In this document: positions 1 through 64,000 of the stretch, piece after piece | How positions within the stretch are numbered: position 1 is the stretch's first letter | Layout of the letters: each line of letters starts with the position of its first letter | Made by a program: the position numbers and the translations under genes | Source of the DNA: Phanerochaete sordida | Lineage: Eukaryota; Basidiomycota; Agaricomycetes; Polyporales; Phanerochaetaceae | DNA length: 64,000 bases | Reading direction: 5' to 3' | Assembly (NCBI GenBank): GCA_019973155.2 | Contig: BPQB01000023.1 | Location: 186,001 to 250,000, forward strand | The notes under the pieces: generated by a model | Told to the model about the DNA's origin: nothing | What the model saw: only the letters and a program-made list of their open reading frames with translations | Databases searched by the model: none

Positions 1-745
1 ATGCGTTGCGCAATCTATACAGATGAGATATAAGCAGCATTTAAGCTTTGACAGACTCATACTGACAAAAAATCCCCAATCTCCACCCTGAACGACTACA
101 GGCGAGTCACGTCAGGCTATAAATGGGAGTGAAAAGCAAGAGGCGCACCATATTTGTCGTACCCAAGTCCGAGCATCAGGTTATGACAGAACTATCGATT
201 CGTCCCATAAGCTCACGAAATACCAGTCCTGCAAGGCTCAGACTCACTTCGGCATACTGGCGCAGCGCAAAGCCGCTCTTCTCCGGGGCATTCGAATATC
301 CAAACCCAGGGAGGCTAGGCGCGACGACGTCGAACGCGACCTCACCGTCGCCCTTGGGGTCGACGAGCATCGGCAGGATCCTGCGCACCTCGCAAAAATG
401 GCCGGGCCAGCCGTGTATAAAGAGCAGCGGAATGACCTTGCGGCCTGGTTCTGCGAGTGCGCGCTTGTGCACGAAGTGTGCTTGGAGGGTCTCGTGACCC
501 TGCACCGCGACAGGGAGCGTGAACTGCGGGAGTTCGGCGTTCAGCTCGGCCTCCGCCTTGCGCCAGTCGTAGCTTGTCTTCCAGTAATCTACAATGCGCG
601 ATATGTCGGCGTTGGGTACACCATACGTCCAAGGGCTGTTGCTGGACGGCGCAGGGGGCGGTAGGACTGCGCTCTCGACACGCTGTCTGACGGCGTCCAG
701 GGCATCCTGGGGGGCAGATATCGTGAATGGGACTGGTGAAGCCAT
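1..745 (-). CDS. Epoxide hydrolase, microsomal type (EHN + alpha/beta hydrolase), 3' end outside window
   Basis: Opens epoxides to diols through an Asp-His-Glu alpha/beta-hydrolase triad. Spliced as complement(1..14, 67..95, 149..191, 248..745), with phases that match two complete paralogues in this window exactly (exons of 498, 43 and 29 nt). Exon 1 carries the EHN domain: an [11 protein letters not shown] start, a [17 protein letters not shown] segment and the oxyanion-hole motif HGWPG. The nucleophile lies in [10 protein letters not shown] of exon 3. The gene runs off the left edge just after the start of exon 4 (ICATH), so the acid and histidine of the triad cannot be seen. The start is the first ATG, 498 nt before the first donor, as in the paralogues. 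Everything visible is intact. The family assignment is sure; the substrate is unknown. Confidence 0.93.
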
Positions 746-1129
746 CGTGGTCAGATACAGCGTAGCACTGGTGGAAGCCGTTGAGCCTTACCCATATAAA
801 TGGACTCTCACGGTACAGGGTATAGAACACAGGAAGCACTCGTGCTTTCTGGCTCCGGAGACCCTGTGCCTGCCTGGACTCAACCAGCGAACGTCTAGCG
901 TACAACACGCGCAAGATCACGCGCACAACCCTCAATTTCATCTTCCACAGGACGCATCTAGCCCCGCAGAAGCGAGATTTGAATGGCTTGAGTTCCACTG
1001 GCGAAGTATTGTGCTGCTTAGAGCGTGTCGCGCTTGGCCGCGAACGTTCTGTACTTCTATATCGTCGCTCCCTATTTTTGATCAATATGACATACCGGTG
1101 GGTGAACCGGTTTATGTCTACCTTACCGT
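746..1129. other. Divergent intergenic region
   Basis: This lies between the 5' end of the minus-strand epoxide hydrolase and the proposed 5' end of the plus-strand kinase-BTB gene, so it probably holds both promoters. I see no convincing TATAAA on the minus strand. Open frames in it are GC-driven shadows with no family resemblance. Nothing else is recognised. Confidence 0.4.
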
Positions 1130-4100
1130 ATGGACGAGATCATGGACGCAGGTCGGAACATCTACCTGAGCGGCGAGCGCGCTCAGTTGCAGCGTATGGC
1201 ATCACGTGTCACTCGACTGGGCGCCCCGCCCTCTTCTTATGTAAGCGGCCTGCTTGACGGCCGCGACTTCAACGGTTCTTCTCGTGTTCACCTGTAGCAC
1301 ACTTCGCTGGCATGGACACCTCGCGAGGCAGAATGCTCCTCGCCGCTCATATCTTCATTGAACACGCCTGTTCCACGTAGCTCAGCTGCGAAGATTATAT
1401 TTAGTCTGGTTTTCCAGAGGTTCTCACGATTATCCTTGCAACCTGTGGAGAATGAACGCCCGGTCCTCTTGAACGCATCCAACTGTGATGCCAGGCAATT
1501 ATGCCTGTAGACCTTTCGACGAGAAGAACGCCCATTCCGCTTGTGAGTAGAGTCTTTCACACATATCGTCAAGCTGCTGAGGCTTCAAATGGCTTGACCA
1601 GTGGCCAGAGACGGATCCGTCGTGGCAATGCACCAAATGCGGGGCAGTGTTCCCGCATATGAACCTAGCGCGGCTACATCTGCGTGTCAAGCACAAGTTC
1701 AGGCTCTTCACAGCTCGTGCAGAGGTATGTGGCAAGTTAGGCGCGACCGTGTTAAGCTGACTTCAGCGTTTCTAGGCAATCGAACGCTGTATCGTCCCTT
1801 CGACTCATGTAGCACCACCCTCCGTGTATAAGGTATGCTGCGTTCTGGACGACCTGTGTAAATCTAGGGTGACACGTCGCGCAAGCACAGCGCCGGTGTT
1901 CTCGCAGGCTGGGCGTACGCTGTCGGCAGGCTGCAAGACGAGGTGGCAATCCGCAGGTGCGTCCACGGTGTCGGATAGCATGCAGAACGCCGTTCCTGAT
2001 TTGACCTCGCTAACAGCCATCATGCCCTAACGATTCTCAGTAACAGCGAGGATGCGCAATCTTTGTCTCCGACGATTGCACTCTTGATCGGTGCGGCACG
2101 TCATCGACGTCCCTTAATTACTGTACGTGTCATGTTAGTTTCTCTACATCATGCTAACAAGTTAAATCAGCTTGCCTCAACTCTGGAGGGAAGAGACCGG
2201 GAGTTTGTGTCTGCGCTTACCCGCGACGAAGAAGAGATTATGAAAGCCATCGTATCTATGTCAGAGACGGATAGACTCGAAATCTCGCGCGTTACCGGGC
2301 AGGAGGCCGCCGACATACTCAACCTACTGGACATGGTCAGTCCATACCTGGCGCCCTGAATTGGGTTGTGACCGACTCCCTCGTTTCACAGGTCCTCCAC
2401 CCAGCGTCGCCCTCCGATTCAGACGGACTCTCGTTCAAAGTAAGCCCCTCCGAATGCGACCCGGACTTAGAACGCTCGCTGCAGCGCGTGTTCGTTCGGC
2501 TCTGCGAGTCGTCGCTGCAGCTTCCGCACCGACTATGGCTATCACAAGTCCATCTCACGGAGCGGCAGCCGGTGGACGGCGGTTCTTATGGCGAGATCTA
2601 CATGGGCACATACGCCGGAAGGAGCGTCGCGCTGAAGTCGCTCCGCGTCCTTCGACATCGCGAGGATAACGCGAAGCATCAGAAGGTCACGCTTATCCTC
2701 ACTTATTTGCTACGATTACTGAATTCCTTCGCGCAGGCCTTCTATAGAGAGGTCGCGATCGTTCGCGGCATAGATCACCAGCATGTCTGCCCGATTATTG
2801 GGGTGGACCGGGACTCGCTCTCGGGGGTTACATGTGTGGTGCTGCCATGGATGGAGTACGGGAACGTTCTGCAGTACCTCGCGAAAGTAGGATGGTCGCC
2901 CGAGGATGCCGTCCGGCTTGTCAGTATCATACTTGCAGCGATGTGTCTGCTGTGGCTGACTGCTCACCAGATTCATCAAGTCGCATCGGGTCTCGCATAC
3001 CTGCACGACCAGGGCGTTGTCCACGGAGACCTGCATGTTGTAAGAACCTCCCGTGCTTCCCTGTACATCTGACCGAATTCACTTCCGCAGGGAAATATCC
3101 TCGTGGATGCAGATAAAAATATTCACCTCGCAGATTTTGGGCTTGCAAACTTCGCCGACGCGGCGATGAGCTGCAGCTCTGCACAGCCTGGAGCAACACG
3201 CTGCATGGCGCCGGAGATTTTCGACCCCGTTCGGTTTCGGCTTCCGCGAGTGCAGCACACGCCCGCCAGCGATGTATATTCGTTCGGTCAGGTCTCCTGG
3301 CAGGTACTGAGGATGACTTAAGTCTACACTTTCTGCGTTCTGACATATGTCTAGATCTACACAGGCGAGATTCCGTTTTCAGACCTCGGAAATTATCAAG
3401 CCATGTTCGCTATACTGGATGGCAAGAGCCAAGATCGCTCGGTATCGGAAAGGCCCATCCCCAACGCTTTGTGGGGTATCTTGCAAGACTGCTGGTACTT
3501 CGAGCCAGCGCAGCGCGCCGAGATCTCTTCACTGTCTCAACGACTCGAGAACCTTGATATACCTCGCCTCCTCGACCCACGCCGTTCGTCCCCCACGCCT
3601 GAGGCAGACCGAGCCATCGAACAGCCAGAGCAACATGAAGATGCCATACCCGACTTAACCGACGACGAGCAGCTGTCAGGCGGTGCTGAGTTATTTGGCG
3701 AGCAAATAGACCTTGTTAGCTGCGAGGTGAAGGATATCATACCGGGAAAATCCCCAAAGTCACACCTGGCGCTAGCCACGGCACGTTCGACAGAAGCATG
3801 GCTGCAAGACCTTCGGACGTTGTTACACCAGGCCAAGGATTACTTTCCCGACGTCGTCTGGCAATCCGGTGATGGCAAGGAAATCGAAACAGGGCATTCC
3901 ACGGATGTCTGGGGACACTCAGGTACGTCACTGGTTAAAGCCTCAGGATACAATGTGCGGCTCTGACTGCGGAATTCCTGTAGCCATCGTGTCAAGCCGC
4001 GCGTCTGCAGACTTTCACAAGAACTACTTCACATCAATATTATCGCCGAACTCTGGATCTCTCGCCCGAATTGTAGACTGCGACACGCTCCTTCTTGGAC

Positions 4101-5506
4101 GCGAGCTACAGTATCTCTATACCGCGGAAGGCACCACAGACTCATTCAATTCCCCCGTCGACGGGCAAGGTCGACTGGATAAATTGCGCGGAGAACTTAC
4201 TTTCATGTGGCAGTCAGGCCTCAAATCAGATGCACGAGTCATTGTTTCGATGGCTCAGGACCAACAGTCTAACGGGCTGGCGGACGTTACGCATCATGTT
4301 CATCGATTTCTGATCGCCGCCCGGTCGCCTTACTTTTTAGACCGACTCAAAGGCTCCCATCCATTGGAGGAGTCGAACGGAGCCGTGACCATCCGTCTGC
4401 CATCGCCACCTTTCAGCCCACCCACCCTCCATCTTGTCCTCGGATGGATCTATTCTGGCACACTCGATCTTTCCGAAAGGTCACTGAACCTGGAAACCAC
4501 CCTGAGCTTGCTCCGGGGTGCAGTGTACCTTGGTCTCGACACAATGTACGACGAAGTCCAGGCCTACATCGTCGAAGAGATGATGCACGGCCTCTTTGCC
4601 GCCTACGCCCCCTTCGACGAGTACGAGACGCTGGCTGGCGGCGCATGGGCTGCAGGCGGGTGCACCTGCCGCCGCTGTGCCCGGCGCACCCCACGCATCC
4701 TCGAGCTCGTCCGCAAATACGAGCCGAAAAATGAGGTACTCGAGCGCGGCGCGCAGCGCGCCCTCGTCGCGCACTTCGGCGAGGGGTGGTGCAGCAAGGA
4801 CTTTGCGGACCTGCCTGAGGCGACGCGCCGTGCCGCGCTCAAAGGGCTCGCGGAGCGCACGGTGCCGCTGAACGTCTTTGCGCTACTGTACGCGTCTCAG
4901 GCGGGCATGAAGCAGCTCGGGGAGGTCAAGGGCTCCTGGGTCACTGTCTGCCGCGAGATGTTGCTCGGGGCGGTCGACAAGATCGACCAGGTGCTCTGCG
5001 CGGAGGCGGTGGAGTGCTTCCGGCAGCAGGAGTGGCTCGAGATCGTCGACACATATGTGGACAACGTCGAACAGGACCAGAAGTTCGAGTGGATCATAGA
5101 CGCTATCCAGCGTGGAATGGGCGACGAGAGTGCTGCTGTCCTATACCAGGTGCGTGTCTCGTCGGTGTTGACAAGTGTCTTTTCTAATCTTCGTCAGATT
5201 CTGAGACAGACCCTGATGACGTATCCTGACACAAATCCGTATGTGCAGATACATGTCGAGCGGACGTACCAGGATATACTGCGCTGGATCAGAGGCCGTT
5301 GGAAGCAGGTCTGGCAGGCTGGCGGGTTCAACGGAGTGGAGCCATGGGTGAAATCTGAGATCTTACGAGGCTCGTCTGCAGTCCTCGTGTCCCTCCCGTC
5401 TTCCGCTGACATTTCAGCGTGCTGCTCAGATATTGATACCGATGACGAAGACCTTCGCAAGATTCTCAAAGAGCCGTATGCTGAGTCTCAAACTTTCATA
5501 CGTTAA
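1130..5506 (+). CDS. C2H2 zinc finger - TKL-like kinase - BTB/POZ fusion protein
   Basis: Multidomain signalling protein of about 1,200 residues. Secure exons: ~1582..1724, 1776..1832, 1886..1956, 2017..2122, 2171..2335, 2392..2685, 2737..2919, 2971..3039, 3091..3303, 3355..3922, 3984..5149, 5198..5506. Probable 5' exons are 1130..1240 and 1298..~1500; their junction to the finger exon is unresolved. The finger is C-x2-C-x12-H-x4-H (QCTKCGAVF...HLRVKH). Kinase landmarks are all present: DGGSYGEIYMG P-loop, VALK lysine, HGDLH catalytic loop, ADFG and MAPE. Without a stop or any Met, exon 3355..3922 passes from the C-lobe (QDCWYFEP) into the BTB N-terminal region (TEAWLQDLRTLL..FPDVVW). The next exon then holds the BTB fold (VHRFLIAARSPYF, LGWIYSGTLDL) and its conserved C-terminal half. 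The 48-nt last intron is a multiple of three. The kinase is predicted active; the fusion is read directly from the frame. Confidence 0.88.
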
Positions 5507-5891
5507 GGAAGGCAAACGCGAAGTACTCTCGCATAGGCAAATGATGCAGAGTGGTCGCGAAGAAGCACTAGTATACGCAGTATAACAGTGTTGCCTGTAG
5601 TCGGTGAATAAATCCATGCTCGAAAGTAATCTACCCGTGAAAGCGTGATGCAGCTAATCCGACGCTCTAAGCTGTACTGGACCCTGTGTCTCTATCTACA
5701 ATGACCCAAGCGAATTACTCCATGCTACCATCTGTAGTGAGAACCAGAGGAGTCGTATCCTTGATGCTGAGGCATCGCTCGAACGTTAAACGCAGTGGCT
5801 ATAGCTGGCGCTGGCGCCTGAGCCACTAGCTGCTGCGTCGCAACTTCAAGCGGGTTCGGAGCGTATCTAGAATGCGTATGTGCATTAGAAT
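5507..5891. other. Convergent intergenic region
   Basis: This lies between the 3' ends of the BTB fusion gene and a minus-strand F-box gene. It is AT-richer than its flanks. It presumably holds both 3' UTRs and terminators, but no specific signal could be assigned. Confidence 0.4.
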
Positions 5892-6827
5892 TCAATTTTG
5901 TAAACTATCTTGGAGGACGCACCCGCCAAATTCGTCCGGCTCTCCTGGCTTCGGTACGAACATAACTAGCGGCATCGCTGGCGGGAGCGTCGGGATAACA
6001 GCCAGGCAGGAGTAAACAGCTTCTTTATCTGCGATGCCACGGCAGCGCACAATCTGCAGGGTACGGTTGTGCAGTACTGTCGCGAGTGGGATCGCCGGGT
6101 CGACTTCCGCGGAGAGCCACTTCAGCGCGTCTGCCGTCGCGATGTGCAGCTCTTCCAGCTTCTCGGCCTTCACGAGGCACTTGGCCATCGACATCGACAT
6201 CGGGAAGGATTCGCTCAAGAAGATGTGGGTCTAAGGGGCGATGAAGGTAAGCAGAAACCCTGGCTTTGCAGCAGCAGCCGCCCTCACCAGGTTGGTCCAG
6301 CGGCTGGAGATGCACGCCTCCATGATCGCGCGGAGCTCCAGGACGGTTTGGTTTCCGTGCTTGATGCCGAGGAGCCCAAGCTGATGCGCACGGAACGTCG
6401 TCGGGTTGAGTGTCGTGAGCGACTTGCGCAGGCCTGCGATCGTGTCGCTCGATGCAACCTCGAGGTTAAGGTATAGGTGCTCGATGCGCGGCGCAGCGGC
6501 AGCAATGAGCGCAAAGTCGCGGCCGTAGCCGCCCTCGAGGCGCAGTGTGCGCATGCGCCGCCCAACCCCAGAGTGACCCGCGAGCACTGCGGCGACGGAC
6601 TTCGTGTGCGCGTTCTTGAAGAGCACGACAGACGTGTAGAGCAGCGGGCGCGCGACGCGGAGCCAGCGCTTCGAAACGCAAAGGTAGTCTAGGCGTGACT
6701 GGGCGAGGTACTCGTGCGGGCTGTCGCGGGCCTCTGTGGGGAATTGCAGGAAGACGTCCGGCGGGATGGTCATGCAATAGGCTAGAATCTCCTCTAGGAC
6801 CTCGTCAGACAGCTGGCTTTCGGGCAT
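5892..6827 (-). CDS. F-box-type protein (Agaricomycete expanded family)
   Basis: Two exons, complement(5892..6230, 6288..6827), give 292 residues; exon 1 is exactly 180 codons and the 57-nt intron is in phase 0. The N-terminal LSDEVLEEILAYCM segment followed by YLCVSKRWLRVARPLLY is the F-box-like signature of a large fungal family that recruits targets to SCF ubiquitin ligases. The rest (VRTLRLEGGYG-like block, SSDTIAGLRKSLTTLNPT) matches the family's C-terminal pattern rather than classical LRRs. I start at MPESQLSD because the upstream in-frame Met gives sequence with no family resemblance. A decayed relative sits at 54.7-55.3 kb. The target is unknown. Confidence 0.82.
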
Positions 6828-7283
6828 TATGGTGGAGATGGTGGCATACCAGGATCTGAGGTTACCGGCAGCGCAGTATCCCACAAGGAGGCTGACCGCT
6901 TGCAAATCCAGCCAGCCACTCTACTTCGGCTCAAGATAGTAAGATGGGACCGCTATGTTCGTAGAGTCCAACGGGCTGCGCGTATTTCGAAACAGGCATA
7001 GCTCCTGCACTGAGCGAGCATCAGCGGGCGGGACATCGACATCCTGGGTCTGGGGGGCCGTCAAGGCGAGAGTCAATGTTTGTGGTCTCCGGAGAGGCTG
7101 CCACGCTAGTTATAAAACAGTCGGCACACCAGTATTTGCCATTTCAGGAAATCCCGCGCGGGCTCTCTACAGGTACTAGAGCTCGACGAGAGCGGCGAGG
7201 GGCAGCGATGAAGGCGGCACAGGGAGCCTCTAGATACAGGGCAGAGTGGTCTTCCGCAGAGTCCAAAAACATCCTCCCGAAAA
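6828..7283. other. Intergenic region between two F-box genes
   Basis: Upstream region of the first F-box gene and 3' flank of the second, both on the minus strand. No repeat or element is recognised. Confidence 0.4.
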
Positions 7284-8900
7284 TCAGGAGTCCATCGCGG
7301 GCTGGGGGGGCAGTAGACCGTTCTGGCGCGCCTGACAAGCGGTAGCCAGGACCGCAGCAAAGCTAGCCTTCGTCTTGTTTAACTCCGCCAGCAGCAGCCT
7401 GTGCCCATATGCCTGTGAAACGGCGGCGTTCGGGAACGTGCTCGCAAGGAACTGGACCGCGTCCGGCGCAAACTCCGGGTGGATATCAGCGACGTAGAGT
7501 TTCTGGAGCCGTCTCCCGACATACTCCTGAGTGGCAGGCGCCGCGGTCCACGTGTTCGGGATGCGCACAGGGAGGCCTAGCGTATGCAGCTCAGGCATGA
7601 ATTGCGCGAATGGCACCAGGTCTTCGACGTCGAGGTACACAGCGCGTGTGCCCTTCATCCAGTCGGAAAGCTGCAATGCGCGCATCCTGGGCCAAGCGCA
7701 CGCAAGCACTGCCACATCGTCGGACGCAAGCGCAATCGGGATTTGGGGCATTGACAGTTGCATGAGAGGCATGTCGAGCAGTGGTGCGAGTGTCGAAGCG
7801 CTGAGGATGTGGTTGGGCTGGAGAGGTAGATCGTACGGCGGCCCGTCGAGAGTTACGTACACGACGCGCTTCAGGCACGGCAAGGCAGCGATGATGGCAC
7901 CTATGAGACTTGCTTCGGTGTTGCCATGGTGCATCTCCCTGGTCAATGTGATTTGTACACTTCGCAGAGCAGGTGCAACGAGTCGTCGAAGGAAAGTCGG
8001 AACGAGGAAGGGCGCCACTGCGGAAGACTTGACCCATAGGACCTTGAGGGTAGGAAAATGCAAGGAATCTGTGTCCGAGTCCTGAGCGGGAAGAGTGAAC
8101 CGGAGGCACTGGAGGGTGGAGAGAGAAGCCAGGTGTCGGATAGCATTCGGAGATAATGCAAAGCAATCTGCCCAAGTGAGATTTTTGAGTGCGACAACAG
8201 CGTTGGAGACCAGTTCAATCGATTGCTCATAGGCTGTGATGTCGTATCCATCTGGTGCGGAAAGCTCAAGCTCTTGGAGCGAGAGGGAACAGCTTGATAG
8301 CGCAGTTGCGATGTGATCGAAGCCTGAGGGATAACCCAGCCGGAGACGGAGCTTACGAAGGGGGGGATTGATGAAGAGGTACAAAGTTGGGCACTGTAAA
8401 TAGTCGTCGGAATGGAATATCCGCAGGTTAGGAAAGAGGGGCTTGTTTGGGAGATAGGGCACGATGAAATCCCAGTGCACCCGGGGAGTCCTTTTTTTTA
8501 GTGGTATACTCGGTCTCCGGTCGCGCAGCAGCTGGCGTACACGCTGTGAGTACCTTTCGACGCGCTGCCATTCCGCCTCCGTAGGTGGCCGAATTATTTC
8601 CTGCAAGCGAACACAGGAAGCTACCGGTCAGCCAGACAGACAAAACGGCGACTAAGGTGAGCGGGCAGGACTCACTACCCAGTTAAAATCCAGGTGCCTT
8701 CCCCATGTATGCGACGGCAGGGCTCGAACGATATGACCGGCATCGAACAACGTTCTCCACAGCGCGTTCATGCCAGGTTCGAAGAATGCGCGACACGTCA
8801 AGGACATGTGCAAGAGTGTTTGCCTCTCCTTGGGATCATCTGGCCCGAAATTGTCTGCGACGACCTGTAGAATCTCGTCGATAAGGAGGCAAGCTTGCAT
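7284..8900 (-). CDS. F-box domain protein with C-terminal LRR-like region
   Basis: Two exons, complement(7284..8600, 8679..8900): 74 plus 438 codons, 512 residues, phase-0 intron with donor GTAGTG and acceptor TTGCAG. The start region (LLIDEILQVVADNF, then LHMSLTCRAFFEPGMNALWRTL) is the F-box/cyclin-F pattern common in Agaricomycetes. The rest is leucine-rich with irregular repeats such as LQELELSAPDGYD and LRKLRLRLGY, consistent with a divergent LRR substrate-binding region. Open and complete. It points away from the DUF6534 array. Substrate unknown. Confidence 0.85.
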
Positions 8901-9812
8901 CTCCGGGGGCGAGATGAATGGGGCAGAGCAGAGCTCAGAGCGACCAGTTCAAGAGCAAGTTAGATTTGCAGCGATTTCTGCAGCCGGCTCTTGGACACGC
9001 GAGCCCATATGAGCGCCCATGAAGTCGCTGGTTCGAGCCGCAGCAGGACTCATAACCTGGCGCTGACCTGCTTCGCCAGCACGTCGACGACGATGAAACC
9101 CCTCTACGTACGCTCCGCATACTCACGAGAGCAGCACATGAGTGATACTATATTTTGCCGCCATGGCACCATAGGGGCCTGCGCCTGACCGTCAGATGCA
9201 TAGTTGTGCGTGACGGGCGCCGCCGCCTCCCCTACGAAACGGTGTGTTCATACTTGCCACCCAAGATGTGCTTGCCAAGTGACTGTCCTGCGCGATGAGA
9301 CATGCAATTCATCAATAGCAGTACTACAGGTGTACCCATCTCGCTGCCACAATTGTACTGCCTGCTGGCGTCGCTGGCAGCGAGCCCACTGGCATGCGAA
9401 CGCGACGTGCAGACGACGGTGCCGAACATCCGATGGTCTCCGGATCAGGAGAACGTCGCGTCCTTGACGGCGCGACTGTGTCAGACGAAAGCTCAGTGCC
9501 ACTTCAGCGTGTCACCACATCAGACTCGCACGCCGGGTGGGATAAAGTAGGCTGACCGCAGTCTATTTAAGTATAATTGCAGACAAGGACGTTCACACTC
9601 GTGATGCGCATCTGTGGTGCGCCAAAGAAGTTGATTTATTTACCTCAGAGATCTGATCTTCGTTCTCATTTGCTCAGAAGATGTCTTTCACTGCATTTTA
9701 TAAGGGAAGGGCTTGCCGGAGGGTTCCAAACTGCGACTCACAGGTCGTCGCGGCGTATCTCCTCTACCAACAAGCACTCGCAAGCAAAACCACGCCTGCC
9801 TCAGCAAGCAAC
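8901..9812. other. Upstream region with duplicated DUF6534 5' flank
   Basis: Divergent promoter region between an F-box gene and the first tandem DUF6534 gene. The stretch near 9,495-9,545 (CACATCAGACTCGCACG) recurs upstream of the second gene near 12,440-12,480 and of the third near 15,405-15,440. The tandem duplication unit therefore includes at least 300 bp of 5' flank. The open frame at 9,302-9,550 is part of that flank, not a gene. Confidence 0.6.
9699..9704 (+). promoter_or_regulatory. TATA box of first DUF6534 gene
   Basis: TATAAG, 114 nt before the ATG. The two tandem paralogues have TATAGG and TATAAG at 117 and 115 nt in a conserved context. Confidence 0.6.
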
Positions 9813-11867
9813 ATGTCGTCTGACACAGCCATCGACATCGCGTCGGTGCGAGGAATATACGGCGCGACTTTGGCTGGAACCCTGGTGGGAGCGTTGTAAG
9901 CTCCTACTCTGCAGCCCCAGGATAGAGTGCGCTGACATGAGTGAAGTTTGTCTGGCATAGTATTTGTCCAGCTCTACCTGTATATCCGGGTGTACCCCAG
10001 GGATCCAAGGAGCATCAAGACCATGGTCAGTTTCCCTGTCACCTCGCATTCACAGGTAAATAACTGCTTCCGTCGAAGGTCGGCCTCATCTGGTACAGTC
10101 CTTACTTGTGGGTGTGTACCCGTCTGATCTTCGACGGTCTTGAAGGCTCTTGGATTTCTTGCATACGTGCTTCATTGCAGTCGGAAGCTGGAAGGACCTT
10201 ATCGAGCGATACGGGGATTGGCCGTACCATGATCGGATCAGCTGGTGCGTCGGATGGTACGCCCGTTGCGCGGCGGACTGACAAGTTATGAAGGAGTGTG
10301 GGGGTCTCAGTCGCGCTCACAGTACGTTTCGTGGACACGCCTCCATCGCACGCCTTACATGTTATTCTTTTCTTCAGGCCTTAGTGACCTTTCTCGTCCA
10401 GTGGTGAGCACTGTCACGTCCCTCGCCTTGATGGCCATTGACACGTGTTTTCGAGTTTCTTTGTCTATCGAATATATAAGAGTGAGTCTTCTGTTATACC
10501 ATTGTCCTTAAGTAGACTAACTGTAGTCATAGTCAGCGTCGGGAACAAGATGCTGACCATCCCCATGGTAGGCTGCCTTCTCCTAGAGCGACTACGAAGC
10601 TTATCTTGCTTGCTCGGAATATAGGTTATCCTAGCGCTCTTCCGACTAGGTAAGCTGTCATGTGCGAGGCTACTACGCCGCCCGTTAATGCTGTCTCGTA
10701 CGCTTGAAGTGTCAGCTGCAGGTAAGAAACGAGACCGCCGAGGGCCCCACTTCACAATTGCCTGCTGATTTACTGGCCTCAGTGACAAGCGCAGAGATGT
10801 GAGTACGAGGTGGCATGTGGCGATCGCCAACTAAAGCGCGATTCAGGGTTCGGCTGGCCAGCTATAGCACTTTTATCAAGAAGTACGGTGTATGTCATTG
10901 CCCCTGCGCTACCCCTCCGTATTCTTGATTGTCCCAAGTTTCTCTTGACGACAGGTCTGTGCCCCGCCGTGACTCTGGACATCATGATCACGGTGGCTAT
11001 GACCTTCTACCTCCGGCGCAACAAATCTGATTTTTCGACGTACGCTTCACCTGCGGTTGATGTTTCAGAGCACGTCTCATGGACATTTGCAGGCTCAACG
11101 ACATTATCGATACTCTGATTGTGTACACGGTCCAGACTGGGATGCTCACCTCGTGCGTCATCTCCTGCCACCCATAGGCTGGCATGGCTCATTTACTCGA
11201 ACGTCAAGCTGCATCACAATAGCGGTCATGGCATGCGTGAGTGCGCATGCAGCTCGTTGTTTGATGTCAATCTGACGTACAGGTAGTGGCTCTCGATGCC
11301 ACACTATCTCATATTCCTAGGCCTACACTTCACCATCCCCAAGCGTACGTCCTATACACGCACCATATGGTTCCTGATGTGAAACGCTTACACTATCTTC
11401 TAGTGTATGCCAATTCGTTCTTGGCAATGTAAATATCGCGTCCATCGCTAGCATGTACTGCGCTGACTTCTCGCGAAGGCTGAACTCCCGCGTCACCCTC
11501 GTAGAGTCGAGCCACAGCACGTCTAACGTCGCCAACAGGCGGCGTCCCATTATGCTAAGCAAGTTCAACAAGGATCCTCAAGTGAGCATTATCTGCATAC
11601 ATATGGGTGACGGCCAGCTCACTACTTTCCCCCAGGATCGCTGGGCCCGGGCCCGATCGGCGTCGGTCAGCAAAGCGGTAAGGGTTCACTTGAATGACAA
11701 CCTATCGTCAGGCTAATGCAGCTGGCTAGTTGGAGATCAGCGTGCAGATGACGGTCGACCACGATATTTCACCTGGAGAAGCTCGTTCCCGCGCGGACTG
11801 CTACGAGCTCTCCGAAGAAGAGACTGATCGGAGCGAAGAGCCCAAGGCCCTCAGTACCCCGGTCTAG
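9813..11867 (+). CDS. DUF6534 membrane protein, tandem copy A
   Basis: Multi-pass membrane protein of unknown function. Twenty exons sum to 1,047 nt, or 348 residues. The first are 9813..9895, 9947..10025, 10079..10092, 10146..10244, 10294..10321 and 10378..10403. Exon 3 is 14 nt (encoding VGLIW with its neighbours); exons 10 and 11 are 12 and 16 nt. Hydrophobic segments include LSGIVFVQLYLYI, WLLDFLHTCFIAV, VSVALTALVTFLVQ and LIFLGLHFTI. The DUF6534 hallmarks FYLRRNKSDF (cytosolic loop) and LYANSFLAMLNSR (after the last helix) are present, followed by an acidic hydrophilic tail. Every phase agrees with copies B and C. It is the most diverged of the three at the N terminus (SVRGIYGATLAGT). 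Ligand and role are unknown; the layout suggests seven helices. Confidence 0.9.
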
Positions 11868-12626
11868 CCCGTCGACATTCAGCACTCCCGTGCGAGACGT
11901 ATAAATGAGGCTTATGTATCATTTCCGTTCCCTGGAATATGTGTACACTATCAAGTGGCCTCGCGCGTTCAAACTCGTAGACTCTATGTTCTCTCTATAG
12001 CCTGTGAGCCAGCAGTGTCGCCCGTATGGTGCCAGAGGTCGTCGACATAGTCTTGATCATAGATCATGTGAGCTGCGATGATGTCGGGTCGTCTTCCGCG
12101 CATCAGACTCCGCCGACAGTCCGATGTCTACGTAAATTGGTAGCGCCATGGCAGCCTTGTCGAACAAGGTGAGCTGATATAACCTGGGACGCAGAAGGCG
12201 TCGGACCTACTGCATACACGTTTTTATGACAATATGAGGAATAACACGGTGCAGTATGTGGATTCTCGTGTCCGCGCCGCCGCTCCCGGAGTAGATGGCT
12301 CTTTTGATGGCCCATTAGTGAGGATCGATGTCGCCCCACCGACACGAGATGTAGACGGCACCGCTGGAGCTCCGGTAGTCCCTGGGAGCGAGTATAACGA
12401 TTTAACTGGGCGACTGCTACATACGAACGCCGAGCGCAACTTCAGCGTTTCGCCACATCACACTCACACGTCGGCCGGGCTAAAGCAGGAAGGTTGCAGT
12501 CTCCTTGCAAGTGCCCGTGGTCATCTATGTGATGACCATCTATCATGCCTCATAGAAGCTGATTATGTTGCCTCAGGTATCTGATTTCGGCCTTCATTCA
12601 CTGAGGGGCCGCGTTTCTCCGCGTTT
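11868..12626. other. Intergenic region, part of the tandem duplication unit
   Basis: The 3' flank after gene A (CTGTGAGCCAGCAGTGTC near 12,001) is matched after gene B (CCGTGAGTCTACAGTGTC near 14,931). The far end repeats the 5' flank seen before genes A and C. The open frame at 12,234-12,584 is flank sequence, not a gene. Confidence 0.6.
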
Positions 12627-12632
12627 TATAGG
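12627..12632 (+). promoter_or_regulatory. TATA-like box of second DUF6534 gene
   Basis: TATAGG, 117 nt before the ATG, aligned with the TATA boxes of the two neighbouring paralogues. Confidence 0.5.
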
Positions 12633-12743
12633 CAGCATGCTGGCAGGTGGGATCCTGGTCCCGACTTCCCAGTCGCCGCGACGCATTCGCTCCTCCGCAG
12701 ACAAGTCACAACCTGCGGCATCAGACCTATCCCTGCGAGCGAC

Positions 12744-14790
12744 ATGTCATCCGGCCCGGCTCTCGACATGCCTTTGCTGCGAGCCATGTACGGCTCAACT
12801 TTGGTCGGAACGCTGGTGGGAACGTTGTAGGTTTCCGCCCTCGTCCATGGGTACATCGCGTTGACGTTCGTAAAGTCTTTCTGGCATCGTACTCGTTCAG
12901 GTTTATCTGTATATCCGGATGTATCCCAAAGATCCGAAGAATGTGAAGGCCATGGTCAGTGTTCTATCTCCTCGGCTTTCATAGATATCTATAATCTTTC
13001 AACTTTATCTAGGTCGCCCTCATCTGGTACTGCTCCACTTAGTCCGTGCACCTACCCAACACTGAACGACTCTGAAGGCTTCTGGATTTCTTGCATACTT
13101 GCTTCATCTGCGTTGCAAGCTGGATGGATCTGATTGAACGCTTTGGAGATTGGAAGCAGCATGATCGGATCACTTGGTATGTCGGATCCTCTGACTTTTG
13201 TGTAGTGCTCTGACAAGTCATGAAGGGGCGTCGGAGCCTCTGTAGCGCTAACGGTAGTATGCTATATGAGATATCACCGTCGCCCGTCTTATATGTCGTT
13301 CGCTGCTCTAGGCCCTCGTAACATTCCTCGTCCTTTGGTGAGCACCCATTTACCATACATCTCGATCACAACTAAGTTGTTCTCGCCAGTTTCTTCATCT
13401 ATCGAGTTTACAGGAGTGAGTGTGCCGTTCCAGTTAAATTGTCTGTAGACTTACTACAGGCATAGTCAGCAACGGGAACAAGATGTTGACCATTCCGTTG
13501 GTAAGGGGATTTTCTTCTGAGCCCCTCTGCGCCTCACACAACTCCTGCTCGTAATTCAGGCCTTCCTAGCACTTTTTCGACTGGGTAAGTCGGCATGTAT
13601 GAGTAGTAATCCGACCCGCTGATTCTGCCCCTTCGCAGTGGCAGCTGCAGGTACGTGATATGCGAGATCGCTCGCCTCACTTCTAAAGGATCAACGTCCC
13701 TCAGTTTCGACCTCAGAAATGTGAGTCTCCTGTATCTTGCAGTCGTGATCAGCTGACTCGCAGTCCAGGATTCGGCTGTCCAGCTATAGCGGATTTGTCA
13801 AAGACTATGGCGTATGTGTCCGAGCTTACACCCTCTGAACATGTCTCTGACGACCTTTAGTGGGTTTTCACCATGGGTTTGAGCTCCGCAGTTGCTCTTG
13901 ATATCACGGTCACTGCAGCCATGACCTTCTATCTCCGGCGCAATAAATCTGATTTCTCAACGTACGTCTCCCAGAATCTAAATATCCTAGGATATGAGGA
14001 CATTTTCTAACACAGAATATCAAGGCTGAACGATATCATCGATACGCTGATTGTGTACACCGTACAAACCGGCATGATTACCTGGTACGCTAGATTCCAT
14101 ATCTCGCACCACGCGTGACTGATGACGGCGGATATTAAGCTGCACTACGATAGCGTCCTTGGCATGTGTAAGCACGTCGCGAGCTTGATGTGGGTCAAGG
14201 CGCTGACGCCATCTGGTTAGTGGGTGTCGATGCCGAACAATCTTATCTTCCTCGGCCTACATTTCACCATACCCAAGCGTGCGCATTGCCCACGTTCTAC
14301 TATACTGTTCGTCCGGAGCACTGACTCCCCTATAGTCTATGCCAACTCGTTCCTCGCAATGTAAGAACTTTTCTTCATGCTACCATATTCCGCTGACCAC
14401 TTGCAAAGGCTTAACTCGCGGGTCACCCTCGTGGAGACGCGGAGTAGTTCGTCTGGTGCCACAGACAGACGCCGTCCTGTCATGCTAAGTGACTTCAGCA
14501 AAGGCTCCCAGGTGAGCACTTCCACATTATACGGTGTACGTCTCACCGATGTATTTCTAGGCTCGTTGGCGCCGGCCCGGTTCGACGGCAATCAGCAAAA
14601 CGGTAAGGACGCGTTTGAAGTCCGTGTCACCTTGGCTAATGCGGCTGGCCAGCTGGAGATTAGCGTGCAGACAACAGTCGACCGCGACCTCTGCAACGGA
14701 GACTTTCATTCTCGCCCCGATCACTTCGAGGTCTCGGACGAAGAGATTGCGCGCTGCGAAGAACCGAAAGCTCTCAGCACCCCTGAATAA
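12744..14790 (+). CDS. DUF6534 membrane protein, tandem copy B
   Basis: The exon chain is the same as in copy A, including the micro-exons (GTCGCCCTCATCTG, TGGCAGCTGCAG and TTTCGACCTCAGAAAT: 14, 12 and 16 nt). It starts MSSGPALDMPLLRAMYGS and ends in an acidic tail with stop TAA at 14,788. Marker segments are WLLDFLHTCFICVASWMDL, ALVTFLVLW, WVFTMGLSSAVALDI, FYLRRNKSDFS, WVSMPNNLIFLGLHFTI and LYANSFLAMLNSRVTL. No frame break was found. Sequence order and flanks show that it arose with A and C by tandem duplication. Function unknown. Confidence 0.88.
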
Positions 14791-15641
14791 TACGTAGGCA
14801 TAGAGGGCCCCTACATAGACCGTACAGATATTCCTGAGACTTAGATTATGAGTTAGACTCTCCTATATACCTACATGGAACTAGAGGCCCTCGCGCTGCT
14901 ATTCTAATAGTATCAAAATATTCATCGTAGCCCGTGAGTCTACAGTGTCTCGTATATAATGCCAGAGTTGATTGATAAGTCCTGATATTCGTAGATTGCT
15001 CCTCTACTCCTCGTATATGTACTGAGACTGTCCATATATACTGTGATCTGCGCAGATGCCGGGTCAATATTTGCTGTTTCAGCTCTGCGAGAGCCGGGGC
15101 TCCGTACATTTTTGTGGTATCACTGCAGCCTTTCCAAATAACTTGCGTTAATCTTGACCGGAGCACTAAAAAGCTATTCAGTGGATGTATAGTTCTGTGA
15201 TAGATGTAGTGGATAAGACGTCGACGCTGCATGCGGGCCACAGAGTGGGCGACTCATTTGAGAGCCGGTGTGAATGATAACCCCACGTACTCCACCGCCC
15301 CGATCTTGTGCACACGGCGTCGACGCACATTCGCCGCTAGTACCTGAGAACAAATCTCTGGCTTTGGCTGCATGATGCCTGAAAACAAACGCTGAATACA
15401 ACTCTAGCGTTCCGCCACATCACACTTGCACGATACTCTCACGTTGGATAGGCCAAAGCGAACAAGCCACGACCTGCTTGCAGATGAGCATGGTCATCCC
15501 TGTGATGAGCATATTCACTCCTCTGATGAGCGTGGTCATCCTTATGATGACCATCTTTTGTGCCTCGTAGATGATGTACATTGTTCCTGGGAGATCTGGT
15601 TATGGACCACCTTCGCTGAAGGGCAGCGTCTGTCTAAGTGT
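14791..15641. other. Intergenic region, part of the tandem duplication unit
   Basis: The first part matches the 3' flank of gene A and the second part matches the 5' flanks of genes A and B. It contains a 21-nt tandem repeat at 15,483-15,545. No coding sequence is supported. Confidence 0.55.
15483..15545 (+). repeat. 21-nt tandem repeat, three units
   Basis: Three units starting GATGAGC (15483, 15504, 15525), followed by a partial fourth. Units 1 and 3 differ at only a few positions. A shorter related stretch (GGTCATCTATGTGATGACC) lies before gene B near 12,514. Confidence 0.7.
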
Positions 15642-15647
15642 TATAAG
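15642..15647 (+). promoter_or_regulatory. TATA box of third DUF6534 gene
   Basis: TATAAG, 115 nt before the ATG, aligned with those of the two upstream paralogues. Confidence 0.6.
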
Positions 15648-15756
15648 CAGCACGCTCAAGAGCTCTCCATACTCTGACTCCCCAGTCGCCGCGGCGCATC
15701 CGCTTCACCAAGGACCCACCCTTGCCAGTGGCATTGCACCTGTCCGTGCAAACGAC

Positions 15757-17802
15757 ATGTCGTCTGATACAATTGTCAACATGTCTTTACTGCGCTCCAT
15801 GTACGGCGCGACTTTGGTCGGGACACTGGTAGGAGCGTTGTAGGTCTCCCTCGCATCGTCAAAATACAGTGCGCTGACATGCGAAAAGCCTCTCCGGAGT
15901 CGTTCTCGTCCAGGTTTACCTGTACGTCCGGATGTATCCCAGGGACCCAAAGAGTGTCAAAGCCATGGTGAGAATCATGTCGCCCTATATTCTGTCGGTA
16001 TTTGACCAATGCCTCCGAAAGGTTGCTCTCATCTGGTATAGCCCCTCACTCAGCGCATACCAATGTGCAGCCCTTGATAATTTTGGAGGCTCTTGGACTT
16101 CTTGCATACGTGCTTTATCTGCGCTGCGAGCTGGATGAATCTGGTTGAACACTTCGAGGATTGGAAGCAACACGATCGAATCACTTGGTGCGCCGAGCAT
16201 TTCGACTGCTGTACGGTACGCTGATCAGCTATGAAGGGGTGTTGGAGCCTCGGTAGCACTGACGGTACGCCCTACAAGCATCATGATTGCATGTCTAATG
16301 CATTGTTCGCTGCTTTAGGCCCTTGTAATATTCTTGGTCCATTGGTGAGTACCTGTCTATCACGTCCTGGAATAAGCATTGAGACATCTTCGATAGTTTT
16401 TTCATCCATAGAATTTACAGGAGTGAGGGTCCCCTTCTGCACCAAGTGTCTGTTAACTGATTGCCGTTTTAGTCAGCAATGGGAACAGGGTGCTTACCAT
16501 TCCCTTGGTAAGCCGCCTTTTCTGTAGATCTCTCATGTCGCTCATGTAACCTTGACCCGCGTGTAGACTGCCTTGGCCTTATTTCGATTGTGTAAGTCGT
16601 TAGATGTGACAGGGTGCACTGTTCTTTAACGCTACGCCTTTGCAGCGGTAGCTTCAGGTAGGAGATGAAGTCGCCCGCCCGCCGCATATCTGATCAATCC
16701 CACACTCAGTTTCGACGGCGGAAATGTGAGGGTCGTATTCCTTGCACTGTACTCCAGCTTACACGTATCCCAGTATCCGGCTGTCCAGCTATACTGGATT
16801 TGTCAAACACTATGGTGTATGTCTGCGAGCTCGAACCACTTGGCTGTGCTCCTCATCACTCTTAGTATATCTTCACCATAGTCCTGGTCACTGCGCTCGC
16901 TATTGACATCTTGATCGCCGCCGCCATGACCTTCTACCTCCGACGCAACAAATCTGATTTCTCAACGCACGTTTTTCTGTTTTGTCATACCGCATACGAT
17001 GGCTGATGCAGATATCTAGGCTTAACGACATTATCGATACGCTCATTTTGTACACGATGCAGACCGGCATGGTAACCTGGTACGCCAGATTCCGTCGCTC
17101 ATGCCGCTTGCGACTGATCACGCCCGAAATCAAGCTGCATGACCGCAGCGTCCTTGGCATGTGTGAGTCCATTGAGAGCTCCGTGTCTCTCAATTCCCTG
17201 ACTTAATATTATTTGTTGAGTGGGTCTCAATGCCAAACAACTTGATCTTCCTGGGACTACATTTCACTATATCCAAGCGTGCGCATTTACCTTCGTTTCA
17301 TCGAGCCTTTTATGACGCTAATTTTTACTGTCAGTCTATGCAAATTCATTTTTGGCAATGTGAGCACCCATCGTACCGCCCTAACCTGTTGCGCTGACTA
17401 CTTGGGAAGGCTGAACTCGCGGGTGATACTCGCGGAGTCACGCAGTACCACTACTGGTGCCACCGACAGGCCCCGTCCCATCAAGCTGAGCGACTTCCGG
17501 AAAGACTCAGAGGTGAGTCTTCCTGGGATGTAAGTAGCCCATGTGCACCTCACCGATTTATCGCTAGGCGCGTTGGCGCAGGCCTGCGCAGGCTCCCGTC
17601 GGCAAAGCAGTACGCTTTTTGGCCAAAGATCTCGCGTCTTTTCCTGGCTAATGCGGATGGTTAGCTAGAGGTTAGCGTGCATACCACGGTCGACCGCGAG
17701 ATCTGCCACGGAGACGTTCATGCCCGCGCAGACTGCTACGAGGTATCGGACGAAGATATCGCGCAGTGTGACGAGTCCAAGAGTCCTGGCTCTCCCGTCT
17801 GA
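15757..17802 (+). CDS. DUF6534 membrane protein, tandem copy C
   Basis: Twenty-exon gene like copies A and B, starting MSSDTIVNMSLLRSMYGA and ending with TGA at 17,800. The three micro-exons are kept (GTTGCTCTCATCTG, CGGTAGCTTCAG and TTTCGACGGCGGAAAT). Two codons are missing after RIYR compared with A and B. The exon ending RRNKSDFST has a GC donor (GCACGT at 16,967) where A and B have GTACGC and GTACGT; moving to the nearby GT would break the frame. Helix-forming segments and the LYANSFLAMLNSR block are intact. It converges on the minus-strand DUF6534 gene of the left inverted arm, about 105 bp away. Confidence 0.87.
16967..16968 (+). other. GC splice donor
   Basis: Intron after RRNKSDFST starts GCACGT. 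Both tandem paralogues have GT at this site. Only this position keeps the frame into the next exon (LNDIIDTLI). Confidence 0.6.
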
Positions 17803-17907
17803 CACAAAGGAGTGTTTCCGGCGCCGAACAAATGCTGGAGTTATGCTATCTATCTATTCCATCGCTTGGTATATGTACAAAGAAGCGGCCATGCACGTCC
17901 GTGGTAT

Positions 17908-19740
17908 CTATGTATCATATGTAGTCCGTGAGCTTGTGATATCTTCTGCGTAGCGCGACTCGTAATTATATTCGTGCATGCACCCTGAGCTGCTTCCGAG
18001 GATGTCCGGACTGCTCATGGATATCGAGATCTACGAAAGTGTTTGGTCAGCGTCTGCGCGTCCGGCGCCGCCGGGGCCCATGACTGCGTACGTGTTCGCG
18101 CTCCGACACAGCAACGGACGGCGTTGTTGGCGCACTCGCAAAATTCAGCTGCGGGCGGTGGCCATCTAATTAGAACGTGTTTGACACGGGGTCGAGATAG
18201 ACGTACGTCTTTTACGTCTATAATCGGTGCGCTGAGCGCCACAGAGGCTCGTGCCGCAAGCTCGCTTCGGGAATTGAGACTGGCTATGACCGAGTTCGTA
18301 TATCTGACAAATAAATATCAATCAGTGAGGGGAAGAAAGTCATCGGATCAGACTGACAGCTTGACCACACCGTAGTTGAATATAAAATGTATACCCAATG
18401 GCTGACATGTGGTAGTTAGGCAATACATCTAAGGAAGCCACACATGGCGCACGTACGGTAGATAGCCATGAAATCATATGACCGATGGTGAAAGACGCGG
18501 TCAAGATGCCATTGGACACCGTCGCTGTCGCCCGTGCGTCAGCAGCATTCTACACCGAGGCCGAGGGACGTACACCGTATGACGAGCTTGAGCACCGTGT
18601 CCGTGCGTGTGAAGCCCGTCTTCTGCCTGCTCTGCGCACCGCGCCGCACATCAGGGAACGATCACGTTTGCGGCGGCCGGCGCGGACTTACGAGAAATAT
18701 GCTCAGGATCGCAGCGATGCTGATGTCGCAGACCGAGCACGAGATCAGCCAGATCAGCCCGATGCTCTGCGTGAAGTCAGCCGCGGCGGTCCGTGATGGG
18801 GCGGACGACGCACCTCGAAGGACTGCAGCTCCGAAAACGCGGGACGCATGCCGACCGCGATTGCAGAGCCGATTGCGGCGACTAGTTACATGTGAGCGTC
18901 AGGAGGGAAGGATCAGGTAGCTGCGAAGAGACGCACGGCCTGAGACACGTGACGTCGCGATGATGACTGCGACCAGCAGCCTGCTCCTGACAAGGATCCA
19001 GATCCTCCGCGCGTAGAAGAGCTGCACCATCATCGAGATGATGCCCTGAGGGTGGGAAGGGCTTCAGTGGAGTCTGGACAGTCGGCGAGTGGATGGGGAC
19101 TCACGCAGAAGGCGTGCTGAGAAGCTTGCACTGTTCGTCAAAGTGCAGAAGAAGACTTAGTGAGCTAAAGTGTCGCGGTGGAGGCCCGGCTCGGGGCACG
19201 CACGCCAATTGGCTCGGGTCAAGCTTTCAAAATTACCTGCATCGGCTCATGAGAAGACGGCCTGGTGAATGCACCTAGTGACATACCAAAGTTATTGACG
19301 AGGACTCCATAGATCCAGGCCATATTGAACGCGGTATTGAGGGTATTGGCAAAAATCAGAATAAATACCTGGGCACCAATTGGCCTGAGCATGGGCGAGC
19401 GAAAGAGAGCGCATGGGCTCACATATACCTTTAGCCATATGCGGTCTCTGCAACGCAGAATCTCAGCGTGGGACTCCAGAGCGGGATGTACGGGGCGTAC
19501 TGCGGATATCTGCTGTAGTATATCTGCGCCTGAACCAACACGACTCCATACAGCCTATCGGTCCTCAGCAGACTCTCTCGACGAAGCACCTCTTAAAGGC
19601 TCACAAAACATTCAAGAAAATGCCCAATAAACACGGGCCCTGGCTACCACACAAATAAGCCCCCAAAACACCCTCACGTCGGGAAGAACCACTCACATCT
19701 CGCGCGCCGTGCTCAAGTCAGGACCATAGTCGTGCTGCAT
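17908..19740 (-). CDS. DUF6534 membrane protein, left arm outer gene
   Basis: About 16 exons. It starts MQHDYGPDLSTAREI and ends TSSRTTYDT with the stop at 17,908. Landmarks are GPCLLGIFLNVL, VVLVQAQIYYSRYPQ, ILIFANTLNTAFNMAWIYG, LTRANWLQASQHAFC, ISMMVQLFYARRIWILV, LIWLISCSVCDISIAAIL, KTGFTRTDTVLKLVIR and YTNSVIASLNSR. These are the conserved DUF6534 elements, and all junctions keep phase. TATAAG lies about 75 nt before the ATG. Its partner is the plus-strand gene at 37,842-39,681; the two differ at scattered sites and in the tail length. Function unknown. Confidence 0.86.
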
Positions 19741-20255
19741 CGCGGAGCCCACGCACGTCAGCGAACAGGGGCGAGCGGGCGGGCAGCGCGGGCACGCTCG
19801 CCCAAGAAGTCTTATAGCCCAGCGTTCGGGAGATCCGCGCAGATTGCCCAGCGGCCGGGCCCAGAGCTGCGCCCGGCCAGGTGACGGCACGAGGGGCCCA
19901 GCGTGCCTCCGCGCGCGGAGCGACCGTGCGCAAGCATGCAGTGACGAAGAGAAGACTCTCGCCGAGGGTGCGCCTGCGGTCCATTGGCGCGCGCGCGGCG
20001 TCGCCGATCAGTCGCCCGCCCGAGTTTCAATGTGCAGGGCGCGGCGGCATGACGGCGCGGCGCGATGAGGGGCTCTTCGCGTGTGCGGTGCGGCTCCGTC
20101 CTGCATTGGCGGCCAGCAGGTGCCCAGCCGCTGATGGCGCGAGGCCGAGATCAATGCAAGTGTTTGGCGGAGGCACCCTACTGTACATTTGCTCCAACGT
20201 CCGTGTTACATCGTTTCCAGCGGTACCTTACATTTATGCTTTGCTTGGCGCGGGC
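19741..20255. other. Intergenic region between the two left-arm genes
   Basis: Very GC-rich. It holds the promoter of the outer gene (TATA on the minus strand near 19,810) and the 3' end of the inner gene. It corresponds to 36,934-37,841 of the right arm but lacks about 370 bp found there. Confidence 0.6.
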
Positions 20256-22091
20256 TCACTCGTGTGTCATCTCGTCGTGGCGGAAGTCGAGGGTCGACGT
20301 GCTGTCCTTTGCGGTGCCGTCGTGCTTCGTCTGCGGGAAGGACGCGTCGTCGGTGAGCTCGTGCGTCTCGACCGTGATGGCCACCTGCAGGCTGTTAGTG
20401 GAGACGTTCCGTGCGTATCGGAGACGGGGTGAAACGCACCTCGGGTCTGAGCGAGCGGCCTGTGGAGCGTGCGAACGTGGGCTGCGCGGTTTGGGGGTCA
20501 GAAGGGGCAGCGGGAGGAGGGCAGGGCGGGCGCACTGTGTGTATATCTATCAGCGAGCTTTCGCCTGCGAGAGAGTTCAGGTGCTCGCGTCGGGCGTTGA
20601 GGCTTGACATGACAAAGTTTGTGTACCTTCGAAGACGTCAGTGTCGTCGGCGCAGCTCGCACTGCAGCGCTACTTACAGCTTGACGACGGCATAGTTGAA
20701 GATCATGTGGATCCCCGTGTGCTGCGCAGAGTCAGAGGTGGCACAGCTCGAGCACGAAATTGCTTACGGAGGTAAGATACGCGACGATATGCGCGATGGT
20801 GAAGGACGCAGTCAACAGCCCGCTTTGCACTGTCGCTGCATCGGAGGTCAGGCACGATCCCAGACTGCACCAGACCACGCCACGCACATCGAATGAGCTT
20901 GTTCAGAACGTTGTCTGTTCGCTGCATCCCGGTCTTGTGTGCATTCTGTGGCAGGTCAATCTACACCGCTCAAGCTCTGTCAGTAGGGACGGCGCACCAG
21001 GTACACGGTCAGCGCGATGGCGATCGTGACGTCGCAGACGGTGCACGAGATGAGCCACGGGAGTGCGATTACCTAGGCGCCACACGTCGTCAGCTCGAGG
21101 CTCGAATACACCTGGAGAGGGTGACGCACGTCCAACGACTTGAACCCGGCGATCTCGGGCCGCATCGAAATCGCCACCGCGGTCCCAACGGCGCACACTA
21201 CCCACAGTCAGTCAGCGCCCCACCCATCAAGCAGGAACGCGACGCACGTCCCGACACACACGAGCTCGCGACGACGAGCCCGACGACCCACGCGTTCCGG
21301 GTGAGCACACGGAGGCGCCACGCGTAGAAGAGCTGCACGAGCATCGCGGTGAGGCCCTAGCCACGCCCCGGCGTCAGCGAGCTGCCCGTCGGCGCGCGCG
21401 CCCGAACGCGGTCGTAACGTACCGCCATCGCCTCCTCTGCAGGCTGCCGCGTCAGCGCTGGGCTGGTGAAAGGAAGGGGGTGGGCGTACCGGATTCGAAG
21501 ACTGCGGAGGGCTGGGGTTAGTGGGTGCACGGGGAGAAGAAGCGTGCGGCGTACGCCAGTCCGCGCGGGCCAGCGCGTCGAAGTTTCCTTGGGGACGATT
21601 TTTTTCAGCGCAGGAGACGCGTGTGCTCGCGGGAGGCGCACCAAAGTTGTTGATAAGGATGTTGTAGATCCAGGCGATGTTGAACGCGCTGTTCAACGTG
21701 TCTGCGAGGAGCAGCACCGCGACCTAGAGGGCACAGCACTGAGAAGCAGCGCACCACAGCATGCGCATGTCACGCACATAGACCTTGATCCGCACGCGGT
21801 CTCTGCAGTGGCGGTACCCGCACGTCAAACCTTGTCATCAGCGTCGAGCGGCGGGCGTACTTTGGGAATGTGGTGTAGTATGTATGCGTCTGCGCAATCA
21901 TGACACCATACAGCCTGTCCGAGTCGGGCGGCGTGAGCGCAGTGTGTCCCACGCAGAGCCGGTGCGCACGTACATGACGTTGAGAAAGATCCCGACGAGG
22001 CTCGGTCCGTGCCTGCGCGCTCAGCGGGGTCCCACGGCGAGGCGCGGCGTACTCACAGGACGCGTGCCGCCTGCGCACCGGGCGATGCCAT
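20256..22091 (-). CDS. DUF6534 membrane protein, left arm inner gene
   Basis: Seventeen exons as in its right-arm partner, starting MASPGAQAARVLHGPSLV and stopping at 20,256. Segments include VAVLLLADTLNSAFNIAWIYN, RADWLFESEEAMAGLTAML, VQLFYAWRLRVLT, LPWLISCTVCDVTIAIALTVY and YTNSVMSSLNARR. Exons 7 and 8 are 12 and 14 nt. One acceptor used by the partner (CTCAG) reads CTCCG here at 20,842-20,843. An AG six bases downstream (20,836-20,837) restores splicing in frame at a cost of two residues, and it coincides with the acceptor used in the outer genes. I therefore call it functional. Function unknown. Confidence 0.83.
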
Positions 22092-23890
22092 CGCTTATGC
22101 GGCTCTCGCGGTCGGTGCTGGGTGTGCTGGGGGCGTACGAGGTGGTTGTGTGCAAGGGGGGTCGAAGGGCGAGCCCGCATGGCCGCGTGGGCTACGGTGT
22201 TCGGCTGATCTTCTCTCGGAGAAAGGAGTTACGTTGAAGGAAGCTTGAAGGCTAGCCCGGAGCGTTCCTTTTCAAGTTGCTCGTCGCCGCTGCTCCAAGC
22301 GGATGCCGAAGTGGTCGTTGCCCTTGTTCGCGCTGCCTTGCTGGCGATGGCGAAGATAGATGCAAGCTTCGAGTAGCCGTTCGCTTTGTTCTACGCCAGC
22401 CTATTTTTGATGCTCATCGAGCACGACGGGGGCATGTGTTGCGAGGCTAGAGCCTCCTCCTGCAAATGCAGAAAGCAAAAGACGTTAGCACTGGGGCACG
22501 TTCGAGCCCAAACAGACGAGAGGGAGGCACACAATGCAACGTAAACATTTGCCTATTGCGGCCTTGTTGGAACGTCGTCGACCCGCGCATGTGCGCATGT
22601 GGCAGTGGGGCGCGAGAGAATGCGCTGGAAATGGGATGACGTCGGGCTTAGTCAGCGAAGGATTATCCGTAGAATTTTCGAGTATTACCGTCCTGTATAT
22701 AAGGAGGCCCGGAGGGCCTCACAGCATTGAACACGAGCTTCTTATCGTTACTGCCTGCGTATTATCCCCACTTCTTTACAGGCCTGTTAGTAAATCGCGT
22801 CGGACTCGCGAGCAGTGACCGAATAACATACCAGCTTATGCAGTACCGCTTGGTCCTGCGGATCGGCAGAGGCCTCAAGATTGATCGGTGCCAGCAGACT
22901 CGGCCGGTTCGGAGCTGGGACGCATACGCTTCGGCAGCGCGCTGTCTACGGCGGTCGGAATGTTCGCATCGTCTCGGTCGAGACGCTTACCAAGGGTGGC
23001 GAGCTCGCTATCGACGGGTTCTTGCGTTGCAGACGTACGTCCTGTACCAGCGGCCTGCGAGTAGTTATGGGTAGGTTGGTAGGGTGGGGGAGTGAGTGAT
23101 GCTGTGTGTGCCTTCTACAGCTGTGGACTCCGGTTCAGGCTCTCGCTCGCGCTGCGCAGGTTGCTGCGGCGTCGGATGAGACTGTATCAACAGAGTGGGG
23201 TCAGTTTGGCTCTGCCGTAACTAGGGTTGCACGCACCTTGTCAGAATACCCAACCACGGCTGCAGTGGGGTCATCTGCGGCGCGTCTCCGTTTACGGCTG
23301 CCGTCTTCAGTCTACTTCTTTTTGCGTGCTACCACGAGCTCCGCCTGGAGGAAGTGGGAGAGACCGCAGCATTGCAGCCTCTGCGCAAAACGCGTCGGAC
23401 AGAGGGGGGAGGGGCTTGCCTTTGTGCCTAGGCCTCTGCCACGTCCGCACAGATAGCGGCGCACCATGGCATTCCTTGCAGTATCATGGCGCGCGGCCGT
23501 CTTAGTCAGGCTGATACATGCCGGCGCGGGGATGTTGCAGGGGTGCGGGGCTTCTGTAGCACGATTCGCGTCCGCAGACGAACGCGCTGCCGCCTGCGGC
23601 GGCCGAGCAAGGTGGAGTGCGGGAGGCGCCCGGAAGAGCTGTCGAGGGCTGCTGTGGATTCTCGCCATGGTCAAGACTCTCGCAGGGAGATCATGTTTAT
23701 ATTCGAGTAAGGCACGGCATTCGAGGTGGAGGGTAGATGCGGACGAGTACAGACGAGCGGCACTCGGGAACGCTCGTCGCGCCACTCGTTGCCGGCGCTC
23801 GAGCGACTGAGGGCGCACAAAGGATACAGATTCGTATTCCCTACATCACCTACCCCCGCCCCCAGCCTTCAACCCAGCTCAACCGCGTAG
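22092..23890. other. Intergenic region with unassigned promoter-like sequence
   Basis: The first 420 bp belong to the inverted arm. Beyond it a strong TATATAAG (22,696-22,703) precedes a stretch with several open frames (22,727-23,090). One frame contains RNVRIVSVETLTKGGELAIDG, which looks protein-like but which I cannot assign. The long frame at 23,312-23,818 on the minus strand is compositional. This may be a decayed gene. The end of the region is the promoter of the zinc-finger kinase that follows. Confidence 0.4.
22696..22703 (+). promoter_or_regulatory. TATA box without assigned gene
   Basis: TATATAAG followed by AGGCCCGGAGGG. The layout resembles the TATA region inside the right-arm insertion (TATATAAG at 37,254). 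No convincing downstream coding sequence was found. Confidence 0.45.
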
Positions 23891-26030
23891 ATGGGTCCGC
23901 GTAGTGGTCCATTCACTGCCGGGTCTCTCAAGTTGCCACGACCGACAGGGCCACCAAAGCCGCGCCCTTCTCTGCCTCTTTCGAGCACATTTTGCTGTGT
24001 GAAATGCCGCGCCGTTGTTTGGACAGAAGGCATTGCCCGCCTGCATATTCGGATTAAGCATACAGCCTGGATATTATCCTCTCAATCTAATGTGCGTACA
24101 GATTGTGCGTACAGCACTCAGACGTACTGAAGCAGTGGTTGCACAGGATGTCATCTCTCTGATGTCCCTCACTCCTCGAACTGAAGCGCATATGTTATAT
24201 GAGGTCCTTGTCCACCCCGTCGTGTGAGCAGTATCTGACATTATGCTCATGATATTCCACAGCACACATCCGACTTCATTGCACGCAAGGCGTTGGCGTT
24301 GGGATGGCTGCAGGAATCTCGTGCTGCAACTAGGTAATCTCAACCACTCCTAGGCGCATTGCATGGCACGGGTCTAATATCTACCAATATTCACAGCTAC
24401 AGGGTACTAGAAGCGCTGATGGACACCAGTGATCGACCATCATCTTCTTCACTCATCAATCACCTTCTTCGAGTACCACGACATCGCACTGCGGTGTTGG
24501 AGGTAGGAACCCCGTCTCACAGGCTAGCTTATAGCTGATGCGCATTTGAAGGTGGCATCTTCGCTAGGCGACTCGGATCCTGAGCTGTTGAATGCAATAA
24601 TGAAAGACGAGAAGAAGATCTCGGACATTCTCTGCTCTATGACAGATGCGGATAAAAGCGCAGTAGAACTTCTCGAACGGAGCTCTGCCGCAGACTTCCT
24701 CGATCTTCTAGACTTGGTGCGCTGATCTGCATCGGTATCATGCTGGTATCTAATAGATTTTTGACCCAGGTCATGCATTCTTCGTCATCGACTAGTTCGG
24801 ATCCTGCTCTACTCAAATTCAAGATCTCAAGACAAGTCAAGGAGATGCAACCCTCCCTGCGACGTCTCTTTGTCAGGCTTTGTCAATCTTCCAACTCGCT
24901 TCCGCACAGGCTTCAGATCAGCAATGTCCAGCTAACAAGCTCGGTACAAGTGGCTGCTGGCGCGTATGGGGTCATACACAGAGGAAAGTATGGCGAGAAG
25001 GAAGTGGCCCTGAAATCGGTCCGCGTTCTACACGAATATACCGTTACCACGAAGGAGAAGAGCCGAAAGGTATCTTTAATGACCTTCAGTACTGCATCTG
25101 CTGAATGCCTCTTGCAGTCTTTCATCAAGGAGATCGCCATCAACCGCACACTTGACCACCCCAACATCTGTCCACTTATCGGTATATGCGAGTCACCCGC
25201 AGATTCGATCTGTGTCGTGCTTCCTTGGATGGAGAACGGAAACATTCAGCAATTCTTGGAACCGACCCGGTGGACCACAATGGTTGTGATGCGACTGGTC
25301 AGCTTCACTCGACCCTGAGGTTTGACTGAGCTAATTATTGACAGATTAATCAAGTATTTACGGGCTTATCATACCTCCACGAGAGGAATGTCGTCCATGG
25401 AGACCTGCACGCTGTATGTTGCAGCAGATGTGGCCGGATTCAGCGAATGGCTAACTTATATGGTCTCGTTTGCCAGGGGAATATTCTCATTGATGCTTTC
25501 GGGAACGTCAAGATCTGCGATTTTGGCCTCGCGAACTTCGCCGATTCAGGGAACAGCTGCAGTACAGCGCAGCCTGGTGCGACGCGATGCATGGCGCCCG
25601 AGATCCTAGACCCCTCCCGCTTCTCAATCCCGCGGGTCCAGCATACACCCGCCAGCGACGTGTACTCCTTGGGGCAGGTGTCGTGGCAGGTCCGTCCCCC
25701 ACCAGCTACCACTCGCTGCCCTCGCGCACCGCACTGACGCGATGCAACCAGATCTACAGCAGCCAACCCCCCTTCCCGAAGATGAGCACACCTCAGGCTT
25801 TGTTTGCCATTGTAGATGGCAAAACGCAAGAGCGCTCGGACTGTACAAGGCCTATCCCCGACGAGCTGTGGTCGGTCATGCAGCACTGTTGGCAGTATCA
25901 ACCAGCGGAACGTTCCAGAGCTATGGGCCATGGCGTACCATTTGTCGAAAAATTAGGCGCCGTATTCAACTCGATACTTACCGGATTGAATACCCATTCA
26001 AGGCCATCGTATTCGTGCTACTTACCGTAA
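23891..26030 (+). CDS. C2H2 zinc finger - TKL-like kinase, C terminus altered by a transposon
   Basis: Ten exons: 23891..24091, 24147..24203, 24263..24333, 24397..24502, 24552..24716, 24770..25069, 25118..25297, 25345..25413, 25477..25689, 25752..26030; 546 residues, all phases consistent. It starts MGPRSGPFTAGSL. The finger is C-x2-C-x12-H-x4-H (CVKCRAVVW...HIRIKH). Next come the linker exons of 57, 71 and 106 nt, the 165-nt helical module ending AADFLDLLDL, then a kinase with AAGAYGVIHRG, VALKSV, HGDLH, CDFG and MAPE. Catalytic residues are intact. The last exon runs from QPAERSRA into a transposon inverted repeat, which supplies the final 35 residues and the stop. Skipping the element, the original frame continues for about 15 codons to a stop at 28,010-28,012. 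Confidence 0.88.
25916..25921 (+). repeat. Target site duplication, left copy
   Basis: CAGAGC directly before the left inverted repeat; the same six bases follow the right inverted repeat at 27,958-27,963. Confidence 0.65.
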
Positions 26031-27957
26031 TCGTGACTTCACCATTCCGGCGAGTAACGCTTCCTCGCAACTTCCTCGTTCCGCCTGCTTCTCCTCTGCC
26101 CACCTTCAAGGTCCATGAGCCCGCTAATTGAGTTGTGACATCCTTGCCAAAGTGTAAGTATTCAAATGTATACACATAGCCTGTGATAACGCGCTGCGTC
26201 CATTGGCGTTGAGGTGCTGCGAAGTGACCCTGAGCGATAGGACCCCGTGCACTCTTTACCGCTTAAGTACACCTAATTGAACGGGAGGCCACGATACTTA
26301 GATTCGGCGTGACTTTTATCACAAACTTGTTGTAGAATTTGCCTCGGATAATCAACCATTAATCTATAGATGCTATGTCTAGGTCAGCGCTGGACACAGT
26401 ACGTAGGCTGCCCCCTGGGTCAAACAAGCGGCGGCGGACGTCCTGCGGTGTCGTTCACGCGTGAAGGAGGCGCAGAAGGGTGGCGCGTGATGCATGCAGG
26501 GAGGCAAAACGCGCGACGAGTATGCGCGCATCCCTGATGCCCTGCGCGGCGCCGGACGCTTGGTGCGAGGTCATGTGCGGGATGGGGGAGACGGGGAAGA
26601 CGCACCACGTCGCCGATGAGTACCGCGCAGCGGTGCGCGTACGCTGTGAGACCGACAATGGAGCTGAACATCCACTTCGAGGGCGCAGAGATGTGCTGTC
26701 GGCCAAGTACCGTCAGCACCATCCAGAAATATCGTTGGAGGGACTAACGTGAACGAGAGCGCGCGCATCCGGCACTTGCCCAGCATAGTATGCACGGAGT
26801 TGGAGCTCGTTTTGTGGGACGATATCGACTCACGGGTCGGCGTGCACTATACCGCTACGCTTGGGGGACGAGGAAAGTGCTGCGCAGTTGATTATGGTGC
26901 CAAGCGCGATAGGGTAGCACATGAAATCCTGCGCACATCATCAGGAGTCGGACAAGGAGGAGAACGCAGTGGGAAAGAGCGCACCTTGTCCCTGCCGAAG
27001 AACTGTAGGTAGTGGATGTTGGTAGCGGCAGTAGTCCACACATAGATCAGTACAGAGTCTACAGGCCCACGGAGATGGATATGCGCGCGTACGATGGCCT
27101 GGCGCCGCCTTCGCGACGTCTTAGGTGCTGCTGAACCCACGGTAGACATGCCGACTGGTCCACGTCGGCGCACTCAATCCCACCCGCGCCGACGAGGAGG
27201 TCGCGTCACAGTTGTGCGTTCTTAAAGTGTAGTGTCACGGCGCCCAAGGGACCGACGCTGTAGCCGACGATGCATATGTCAAGTGTGTGCAGTGGTGCAG
27301 CTGGATGTGGCACAGGCGCACGGCGAGGAGGCCCGCGCGGCGGACGCTCTGGAGCGCTGCTGCCTGACGGTGAGTGCACGCTGGGCGAAGCAGGCTCGAG
27401 ACCATACACGGAGTCTGCCCGGCTGGTACACACACCTACTCATCGGCCTTCGCGTAGCGCACGGGCACATCTGCGCGGGGTAAATCGTCAGCGAGTGGGC
27501 AATAACAGCGCGGAACGGGCGCACAACACGACACCAGAGAGCGGAGCTCATCCGCAAGCCCGAGAACGCGCATCCTCTCCTGTAAACGCGGCCATAATCG
27601 GATGCCTCCGCCGACCTGCGCGAACGCGTGGGCACGCTCGTAGATGTCCGAGTCGACGACGGCGTCCGCGCCGCTCTGCCGGGGTCCGTGCCTTTCGAAG
27701 AGCTCCCCGCGGCGCAGGCGAGGGTCGCGCTGCTCAAAGAGGAGTGCCTGCCAGTGCCGTTATGCGTTTAGCGGCGTGTCAGACCAGGGCCATACAGGCG
27801 AGAAGAATCTGGCGCGCGGAACATGAAGCAGCTGGCCGGAATCGTGAAGTCACGATTCCGGTAAGTAACACGACTACGATGGCTTTGAATTGGTATTCAA
27901 CCCGGTAAGTAAAGAGTCGAATACGGCGTCTATTTTTTCTACAAATGGTACGCCATA
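25922..27957. mobile_element. TIR DNA transposon, non-autonomous or decayed, about 2.04 kb
   Basis: The ends are inverted repeats of about 140 bp. Left reads TATGG, then CGTACCATTTGTCGAAAAA; right, reverse complemented, reads TATGGCGTACCATTTGTAG. They continue in parallel to a shared CGTGACTTCAC stretch. The left end carries a 7-base internal duplication (GCCATGG). The element is flanked by 6-bp direct repeats CAGAGC. It sits in the last exon of a kinase gene, and removing it plus one CAGAGC restores the reading frame. Inside, GC-rich open frames on both strands (26,420-27,740) resemble no transposase that I know; they may be captured host sequence. A near-perfect palindrome lies next to the right repeat. 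The superfamily is undetermined, because a 6-bp duplication with long TIRs does not settle it. Confidence 0.75.
27836..27861. repeat. Perfect 12-nt palindrome inside transposon end
   Basis: CCGGAATCGTGA, spacer AG, TCACGATTCCGG. A degenerate version lies in the left end near 26,024-26,050. It may be a transposase binding or hairpin site. Confidence 0.6.
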
Positions 27958-27963
27958 CAGAGC
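27958..27963 (+). repeat. Target site duplication, right copy
   Basis: CAGAGC directly after the right inverted repeat. The kinase's original 3' coding end (GCTACGCTGCAG...) follows. Confidence 0.65.
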
Positions 27964-28259
27964 CGCTACGCTGCAGGTGGAAATTGAGCACTTCATTTCT
28001 ACCATGGGCTGAAGGATGCTTTCCATATCGTCGGGACTTCGTCGCCCGCTGGTTATCGGACTCGAGCGGCTCGAACGGCTCATCTGCATATCGCTTGAAC
28101 TTCTGACTTGTCCATTGTCACTACCTTTTCGGTTATCCGCCGTATTCTCCTCGTACCACTGTGTAGGGCTTCCTGTTCGCATACACGCACATTTTATTTA
28201 TTATCGTCCAATGCATCCTCGTCGTGTGTGAAAATGCTCCCCGAGGACCCCGTACGCAG

Positions 28260-29880
28260 TACAGTCAACTCCTCCGCATATTTTCGCGGTTTGTGCTCTG
28301 ACAGAACCCTGCGAAGACTCGGACATCGCAAAATACTCCACGTTCGCGCTTCCAATTGTACATGATCCTTCCTGTGGTGCGTGCTACCTGCGCCCGTCCA
28401 CACGTCAGCAGCACCGATGCGCCGAAGTGAGGTAAACGATTCGCTAGCAAAGCACGACAATGCGCTCGGCGAGAAGGCGCTCACGCCTAGCGGCACGCGC
28501 GTTGTGGTACTGGGGTCCTTCGGCCTTCGCATTGTCGCGCGCTCGCGCGACTTCGCGGTGGATGTGGAGCGACGTAGCTGCCGACGAGCTCGACTAGGTG
28601 TGCGAGAAGACGTAGAGGCGGACTTACGTCAACACTACGCCATCTTCTGCGTGGGTGACTCTTCAGTCAAATTACGGAGGGACGAGGCGCACCTTCGTCT
28701 GCGGTCCACGGGTAGTCGTCTGTCCACGCGATGGGTTCCCCGTAGATCCAGGCGAGGAGGCCGGCGGGCGAACCCGCGAAGACGTAGTATGCAAGCGTCT
28801 GTGGTTTCATGGACTGCTGGTGGAAGTAGCCGTAGCCTGGCCCTAGGGGAGATATGTGAGCACGAGACAAAAGCCTTGACGAGATCGTGACATACCGGTT
28901 TCCTGGAAAGACTGAGTGCGGGTGAGGCCCCACTTGTCGTCCTCGTCCATGACGTAAAAAGATGCACGGGATAGACACGAGCCAGGCCGCTGCAGTCGGC
29001 GGACGTGCGCTGCAGGACATGTACGCACGCTGTTGAACACTTTAGGGATAGGAGATGGTCGTACGCGGGACGGTGCGTGTGATATGACTGAGCGCGCTCC
29101 GGTCCGTCCAGATGAACGAGGCGGCAGCATATCTCAGGGCAGAGCGCGAGATGTGGAGGTAAGAGTATGTGCGCAGCTTGGATCTCTCGAAGCGGGACGC
29201 CCACTGTAAAGTCACAGTCTCCGCCCTGTATGACTACCGTTCGAGTCTTCAAGCTTTAAGGCGTGGAGAGCGGAAGTCTCGGTCAGAACACCCCATAGCC
29301 GCTACATCCCAGTGCGAGCATCGGTTTATGGCAGAACTGCGACAGTTTAGCATCATCGGCTTATGAATGCTCGAGGACGTACGGGAAAACTCACCGAGGC
29401 TTCTTCAAGGGAGGGACCTCCTAGAAAGCGCAGATATTCAGGTTTTGGAGACCGACAGACGTGTTGTCACGACATGAAGGGCAATGTCGCCGCGGGAAGC
29501 GGTGTTGGTCAAGAGCGGCAATATCTTGCATACTTCAGCGAGATGCCCAGCCTAGCCATGAACAAAGAAGGGAGGAACAGCCTTTTCCGCCAGATTCGCT
29601 TGCCGGTTCACCAAGAGCGCGATGCATTTGCTATGGTCCTGCACGGTGACGAGCAGCTGTAGCAGTCCTGCGTTGAGCGCGGCCTCGCGCGCGCGCCAGT
29701 CGTATGCCGACGTCCAGTGCGCGGGCAGCCTCTCGAGGTCGGCGCGCGTCATGCCGTACTGCCATTCGTCGCCGCTGTGGGGCGCAGGCAGTGAGATGGT
29801 CGCAGCCGTGAGCTCGCGACGGCGTCGCGCGCGGCCTGCGGGATGTCAATCCTGCATGGCGGTGGGGAGACAAAGGTCAT
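28260..29880 (-). pseudogene. Epoxide hydrolase pseudogene, head-to-head with an intact copy
   Basis: All parts of an EH can be followed on the minus strand. There is an ATG at 29,880 with PPCRIDIPQ; then, after a frame change, the [18 protein letters not shown] block; then VHGWAGHLAEVCKILPLL; then VVIQGGDCDF; then VHLDGPERAQSYHT; then LAWIYGEPIAWTDDYPWT; then [10 protein letters not shown]. The nucleophile region GGDWG is changed to GGDCD. Several frames are needed to read it and there are in-frame stops, so it cannot encode a working enzyme. The 3' boundary is approximate. It lies back to back with the intact EH at 30,333. Confidence 0.82.
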
Positions 29881-30332
29881 GGTCGTTAAGGTTGAGGCGG
29901 CGCGACACCAGCCCGTTGCCTGTATAGTGCTGGTGGTGGACTCACCTGTGGCGTCCGAAGCGACGCCTGAGCTTGAAGCTTTCTTGAAGCTTGAAGATTC
30001 AGCTTCCCCGTGCCAGCGTCGGGTTGCCGAACGGACAGGGCTCTCGCCGGGGACGCCGCGGGGGTGGCAATACAAGTCACGATAATGCCGACGCATCATG
30101 CAGACATGTCGGGCAGGACCACCGTCGTTAAAGTAAAGCCGGAACCGCTGACCGCGATGGACGTCGAGCTGGTCGTTGAGCACGTTGAGCACAGCGCTGT
30201 CAGGTCGCTGATGACGTAATGGGCGTTGATGCGCCTGCGCGATCGACGATCGCGGGCGGTCTCACCCCGAGTCGGACGGGGCGCGTGCTCTCCCACAATA
30301 CCCGCACTGGGGGTTGCCCACGAACCACGACC
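29881..30332. promoter_or_regulatory. Bidirectional EH promoter region
   Basis: Lies between the EH pseudogene and the intact EH. It is homologous, in inverted orientation, to 40,159-40,534, which also separates two EH copies. Shared stretches include CAGACATGTCGGGCAG and GCGATGGACGTCGAGCTG. It contains TGACGTAA at 30,212-30,219 (TTACGTCA on the other strand), which recurs in other EH promoters here. Confidence 0.6.
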
Positions 30333-31980
30333 ATGATGGCCAACGCCGTCCCGACGCCCTTCCAGATCGCCATCCCGCAGGACGCCCTCGACGCCGTGCA
30401 GCAGAAGCTCGCACACGCGACCCTCCCGCCTCCGCCGCCCGAGAGCGACGACCCCTGGCAGTACGGCGTGCCCAACGCGGCGCTGGAGCCCATCCTCGCG
30501 CATTGGAAGTCGGGCTTCGACTGGCGCAAGGAGGAAGCTGCGCTCAACGCCGAGCTCCCACAGTTCACGCTCCCTGTCGCCGTGCAGGATCATGGCGTCC
30601 TCGAAGCGCATTTCGTCCACCAACGCGCCAAGCGCGAGGGCAAGGCCATCCCGCTGCTCTTCGTCCATGGCTGGCCAGGGCACTTTGCCGAAGTACGGAA
30701 GATCTTGCCTCTTCTCACGAATCCCGAGAACGTGGGCGACCCTGCTTTCGACGTGGTCTCGCCGAGTCTGCCTGGGTTTGGCTTCTCGAGCACGCCAGAG
30801 AAGAGCGGGTTCGCGATCAGCCAGTATGCCGAGGTGCGCTGCACGCTGCCTCGCGAAGCATCATTTTCTGACGCGTGGATGTCATAGGTCTGTCATAACC
30901 TGATGCTCGCGCTGGGCTACACAGAATATGGCGCGTACGCCGTCCTTTTTTCTGCGCTCACAGCTTGACGCGCTGTGTTATAGTCGTGCAGGGAGGTGAT
31001 TGGGGCTTCTACGTGAGTGTCCTCCGTTTTCGACTTTCGTATCCTCATTCCTTAACTCCGTGTCAGATCTGTCACAGGCTCGTCCACCTATACGGGCCAA
31101 AGCACGTCAAAGCCTGGCACACCAACTTCCCCGCGTACGTCGCGCGCTCTCCGACCTGCCGCGTTGACCTTATTCCAACGCCCTCCTCGCAGCGCACACC
31201 CGCCCTGGCCGCGCACCTGGCCACGTCTCTGCCTCGCCTGGATGCTCACGCCGTACACTCCCGAAGAGAAGGCCGGCCTCGAGCGCTCTCTGCAGTGGCG
31301 CGATACCGGTGCGCTCCCCACCTCCTGTCACCCCGCGCCCCCGTCCGCGCCCTTGCCGTTGCCATCGCTGACGCGCGCACAGGCATCGGCTATTTCCAGC
31401 TGCAATGCACGAAGCCTCAAACACTCGGCTACGCCCTCGCAGACTCGCCCGTCGGGCTGCTCGCATGGGTGTACGAGAAGCTCGTGACGTGGACGGACGC
31501 GTACCCGTGGACGCCCGACGAAGGCACGTCCGCCCCTCTCCCGCCCCGGCTCTCCTCCACATCCCGGCCGACCCGGCAGGCTGACGCGCGCGCACAGTGC
31601 TGACGTGGATCCACCTGTACGCCTTCGCGCGCAGCACGGCGGCGACGAGCGTGCGCATCTACCGCGAGGCCGCGCGCGCGCAGGACTTCGACGCCGTCGC
31701 GGACCCCGCGCAGCACAACGCGCGCGTGCCGCTCGGCGTGAGCATCTTCCCGCGCGAGCTCGCCGTCGTGCCCGCGCTGTGCGTCGTTTTCTTTTTGTTT
31801 TGGATGTGGGGTGGCGCTGATGAGGGGAGCAGGTGGCACCGGACGCTCGGGAACGTGGTGTATTCGCGGAGGCACAGTTCTGGTGGGCATTTTGCTGCGT
31901 TTGAGAGACCGGGGGAGTTGGTCGAGGATATTAGGAGGACATTTGCGTTGCCGGAGGTCAAGGTAAAAGGGAAGCTGTAG
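30333..31980 (+). CDS. Epoxide hydrolase, microsomal type
   Basis: Complete eight-exon gene: 30333..30833, 30888..30930, 30984..31012, 31067..31134, 31193..31308, 31383..31523, 31598..31778, 31833..31980; 408 residues, the usual length for fungal EHs. EHN domain: [15 protein letters not shown] to [15 protein letters not shown]. Oxyanion motif HGWPG; nucleophile Asp in QGGDWGFY; later blocks [36 protein letters not shown] and [11 protein letters not shown]; catalytic His in [10 protein letters not shown] near the end. Two introns start with GC instead of GT (30,931 and 31,524). Their counterparts in the EH at 49.3 kb use GT, and only GC keeps the frame. Soluble or membrane-bound cannot be decided: there is no N-terminal anchor. 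Likely detoxification or catabolism of epoxides. Confidence 0.9.
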
Positions 31981-32215
31981 TGGGTAGGGATGGACATTTC
32001 GGTATGTATCGGTAATGGTTGTTGTCCAGGTCGCTGTATGCTGATGCTATGAGGTGTGCAGGAATTTTAGAGCTTTTCATCGACAGGAATACTACTATAG
32101 GAATTCCGGAACTTTGCACTTTGGATAGCTTCATCAAAAATGGAGCGGCTGCTATTTGAACCCGAAAATATGATGTGGTCTTGTAGAACCAGCCATCGTC
32201 TACGACCAAACATCC

Positions 32216-34076
32216 TCAGACAATATACCTAAACCCCTCCCCAACCCCTCTCGCGCGCTCCTTCCTCTCCAACCTCCCATTCTCCCTCTCAAGCCTCCAC
32301 CGTAACACCGCACAGCACGCGACCGCCGCGCCGCTCGCCGCCACGCAGATCACGAGGCTCGGCGCGAAGCGCGGCGCCCACGCGGGCTGCCACACGTACG
32401 CGCCGGCGACGCTCCCGAGCTGCGCGAGCGCGTTCACGAGCGCGAGCGCGACGGCGCGCGTGCCCGCGTGCGGCACGCTGCTGCTCAACCAGACGAAGCA
32501 GACGCTCGTGCTGGCGTAGCTTTGTGCGATGAGCACGCTGGGCGGGCGACAGGAATGCGGGGACGCGGGAAGGGGAGAGGAGAGCGTCAGTGTGGGCGGG
32601 CGGGGAGGAGGGAGAGGGAGAGTGCGTACAAGGAGACGTAGCGTACACGCACGTCCTGCGACGTCAGCGCGAGCAGCATGCCCGCCGCGGCGACTAACAC
32701 CGGTATCGTCGTGTGCCAGAACCGCTCCCGGGTCCTGTCCGAGTGCCTGCCGCGCGGCACCATCAGCTCCGCGCGCCGAGCGCCACCGCAAGAAACGCAC
32801 CGTGCGACCCAGTACGTCAGCGCGCCGGTGGCGGGGTACGGCGCGGCGCAGAGCAGGAGCGTCGTGCGCCGGCTGTAGCCGAGCGTCGCGACGACGGTCG
32901 GGTACCAGTCCGTGCCGCTGCCCGCGAGCATCTGCGCGGCGAGCGCGGCGAGGAAGAGCCAGACGTTCGCGTCTGCCACGGCGTGCCTGAGCGCCGCCGC
33001 CGCGCCGCCTGCATGCGCATCCAGCGTGGCGGGCGCGGCGGACGCGCGCATGCGGCGCACGGCGAGGCGCGCCTCGGCGGACGTGAGCCAGCGCGCGGGC
33101 GCGGACTCGGGGAAGTCGGGGAGGACGCGCGCGGCGAGGAGCGCGGCGGCGAGCGTGGCGGCGCCCTCGGTGTAGAAGAGCCAGCGCCAGGGCGCGAGCT
33201 CGAGCAGCGCGGAGGCGGCGAGCGCGCCGACGGCGTTGCCGGCGATGCTGCCGCAGAGCAGGAGCGCGGTGCGCGCGCCGAGCTCGACGGGGGTGTACCA
33301 CCGGCTGAGCAGGAAGAGCGCGCCCGGGAAGAAGGAGGCTTCGGCGGTGCCGAAGAGCAGGCGCGTCAGGAGGACGTCGTTGAAGCTGTTGGTGGGTCAG
33401 CGGAGGCGCATATATGCAACCAAAAACGTACTTGCGGGCAAGGCCTGCTCATAGGAGCTCGTCAGAAGCAAATCCATGTCAAGACTGAGGTATGCATACC
33501 TGTCATAATAGAAAGAACGCCCCAGGTGACCATAGAGATCGACAGGTACATCGACGGTCTTCCAATGTGGTTCAAGAACAGGTTTCTGGTGCATGTAAGC
33601 GCCCTATGCTAGGTGAAGAGACTGAGTACTTACGACGGTATTTGCATGGTGATGTACCCGACATACAGGACGGACAGCACAGTGGCGAACTGTTGCCCCT
33701 TCAGACCTAGGTCTTCCTCAAACCCTCGTAGCCGGGCCGCACTGCAGCCGAGGCATGATCAGCAAACCCTCGACGCTTGCTCTGAGACCAGAGACGCACG
33801 CAACATTATTGCGGTCGACCTGAGTGCCACAGGGCATCATTTGGTCAGAAGGACTAGCTGAAGCAGAGGCATACGCACAATGTTGAGGATATACAACAAC
33901 ACCAGGATAGACATTCGCTTGTCCACCTTCCACAGCAGCTTCCTCTCCAGCTCTTGTTGTGCGAGCGTGTCATAGGTCTCGCTTTCAGGTTCGTCCTTGT
34001 CATCAAGCTCGATATCGCTGTCGAGCTTCCCATCGCCGTCAAAATCCTCCTCGTTGCTCCACGAGGCGCGACCCAT
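32216..34076 (-). CDS. MFS transporter, allantoate/nicotinate permease-like (ACS family)
   Basis: Major facilitator of the anion:cation symporter type (Dal5/Tna1-like). It starts MGRASWSNEEDFDGDGK, an acidic cytosolic N terminus, then ERKLLWKVDKRMSILVLLYIL (TM1). Short exons follow, spelling VDRNNVAAARLRGFEEDLGL and FATVLSVLYVGYITMQIPS. The long exon has FGTAEASFFPGALFLLSRWY, a GRTA-like LGARTALLLCGSIAGN, WLFYTEGAATL, and the ARLAVRRMR loop. The C-terminal half has AQSYASTSVCFVWLSSSVPH and ends FRYIV. About seven exons, no frame break. Strongly GC-rich. TATATAAG lies 68 nt before the ATG on the same strand. The substrate is not predictable from sequence; fungal relatives move organic acids or vitamins. 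Confidence 0.86.
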
Positions 34077-35087
34077 TGCGACGTCTTCGTACGCGGTGAG
34101 GCAGTTCGGGGGTATCTGGTCGTGCGGCGACGAAGGACCTGTCCTTATATATCATGGTGATACATCGTGTGACGGTCCACGGCCGCTGTCAATGTCGTGG
34201 CTGGGGAGCGGCATCGCGTCGGGTTTGGGGCGGGGGATCCGGGGATAGGCGTAGGTTATGCGTAGGTTATGCGCCTAGGGTCCGAGCTTCGATCGTGCGC
34301 ACATACAACGTCGCTGTGGGAGCAGCGGCCAGACAGAGAGCATATAGCCAAAGGGTGTCAAAAAGAGCCTCTAGCCTTGGTGCGTCAGTCTCAACGACGA
34401 TATCAAGCTGAACGCCAAATTGGATATTCTCGCAGAGATTAATTTACAGCGTACCTCTTGAGAGTTTCTTCGTGAAGTCTACATCTTCCACAGGCTGGCG
34501 CAGCATCTCCCCAAGTCCGAAGGCTCGTGGCGGTTTGAAAGGCGCGACGGCCGAGATGCGCCGTGCCACCTTGTTTAGGAAACGGGCGCATCAACGTGAT
34601 GGCGCGTCATTTGCCACAATCCCGCCGTAGCGCCTGGAGACCCAGCTCAGTCAGCTCCAGCATCTCCCTCTCGTCTGTTTGGGCTGAACGCGCCCCAATA
34701 CTAACGTCCTTTGCTTGCCGCATCTGCTGGAGGCAACAGCCTTGCAACAAATGCCGCGGTCGTGCTCGATGAGCATCAAAAATAGGCTGGCGTAGAACAA
34801 AGCGAACGGCTACTCGAAGCTTGCATCTATCTTCGCCATCACCAGCGAGGCAGCGCGAACAAGGGCAACGACCGCTTTGGCATCCCCTTGGAGCAGCGGC
34901 GACGGGCAAAGGAACGCTCCGGGCTAGCCTTCAGGCTTCCTTCAACGTAACTCCTTTCTCCGAGAGAAGATCAGCCGAACACCGTAGCACACGCGGCCAT
35001 GCGAACTCGCCCTTCGACCCCCCTTGCACACAACCACCTCGTACGCCCCCAGCACAGCCAGCACCGACCGCGAGAGCCGCATGAGCG
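34077..35087. other. Divergent region; right arm begins inside
   Basis: The first 590 bp are the upstream region of the MFS gene plus unassigned sequence, including a 12-bp direct repeat (TAGGCGTAGGTT region near 34,245-34,275). From about 34,665 it is the inner end of the right inverted arm, up to the ATG of the DUF6534 gene. No gene recognised. Confidence 0.5.
34144..34151 (-). promoter_or_regulatory. TATA box of MFS transporter
   Basis: TATATAAG on the minus strand, 68 nt upstream of the MFS start codon. Confidence 0.6.
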
Positions 35088-36933
35088 ATGGCGTCGCCCG
35101 GTGCGCAGGCGGCACGCGTCCTGTGAGTGCGCTGTGCCTCGTCGTGGGACCCCGCTGAGCGCGCGCAGGCACGGACCGAGCCTCGTCGGGATCTTTCTCA
35201 ACGTCATGTACGCGCACATCGGCTCTGTGTGGGACACACTGCGCTCACGCCGCCCGACTCGGACAGGCTGTATGGTGTCATGATTGCACAGACGCACACA
35301 TACTACACCACATTCCCAAAGTACGCCCGCCGCTCGACGCTGATGACAAGGTTTGACGTGTGGGCACCGCCACTGCAGAGACCGCGTGCGGATCAAGGTC
35401 TACGTACGTGACATACGCATGCTGTGGTGCGCTACTTCTCAGTGCTGTGTCCTCCAGGTCGCGGTCCTGCTCCTCGCAGACACGCTGAACAGCGCGTTCA
35501 ACATCGCCTGGATCTACAATATCCTTATCAACAACTTCGGTGCGCCTCCCGCCAGCACACGCGTCTCCTCCGCTGAAAAAAAATCGTCCCCAAGGAAACC
35601 TCGACGCGCTGGCCCGCGCGGACTGGCGTACGCCGCACGCTTCTTCTCCCCGTGCACCCACTAACTCCAGCCCTCCGCAGTCTTCGAATCCGGTACGCCC
35701 ACCCCCTTCCCTTCACCAGCCCAGCTCTGACGCGGCCGCCGGCAGAGGAGGCGATGGCGGTACGTCCGACCGCGTTCGGGCGCGCGCGCCGACGGGCGGC
35801 TCGCTGACGCCGCGGCGTGGCTAGGGCCTCACCGCGATGCTCGTGCAGCTCTTCTACGCGTGGCGCCTGCGCGTGCTCACCAGGAACGCGTGGGTCGTCG
35901 GGCTCGTCGTCGCGAGCTCGTGTGTGTCGGGACGTGCGTCGCGTTCCTGCTTGATGGGTGGGGCGCTGACTGACTGTGGGTAGTGTGCGCCGTTGGGACC
36001 GCGGTGGCGATTTCGATGCGGCCCGAGATCGCCGGGTTCAAGTCGTTGGACGTGCGCCTCCCTCTCCAGGTGTATTCGAGCCTCGAGCTGACGACGTGTG
36101 GCACCTAGGTGATCGCCCTCCCGTGGCTCATCTCGTGCACCGTCTGCGACGTCACGATCGCTATCGCGCTCACCGTGTACCTGGTGAGTCTTGTCTTCGC
36201 GCTGGGGCCGAGATGGTGATTAGCTGACCGTACACAGAACGCGCACAAGACCGGGATGCAGCGAACAGACAACGTCTTGAACAAGCTCATTCGGTGTACG
36301 TTCGGCGATAGGCCATATCTAAGTCCATGTCTGATCTCAGATGCAGCGACCGTGCAAATCGGGCTGTTGACTGCGTCCTTCACTATCGCGCATATAGTCG
36401 CGTATCTTACCTCTGTAAGTGACGTCATGCTGAACACGTTGCCGCTCTTGACTCTGCGCAGCACACGGGGATTCACATGATCTTCAACTATGCCGTCGTC
36501 AAGCTGTAAGTGGGGTCGCAGCGTCAGTTGCACCAAACGGTACTGATACCGGCAAAGGTACACAAACTCGGTCATGTCGAGCCTCAACGCACGACGAGAA
36601 CATCTGAACTCTCTCGCAGGCGAGAGCTCCTTGATAGACATACGGACGGTAAGCACGCAACACATCCCGACATCCCCTTCACCTGACCCCGAACTGCGCA
36701 GCCCACGTTCGCACGCTCCACGGGCCGCTCGCTCAGACCCGAGGTGCGTTTCACCTCACCCCCGGTGTGCACGGAACGTCTCCACTTACAGCCTGCAGGT
36801 GGCCATCACGGTCGAGACGCACGAGCTCGCCGACGACGCGTCGTTCCCGCAGGCAAAGCACGACGGCGCCGCGAAGGCCAGCGCATCCGAGTCCACCCTC
36901 GACTTCCGCCACGACGAGCTGACGCACGAGTGA
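35088..36933 (+). CDS. DUF6534 membrane protein, right arm inner gene
   Basis: Seventeen exons, starting MASPGAQAARVLHGPSLV and ending DFRHDELTHE with TGA at 36,931. Order of blocks: VGIFLNVM, VMIAQTHTYYTTFPK, VAVLLLADTLNSAFNIAWIYN, LARADWLFESEEAMAG (using 12- and 14-nt exons), MLVQLFYAWRLRVLT, LPWLISCTVCDVTIAIALTVY, TGMQRTDNVLNKLIRY, LLTASFTIAHIVAYLTS, MIFNYAVVKLYTNSVMSSLNARR, then a hydrophilic tail. The RADW exon could be read with a GC donor, but GTACGC one base later keeps the frame and is preferred. Near-identical to the left-arm inner gene. Function unknown. Confidence 0.87.
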
Positions 36934-37014
36934 GCCCGCGCCAAGCAAAGCATGAATATTAGGTACCGCTGGAAAGGATGTAACACGGACGTTGGAGCAA
37001 ATGTACAGTACAAC

Positions 37015-37385
37015 AAGAGAATGTTTCGCTTCGCTCCACGGCTGCTGCTCTCGCGGTTGGTGCTTTCGCGGTTGGTGCTCTCGCGGTTGGTGCCCTCGCG
37101 GTTGGCGTTCTCGGCATGGAGGAGAGCTTGGGGGAGCGTTCGAGTCACCTGCAAGCGCCGCCTGCGGCGGCTCAGCCGTAATGGGTTCTGTCGGAGCCAA
37201 GCCTGTTGGAAATTGCAGCGATCGAGTGCGTGGCACAGGGGCCGTTGGGGGCATATATAAGAAGGGCCTGGGGAAGGCAGACGGGGTAAAGGGTTAAGGA
37301 AGGGTAAGAAGAGCGTTTATTACTTTGAGGGCATATGTGTAATAGTATAGTAATAGTAATAATAGTAATAGTATAGTAATGCTTC
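37015..37385. other. About 370 bp present only in the right arm
   Basis: On both sides the arms align (GGAGCAAATGTACAGTA before, GCCAAACACTTGC after). Between them the left arm has only a few bases. The extra segment contains a 15-nt minisatellite, a TATATAAG at 37,254-37,261 and a TAATAG-like microsatellite at about 37,335-37,380. No inverted repeats or clear target duplication were seen. It may be an insertion here or a deletion in the left arm. Confidence 0.6.
37051..37110 (+). repeat. 15-nt minisatellite, four units
   Basis: Four units of TCGCGGTTGGTGCTY-type sequence at 37051, 37066, 37081 and 37096, the last with two changes. Confidence 0.85.
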
Positions 37386-37765
37386 TGCCAAACACTTGCA
37401 TTGATCTGGGCCTCGCGTTCGCCCGCAGCTAATGCAGGACGGAGCCGCACTGCACACGCGCCGCAAGCCCCTGGGCCCCTCCCCGCCGACGCGCCGCGCC
37501 CTGCACATTGAAACTCGGGCGGGCGACTGATCGGCGACGCCGCGCGCGCGTCAATGCACGCAGGCGCACCCTCGGCGTCCCCTCGGCGAGAGTGTTCTCT
37601 TCGTCACTGCATGGTCGCCCGCGGTCGCTCCGCGCGCGGAGGCACGCTGGGCCCCGCAGTCACCTGGCCGCGAGACGCGTGCGGCCGGGCGCGCCATGGA
37701 TCGCCCGCGCGCAAATCTGGGCCCGGCCGCTGGGGCAATCTGCGCGGATCGCGCGACCTCTGGGC

Positions 37766-37771
37766 TATAAG
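37766..37771 (+). promoter_or_regulatory. TATA box of right arm outer DUF6534 gene
   Basis: TATAAG, 76 nt before the ATG. The same motif and spacing are seen for the left-arm outer gene. Confidence 0.6.
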
Positions 37772-37841
37772 ACTCCTTGGGCGAACGGGCCCGCGTTGCC
37801 CGCCCGCCCGCTCCTGTCCGCTGACGTGTGTGGGATCCGCG

Positions 37842-39681
37842 ATGCAGCATGAGTATGGGCCGGACTTGAGCACGGCGCGCGAGATGTGAGTGGCTTTGTC
37901 TGGTGTGAGGGCGCGTGAGGCTCATTTCTGTGGTAGCCAGGGCCCGTGTCTGCTCGGGATATTTCTGAATATTCTGTGAGGATTTATGGCGTGTTTTGAC
38001 GAGGGAGCCTGCTGAGGATCGGCAGGCTTTATGGCGTGGTGTTGGTACAGGCGCAGGTGTACTACAGCAGGTATCCCCAGTGCGTTCTGTAGTCTCGCTC
38101 TGGAGCCCTGCGCTGATATTCTTCGCTGCAGAGACCGCTTATGGTTGAAAATATATGTAGGTCCCTGCCCTTCCGTTCTTGCGCTGATCCTTATGAGAAC
38201 CTCTGATTAGGTATTTGTTCTAATCTTTGCCAATACCCTCAACAATGCGTTCAACATGGCTTGGATCTATGGAGTGCTCGTCAACGACTTTGGTACGTTG
38301 TGAGAGACAGTCACTTGGCCCTGTCCTCATGACCCGGCGCAGGTAATTTTGAAAGTTTGACGCGAGCCAATTGGTGTGCGTGCCCTGCGCGATGCCTCCG
38401 CCATGACGCTTTGGCTCACTCAATTTGTCCTGCGCTGTAACGTGCAGTGCAAGCTTCTCAACACGCTTTTTGCGTGAGTCTCATGCACCCGCCGACCGCC
38501 CAGGCTCGACTTACGCTGCTTATGTCCTCAGGGTATCATATCGATGATGGTACAGCTATTCTACGCCAGGAGGATCTGGATTCTTGTCAGGAGCAGGCTA
38601 CTGGTAGCAGTCATCGTAGGGACGTCGTGCGTTTCGGGCCGTGCGTCTCCTCCCTACTACCTCGAGGGCCTCCCCCACCTGACGCTCGTATGCATCCAGT
38701 CGCAGCAATCGGCTCTGCAATCGCAGTCGGGATGCGCCCTGCGTTCTCGGAACTGCAGTCCTTCGAGGTGCGTCGCCCGCCCCATCCGAACAGAGCGCCG
38801 CGGCTGACCCAGCGCAGAGTATCGGGCTGATCTGGCTGATCTCGTGCTCGGTATGCGACATCAGCATCGCTGCGATCCTGAGCATATTTCTCGTAAGTCC
38901 GCGCCGGCCGCCGCAAACGTGATTATTCCCTGATGTGCGGCGCGGCGCGCAGAGCAGGCAGAAAACGGGCTTCACACGCACGGACACTGTTCTCAAACTC
39001 GTCATACGGTGTATGCCCCTCGGCCTCAGTGTGGGATGCTGCTGACGCACGCGCGGCAGCGACGGTGTCCAATGGCGTCTTGACCGCGTCTTTCACCATC
39101 GGTCATATGATTTCATGGCTGTCTACGGTACGTGCATTATACGTGGCTTTCCATGATAGAGTGCCTATCTCCCGGGCGTGTCAGCCGTTGGGCATACATT
39201 TCATATTCAACTACGGCGTTGTCAAGCTGTAAGTCGGGTCTGGTGAGTTCTGTCAACTCTCTCATCGGCGCTGTTTCTTTGTCAGATACACGAATTCGGT
39301 TATTGCCAGCCTCAACTCTCGGAGCGAACTTGCAGCACGAGCCTCCATGGCGCTCAGCGCGCCGATCGTGGATGTCAAGGATGTAAGTCTATCACTGACG
39401 GGCTTCGGACACGTTCTTATCAAACGACCGCCGACTGCAGCTCAACTTTGCCAACGCGTCGAGCACGCCGTCGGTCGCTGGATCGCAGTGTGAACATGTA
39501 GGCCGTCATAGGATTCGTAGGGTCATGAGCTGACTTGACACCTTCGCAGATCTCGATCTCCATGGGCAGCCCCGACATGCCTGCGAGTAGCCCAGGCTGT
39601 ATTCACGAACACCAGGACTATGATTACGATCCACGCTACACAGAAGATATCACGAGCTCACGGACTACATATAATAAATAG
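37842..39681 (+). CDS. DUF6534 membrane protein, right arm outer gene
   Basis: Sixteen exons, starting MQHEYGPDLSTAREI and ending TSSRTTYNK with TAG at 39,679. Blocks: GPCLLGIFLNIL, VVLVQAQVYYSRYPQ, VLIFANTLNNAFNMAWIYG, LTRANWLQASQHAFC, IISMMVQLFYARRIWILV, LIWLISCSVCDISIAAIL, KTGFTRTDTVLKLVIRS, VLTASFTIGHMISWLST and YTNSVIASLNSR. One intron (after VAVIVGTS) appears to start GC at 38,629, where the left-arm partner and the inner genes have GT. The acidic tail is longer than in the left copy. Function unknown. Confidence 0.86.
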
Positions 39682-39869
39682 GTGCTGATGGGTGCGTAAG
39701 GCTGCTTCTTTGCGAAGCCGAATTATACTTCAAGGCTCCAGCTGTGCCATCTATTTGTTCCATCACTAGGTATACGCAAAGGAAAGGCCTCCCTGTCAGG
39801 GAGCATCCGGCGCCTCCCAGCCCGCGGTCGTTTCGTCCGAGGCCTTGTAGCAGCCTCCACTGTAATCAA

Positions 39870-40158
39870 AGTCTCCGTGACAGATATCGCGGACGCCGTG
39901 GCCTTGCACGACGACGTGCAGCATTAGCTGCAAGAGCGCGGCGTTGAGCACAGCCTCCTTTTTGCGTTAGTCGAAGCCCGACTTCCAGTGCGCGAGGATC
40001 TGCTCCAGGGCCGCGTCGTGCGCGCCGTACTGCCAAGGGTCGTCGCTCTCGGGCGGCGGCGGCGGCGGGCCAGTCGCGTGAGCGAGCTTCTGCTGCACGG
40101 AGTCCAGGGCGTCCTGCGGAATGGCGACCGGTAACGGCGTCAGGCCGGCGTTGGTCAT
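39870..40158 (-). pseudogene. Epoxide hydrolase N-terminal relic
   Basis: Starts [19 protein letters not shown] at 40,158 and follows the EHN domain through [23 protein letters not shown]. There the Trp of the conserved DWRK block is replaced by a TAA stop. After the stop the frame continues recognisably (RKKEAVLNAALLQL, VVVQGHGV), then similarity ends near 39,870. It is nearest to the intact EH at 30,333, whose exon 1 it mirrors. A truncated pseudogene. Confidence 0.85.
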
Positions 40159-40534
40159 CGTCCTGGTTCGTGGACAACCTGCAGCGCGGGGTCGCAGGCG
40201 CGTCAACCCACCCGTTACGTCAGCGCCGTGCACAACGTTCTCAGCGAGCAGCTCGACGTCCATCGCGGTTGGCGTGTTCAGCTTTTCTCCAGCGACGCCG
40301 GTACTGCCCGACATGTCTGCACGATACGTCGGCGTTATGGTGACTTGTCTTGCCATCCCCGCGGCCTCCGACCCGAGAGCCCTGTTCATTTTCACGTTGT
40401 GCTTCAAGGAAGCGTATAGTGACCTGACGCTAGCACGGTAAAGCTGAATCTTCAATTCGGATGCCACAGGTGAGTTCACCATCAGCACTATATATGCCAC
40501 GGGCCGCTATCGCACCACCTCGACTTAAACGACC
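40159..40534. promoter_or_regulatory. Decayed bidirectional EH promoter region
   Basis: Inverted homologue of 29,881-30,332, lying between two EH relics in the same head-to-head order. It keeps TTACGTCA at 40,215-40,222 and a CTATATATG near 40,489. Confidence 0.55.
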
Positions 40535-41140
40535 ATGACCTTCGTCTCCACGCCGCCGTGCAGGATCGCCATCCCGCAGGACGCGCTCGGCGCCGTTGCA
40601 AGCTCGAGTTTGCGACAATACCCCCACCCACCCCTCATGGCGCCGACGAACAGCGGTGCGGTCTGCTGCGGGCCGAACTCAAGACTCTGCTCGCGCCTTA
40701 GACGTCGGCCTACGACTGGCGCACCCACGATCCTGCGCTCAGCGCCGGACTGCCATAGTTCACGCTCACCGCGAATTTTATACACGTCTGGTCTATCTGT
40801 ATGGACTGAAGCACGTCAAGACATGGCACACAAACGTCCCTGGGTATGCTTATCTCTCGTTTTCGAAGTGCCTAACGGCGTGTTTACATGTTCTGCAGCG
40901 CACGTCTGCTGACAGCAGTGGCCTGGTCCCGTCTCTACCTCGGACATCTTGTCACGCCATGGACGGAAGAGGAGAATCGTGGTCTCACCCGCACTCAGTG
41001 CTCGTGCACAGTGGGAGGCACGAGCTTTGGGGTTATTTCGCAGAGTACAAGTGCTCGGAGGACCACGTTGGCGACCTGCGAAAGATGTTCTGGACGCCGG
41101 AGGCCGAGGCGCAGGTAGTAATTCAAGGGTCGAGTAGGTA
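40535..41140 (+). pseudogene. Epoxide hydrolase pseudogene, internally deleted
   Basis: The start [19 protein letters not shown] matches the head of the EH pseudogene at 29,880. A garbled EHN part follows with stops (a LDVGLRLAHPRSCAQRR frame). It then jumps to the LVYLYGLKHVKTWHTNVPGY block, skipping the nucleophile exons. The end follows only in shifted frames (LYLGHLVTPWTEEENRGL, then GRHELWGYFAEY near the C terminus). It lacks GGDWG and cannot be active. Confidence 0.8.
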
Positions 41141-41472
41141 AAAGCCTAGTATTGCTACGGGCTACTCCGTCTGCAACTACATTGTAGACAACGTATGTCG
41201 CGCACTATGCTCGCGATGTCTCATACAAGTATGTCGATACTTGGCTCGCGCTAACGTTTGAGGGAAGTCCGAAGGCGCCGCTCGAGTCACCGGCGATACG
41301 TATACAATGACAAATAAATTCGCAGAACTCTACGTCGTGCCAATAACGTGCCTGTCGATGTGGCAAGTTCTGGTGGAACAAAAAACGAGCGACAGATAGA
41401 GAAATACAAGGCACCTCCAGTCCCCGTCACAACTAGGAGCAAGTCGCGAGACACTACAGATTGTTACGATTA

Positions 41473-44400
41473 CTATAATAGCTTCCACGCGGAGGAAAGG
41501 ATGGGTATGAAGTCTGCCCGCACCTCAGAAATGCTTGGGCGCAGGGACGGTTCAAACTGCCAACAGCGCTCCATGAGGGACCACAGAGTATCTGGGATGT
41601 ATCCTTCGGAATCCGAGCGATCTTGTACTCCGCCCACGATCACGTGGAGGGCTGCCTCAATATCGCTGCTAATCTTAGGAAATGGAAGCCGGCCACTGTA
41701 GATCTGGCGACATTGGTGTCAAGACGACGTGCAGAGATTATGCGCTAAAGACGTACCCGCCATGCAGTCCGGCCTAGGGAATATATATCACTAGCGGGCA
41801 TATTCTTGACGGGGCAAAAGTCGGGATGTAGTTTCTCGGGCGCCGAAAAGCGCGTGGAGACATGACCGAAATATTCCGTATCAACAGTCGTCGGAGAGTC
41901 TGCGAAGTTCGCGTAGCTGAAGCCACATAGCTTGATGTGCCCTGAACTGTCCACTAAAATATTGTCCTAATTCAATAGCCTATCAACTATCCACGCTGAC
42001 CGTTCTTGGTTGATCATACATACGGGGTTCAAATTGCCATGGACAACATTCATTTCGTGGAGATATGACAATCCCGCGATCACTTGGGAGTTCTGTTCAT
42101 TTATAATTATTCGGTTTGGCGGTATCTTTGTGTAGATACCAGGACTCACCAATCGCATTGTGGTAGACGCAGACCATCTGACTGCTGTCAAATATTCCTC
42201 AACGTTTCCGTTCGCCATCCAGGGGAAAACCATATTGGTTCGCGGATTCACAAGCGGTCCCTGTGGCTTGGTATGCCTGTATTGTACTCCAATAATTGAG
42301 ATAATATGGGCGTGGCGAAGACCTCGAAGAAGTGCAATCGCTTTGTGATCTGTCTGTGCAATCATCGCAGGTGATCGAAGTTATTGAAGTGTAGACGGCA
42401 GTTGTAGGACTTACCCTCGGATAGTACCATTGAAGACTTCCGATAGACAATACGCGGGGGGTGCACACGGCTACGGCCATTCCTGCAGACATCCCTTTGG
42501 ATGTATATGTATGGGAGCCTCCTGCGTAGGACCCATAATCGAAATCGACCTCTATGCGGGTTCGCAGCCATAATTTGGACGGTTGTCGCTCTGACGCAAC
42601 GCACAGTTGCACAAATATGTGCAACACCGAGCGCCGGAGTGACGAATTGCCAGACAGCATGTCGTTGTTGTAGACCGGTAATGTAGGATTCAGTATCTAA
42701 AGGATTCCTCAGTTCGACGTCCTGCAACAAGAACAAAAGCGTGCCAATATACCAGGTCAAGGATATCTAAAATTTTGATTGCTGCATGGCCTCGAAGTTG
42801 TAGAAGCTCACTTTGCGACTCTTGCATAGTACGGATGAGGCATTCGATGCTGCTCTCATTGCGAATAAGCTTTGGGATGAGCTTCTGGTAGTTTTGCGAG
42901 TCACCTGATGATAAACCGTTGTAAAATGAACGATCCGCGATATTATAGAAGACGTACTATATACGATAGCTCTCCAGTCGGTCTTGCTAGGAGGCTGCAT
43001 GAGTGTGTAAAGCTGTTGGCAGGCCTCGGAGGCGCTAATGCGATCCAACGGTTGACAGTGCCAGCATGCTGTCATTACATTCCATAGAGACGGGAAAACG
43101 TATCTGTCAGAGGCCTGACTCTCCGGACATTCTCCTCTGAGTCTGGCTATTAGCACTTCAAAACCATGCTCCAGTCGTGGAAAAGGCATCTGTCGTGTGT
43201 ATATCTGGAAAAGACAGTTATATTACGAGCATCAGGATCTAATCTCGTTCTTATTAATTTGGGACAATACCTGCCATGCGAGCTGGCCAAATGAGTACAT
43301 ATCGCTGGGAGGGGTGTGTCGAACTTGTGAAAGTTTGTACGAGTCTGGAAATAGGACCTCAGGAGCCATATACCGGATAGCTCCCGTTTGAGCAGTGCTG
43401 CGGCTTTGGCCTGCATCTGAGAGATTTCCGCGGCCGAAGTCGGTCAAGCGAACATCTCCAGCCCCATCCAATAAAATATTTCCCTGAAGGGCTGAGGTTA
43501 GCTGGTTCCTACGCAGAGCACGCATAGAAGAACGCACTGGGTGCAGGTCACCATGAACAATGCCCGCTTCATCATGCAGATACTCCAGTCCTTCTACGAT
43601 CTGAAAAATCTGTGAAAACGAGAGCAATAAGCTAAATTTCCATACAAACGAAGAGAAAGATCCAACCATTCGAATTGCATCCGCTTGACACCACCAAGAA
43701 TACTGAAGATACTGCCCGACGTTACCATTAGCCGTCCAGGGCAACACTAGCACGGGACGCCTTGTCGAGAGCTCTAGATCGACACCTAGAACAGGGCATA
43801 TGCGCGTGTGGTTCGTCGATCGCATGAGCGCAACCTCTCTGTACACCGCCTGGTAGGACATTTTAGTAGTGTTTATGCCAGATTTTGGACCATCCATACA
43901 CCTTACTTTAAGATTTTTTGCAGTCTCGTGATCGTCGTCACGACTGAGCAGGCGAGGGACCTTCAGAGCTACGACATTTCCGTCGTGTGTTGCCTTGTAT
44001 ATGTCTGCGAATGAGCCCATCCCATCTGCCCCATTCGATGGCTTCCGCACATTTGATAGTATCCACTGTGCCGGGAACCGAAGCGATCTCTCGCACAGGC
44101 GTACGAGAACATGTCGCAGCGATTTCTCCAAGGTCTTCCGGTGCTCTCCTACGCACTCTCCGAGATGGAGGTCGCCGGACGCTCGGTTTAAGATCTGAGA
44201 CACAGGGGATGAAGGGCTTTATCATCGTAGCTGGGTATAAAGAGTACGTACTGTATCAACAAGCGACAACATGTCGACAGCTTGTCGATCACGAAAACCC
44301 GTGAGCATATCGCGCTGAGGGTCGCCAAGAGAGTGAAAGACAGTGATGAGGTGTCCGTCATCCAGGTCCTGCGCGAAGGACACCTTGGATTCATCTCTGC

Positions 44401-45264
44401 AGTACTTGCGCACAAGCTGACAAAATTACATTAGCGGGACTTAAGAGCGGGGATATCAGGTCAACATTACTTTTTGCAGAGAGTTTCGACGTTGTGAGGC
44501 GTGCGTCAAGTAGTTTACGGCAAATCGATCTTCGCGTTGGGGCTCGGTGACTCGAAGACCTTCCAAGACATCGCAGCTGTCAGAAGTATTGAATTTACCA
44601 CCACAACTCCACTCCGCAATTACAGAGGGGTGACTTACATCTTTTGAATGGCGCACTCTTCTACCTCAACCCAGCCATGTTCGTATACCTCCTCCGCAAG
44701 TACCAGGGCACTACGGGTATCAGCAACATCAATATTATCTTGCCACCACTCTGTAGTTGCGCTCCACTGGCTTACCTTTCTTGGATGGCATTATCACTCA
44801 GATCAATCCATTCGCTGTCGTATGCCTCCTTTGCGAGTATCAGAGACTCGCGGCTGCCAGAAACGTCGAAGTGAGCTCAGTACCACCCTGTCGTTGAAAC
44901 TAAGCGCCGCACCTGCTTTGGACGGAGCACTCGTCGATACCAGTCCATTCGCGGTTGCATACCTCCTCCGCAAGTATTGCAGCAACATGCTTGCAAACGA
45001 TGCCGTAATGAACTATGTAATCCATGCCTTATTTGTGATCCACTCACCTTGTACACGAAAACAGCCGATGCTGAAGAAACCCTCAAAGACTTGACGACCG
45101 CCTGGAAGGAGCAATATCAGCTCACAGAGCACGTCTCCATTTTACTGAACACCGACTTGAATTTCCGTTATATTATGCCTTGCGTACAGATGGATTCGAG
45201 CGGTATTCCAGTTCAAGCCGACATTTCTGCACTTGATACACTCCCAAGGCGCGCTGAGGTCCAT
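41473..45264 (-). CDS. Tandem kinase-pseudokinase with C2H2 finger and triplicated linker
   Basis: Eighteen exons, complement: 45264..45146, 45081..45048, 44989..44913, 44853..44776, 44710..44639, 44576..44471, 44416..44252, 44194..43907, 43849..43667, 43609..43538, 43483..43271, 43204..42958, 42904..42753, 42696..42415, 42353..42150, 42092..42024, 41966..41757, 41703..41473. They total 2,802 nt, 933 residues, phases consistent. Finger CIKCRNVGL...HLYARH at residues 9-30. Three homologous linker exons (about 52-127). Helical module (about 163-217). Kinase 1 (about 218-545) with GMGSFADIYK, VALK, HGDLH, TDFG and MAPE intact. Second helical module (about 552-602). Kinase 2 (about 603-933) with VAVC, HGNLN and CGFS in place of VAVK, HGD and DFG. 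The joining intron, 42,957-42,905, is 53 nt with GTACGT donor and CAG acceptor. Alternatively kinase 1 could end at 42,767. Confidence 0.85.
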
Positions 45265-46084
45265 GGATGATCCCTGAACCGCCATACCAGATGAGGGTGT
45301 CGTGATAGTGATACAAGTCTGTACTTACATGAAGTGAAGACGAGTCCATGGGTGCTGCACGTGTCGCAGAACGATAGTTCTTCTGATACTAGAGAAAGAA
45401 GAGTGCTCACGGTTGGGTCGTCTGTACAGCACCTTATATGTGACCTGCGTCAAGGCGGTATGCCCGGTACCTATTGGGACGTCTTATAGGTTCGGCGCAT
45501 GCTAAGTACAGCCACGGGAGATAACATTCACTAGCGTGCGAAAGCTTAGACCGTCATCCGCGGAACGTATATCCAGCGCCCAGAAGACGACGCTCATGCT
45601 CCGCAATTGTGAGCACCAGGTTCCATCAGCATAGGAATAATGGTGTACTGTGGTAGCAAAGGTAGTGGGAGAGAGGGCTGTCTGACAATATTTACAAGTC
45701 ATGCGCGGGTGGGCGAGGACCAGAGGAAAGGGAGGACATCTCAGAATTTCTTCCTGCACAGCACGTTCAGCGCCTCACGGCTGGCGCTTTACTTCTTACT
45801 CCGTGCACATTCCGCAGCCGCGAGGGATAGCAGCACCTAGCGCGAACCTCATCACCCGTGTAATGCGCATCCGGCACCCGCAACAACACTGCAGGCGGTC
45901 TGGACTTCGAGTGGTTTCGCCCAGTTCTCGTACAAGCCGATTTTAAAAGATTCTGGTACCTGAAAAGCTACTCACAGACATCGTAGACAGTTCTTATTAC
46001 GGCGGCATCGGGCCCGTGGTATAGAACGTTTTTGATCCTAATTGGAAGAAGCACCTCATTGAAATCGCCGTATACGCGGTCACT
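45265..46084. other. Upstream region of tandem kinase; no clear gene
   Basis: A minus-strand ORF at 45,502-45,759 (MQEEILRCPPFP..., with CKYCQTALSPTTF) looks partly protein-like but has no recognised family. It could be an untranslated or decayed 5' part of the kinase gene. Nothing else stands out. Confidence 0.35.
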
Positions 46085-46430
46085 CGACGCCGCTCACTGC
46101 AAGCTCGCAGCCATGACGCTGCCCTCGTAAGGCGCACGTCTGCGCCTTACGTCAGCGACCAGTGGGAGTACAGCGTGTCGCGCGCCGAGCTCGAGAAGCT
46201 GATCGCATACCGGACGTCAGGAAGGATTGGCGCACGCACGAGGCTGCGCTCAATGCCGAACCGCAGCTCACACTGCTTCCCAGCGCCGCGGGCCGTGGCG
46301 AGTTTACTGCGGGCTTCATGCATCTGCGCAGCAAATGGATGCACAAGGTCGTCTACTGGGTGCTCATTGTTCACAGCTTGCCTGCGCATTTCGCGAAGCT
46401 CCGCGCCCACGACCTTCATATTTGCCCGTA
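46085..46430 (+). pseudogene. Epoxide hydrolase N-terminal relic
   Basis: Follows the EH at 49.3 kb at the DNA level from CAAGCTCGCAGC through DQWEYSVSRAELEKLIA, a frameshift, [16 protein letters not shown] and, with another change, IVHSLPAHFAKL in place of [11 protein letters not shown]. Similarity ends near 46,430 before any catalytic residue. The oxyanion motif is lost. A dead fragment. Confidence 0.8.
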
Positions 46431-47435
46431 GTCCGAACGCCGAGGCCGCACGCGACGACATGGCTGCGCGTACGCCACGCGCACCCCATCACCCTGTACA
46501 CAGAGGGGATGCGTGGCGTTGCGTGTATGCGACACTCCGTGGCGAACACATCAGTCCCATGCGCGCGCACTGGCGGTCCAACACATACCTCTGCGGCTCG
46601 TCCTCGACGCGCAGAAGAGCGCGCACGCTGTTGACGGTCTCGCTCGATGCTTTTCGTTCGGGCTCTTCACGAGAAGTGTCGCCCTGGTCGGCCCGACGCC
46701 ACTGCCATGGCCCTGCGCAGCAGTGGGAAGCGTTGCGCATCAGACGCCTGCCGGCGTGGGGAGGCCGCCGCGCTCGATGATGTGCTCCAGTGCTGGGTTC
46801 GACACGCCCGCCTGCCAGGCATTGTCGCTCAAGCAGTCTGGTGGGAGAAATTCTGCACTGTGGCGATGACAACCTAAAAAAATGGCAATATGCAATAGTG
46901 TCGGGTCGATTGTATCGGACTCACATGGTGACCGGTTGACCGGTGACAGTTCGTGGCCATTGCCAACCTCCGGTGTTGCGCTGCCGCACGATTGACGCGC
47001 CGCGCGGGCGCGTCGGCGCGTCCATTATTGTACGTCATCAGCTGCAGGGCAAGGCAAGGCAAGGGCACGAAGTGCTCGTCCCATAGCGAACATCAGAAGC
47101 TTAGCTTCAGCTTCCAGCCTATTATCTCCAAATAGTACGCATCGGCTGCAGGCAGCTCACTGGCGCCGGGTTGAGGTTAAGAACAGCGACACCCGCCGGA
47201 TTAATCCTCTCCGTTTCGCGCAGTGCTCTGGGACCCGACGCTCGCGATGGGAAGTGTGTCCTTACTGATATTCGGCATTCTGCACTGCTGCCCACCTGAT
47301 GAGCCAGAAAAATAGATGAGACAAGCAGATGAATTAAAACTACACCCGAGATAGACAGCCTACAGGCGCGATGTGCCCACCCGAGGGCCACGGGGACCCG
47401 CGCTCCGCTCCAGCATCTGCACCGAAGGTGGCTGA
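46431..47435. other. No supported gene
   Basis: Moderately GC-rich. Open frames at 46,489-46,877 on both strands look compositional. A short direct repeat GGCAAGGCAAGGCAAGG lies near 47,048. Nothing assigned. Confidence 0.4.
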
Positions 47436-47467
47436 CTAGCGTGCATCAAGCTGCCTTGCACCGGGAG

Positions 47468-47992
47468 CTACTGTTCCTCTGGCGCGTGCACCAGAGGTGT
47501 CTGCCGTGGTATGCCTTGCTCCCCGCTCTCCAAAGTAGGCGGGCGCGGTGCGTTGCCAGTGGTCTGTGCAGCAGCCGCTTCGTCGTTCGTGCGCTGCAGC
47601 TGCTGCTGCTGCCACATGGTGTAGAGCGCAGCCTGCTGTTTCTGCATCCACGCCTGTTGCAGTTGTGGCGTGAAGCTGAGGAGCTTTTTCACAGTCGCAG
47701 AACCTGAGGAGAACTAACGAGATACATATAAGACAGTACTTCCCAATAGACGTCGGTATGGAGGGCGCACCTCCGTCGAATGTCTAGACAGCAGCTGTAT
47801 CATTCCTCTTAGAGTTGTAGGAACGATGTGCGGCGCTCCTGGCGGCGCTGGATATACGGTCTCAGGCTGCTCCGCAAGTGCAGGAGACGGAGGCCGCGAT
47901 GTATTGCGAGCACCTGTATCCATCTGCATATAAACGTTAGCCGCGGACGGTGGATGAATGGGCGAGGCGACGCACTTTTTGACAGGCTTCAC
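47468..47992 (-). CDS. Hypothetical Gln/Pro-rich protein fragment
   Basis: Two minus-strand frames, 47,992-47,714 and 47,692-47,468, could be exons of one gene. The first is proline-rich (MKPVKKCVASPIHPPSAANV, ending RRLLGST). The second is glutamine-rich (LQQAWMQKQQAALYTMW, then QQQQLQR). They are close, in order, and low in complexity, like a disordered region of a fungal regulatory protein. The junction and start are not established, and there is no domain to name. It could also be non-coding. Confidence 0.3.
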
Positions 47993-48092
47993 GGGTGGTA
48001 CACTGGTGGTCGAGTGTCAGAAAAAGGTGGGGTCTTTAAGGCATTTCCTTTGTGCAGTACGCTGAATTAGGTCTTCCTTGTTGCGGCGCGTC

Positions 48093-48741
48093 TCACTGAT
48101 GGAGCTCTGCGTCGTAAGCCATGTACGTGCCCCAGACGCGGACAAAAGCAGGTCCTAGCTCGAGGACGCTGCTATTGTCAGCTAATACCAACGACCGCGC
48201 CGCGAGGAGCATCTGATTGGACCCATAGACGCAGCCACACCGTACAGCAACGCCAATCAAGGGCCGTCCACCTGCGACGCCTCGCCTGGCCCATTCATCG
48301 TTATTTCCATCAATCGGCCCAAGCTGGGGAATGTGGGTGACCTTGTGCGTGTCGTATGGCAGTGGGTACAAGAAAACAAGAACAACGTACACAGAAGGCA
48401 AGTCAGAGCGCTCCGCCCGCATTAGGCTTGGGTCGTCACTTCACGCAGAACTGCGCTAGTCGGAATAAGCTCCCAGCGAATCACAGCACGAGCAGAAGAC
48501 TGGCACCTCACCAACACGTCAGTCAGCACAGGAAAAAAGTCATTTCGCAGAGCAGCGCCTACATTACAGGGCTGCGGATCTGAGGTATGACGGAAAGCCG
48601 CAGGCTACTGCCCTCCCTGGCACGTGAGAAATTCACGCGCTGCGCAGACGGCCGCTGCTCGTCCTGCAAAGCAAGAAACGGTAGTCCAAGGACCTCGTAA
48701 ACATTAGCAATGTACGGGTAGTCTTCTGAGCGTCCGTACAT
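48093..48741 (-). CDS. Hypothetical protein, unassigned
   Basis: Minus-strand frames at 48,741-48,559 (MYGRSEDYPYIANVYEVLGL) and 48,422-48,093 (GPIDGNNDEWARRGVAGGRP, ending YDAELHQ) look more protein-like than their surroundings and share orientation. I could not place a splice that joins them with certainty, and I recognise no family. Possibly upstream exons of the Gln-rich fragment that follows. Low confidence. Confidence 0.3.
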
Positions 48742-48991
48742 CTAGAGACTTGGGGTTTCCAAGAGCGACCCTCTTCGAGTGGCGATTATTGAAACATAAG
48801 GACGACGCGGAATTACAGTCGTCATCTCGACAGCAGATCCTGCGATTGCATCAGCTCGCTATACAAGCCAGAATCTGAGTGCACCAACGTCACAGCTGAG
48901 ACGATTTTGGTGCCAACCAACTGGTTCAGCAGTAAGAGCTTCGTGGCGTTTACTAACTCGCTGTCGGGTCCCATCAGCGAAATAGCACCCT

Positions 48992-49072
48992 GCCTTGGGG
49001 GCCTTGGTGGCCTTGGTGGCCTTGGGCGGTCTTGAGCAAGCTCGGTAAGACACCTCCCAAGACCGCCCAAGG
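48992..49072. repeat. 9-nt tandem repeat plus perfect 15-bp inverted repeat
   Basis: Four units of GCCTTGGTG type (48,992-49,027). Overlapping the last, CCTTGGGCGGTCTTG (49,020-49,034) is followed 23 nt later by its exact reverse complement (49,058-49,072). A further related stretch, CAAGACACGCCCAAGG, lies near 49,106-49,121. A stable hairpin is expected. Confidence 0.8.
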
Positions 49073-49172
49073 CACCATAAGATATGTCCATTAACCAAGG
49101 CGCCCCAAGACACGCCCAAGGCCGGGTGTCAATTTCCTGATGCCAGCGCCCAGGCCGAGCTGTGTAGCTCCA

Positions 49173-49180
49173 TTACGTCA
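49173..49180 (+). promoter_or_regulatory. TTACGTCA element upstream of EH
   Basis: bZIP-like half-CRE motif, 135-142 nt before the EH start. It recurs in the promoter regions at 30,212 and 40,215. An ATATAT stretch lies at about 49,271. Confidence 0.4.
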
Positions 49181-49314
49181 GCGGCGGGCGAGCGTCGCAC
49201 CTAGCCGCTCTCACGGGGTCTGCATCTTGCTATGACGCGACGCGCCGATACAGTAAGCAGCCTGGGCACCATATATGCGGTGTCGTGTCGCATTGCACCT
49301 CGACTACGACCACC

Positions 49315-50940
49315 ATGTCTGCTACGACGCCCACGCCCTTCAAAATCGCCATCCCCCAGGACGCGCTCGACGCCGCCCAGCGCAAGCTCGCGGCCGCGAC
49401 GCTGCCCCCGCCCGCGCCCCACGGCGGCGACGAGTGGGAGTACGGCGTGCCGCGCGCCGAGCTCGAGAAGCTGCTTGCGCACTGGACGTCGGCGTACGAC
49501 TGGCGCACGCACGAGGCCGCGCTCAACGCGGAGCTCCCGCAGTTCACGCTTCCCATCGACGTCGCGAACCATGGCGAACTCACCGCGCACTTCGTGCACC
49601 AGCGCGCGAAGCGGGCGGGCAAGGCCGTTCCGCTGCTCTTCGTGCACGGCTGGCCGGGGCACTTCGCGGAGGTGCGCAAGATACTGCCCCTGCTGACTAA
49701 TCCCGACGCCGAGACCGACCTCGCGTTTGATGTCGTCGCGCCGAGCCTTCCTGGTTTCGGCTTCTCGAGTGCACCCACGAAGTCTGGATTCGCTATTGAT
49801 CAGTATGCCGAGGTCAGTCGATTCCCAGCTGCTCTGTGTGTGCACTGACACGAGATGGGTTCCAGTTTTGTCACAAAATTATGCTGGCCCTCGGGTACAA
49901 CGAATACGGTACGTCGCGACCTTGCTACTTCAGCTGACATGCGCTGATGACCCGTGTCTCAGTCATCCAAGGCGGAGACTGGGGCTTCATTGTAAGCATC
50001 CCACGACGCGCAGGATCGCCATGCTGACCGCCAATTCAACCTTCGCTTCGCGCTCTCGGCAGATCTGCCACCGGCTCACCCACCTCTACGGCCCGACGCA
50101 TGTGAAAGCGTGGCACACGAACCTTCCCGCGTACGCCATCTCACGCTTCCAACGCGTCTTCCCGCTGTTCTGACGCGCGATTGTAGGGCCCGTCAGCCGA
50201 CCGCGGCGGCCTGGCCGCGCCTCTACCTCGCGCACCTCCTCACGCCCTACACCGAAGCAGACAAGCGCGGCTTCGCGCGCACGCAGTGGTTCCGCGAGCA
50301 CGGTGCGCCCGCCCATCAGTCTCATGCCCGCATCCCTGAGCTGACGCGTCTGCTCGTGCAGGCTACGGCTACTACCTCGAGCAGTCCACGAAGCCGCAGA
50401 CGCTCGCGTACTCGCTCGCCGACTCGCCCGTCGGGCTTCTCGCGTGGATCTACGAGAAGCTCGTCGTGTGGACGGACGCGTACCCGTGGACCCCCGACGA
50501 AGGTGCGCCGCGCCCGTACCTGCGCGACTCGAGCGCGCTGACGCGCCGCCAGTGCTCACGTGGATCCACATCTACGCATTCTCGCACACGCAGGCGAGCT
50601 CGTCGGCCGCGACGAGCGTGCGCATCTACTTCGAGGTCGCGCGCGCGAACGAGCACGCGAAGGTCGCGGACCCCGCGTTCTACAACGCCCGCGTGCCGCT
50701 CGGTGTGAGCGTGTTCCCGCAGGAGATCATCGTCGTGCCCTCGACGTGCGTGTTTCACTTCGTTTTGGGTGCGGAATGAGGTGCTGATGGGCTGGCAGCT
50801 GGCACCACACCCTCGGCTGGCTCGTGTATACGGGCAGGCACGAGCGCGGCGGGCACTTTGCTGCGTACGAGCGCCCGCAGGAGCTCGTCGACGACATTAG
50901 GAAGACGTTCTCGACGCCGGAGGTGAAGGCGAGGCTCTGA
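49315..50940 (+). CDS. Epoxide hydrolase, microsomal type
   Basis: Complete: 49315..49812, 49866..49908, 49963..49991, 50063..50130, 50187..50302, 50362..50502, 50553..50745, 50799..50940; 409 residues. EHN domain ([17 protein letters not shown] to [15 protein letters not shown]), [11 protein letters not shown] oxyanion motif, nucleophile in [76 protein letters not shown], and catalytic His in [11 protein letters not shown]. Splice sites are all GT-AG. It is the donor-like model for the relic at 46.1 kb. Start chosen at [10 protein letters not shown], giving the same exon 1 length as the EH at the left edge. Likely epoxide detoxification. Confidence 0.94.
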
Positions 50941-52449
50941 GCGGGGGCTGCGCTGGTGATTAAGGTGCGCGCTGCGGGGAGTTTTCTCTGTCCCTGCTGA
51001 CACTTTGCTAGAAGTGTAGTAGAAACAGCAAATTACAACTGGCAATTAAGGACATGTACAGTAGCGAACTCGGAAATCCGGACTCCTCTCTTGTCTTCTG
51101 ATTTACGTGCGACACCTCCAAGCTGGGGATCGCCGCTCGCGCGAGATTTTGTCGGATAATATCACCTACGCTCTCTGTTCATGTGACGCTGATGCGCATC
51201 TTTGCACACGTGCTGGAGGATGCGTGCGCTGTAGACGGCTTCGCCAGAAGCCTTCACGATGGTAACATTGCAGCTTCTGCGTACACAATGGCGCGGACTG
51301 GACCCCATTACATAAGACCTTGCAGTGATAGTCGGCAGTCTGGCGTATCTACTGTGGGGATCCAACATGCTGACCATCATCTCCTCCCCAGATGTACGTG
51401 TGAAAATCTCAAAATATTCGTGAATGTTTGCATAGTACGGAACAGTCAGTTTGCGCGCTGATATTGACGATTTTAAAAGGTCGTGGCACAGAAAACGCGC
51501 GCCGGGGGCGAAGAAGGACGTACCTTGAACGCGACCACTCCCGCTCTGAATTGCGCGTCTCAGCGTGGCTGTGCCGATGCTTGTGCCGAGAGGGTGTCGC
51601 GAAGAGACGCGGTTTGTTAGCAGCTTGCTGTGCTGCAGGCGTTATGGAATGGCATTTACCATGCACGTCTCATGCACGTCCCCAAAGTGCCAGCTGGTCG
51701 GCCACAAATACGGTGGGATGGACGGCAAGTGTCGTACCCTCTATGCCGCACATTTTAACAGAGGAAACGTATCGCGTGCGACGTCACTCGAGCGCGCCGC
51801 TCCTCGGCACGCTCTGCAGCGCGTCCAGAACACAACGTGCTGACCGCGTGGCCTTCATAGCGCCTGGCTCTCGAAGATTGCTCGTGTCGATCGTACGTGC
51901 CCGTGAACGTGCATACGATTCTGCAACAGCGACGACCACGTATCTTGAGGCGTTCCCCCTTCCCGTAGAGCTGTGCCTGGTGCTGGACGTCCTCTGGCAG
52001 GTTCTCAGCATGTTATCGGAGCGCCTAGAGGGCGACACGTACGCCAGGTTCGCGACCCTCTCTATGATGCATAGAACGAACATTTCACTAATCACGCTAC
52101 CCCGGTGATATTATATTAGCATCGACTCTGAAGATGAGCGTTGGGATCTCATGGAGGATGAAAGCGGCTGGGATAGCTTAGAGGAGGAGATGGGCACGAG
52201 AGGTGCGCCGGCTGTCCTTGAATCATCTATCTAACTCATGGGCCACGCACTATCATGGAAGACATAATGCTTGTCACAAAGCCCGGACGCACACTAGTTC
52301 GGTTAGCGTTTCTCGCAAAATGCGCCTATGAGCCTGCTTACACTCGCACAGACCGAGCACGGACACCGCGTCAAAGGTTCCTTCGCGTATGTTACCTGAA
52401 TTGTGGTCTGGAAGGATGCACTTCCGCGACTCTACACTGTCTCAACCAG
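50941..52449. other. Upstream region of zinc-finger kinase; 5' exons unresolved
   Basis: Contains a long open frame at 51,428-52,108 whose end (FPLPVELCLVLDVLWQVLSM) and a following acidic stretch at 52,119-52,200 (SIDSEDERWDLMEDESGWD) could be 5' exons of the kinase gene that follows. An odd segment near 51,660-51,760 reads SPKCQLVGHKYGGMDGKCRT. I could not build a continuous model. Confidence 0.4.
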
Positions 52450-54598
52450 ATCTAGGACGGTCGCCATCCTCTCTCTGGTATCCTAACTCCGGCCGTGGCG
52501 ACGATAGTGACTGTGACAGTGACTGCAGCGAACTTGCGGTTGGGAGGAGCGCAGTCGTTCAATACACATGTGGACAGTGCGGGGCAGCGTACCTACATCG
52601 GGACACCACACGTCTACATTTACGCGCCGAACATGCTTCCAAGCGATCAATATTTTCGCCGCGAGGGCAGGTAACGCATTGTCCAGCCGTGTTATGACGT
52701 TACTACTGATTTATCACTGGCAGCAGGGTTTCGAATCTGCGAATATTGAGCCCTCTATTCTTCATCTGGGATCTACATTCGAGGCATACGAGGTGACCTA
52801 CGATACTCATCCACCTCTCAATACTTACGATTATGTTTCAAGAATACTACGAAGGTACTGGCCACCCGCGCATGCAATCTTCTACAGTATTATACCGAGT
52901 TTCATGAGAAGCTGATTTCGACCTGGTACGGCTCCTGCCATCATGGCCGCTCCAAAGCCTCGCAATCTGAATCAGCAGCGATCTCTAGCTATCAGACGAT
53001 TAAGGCCCTTTCCCATCGCTACAATCTTACGTCTTCGACCAGGATTGAGCGCGCTATACACGCATCAAGGCATCGCAAGGATCTACTACACGTGAGTAAA
53101 TGTCGTCAGAGATCGCTCATAACGACTGACACTCATGAGTTCCATCGTAGCTTCTATCGACGTTAGGAGGTTTTGATGAAGAAGTGGTGTTCGGGCTGAA
53201 ATGTGATGAGGGCGTTATTCTGACCGACTTGCGAGGACTTTCTGACGACGAGAAAAACACGCTATTGGATCTTCGAGGGAAGGTAGCTGCAGACATGCTC
53301 GGGTTGTTTGACTTGGTACGAGTTTCATTCTACGCTTGACGCGGAGTCTTGAGCATCATTTGTGCCTACCAGGTTCTATGCCCCCAGTATAGCATTTTGC
53401 CAGACACTCTGCCATTTCAAGCCATACGATCGATCGATTCCGACGAATTTCTACACGCTCTGAAGCGCTTGTTCGTGCGCCTTTGCGAAGCGTCACTGCA
53501 GCTCCCGGACGCGCTGTGTCTAGCAAATGTCCAGGTCGACAATCAACACCCGGTAGATCAGGGATCGTTTGGAATCATCTACAAGGGTATGCTTGGGGGA
53601 AATGCGATCGCTTTGAAGGCAATCCGCATCTTCGCGCAGCGGCAAGACAGCACGAAGGCCCAGAAGGTCGGGTACCTCATAATTGACATCTGTATCACAT
53701 ATACTCATTTAATGGTTGAGAAGGCGTTTTACAGAGAGGTCGCTCTACTTCGCGGCTTGAGTCACAGGAATATCTGTTCAATCATTGGTGTCGATCGGAC
53801 GACATTCTCGGAATCCATCTGCATCGTACTCCCCTGGATGTATTATGGGAATGTTATGAGATATCTAGATCGGGTCGGATGGTCTCAAGAAGATGCCATA
53901 CACATGGTGCGTATGAGACCTTTACTGTACTATGATAGACCTGACTGAGACACTAGATCTGTCAAGTGGCTGCTGGCTTGGCATATTTGCACTCTCAAGG
54001 TATTGTACACGGAGATTTACACGTAGTAAGCACCCCAAGACTGGGTTGCCGACGCGCTTGCGCAACTAATCAGAGTATCGTGTAGGGAAATATCCTTGTA
54101 GACACATCGAAGATTGCTGTGCTGGCCGACTTTGGGCTCTCAAACTTTGCAGACGCAGGAGCGAGCTGCAGCACCGCGCAGCCCGGCGCGACGCGCTGCA
54201 TGGCGCCAGAAATCTTCCATCCTGCGCGCTTCGACCTCCCACGTAGTCAGCACACACCTGCAAGCGACATGTACTCATTTGCTCAGGTATGTTGGCAGGT
54301 GAGCATTCCTCCGTTTGGGGCTCTCGAAGAATGCCACGACCGCTGACATGATTCGCCCTAGATATATACCGGCAATATTCCGTTCCCGACATTAGCAACA
54401 GTTCAAGTGACGTACGCCATTCTTGAGGGAGAGATACAAGACAGGGGGCAATCGACACGCCCTTTCCCTGACTTCCTATGGGACACAATGCTCGAGTGCT
54501 GGCGCTACGAGCCCTCCACCCGTCCTGCGGCGAACGAAGTACGAGATCCGCTTCAGATTCCTCTAAATCCGTACAGTGTATTGTCTTTCCCTTGGTAG
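52450..54598 (+). CDS. C2H2 zinc finger - TKL-like kinase
   Basis: Exons from the finger onward: <52450..52670, 52724..52792, 52843..52925, 52989..53091, 53151..53315, 53373..53666, 53724..53906, 53957..54025, 54086..54298, 54362..54598; phases consistent. The finger is CGQCGAAYL...HLRAEH (C-x2-C-x12-H-x4-H), preceded by an Asp/Ser-rich stretch. The helical module ends VAADMLGLFDL. Kinase: QGSFGIIYKG, IALK, HGDLH, ADFG, MAPE; C-lobe ends LECWRYEPSTRP with a short tail to TAG at 54,596. All catalytic residues are present. The 5' exons are uncertain. Its closest architecture is the kinase at 23.9 kb. Substrates unknown. Confidence 0.85.
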
Positions 54599-54719
54599 GA
54601 AGCATGTCGAATGACCGCTGTGACTGTACATCGACATATCTCATACACCTGACCCTTCTATATTTGCGCCCTTCTTCTTGATAATCGGAGCACTGCTCAG
54701 GTAATATATCTCAGCCTGA

Positions 54720-55307
54720 AGATGTGGTCAGCTCGGTCATTCGGGCCAGGGCAGTCTTCAAACTCATCAGGGATTTCCGGCTATAATCCATGTGTGCCCT
54801 GAGTATGCGCTCCGCTTCCGTGTGGTTTGGGCTGAAGCGATACAGCACGTGTACGAGGACCCTCTGCGGGGCTCAGCACGGCAGTGAGCGCTCGAGTCCC
54901 GCGACGCTCTCGCCGACGCCCTTGTGTCCTGAGATGTAGATCGTGTGCGCGTTCGGCGTACGGCGCGCGAGTGTGTGCATCTCGCACCCGAGGCCACCCT
55001 CGAGATGCACGCAACGGACTGCCCGTTCGACGTGCGGATGGGCCTTCAGCAGCGCGGAGACCGCGCGTGTGTGTCGCGTTGTGCAAAGGCACGCCTTGCG
55101 GTACACGAGCGGCGTGCCGATGCGCAGCCATTGCTTGCACACCCGCAGCATCACCGCGCAGGCGGCAGTCCCCGCGCCGCTGCTTCCAGTATGCATCCAG
55201 TGTGGGCAGCCGTCGGCTGGAAAGGCGAGAAAGACGGAGTCGGGAACAGTTCTGACGAGGACGATAATCTCGCGTATGATCTCTTCGGGGAGTCTGAGGC
55301 TGCCCAT
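54720..55307 (-). pseudogene. F-box protein pseudogene
   Basis: Begins MGSLRLPEEIIREIIVLV at 55,307 and follows the F-box family of the gene at 5.9 kb (VCKQWLRIGTPLVY, VRCVHLEGGLG, GESVAGLERSLPC). A TGA at 54,873-54,875 interrupts it. Downstream the same frame stays open and family-like (RVLVHVLYRFSPNHTEAERI) for about 50 codons. So it carries a single in-frame stop, probably a recent pseudogene unless the region is spliced out. Confidence 0.7.
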
Positions 55308-55380
55308 GGTAAACGATCAAACGCTACCGCGCTAACTGGGAGCTGGTCGCAGGTCTTCTATATCTGTGGATATGTCTCAG

Positions 55381-55788
55381 TTAATGACCACCGCGCAGCG
55401 GAATTGCGGTAGTCGCGCGCACAGGCACATTAATTCCGAGTAATACAGGGACATGACATTCGGTGCCAGCTCGAGAAGGTCGTACACGGCGTCGTAGATC
55501 TCTGCGTATGACACCCAGCAATACTGCCAGCTTGTCTAGGGAACGTAAGCAGACATACTTGTAGAGCGGGGAGAGACCGATGCGATGCCATGTTTTGCAT
55601 ATTAGCGGAGAATTTGTAGCCGACACCGTCTTGTGTGGGTCGGCGTAGCTGGCTCCAAATTCCCCAGAACGCCTGTGCGAAGGAAAGCTGAGCAGCGCGT
55701 CGTGTTCGGCCTGTAAGACGTGGCGTAGTACTTCTCGTATGACTTCTTCTGAAGGCCCGACGTGTGCGACTCGACGACGTGAAGCCAT
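55381..55788 (-). CDS. F-box protein fragment
   Basis: Starts MASRRRVAHVGPSEEVIREV at 55,788, with ICKTWHRIGLSPLYKYVCLR, the pattern of an F-box followed by the first segment of the Agaricomycete F-box family. The frame closes at 55,381 after about 135 residues, less than half the family length. No clear continuing exon was found in the next 60 bp, where the pseudogene above begins. Probably a truncated gene; an undetected intron is possible. Confidence 0.5.
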   Translation of the reverse strand: MASRRRVAHVGPSEEVIREVLRHVLQAEHDALLSFPSHRRSGEFGASYADPHKTVSATNSPLICKTWHRIGLSPLYKYVCLRSLDKLAVLLGVIRRDLRRRVRPSRAGTECHVPVLLGINVPVRATTAIPLRGGH

Positions 55789-57658
55789 TGTTCTGCGACT
55801 TGCAAGGTGGTGGTGTGAGCACATGGGGAACAAATGAACCCTGGCGCAAGGCAGAGACAAGTGCTAGTCACATTTTGCGAGAACGTGCGTTGGTCACCCA
55901 AACATGTGATTGAAGCGCGGGAGGCAGACTGCCTCGGTACGAGATACGAAATGCAGAATATGGCTGTCGGACGTCGGAAATAAATCAAAACAAGAAATCC
56001 CCTCGCTCCGCTCCGGTGAGGAGACGAATTTACAAAGAGACGCTTTTGCTTCTGTCCAGCCGGAAGGCCGACTAAACGGTCCAAGTCCAACAGCACAACA
56101 TCGGCAGTAGAGGGTCAAACAACGTTAGACACTGCTAGATATTGTTGTGAGGAGCGCACGATAGCCTGAGTCCCACTGGCAGTGCTGCGTCGACCAAAAT
56201 ACCGCGAACCTCTTGTTCTGATCTGATCTTATCGCACCGTCTGTTATTGATCGCTGCTCATGCAGGCATTGCAGATAACCAGACATGTTGTGTTAGACCG
56301 CGCGAGGTCCGTAGACCACAAAACCCTGCGCGATTCAGGTATCGGAAAATTAGGCCCCACTGGCAGACATCACCACTGCATGAACACGATCCGAATGAAA
56401 TATCATTAGGTGTACGGGGGCGGCGGAGTACAATACATGCAGTAGCGAGCCTGCGGAATGACCACCTAAGCGGGCATAAAGCGCGATGCCGGCCTCCGTC
56501 ATCCAGGCCGCGGAGCAGTCCAATCTTGAGCCTGGAGGGGTGATAGTGGCACTCATGGTGCGTACAACGGCCCGGATGGCTGCATATGCTAAGCGTGCTT
56601 CCAGGAATTGCGGTACGCACCTGCTGACACGAGGGTAGTATCAGGAACGACGACGAGCCCGCATGGCCGTGTAGTACCTCGGTCCCTGTATTAAAGGATC
56701 AGCGCTCATCGAGTCGTATAAGGTGGGCACGCACCCGGAATCTCGTCAATCCAGTACCCGTGCACGCCCTCCAAAACGTGTCAGTGGGACTTGACGGTGC
56801 TCGTGTTTACGTTGAGCATACTGAGCGAGAATGTCAGAACGGCCAAGAGAGGTAAATTGAGTGCGCAGGGAGTGCTTACCATGGTTGGTACGCTTTGCGG
56901 CTCACGTCATGGTGCTTCGCGGGCAGCAATCAGCCTGTCGAGCTATCGTTCGAGCCTGGCGCAAAGAAAGCCGGCGCAACGCGACGCAGAGCGGCAGCGC
57001 CTTGCGCCGCTGGCGCGTGCGTTCTGTGAGTGAGGCGAGCGGCGCTGCGATCGCGTCGCCCGCGCGATGGACGTCGCCCTCGGGCCTCGGCCGTGCGCTC
57101 CATATCCATGGCCTCCAGGTCCTGCGCGCCGAGGGCGTGGAAGACGGGGGCACCACGAGCTCGCGATTGCTTCGGCAGCCACTACCAGTCTTGTCGTGTA
57201 GACGCAGACAATGTTGGAGACACGCCGCAATATGCTGTCGCCATGCAGCTGGCTGGCCTGGCTGGGCAGGGTCGAGTAGCATGTTGCGGAGGTCGAGCAC
57301 GAAGCTCATCGCGAGCGCCGCCGCGAGCCCGTGTGCGGTGGCGGCTGGAGTGCGCGGATCGAGCTGTTCGGCTGTATTGCCGCGCCCCTGCGGGGCCACG
57401 AATGAGCATTAGTAAAGCGATGAGAGCAGTCTCGGAAACATTGGAAGGACATACCACTGCTGGAAACCAGAACGGACGTTCGAGGCGTAGTGAGGTGACG
57501 GAGGGAAGAGGAGGGGGAGACCGCCTGCCGTGGACCTATTCATTTTAACTCAAGAAAATTGCGGTCGGATCGCCACGTCGCAGGCCGCGCGCGTGCGTGA
57601 CCGCAGTGGATGATTGGACGTACGAGACCCGGGTTCGGGACCGGAGTGGGTAGGGCGG
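55789..57658. other. Region of weak and decayed coding sequence
   Basis: On the minus strand near 57,399-57,240 the frame ATAHGLAAALAMSFVLDLRNM resembles the C-terminal helix and tail of fungal multi-pass membrane proteins. I could not extend it into a gene with intact helices upstream or downstream. The rest (56.1-56.9 kb) shows only short frames. Probably a gene relic plus intergenic DNA. Confidence 0.35.
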
Positions 57659-57666
57659 TATATAAG
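57659..57666 (+). promoter_or_regulatory. TATA box of SH3-kinase gene
   Basis: TATATAAG in a GC-rich context (GGGCGGTATATAAGCTGG), 124 nt before an ATG at 57,790 and 406 nt before the SH3 frame's ATG at 58,072. Confidence 0.65.
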
Positions 57667-58071
57667 CTGGCTGAGGTTCAGACGGGCATCCCAGGTCAAT
57701 AGACCTCGCGACGCACAGTTGAATGGAATTGTTACTTACGGTCGATGTGCATAATAATAGAGTAATCCTGATATCGAGCGGTCATCCAGATGGGGAAAGA
57801 CGCATCAAATGATGGCGGGAGGGTGTGGCAGTGCTACGGGTCAGATATCACGCCTTCGCACAACACTCATCTTCCGCTCGTTGTCCATCGCACCCAAGTT
57901 GTCGCCACTGCCAGGCTCTTGGACTATCTTTAACTCAATCTTCGCCAAATTCAATATTCAAAAAACTCCCCAGGAACCGGCCGGGGCTGTCTACACGGAA
58001 ACGCACGCGACTTGCCTACCTTGGCTTGACAGCAACCAGACCAGGAAGCGATCGACTAGCCCCGTGCGGAT

Positions 58072-60744
58072 ATGGAATCCAACATTGACAATGATATCGA
58101 GGCGCACTACATCAGGACTTTCTTCTGCAAGGCCCTGTACGACTATCAGCACGGCGACGACCCGGACTCAAACGAGCTTCGCTTTCGTCGTGGAGACATC
58201 ATCGAAGTTCTTACACGTCTCGAGTCCGGATGGTGGGATGGACTCCTAGGAGAGCAGCGAGGCTGGTTTCCTTCAAATTATGTGGCCGCAATAACAGACA
58301 GCGAGGCCTGCGCGGCTCTGGCGGCATTTACGGGCCAGGCTGAAAGCGAGGCAGAGGAAGGAAGGCCGTCAGCAGGGAGCGTTGAGGGCAGCTCAGGTAC
58401 GTATACCGTGCTTTCAGAGATTTTTCACCGCTCATTTGTAATCGTGAAGACGAGACTGTGACCGAAGTAGTTAGCATAATCCCCATTTCGGACGACCGAA
58501 TCAGCCCCACGTCGTCAGAGGACTCGGAAATTTTATATGTGAGCGTGAGTTGTTTTGAGATAGCGTTCCACTTATCACTACTTCGTAGGAGCTCGATATC
58601 GACACGCAAGAAGAACAGCCGCCACCCCCTACTTCATATTGGTCATGCGAGAGATGCGAAGCAGCGTTCGTTCAAAAAGACATGGCGCGGCTGCACGTTC
58701 ACGTCAAACACCTATCGAATTTTGAGAAATTGCAGTCCCAATCCGAGGTACGCACACGTATACGGTCCTGCCGCTGGGATTGACGCAGGGCGATCGGTAG
58801 ACGGCTGAACGCTGGATTACAGCGAGATCACGCACAGAACCTATCACTCCTCTGGAGGTACGCCGCTTTCTGTCTCAACGGCAACTCACGCTGATCGACG
58901 GGTAGTTTTCCTGTGGCGTACTCGCTGGAAAGGTGCTTTCTATGAGCAGTTTCATGATCATGTTTTTGAGTGCTGGGTGCGCTTTCCATCCAGCGTTGTA
59001 TAGAGCTCTCTAATGTATTGATATCATATAGCTATAATGCCTATCAAGTGCTAGAGTCTCTTACTCTCGAGGCACAGGATCTGTCACTATCCTCATCTGT
59101 CAACTTCCTAATAACTGTGGCGTTACATCGACCATCTATCTTGAAGGTTAGCATGCCATGTTGCGACCTTCAGCTTAAATCCATAAATTCACTTCTACGT
59201 AGCTTGCAAGTACGCTCGGTGACACAAATGGAGCCTTCAGAGATGCGTTGATACGCGATATAGAGCACGTACGACGGGTTATCAGCTCCTTGTCAGAGAG
59301 CGAGAAGAAAGATATCATGGGCCTCCGCGGAGACCGGGCAGCCGATGTACTCGATCTAATTAATGTAGTATGTTATCCTATCTCAATCCTTTACGCCCTT
59401 CTTTTGACTGGAGTATTGGCGTGAAAGATTCTACCGGCCATGAATCATATCCCTCAGTCGCCCTGGGACCATTTATTCCAATTGTACGACGTACAGCAAA
59501 GTCGAAGACTACAAGATAACTTGAGCAGGATCTTCGTACGATTGTGCGAGTCATCCCTTCAACTTCCGAGGCGGCTGTACCTGTCGGAGGTCCGCATGCA
59601 GAGTCAGCGCGCGGCGGCCAAGGGGTCATTCGGGGAGATATTCGAAGGTAATTATAAGAGTACGCATGTCGCTCTCAAAACACTCCGCGTCTTTGAGACC
59701 AGAGAAGATAACACAAAGAACCAGAAAGTACGTTAAAACCGCCTGGGACGCGGCGCTCATAGTTAACAGCACACGCATAGGCATTCTTCAGGGAAATCGC
59801 TCTTCTCCGGTGCATACACCACCAGCACATATGCCCAATCATAGGCGTTGATATGACGTCGATTGCCGGGGCTACATGCTTGGTGTTGCCCTGGATGGAG
59901 TACGGTAATGTCCTCGCGTACAGATCGCGAATGAACTGGTCCAGCTCAGATGCGATACGATTGGTCAGTTGTGTCCCTACCTGTGGCCAGATTGTGTACT
60001 CACAACGCCCTAGATCTACCAGATCGCGTCTGGGTTGGCATATTTGCACGAGCAGGGCGCTGCCCATGGTGACCTTCACATTGTACGTTCGATACTACTG
60101 GCCATAGCGTGTGCTGATCGAGAGCTCAACGTCTCAAGGGTAACATATTGATTGATTCAGCCAGAGACGTTCGCCTCGCGGACTTCGGCTTCGCCAACTT
60201 CTTCGACGCAGGAGCAAGCTGTAGCTCAGGACAGCCCGGGGCGACGCGCTGCATGGCTCCGAAAATACTCAACCCTGATCTATTTGGCCTTTCACGGGTT
60301 CAGCACACGCCTCAAAGCGACATGTACTCCTTTGGACAGGTGGCGTGGCAGGTGAGGTAGTCCTTACCTGCCTTTACCGACAGAATGTCTTACGCTCCAT
60401 GTTAGATATACACAGAGGAAATACCGTTCCCGAGCTACAACGACCACAGATCCATGTTCGCCATCCTCGAGGGCAAGCATCAGGAACGGCCCACCTCCGG
60501 GAAGCTGATTCCTAACGCGTTTTGGGATATCATGCTGGCGTGCTGGCAGTTTCAGCCCGAAAATCGCGTCGGGGCTGCTGCGGCGCGGGATAACCTTCGC
60601 AAGTTGCTACTTCCCGAGCCTGTGTCGGCGAGGCCCAGTACGATTACGCTTAATAGGCTTCGTCTTACCTCGGACCTCGGACCCAGGCCTTCCAATTTCG
60701 CTGTGATAAATAGGCCTCTGCCTCCTCTACCCGAAGTCGACTAG
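58072..60744 (+). CDS. SH3 - C2H2 zinc finger - TKL-like kinase
   Basis: Twelve exons: 58072..58396, 58450..58538, 58589..58747, 58823..58857, 58906..58932, 59032..59146, 59203..59364, 59428..59727, 59781..59963, 60014..60082, 60139..60351, 60406..60744; 2,016 nt, 671 residues. SH3 at residues 17-75 (CKALYDYQHGD, RRGDIIEVLTRLESGWWDGL, GWFPSNYV) binds Pro-rich ligands and resembles SH3 domains of fungal Ras-GEFs. Finger CERCEAAFV...HVHVKH at about 160. Helical module RRVISSLSESEKKDIMGLRG to ADVLDLIN. Kinase: KGSFGEIFEG, VALK, HGDLH and ADFG intact, but the APE glutamate is Lys (MAPK). An upstream ATG at 57,790 opens a short related frame, so further 5' coding sequence is possible. Confidence 0.87.
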
Positions 60745-60913
60745 TGTTATTCGCAGATAATGAGGAGCATGTAATATCTTCGTGAGCAAAGACAAAACAT
60801 GAACAGGTCGTTGAATCCGACTTGGATCTCCTCATCGTGGTCCGCACTCTTTCAAAGGCGCAGGATATCCAAGATATTCATTTCCGGTGGCACAATGTAA
60901 GCTGATCCATGAG

Positions 60914-63088
60914 TTATCCAGAAGCTAAAATAAGTGCTCGTACGCTGTCTGATCGTGGGTGCATCGCACACTTGAACGGGGCCGGGTAGCTGTTGCGCGC
61001 AGTAAGCACCACACTCGCTATAGTTTAGATTCGAACTCTCACCAGACCACGCCAACCGTATACTCGTCCGCGACCTCCACCTCCTTCCCCTCCGCATCGA
61101 CCGCCCGGCGGACGTCGAACGCCCACAGCAGCGACGTGACGACGATCCAGAGCGTATCGAGCGCCATCGCGGAGCCGGCGCACGCACGGCGGCCATACCC
61201 AAACGCGGCCGTCGGCTCGGGCGTGTTGGAGTCGAGCTCGCCCGACGGTGTGAGGAAGCGTTCGGGCATGAACGGCTCTGGGTTTGGGTACTGGGCGGGG
61301 TCGAGGAGGATCGCCCTGAATCGCATCGTCAGTTCCGGAGATGACGACGTAGACAGGAATTTGGGCGTACCAGGCGTTCAAAACCACGGTAGAACTGCCT
61401 GGGATGTGGTATCCGTTATAGATATCGTCTTTGGTGACGCGGTGCATGACGGCTGTCGTTTTGGTCAGAGACGGGGGCATGGTACAAGCACATTTACGTA
61501 CCCAAGGGCAGAGGTGTCCTCCAGCGCAACGCCTGGGACGAGAATGAAAATATGTATCGTGCCTCAGTCAGCATACGTACCTCTTTGCAGATCGCCATGA
61601 TGTACGGCAGGGAAGGCTGGTCGGAGAAGTCGGGAAAGCGGTCGCTGCTAACGACACGATCGAGTTCGGCGTGAGCCTTGGCTTGGATGTCGGGGAAGAG
61701 GAGCATGGCGAGGATGACCGTGAGCGTCGCAGACCACGTCTACTTCGCCCATCAGCACAACAGGTACGACAAACCTAGACAGCTGCTCACCGTCTCCGAC
61801 GCAGCTGATTAAATATGAAATTGTCAGCAAAGCTTTCGTTTGAGGCAAAGCGCGCACCTTCGTACGCAGTACCCGTCGCGCTCATGATCGCATACGCCTC
61901 TTGCGGAGACGCATTCTCGCCGTAGTCCTCAAGGAGAGACCGTAGAACGGAGGGCGGCGCCACACCTTCGGCCTGCAAGACCCAGGTTAAGGTCTGCATA
62001 ACGTGAACTATTACATGTGAACGCACCATAGCAGCCTTCACATCCGCCACAGGCTGTTGGGCCATCGCTTCCGTGGCCGCCCTCCACTCTCGCGCGTCCC
62101 GCTGGAACTTTGCGCCTGGCACCCAGTCTGGGACGTACTTCACTGGGCAAGACCGTTAGGTCTGACGGCCACGACTGAGAGACGAAAACGCGCACGTAAT
62201 GGGATGGAATCTACAAGATACGTCCCAACGTTTCCCGTGGCGGTGAGCGCGAAGAGAGCCTTCTGCGCGTTCGTAATGTACTTGTCTTCTGCAGACTTGA
62301 CGTCTATGCCGTAGGTCACGCTCATAATGAGCTTTCCGAACACTCTGCTACATCATCAGTTCGCTTATACACAGCTGCGATTGCTTGGGTACTCACAATC
62401 GCGTCACTTCGAACAGGTGGGTATCATCCTTGAGGAGGTCAGCAAGAAGCTCTCGCGCGCATCGCGTCTCCTCGTCGCGGTACCGTCCGGCTGCTCCTGG
62501 GCGGAAATGCTGCGTGAAGAGCTTGCGCGCAAGCTTCCACGTGTCGTCGTATGGCATGAACGCGAGGTCCCAGGCCCAGCCACAACTATTGGCAGCGTAC
62601 TCTTCAGAACTGTGTCGTCCTTGAAACGGAAACGAGGCAAGATGGCTCACAGGTCGAGCAGCATCGGCATGCGGGGTCTGGTCGAACGATTCAGTGCCAG
62701 GAATCAAAGGAGAGAACGTGGATGTTCACCTGTCTGCATACAAGGCAGACCTCCTCTCGAACAGCTCGACAGCAACGCGGTGCGAGTTGATGACAACAAA
62801 AGGCTTTCCCCAGACTTCATAGTATACCAGCTCAGAATCTGTAAGTGTCAGTCAAGCAATGATTCGGGAGCTTGGGAGGAACGCACCACTCTCCCGCCCC
62901 CACCGCATGAACGTCAGCCATTCACGCTCCTTTGGAAAGCTGAGCGCGTTGCCGACGATTGGCCAACGCTTCGGACCAGGAGGAAGCGGTAGTCGCCTCA
63001 GTCTTCGCTTGACGATAAACGCAGTTATTGCACAGGCTAGGAGCGAAGCTAGAGTAGTGGCATTGTTCAGCCGAGAGAGATGCTCCAT
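60914..63088 (-). CDS. Cytochrome P450 monooxygenase
   Basis: Haem-thiolate monooxygenase anchored in the ER. It starts MEHLSRLNNATTLASLLACA, an N-terminal membrane anchor, then the proline hinge LPLPPGPKRWPIVGN. About 12 short exons were traced in phase. Landmarks: WGKPFVVINSHRVAVELFERR, LAFMPYDDTWKLARKLFTQH (helix C), helix I EAASETTWSATLTVILAM, KEALRWRTPLPLG (ExxR), NPEPFMPERFLTPSGE (PERF), haem-binding FGYGRRACAG, and end VVCYPAPFKCAMHPRSD with TAA at 60,914. The haem loop has Ala-Cys-Ala where Ile-Cys-Pro is usual; the Cys is kept. It looks like the O-methylsterigmatocystin-oxidoreductase-type P450s common in wood-decay fungi. Substrate unknown; epoxide products could feed the EH enzymes here. 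Confidence 0.88.
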
Positions 63089-64000
63089 CGCAGGCTGCAG
63101 TCGCAGGAGTCAAGGCAAGTGTTGAGACGATGACGGGAGCAAGAGGGCGGGAGGAGGGTCGTGGTCGTCCTATGGAAGACGTCGATAGCCTTGAAAGCCG
63201 AAGGGTTGTTCCCACAATCCACGTCTCATGACGAGCTGCCTTATCGTTGGAAGTCTCGCGAGGGTCAAATAGACATGGCCATAGCTTCGCTTAGGGACAG
63301 CACAGTTGCGATTGACGTCTCACGAAGGCTAAGTCCCTGTTCGAGGTTCTGATAAGCATGCGAAGACGGAGAAAGTCGCCATGAAGGCAACTGAATTTCC
63401 TGACCGTAAGTAAACGGGGTCGATGGTATATTCGGCGTGCGCCAAACATATTTGTGAGGGTCGCACAGTAGAAATATCGAAGAGGTATTTTGAGCTATAT
63501 ATTCGAGGCATGGCGGAGGTGTACGTTCGCCGTGGATGTCGACCGAGTTCAAATCCGAAGTCAGGCACAGCGCCATGAACCGCATCGTCACATTAGGAAG
63601 GGCGCATCAGATGCGCTCGATGTCCCTCAAGCGCCTGCGGGATAGTTCCTTCCTGTGCTTGCGACTCATCCAGAGTGCAAACGCGTTCCTCTATCCAAAG
63701 TGGAGCACATGCGGGTGTTTTCAAAGGTCAGTCCACGAACGTTCAACCCTATACTAAGCTTCTATCAGCCCGCAAATTGTGGCTAGCGTCTCCGAGTCGT
63801 GCTCATATCTTTCAAAGTTGACTGAGTCCATTATACTGTGACAGCTTTCCGCCAGTGTCTTTTTGGATATGGTCAAGGGTCCCAGTTTTATGGAAAGCCG
63901 GCTGTAGGGCCGAATCTGCAAAGCAGGATTGGTGCATTTCCAGAAAGCCTGATATCTGCCTCTTGTCGCCGGGCGCCAGCAAAGCGGACGGGGCGAGATA
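63089..64000. other. Upstream of P450; unassigned sequence at window edge
   Basis: The first 150 bp are the P450 promoter. Minus-strand frames at 63,591-63,265 (ending SLSEAMAMSI) and plus-strand frames at 63,536-63,757 are open but unrecognised. The region may hold the 3' part of a gene that starts beyond the right edge. Confidence 0.35.

Follow-up and report, generated by a model that had tools for sequence, protein, structure and literature searches.

Structure of the gene

The window analysed here is a 64-kb stretch of Phanerochaete sordida DNA (C23:186001-250000 of the 40.8-Mb, 222-contig assembly that was also used for searches of the own genome). Its minus strand carries a spliced frame of 19 exons and 18 GT-AG introns of 53-66 nt, as derived from translation and splicing. 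The product has 946 aa when translation starts at the ATG at 45349, or 936 aa from an inner ATG at 45264, and the stop is at 41473; the coding sequence comprises 2,841 nt, or 2,811 nt with the start at ATG 45264. From the N-terminus it encodes a finger and a helical region, then a complete TKL-like kinase (K1), and finally a second helical module followed by a further kinase fold (K2), distributed as follows:

45329-45349, minus strand: optional exon 1 (MDSSSLH), contained in the public annotation, where protein P0001 starts MDSSSLHGSS
45157-45273, minus strand: exon with a C2H2-like finger (WECIKC...RIHLYARH) and the inner ATG 45264, from translation and splicing; similar fingers occur in relatives
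44639-45101, minus strand: four short exons (45101-45048, 44989-44913, 44853-44776, 44710-44639), the last three being copies of one exon
44252-44576, minus strand: first helical module RQAVDMLSLVDTI, exons 44576-44471 and 44416-44252, from alignment to relatives
42958-44194, minus strand: end of the helical module and K1, exons 44194-43907, 43849-43667, 43609-43538, 43483-43271 and 43204-42958, from Pfam, motif table and fold match
42905-42957, minus strand: junction intron, 53 nt, phase 1, from splice scores; identical in P0001
42753-42904, minus strand: exon of the second helical module LRGHAAIKILDILDL, from alignment to K1 and relatives
41473-42696, minus strand: end of the second helical module and K2, exons 42696-42415, 42353-42150, 42092-42024, 41966-41757 and 41703-41473, with the residue losses given below

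The original prediction had combined a finger, a complete kinase, a further helical module and a further kinase fold in one spliced frame of 2,802 nt between 41473 and 45264. Translation and splicing bear out this set of modules in a single frame as well as the 3′ limit, while the frame is longer than proposed (2,841 nt, with an extra exon at 45349-45329 and intron 1 at 45156-45102) and the 5′ limit was probably set too short. Our initial model had 18 exons and 927 aa; the annotated intron 1 and first exon were adopted afterwards because of their better splice scores. The intron that follows the optional first exon (45328-45274) has a donor score of 8.7 and an acceptor score of 3.2.

The finger (CIKC...HLYARH) begins at 45240. 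The last three of the four short exons behind it copy one exon of about 75 nt (LAEEVY...AIQ repeat); the three tandem copies occupy 44989-44577, and the introns after them are partly alike. For the N-terminal residues 1-252 of the 927-aa model, Pfam gave no match at E up to 1, and a search of the own genome with the first 156 residues gave five matches, every one of them the gene itself.

The gene is also present in the public annotation. P0001, a 917 aa 'kinase-like protein' of Phanerochaete sordida, is identical to our first model in 892 of 895 aligned residues, the three mismatches all lie at spots where exon choices differ, and the junction between K1 and K2 is the same. We infer that P0001 originates from the annotation of P. 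sordida YK-624, in which 17,108 genes were obtained by BRAKER2 prediction and manual curation (PMC8530024). P0001 has two introns of its own. One removes 57 nt (44050-43994) that encode the Gly-rich loop of K1 (donor 5.9, acceptor −0.28), the other is an extra splice near the C-terminus (41523-41454), which then ends SECLATCS (donor 6.4, acceptor 0.82). Both donors are ordinary, but both acceptors score below the training minimum of 1.86, a value taken from 35 introns of the gene under study and four relatives. We judge both introns to be wrong, the Gly-loop intron being probably a prediction error; the annotated relatives P0238 and P0239 keep the Gly-loop region. A genuine 57-nt intron would mean that K1 is impaired as well. 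The gene is real and well formed and most likely encodes a single chain. The view that a complete kinase and a pseudokinase follow each other in one gene is supported by P0001, a single chain with the same junction, but one that is itself a prediction.

Junction and catalytic residues of the two kinases

K1 and K2 lie in different frames, which are joined by the intron 42957-42905 (53 nt, GTACGT...CATCAG). Twelve GT-AG introns of 44-89 nt could connect the two frames, and among 1000 dinucleotide shuffles of the 102-nt gap (42995-42894, limits set by the analyst) 555 also contained some frame-joining intron. The open frame as such was rejected as evidence for the join, chance joins being frequent; it is the quality of its splice sites that sets this intron apart. 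The predicted intron has the top score of the twelve (13.3, the next-best join reaching 9.6) and none of the 1000 shuffles scored as high; the splice matrix was trained on 46 introns, from which the junction intron was excluded and some of which are doubtful.

Three further observations bear on the join. The exon after the junction can be aligned to the helical module both in K1 and in the relatives. The conserved ends of K1 and K2 lie about 100 nt apart, so that there is no room for an ordinary intergenic region. As had been predicted, the second half has neither a finger exon nor a good start: no finger precedes K2, and its first in-frame ATG (MQESQ) is found about 25 residues inside the part alignable to the helical module. 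A reading as two genes, with an end of K1 in its own exon and with K2 either transcribed by itself or left as a 5′-truncated copy that is not expressed, could draw on the unspliced K1 frame, which extends to a stop at 42767, and on the many chance joins. The coding stretches would then overlap, however, K2 would start within helical-module homology and lack a finger, and the strong splice sites and the joined halves in the public annotation speak against this reading. We regard two separate genes as clearly unlikely. Splice quality, homology of the next exon, the missing intergenic region and the public annotation together support the join, and expression as one chain is what we infer from them.

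K1 shows the motifs GMGSFA, VALK, YREVAL, HGDLHPGN and DFG between 44023 and 43441, and hence possesses the Lys, Glu, HxD Asp, Asn and DFG of an active kinase. The best stretch for Pfam Pkinase covers residues 269-529 of the 927-aa model. Among the best matches to solved sequences are CTR1, RIPK3, RIPK1, RAF, EGFR and MET. The tyrosine-kinase motif DL(R/A)A(A/R)N is lacking; K1 reads DLHPGN, and its relatives read DLHVGN, DLHAGN, DLHIGN or DLHVRN at the same motif. K1 most likely acts as a kinase of the Ser/Thr type.

At the matching positions (42474-41924) K2 reads VAVC, HKAIAL, HGNLNPDN and GFS. It has thus lost the beta3 Lys (K to C), the alphaC Glu (E to A), the catalytic Asp (HGD to HGN) and the DFG Asp (DFG to GFS), and has retained structural residues; the APE Glu, alphaF Asp and alphaI Arg are still present. 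A kinase fold that lacks at least one of the beta3 Lys, the catalytic Asp and the DFG Asp counts as a pseudokinase, and K2 falls under this definition. Its matches to Pfam PF07714 (E=1.2e-29) and RIPK1 (E=2e-20) exclude a chance similarity. ABL, CSK and the MLKL pseudokinase are, with RIPK1, among its best solved-sequence matches, which place both K1 and K2 on the TK/TKL side of the kinome.

Structure prediction agrees with this. In a second model both K1 and K2 are predicted as complete kinase folds, although its pTM of 0.48 makes it uninformative on contacts between them; its alignment consisted of 17 proteins chosen among those with two kinase stretches. In the first model K2 had not been built, probably since single kinases made up most of the 14 other rows of its alignment. 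A Foldseek search with this first model found kinase structures among the best 50 rows listed.

Could K2 be a functionless passenger, i.e., a decaying kinase copy in a real fusion that has so far escaped stop codons? Its end branch is the longest of the 11 tree rows (2.44, median 0.61), 26 of 75 family-invariant columns are lost, and the matches listed in our protein searches contain no ortholog of the fusion. The frame of K2 is nevertheless open and has five GT-AG introns of its own. When neutral drift of the K1 coding sequence was simulated, 4 of 300 runs were still stop-free at 90% identity and none at 80 or 75%; the nucleotide identity of K1 and K2 is 45%. Identities by codon position (0.46/0.58/0.32 over 371 codons) fit constraint at the protein level. 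The other 49 of the 75 invariant columns are kept, the APE Glu, alphaF Asp and alphaI Arg are retained as stated above, and the losses cluster on catalytic columns: five of six are affected (p=0.017, hypergeometric), the six having been chosen from textbook knowledge after the losses in K2 had been seen. A mere passenger is in our opinion unlikely.

The local kinase family and the origin of the tandem

With K1 and K2 as queries, seven further loci of the family were found in the own genome, the cut being set by the analyst:

~2449-3561, 24827-25922, 53457-54577 and 59500-60618, plus strand: four single-kinase relatives within the 64-kb window
1629, 23996, 52569 and 58646, plus strand: fingers upstream of these four relatives, from a pattern search
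contigs C68 (two) and C59: three further relatives, from the genome search

Matches and spliced alignment gave one kinase for each of the seven loci, and a finger of the same pattern is located upstream of five of them. P0239 and P0238 are the annotated proteins of the loci at 53.5 and 59.5 kb; for P0238 (676 aa), the precomputed Pfam list contains SH3 families besides finger and kinase. Lys, Glu, Asp, Asn and Asp are intact in six of the seven relatives. In W59k a Lys replaces the APE Glu, and C68b reads YGD. The spliced alignment of C68a broke in the catalytic exon, and a three-frame reading gave HGDLHA, GNVLVD and TDFG followed by a frame change downstream. This frame change, in the activation-loop region (L034 ~3300-3760), may reflect a decaying copy or a sequencing error.

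The gene under study shares the finger, the helical module and common intron positions with this small family, whose members cluster locally. Its helical module is the usual prefix of the kinase in the family, and the idea of a special linker between two kinases was rejected, since single-kinase relatives have the module too. By these alignments, the ordinary form of the family is finger, helical module and kinase, and the gene under study departs from it by one additional helical-kinase unit.

K1 and the four single-kinase relatives in the window are 38-54% identical to each other. K1 is 29.4% identical to K2 and 43.3% to W59k, and K2 is 36.2% identical to W25k. Both domains are thus closer to several relatives than to one another, which would fit a fusion of neighbours rather than an internal duplication. 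The tree, in which K2 forms a long branch, nevertheless groups K1 with K2 weakly (42/68), and the groupings of K2 with W25k and of K1 with W59k are not rejected (p-AU 0.24 and 0.26). Five phase-0 intron positions are common to K1 and K2, but they are indecisive on the origin, because most of these positions also occur in the relatives. A tree places K1 and K2 together with the relatives and the Phanerochaete/Phlebiopsis rows, apart from four other Agaricomycete kinases (97/97, with long branches present). C68a was excluded from both trees because its spliced alignment had failed.

Proposed function and comparison with known tandem kinases

Gene structure, residue losses and compatibility with the kinase fold are read directly from the sequence, and the resulting anatomy, one chain with an intact K1 and a degenerate K2, is very probable. 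Regarding its function, K2 most likely regulates K1 in cis. In this gene, a second helical-kinase unit that has no finger continues a complete unit in frame and has lost catalytic residues. According to our model, K1 would act as a Ser/Thr-type kinase, and K2 most likely has the role of a non-catalytic domain with a preserved kinase fold, which restrains K1 or offers it a ligand or substrate and, once bound, releases or directs K1. We assign a probability of roughly 0.55 to this whole account, i.e., the anatomy together with control of K1 by K2.

Three protein searches at E<=0.001 returned 2250, 222 and 124 proteins, of which the best 120 each were considered; the first search scored only the 7995 candidates sharing most words. 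Among the matches listed, no protein but P0001 covers both halves at ortholog level, and the next best in the full search is P0002 with 43% identity over 28% of the query. A scan for kinase domains comprised 366 sequences (357 database proteins and 9 family readings) and found two or more kinase stretches in 57 of them, some being split matches of one domain. In P0242 of Suillus bovinus, the first domain has Asn and Gly at the two Asp positions and the second is intact; P0243, a relative, likewise has a degenerate kinase (HGN, GFS) before an intact one. P0004 of Rhizopogon vesiculosus has Thr and Ser at the Glu and the HxD Asp of its first domain and an intact second domain. An intact first and an altered second domain were found in P0129 of Hordeum vulgare as well as in P0007 and P0014, which we guess to be bacterial. 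Other Agaricomycetes thus have proteins with two kinase domains, one of them degenerate (P0242, P0004); in both, the degenerate domain comes first.

Titles and the openings of abstracts revealed no study of a fungal tandem kinase-pseudokinase, and the accessible part of a review on fungal immunity contains nothing on such proteins (PMC10197012). The claim of novelty made in the original prediction has to be narrowed: the layout with the active domain first was not seen among the fungal relatives examined here, but it is known from plants (WTK1/Yr15). The general kind of protein is known.

If expressed as one chain, the gene would represent a fungal active-first kinase-pseudokinase beside single-kinase relatives in the same cluster. 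Such a cluster is a natural setting for asking how a pseudokinase gets captured and used, a question that is testable because P. sordida transformants exist (PMC8530024). The tandem form is so far one gene in one species.

Janus kinases and GCN2 also combine a kinase and a pseudokinase in one chain, with the pseudokinase first and with other domains. The present gene has the reverse order, and no FERM or SH2 domain appeared among its Pfam matches at E up to 1.

FslK, a fungal kinase lineage close to tyrosine kinases, is expanded in Agaricomycetes, and its members mostly have complete catalytic sites and lack extra domains; the accessible part of the text makes no mention of a tandem form with a pseudokinase (Zhao et al. 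2014, PMC3937382). The absence of the motif DL(R/A)A(A/R)N, noted above for K1 and its relatives, is a feature of FslK. At the GXR(L/M)-type motif, for which FslK have Pro in fourth position, K1 reads GECP, but the relatives read GKSQ, GKTQ, GEIQ and GKHQ. P0242 resembles the gene under study as an Agaricomycete protein with two kinase domains, one of which has HGN and GFS for HGD and DFG. In P0242, however, this is the first domain, and its Lys and Glu are kept.

The arrangement is best known from plant disease-resistance proteins, whereas the host here is a wood-rotting fungus. As far as the accessible parts of the papers show, active-first kinase-pseudokinase chains have been described for WTK1/Yr15 and other plant proteins (PMC6170490, PMC11153570). 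In WTK1 the first domain is intact and the second is without most key residues, and in 92 plant tandem kinase-pseudokinases (TKPs) the pseudokinases are least conserved at both catalytic Asp and the Gly-loop (PMC6170490). These 92 proteins had no further conserved domains according to the accessible text of 2018 (PMC6170490), while the later TKPs Lr9 and Pm57 carry a vWA domain; it was hypothesised that their second domain or the added vWA is an integrated decoy, and the comparison of their pseudokinases gave a relaxed Ka/Ks of 0.77 (PMC10260399, PMC11153570, accessible parts).

By analogy, K2 could be an integrated bait: molecules of parasites or competitors would target a kinase, a copy of which was fused to a signalling kinase. 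Domain order and the kind of residue losses are as in the plant TKPs, and the family is clustered and divergent (the 38-54% identity given above), yet even for the plant proteins the bait is a hypothesis in the available portions of these sources (PMC6170490, PMC10260399, PMC11153570), and for the fungal gene we consider it very improbable. A broader view, that of an independently evolved fungal counterpart of plant tandem-kinase immune sensors in which a captured neighbour kinase would serve as sensing domain and control the active kinase in cis, we hold to be quite improbable; such a putative sensor might perhaps help to ward off antagonists or to recognise non-self.

Compared by anatomy, the fungal gene differs from the TKPs as defined in 2018 by its finger and helical modules, which are common to its relatives, and from plant TKPs, which belong to plant kinase families, in that its nearest relatives are Phanerochaete kinases. 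It combines a kinase and a pseudokinase in one predicted chain, the feature that characterises plant TKPs, and like these it has the intact domain first and the degenerate domain, with both catalytic Asp lost, second.
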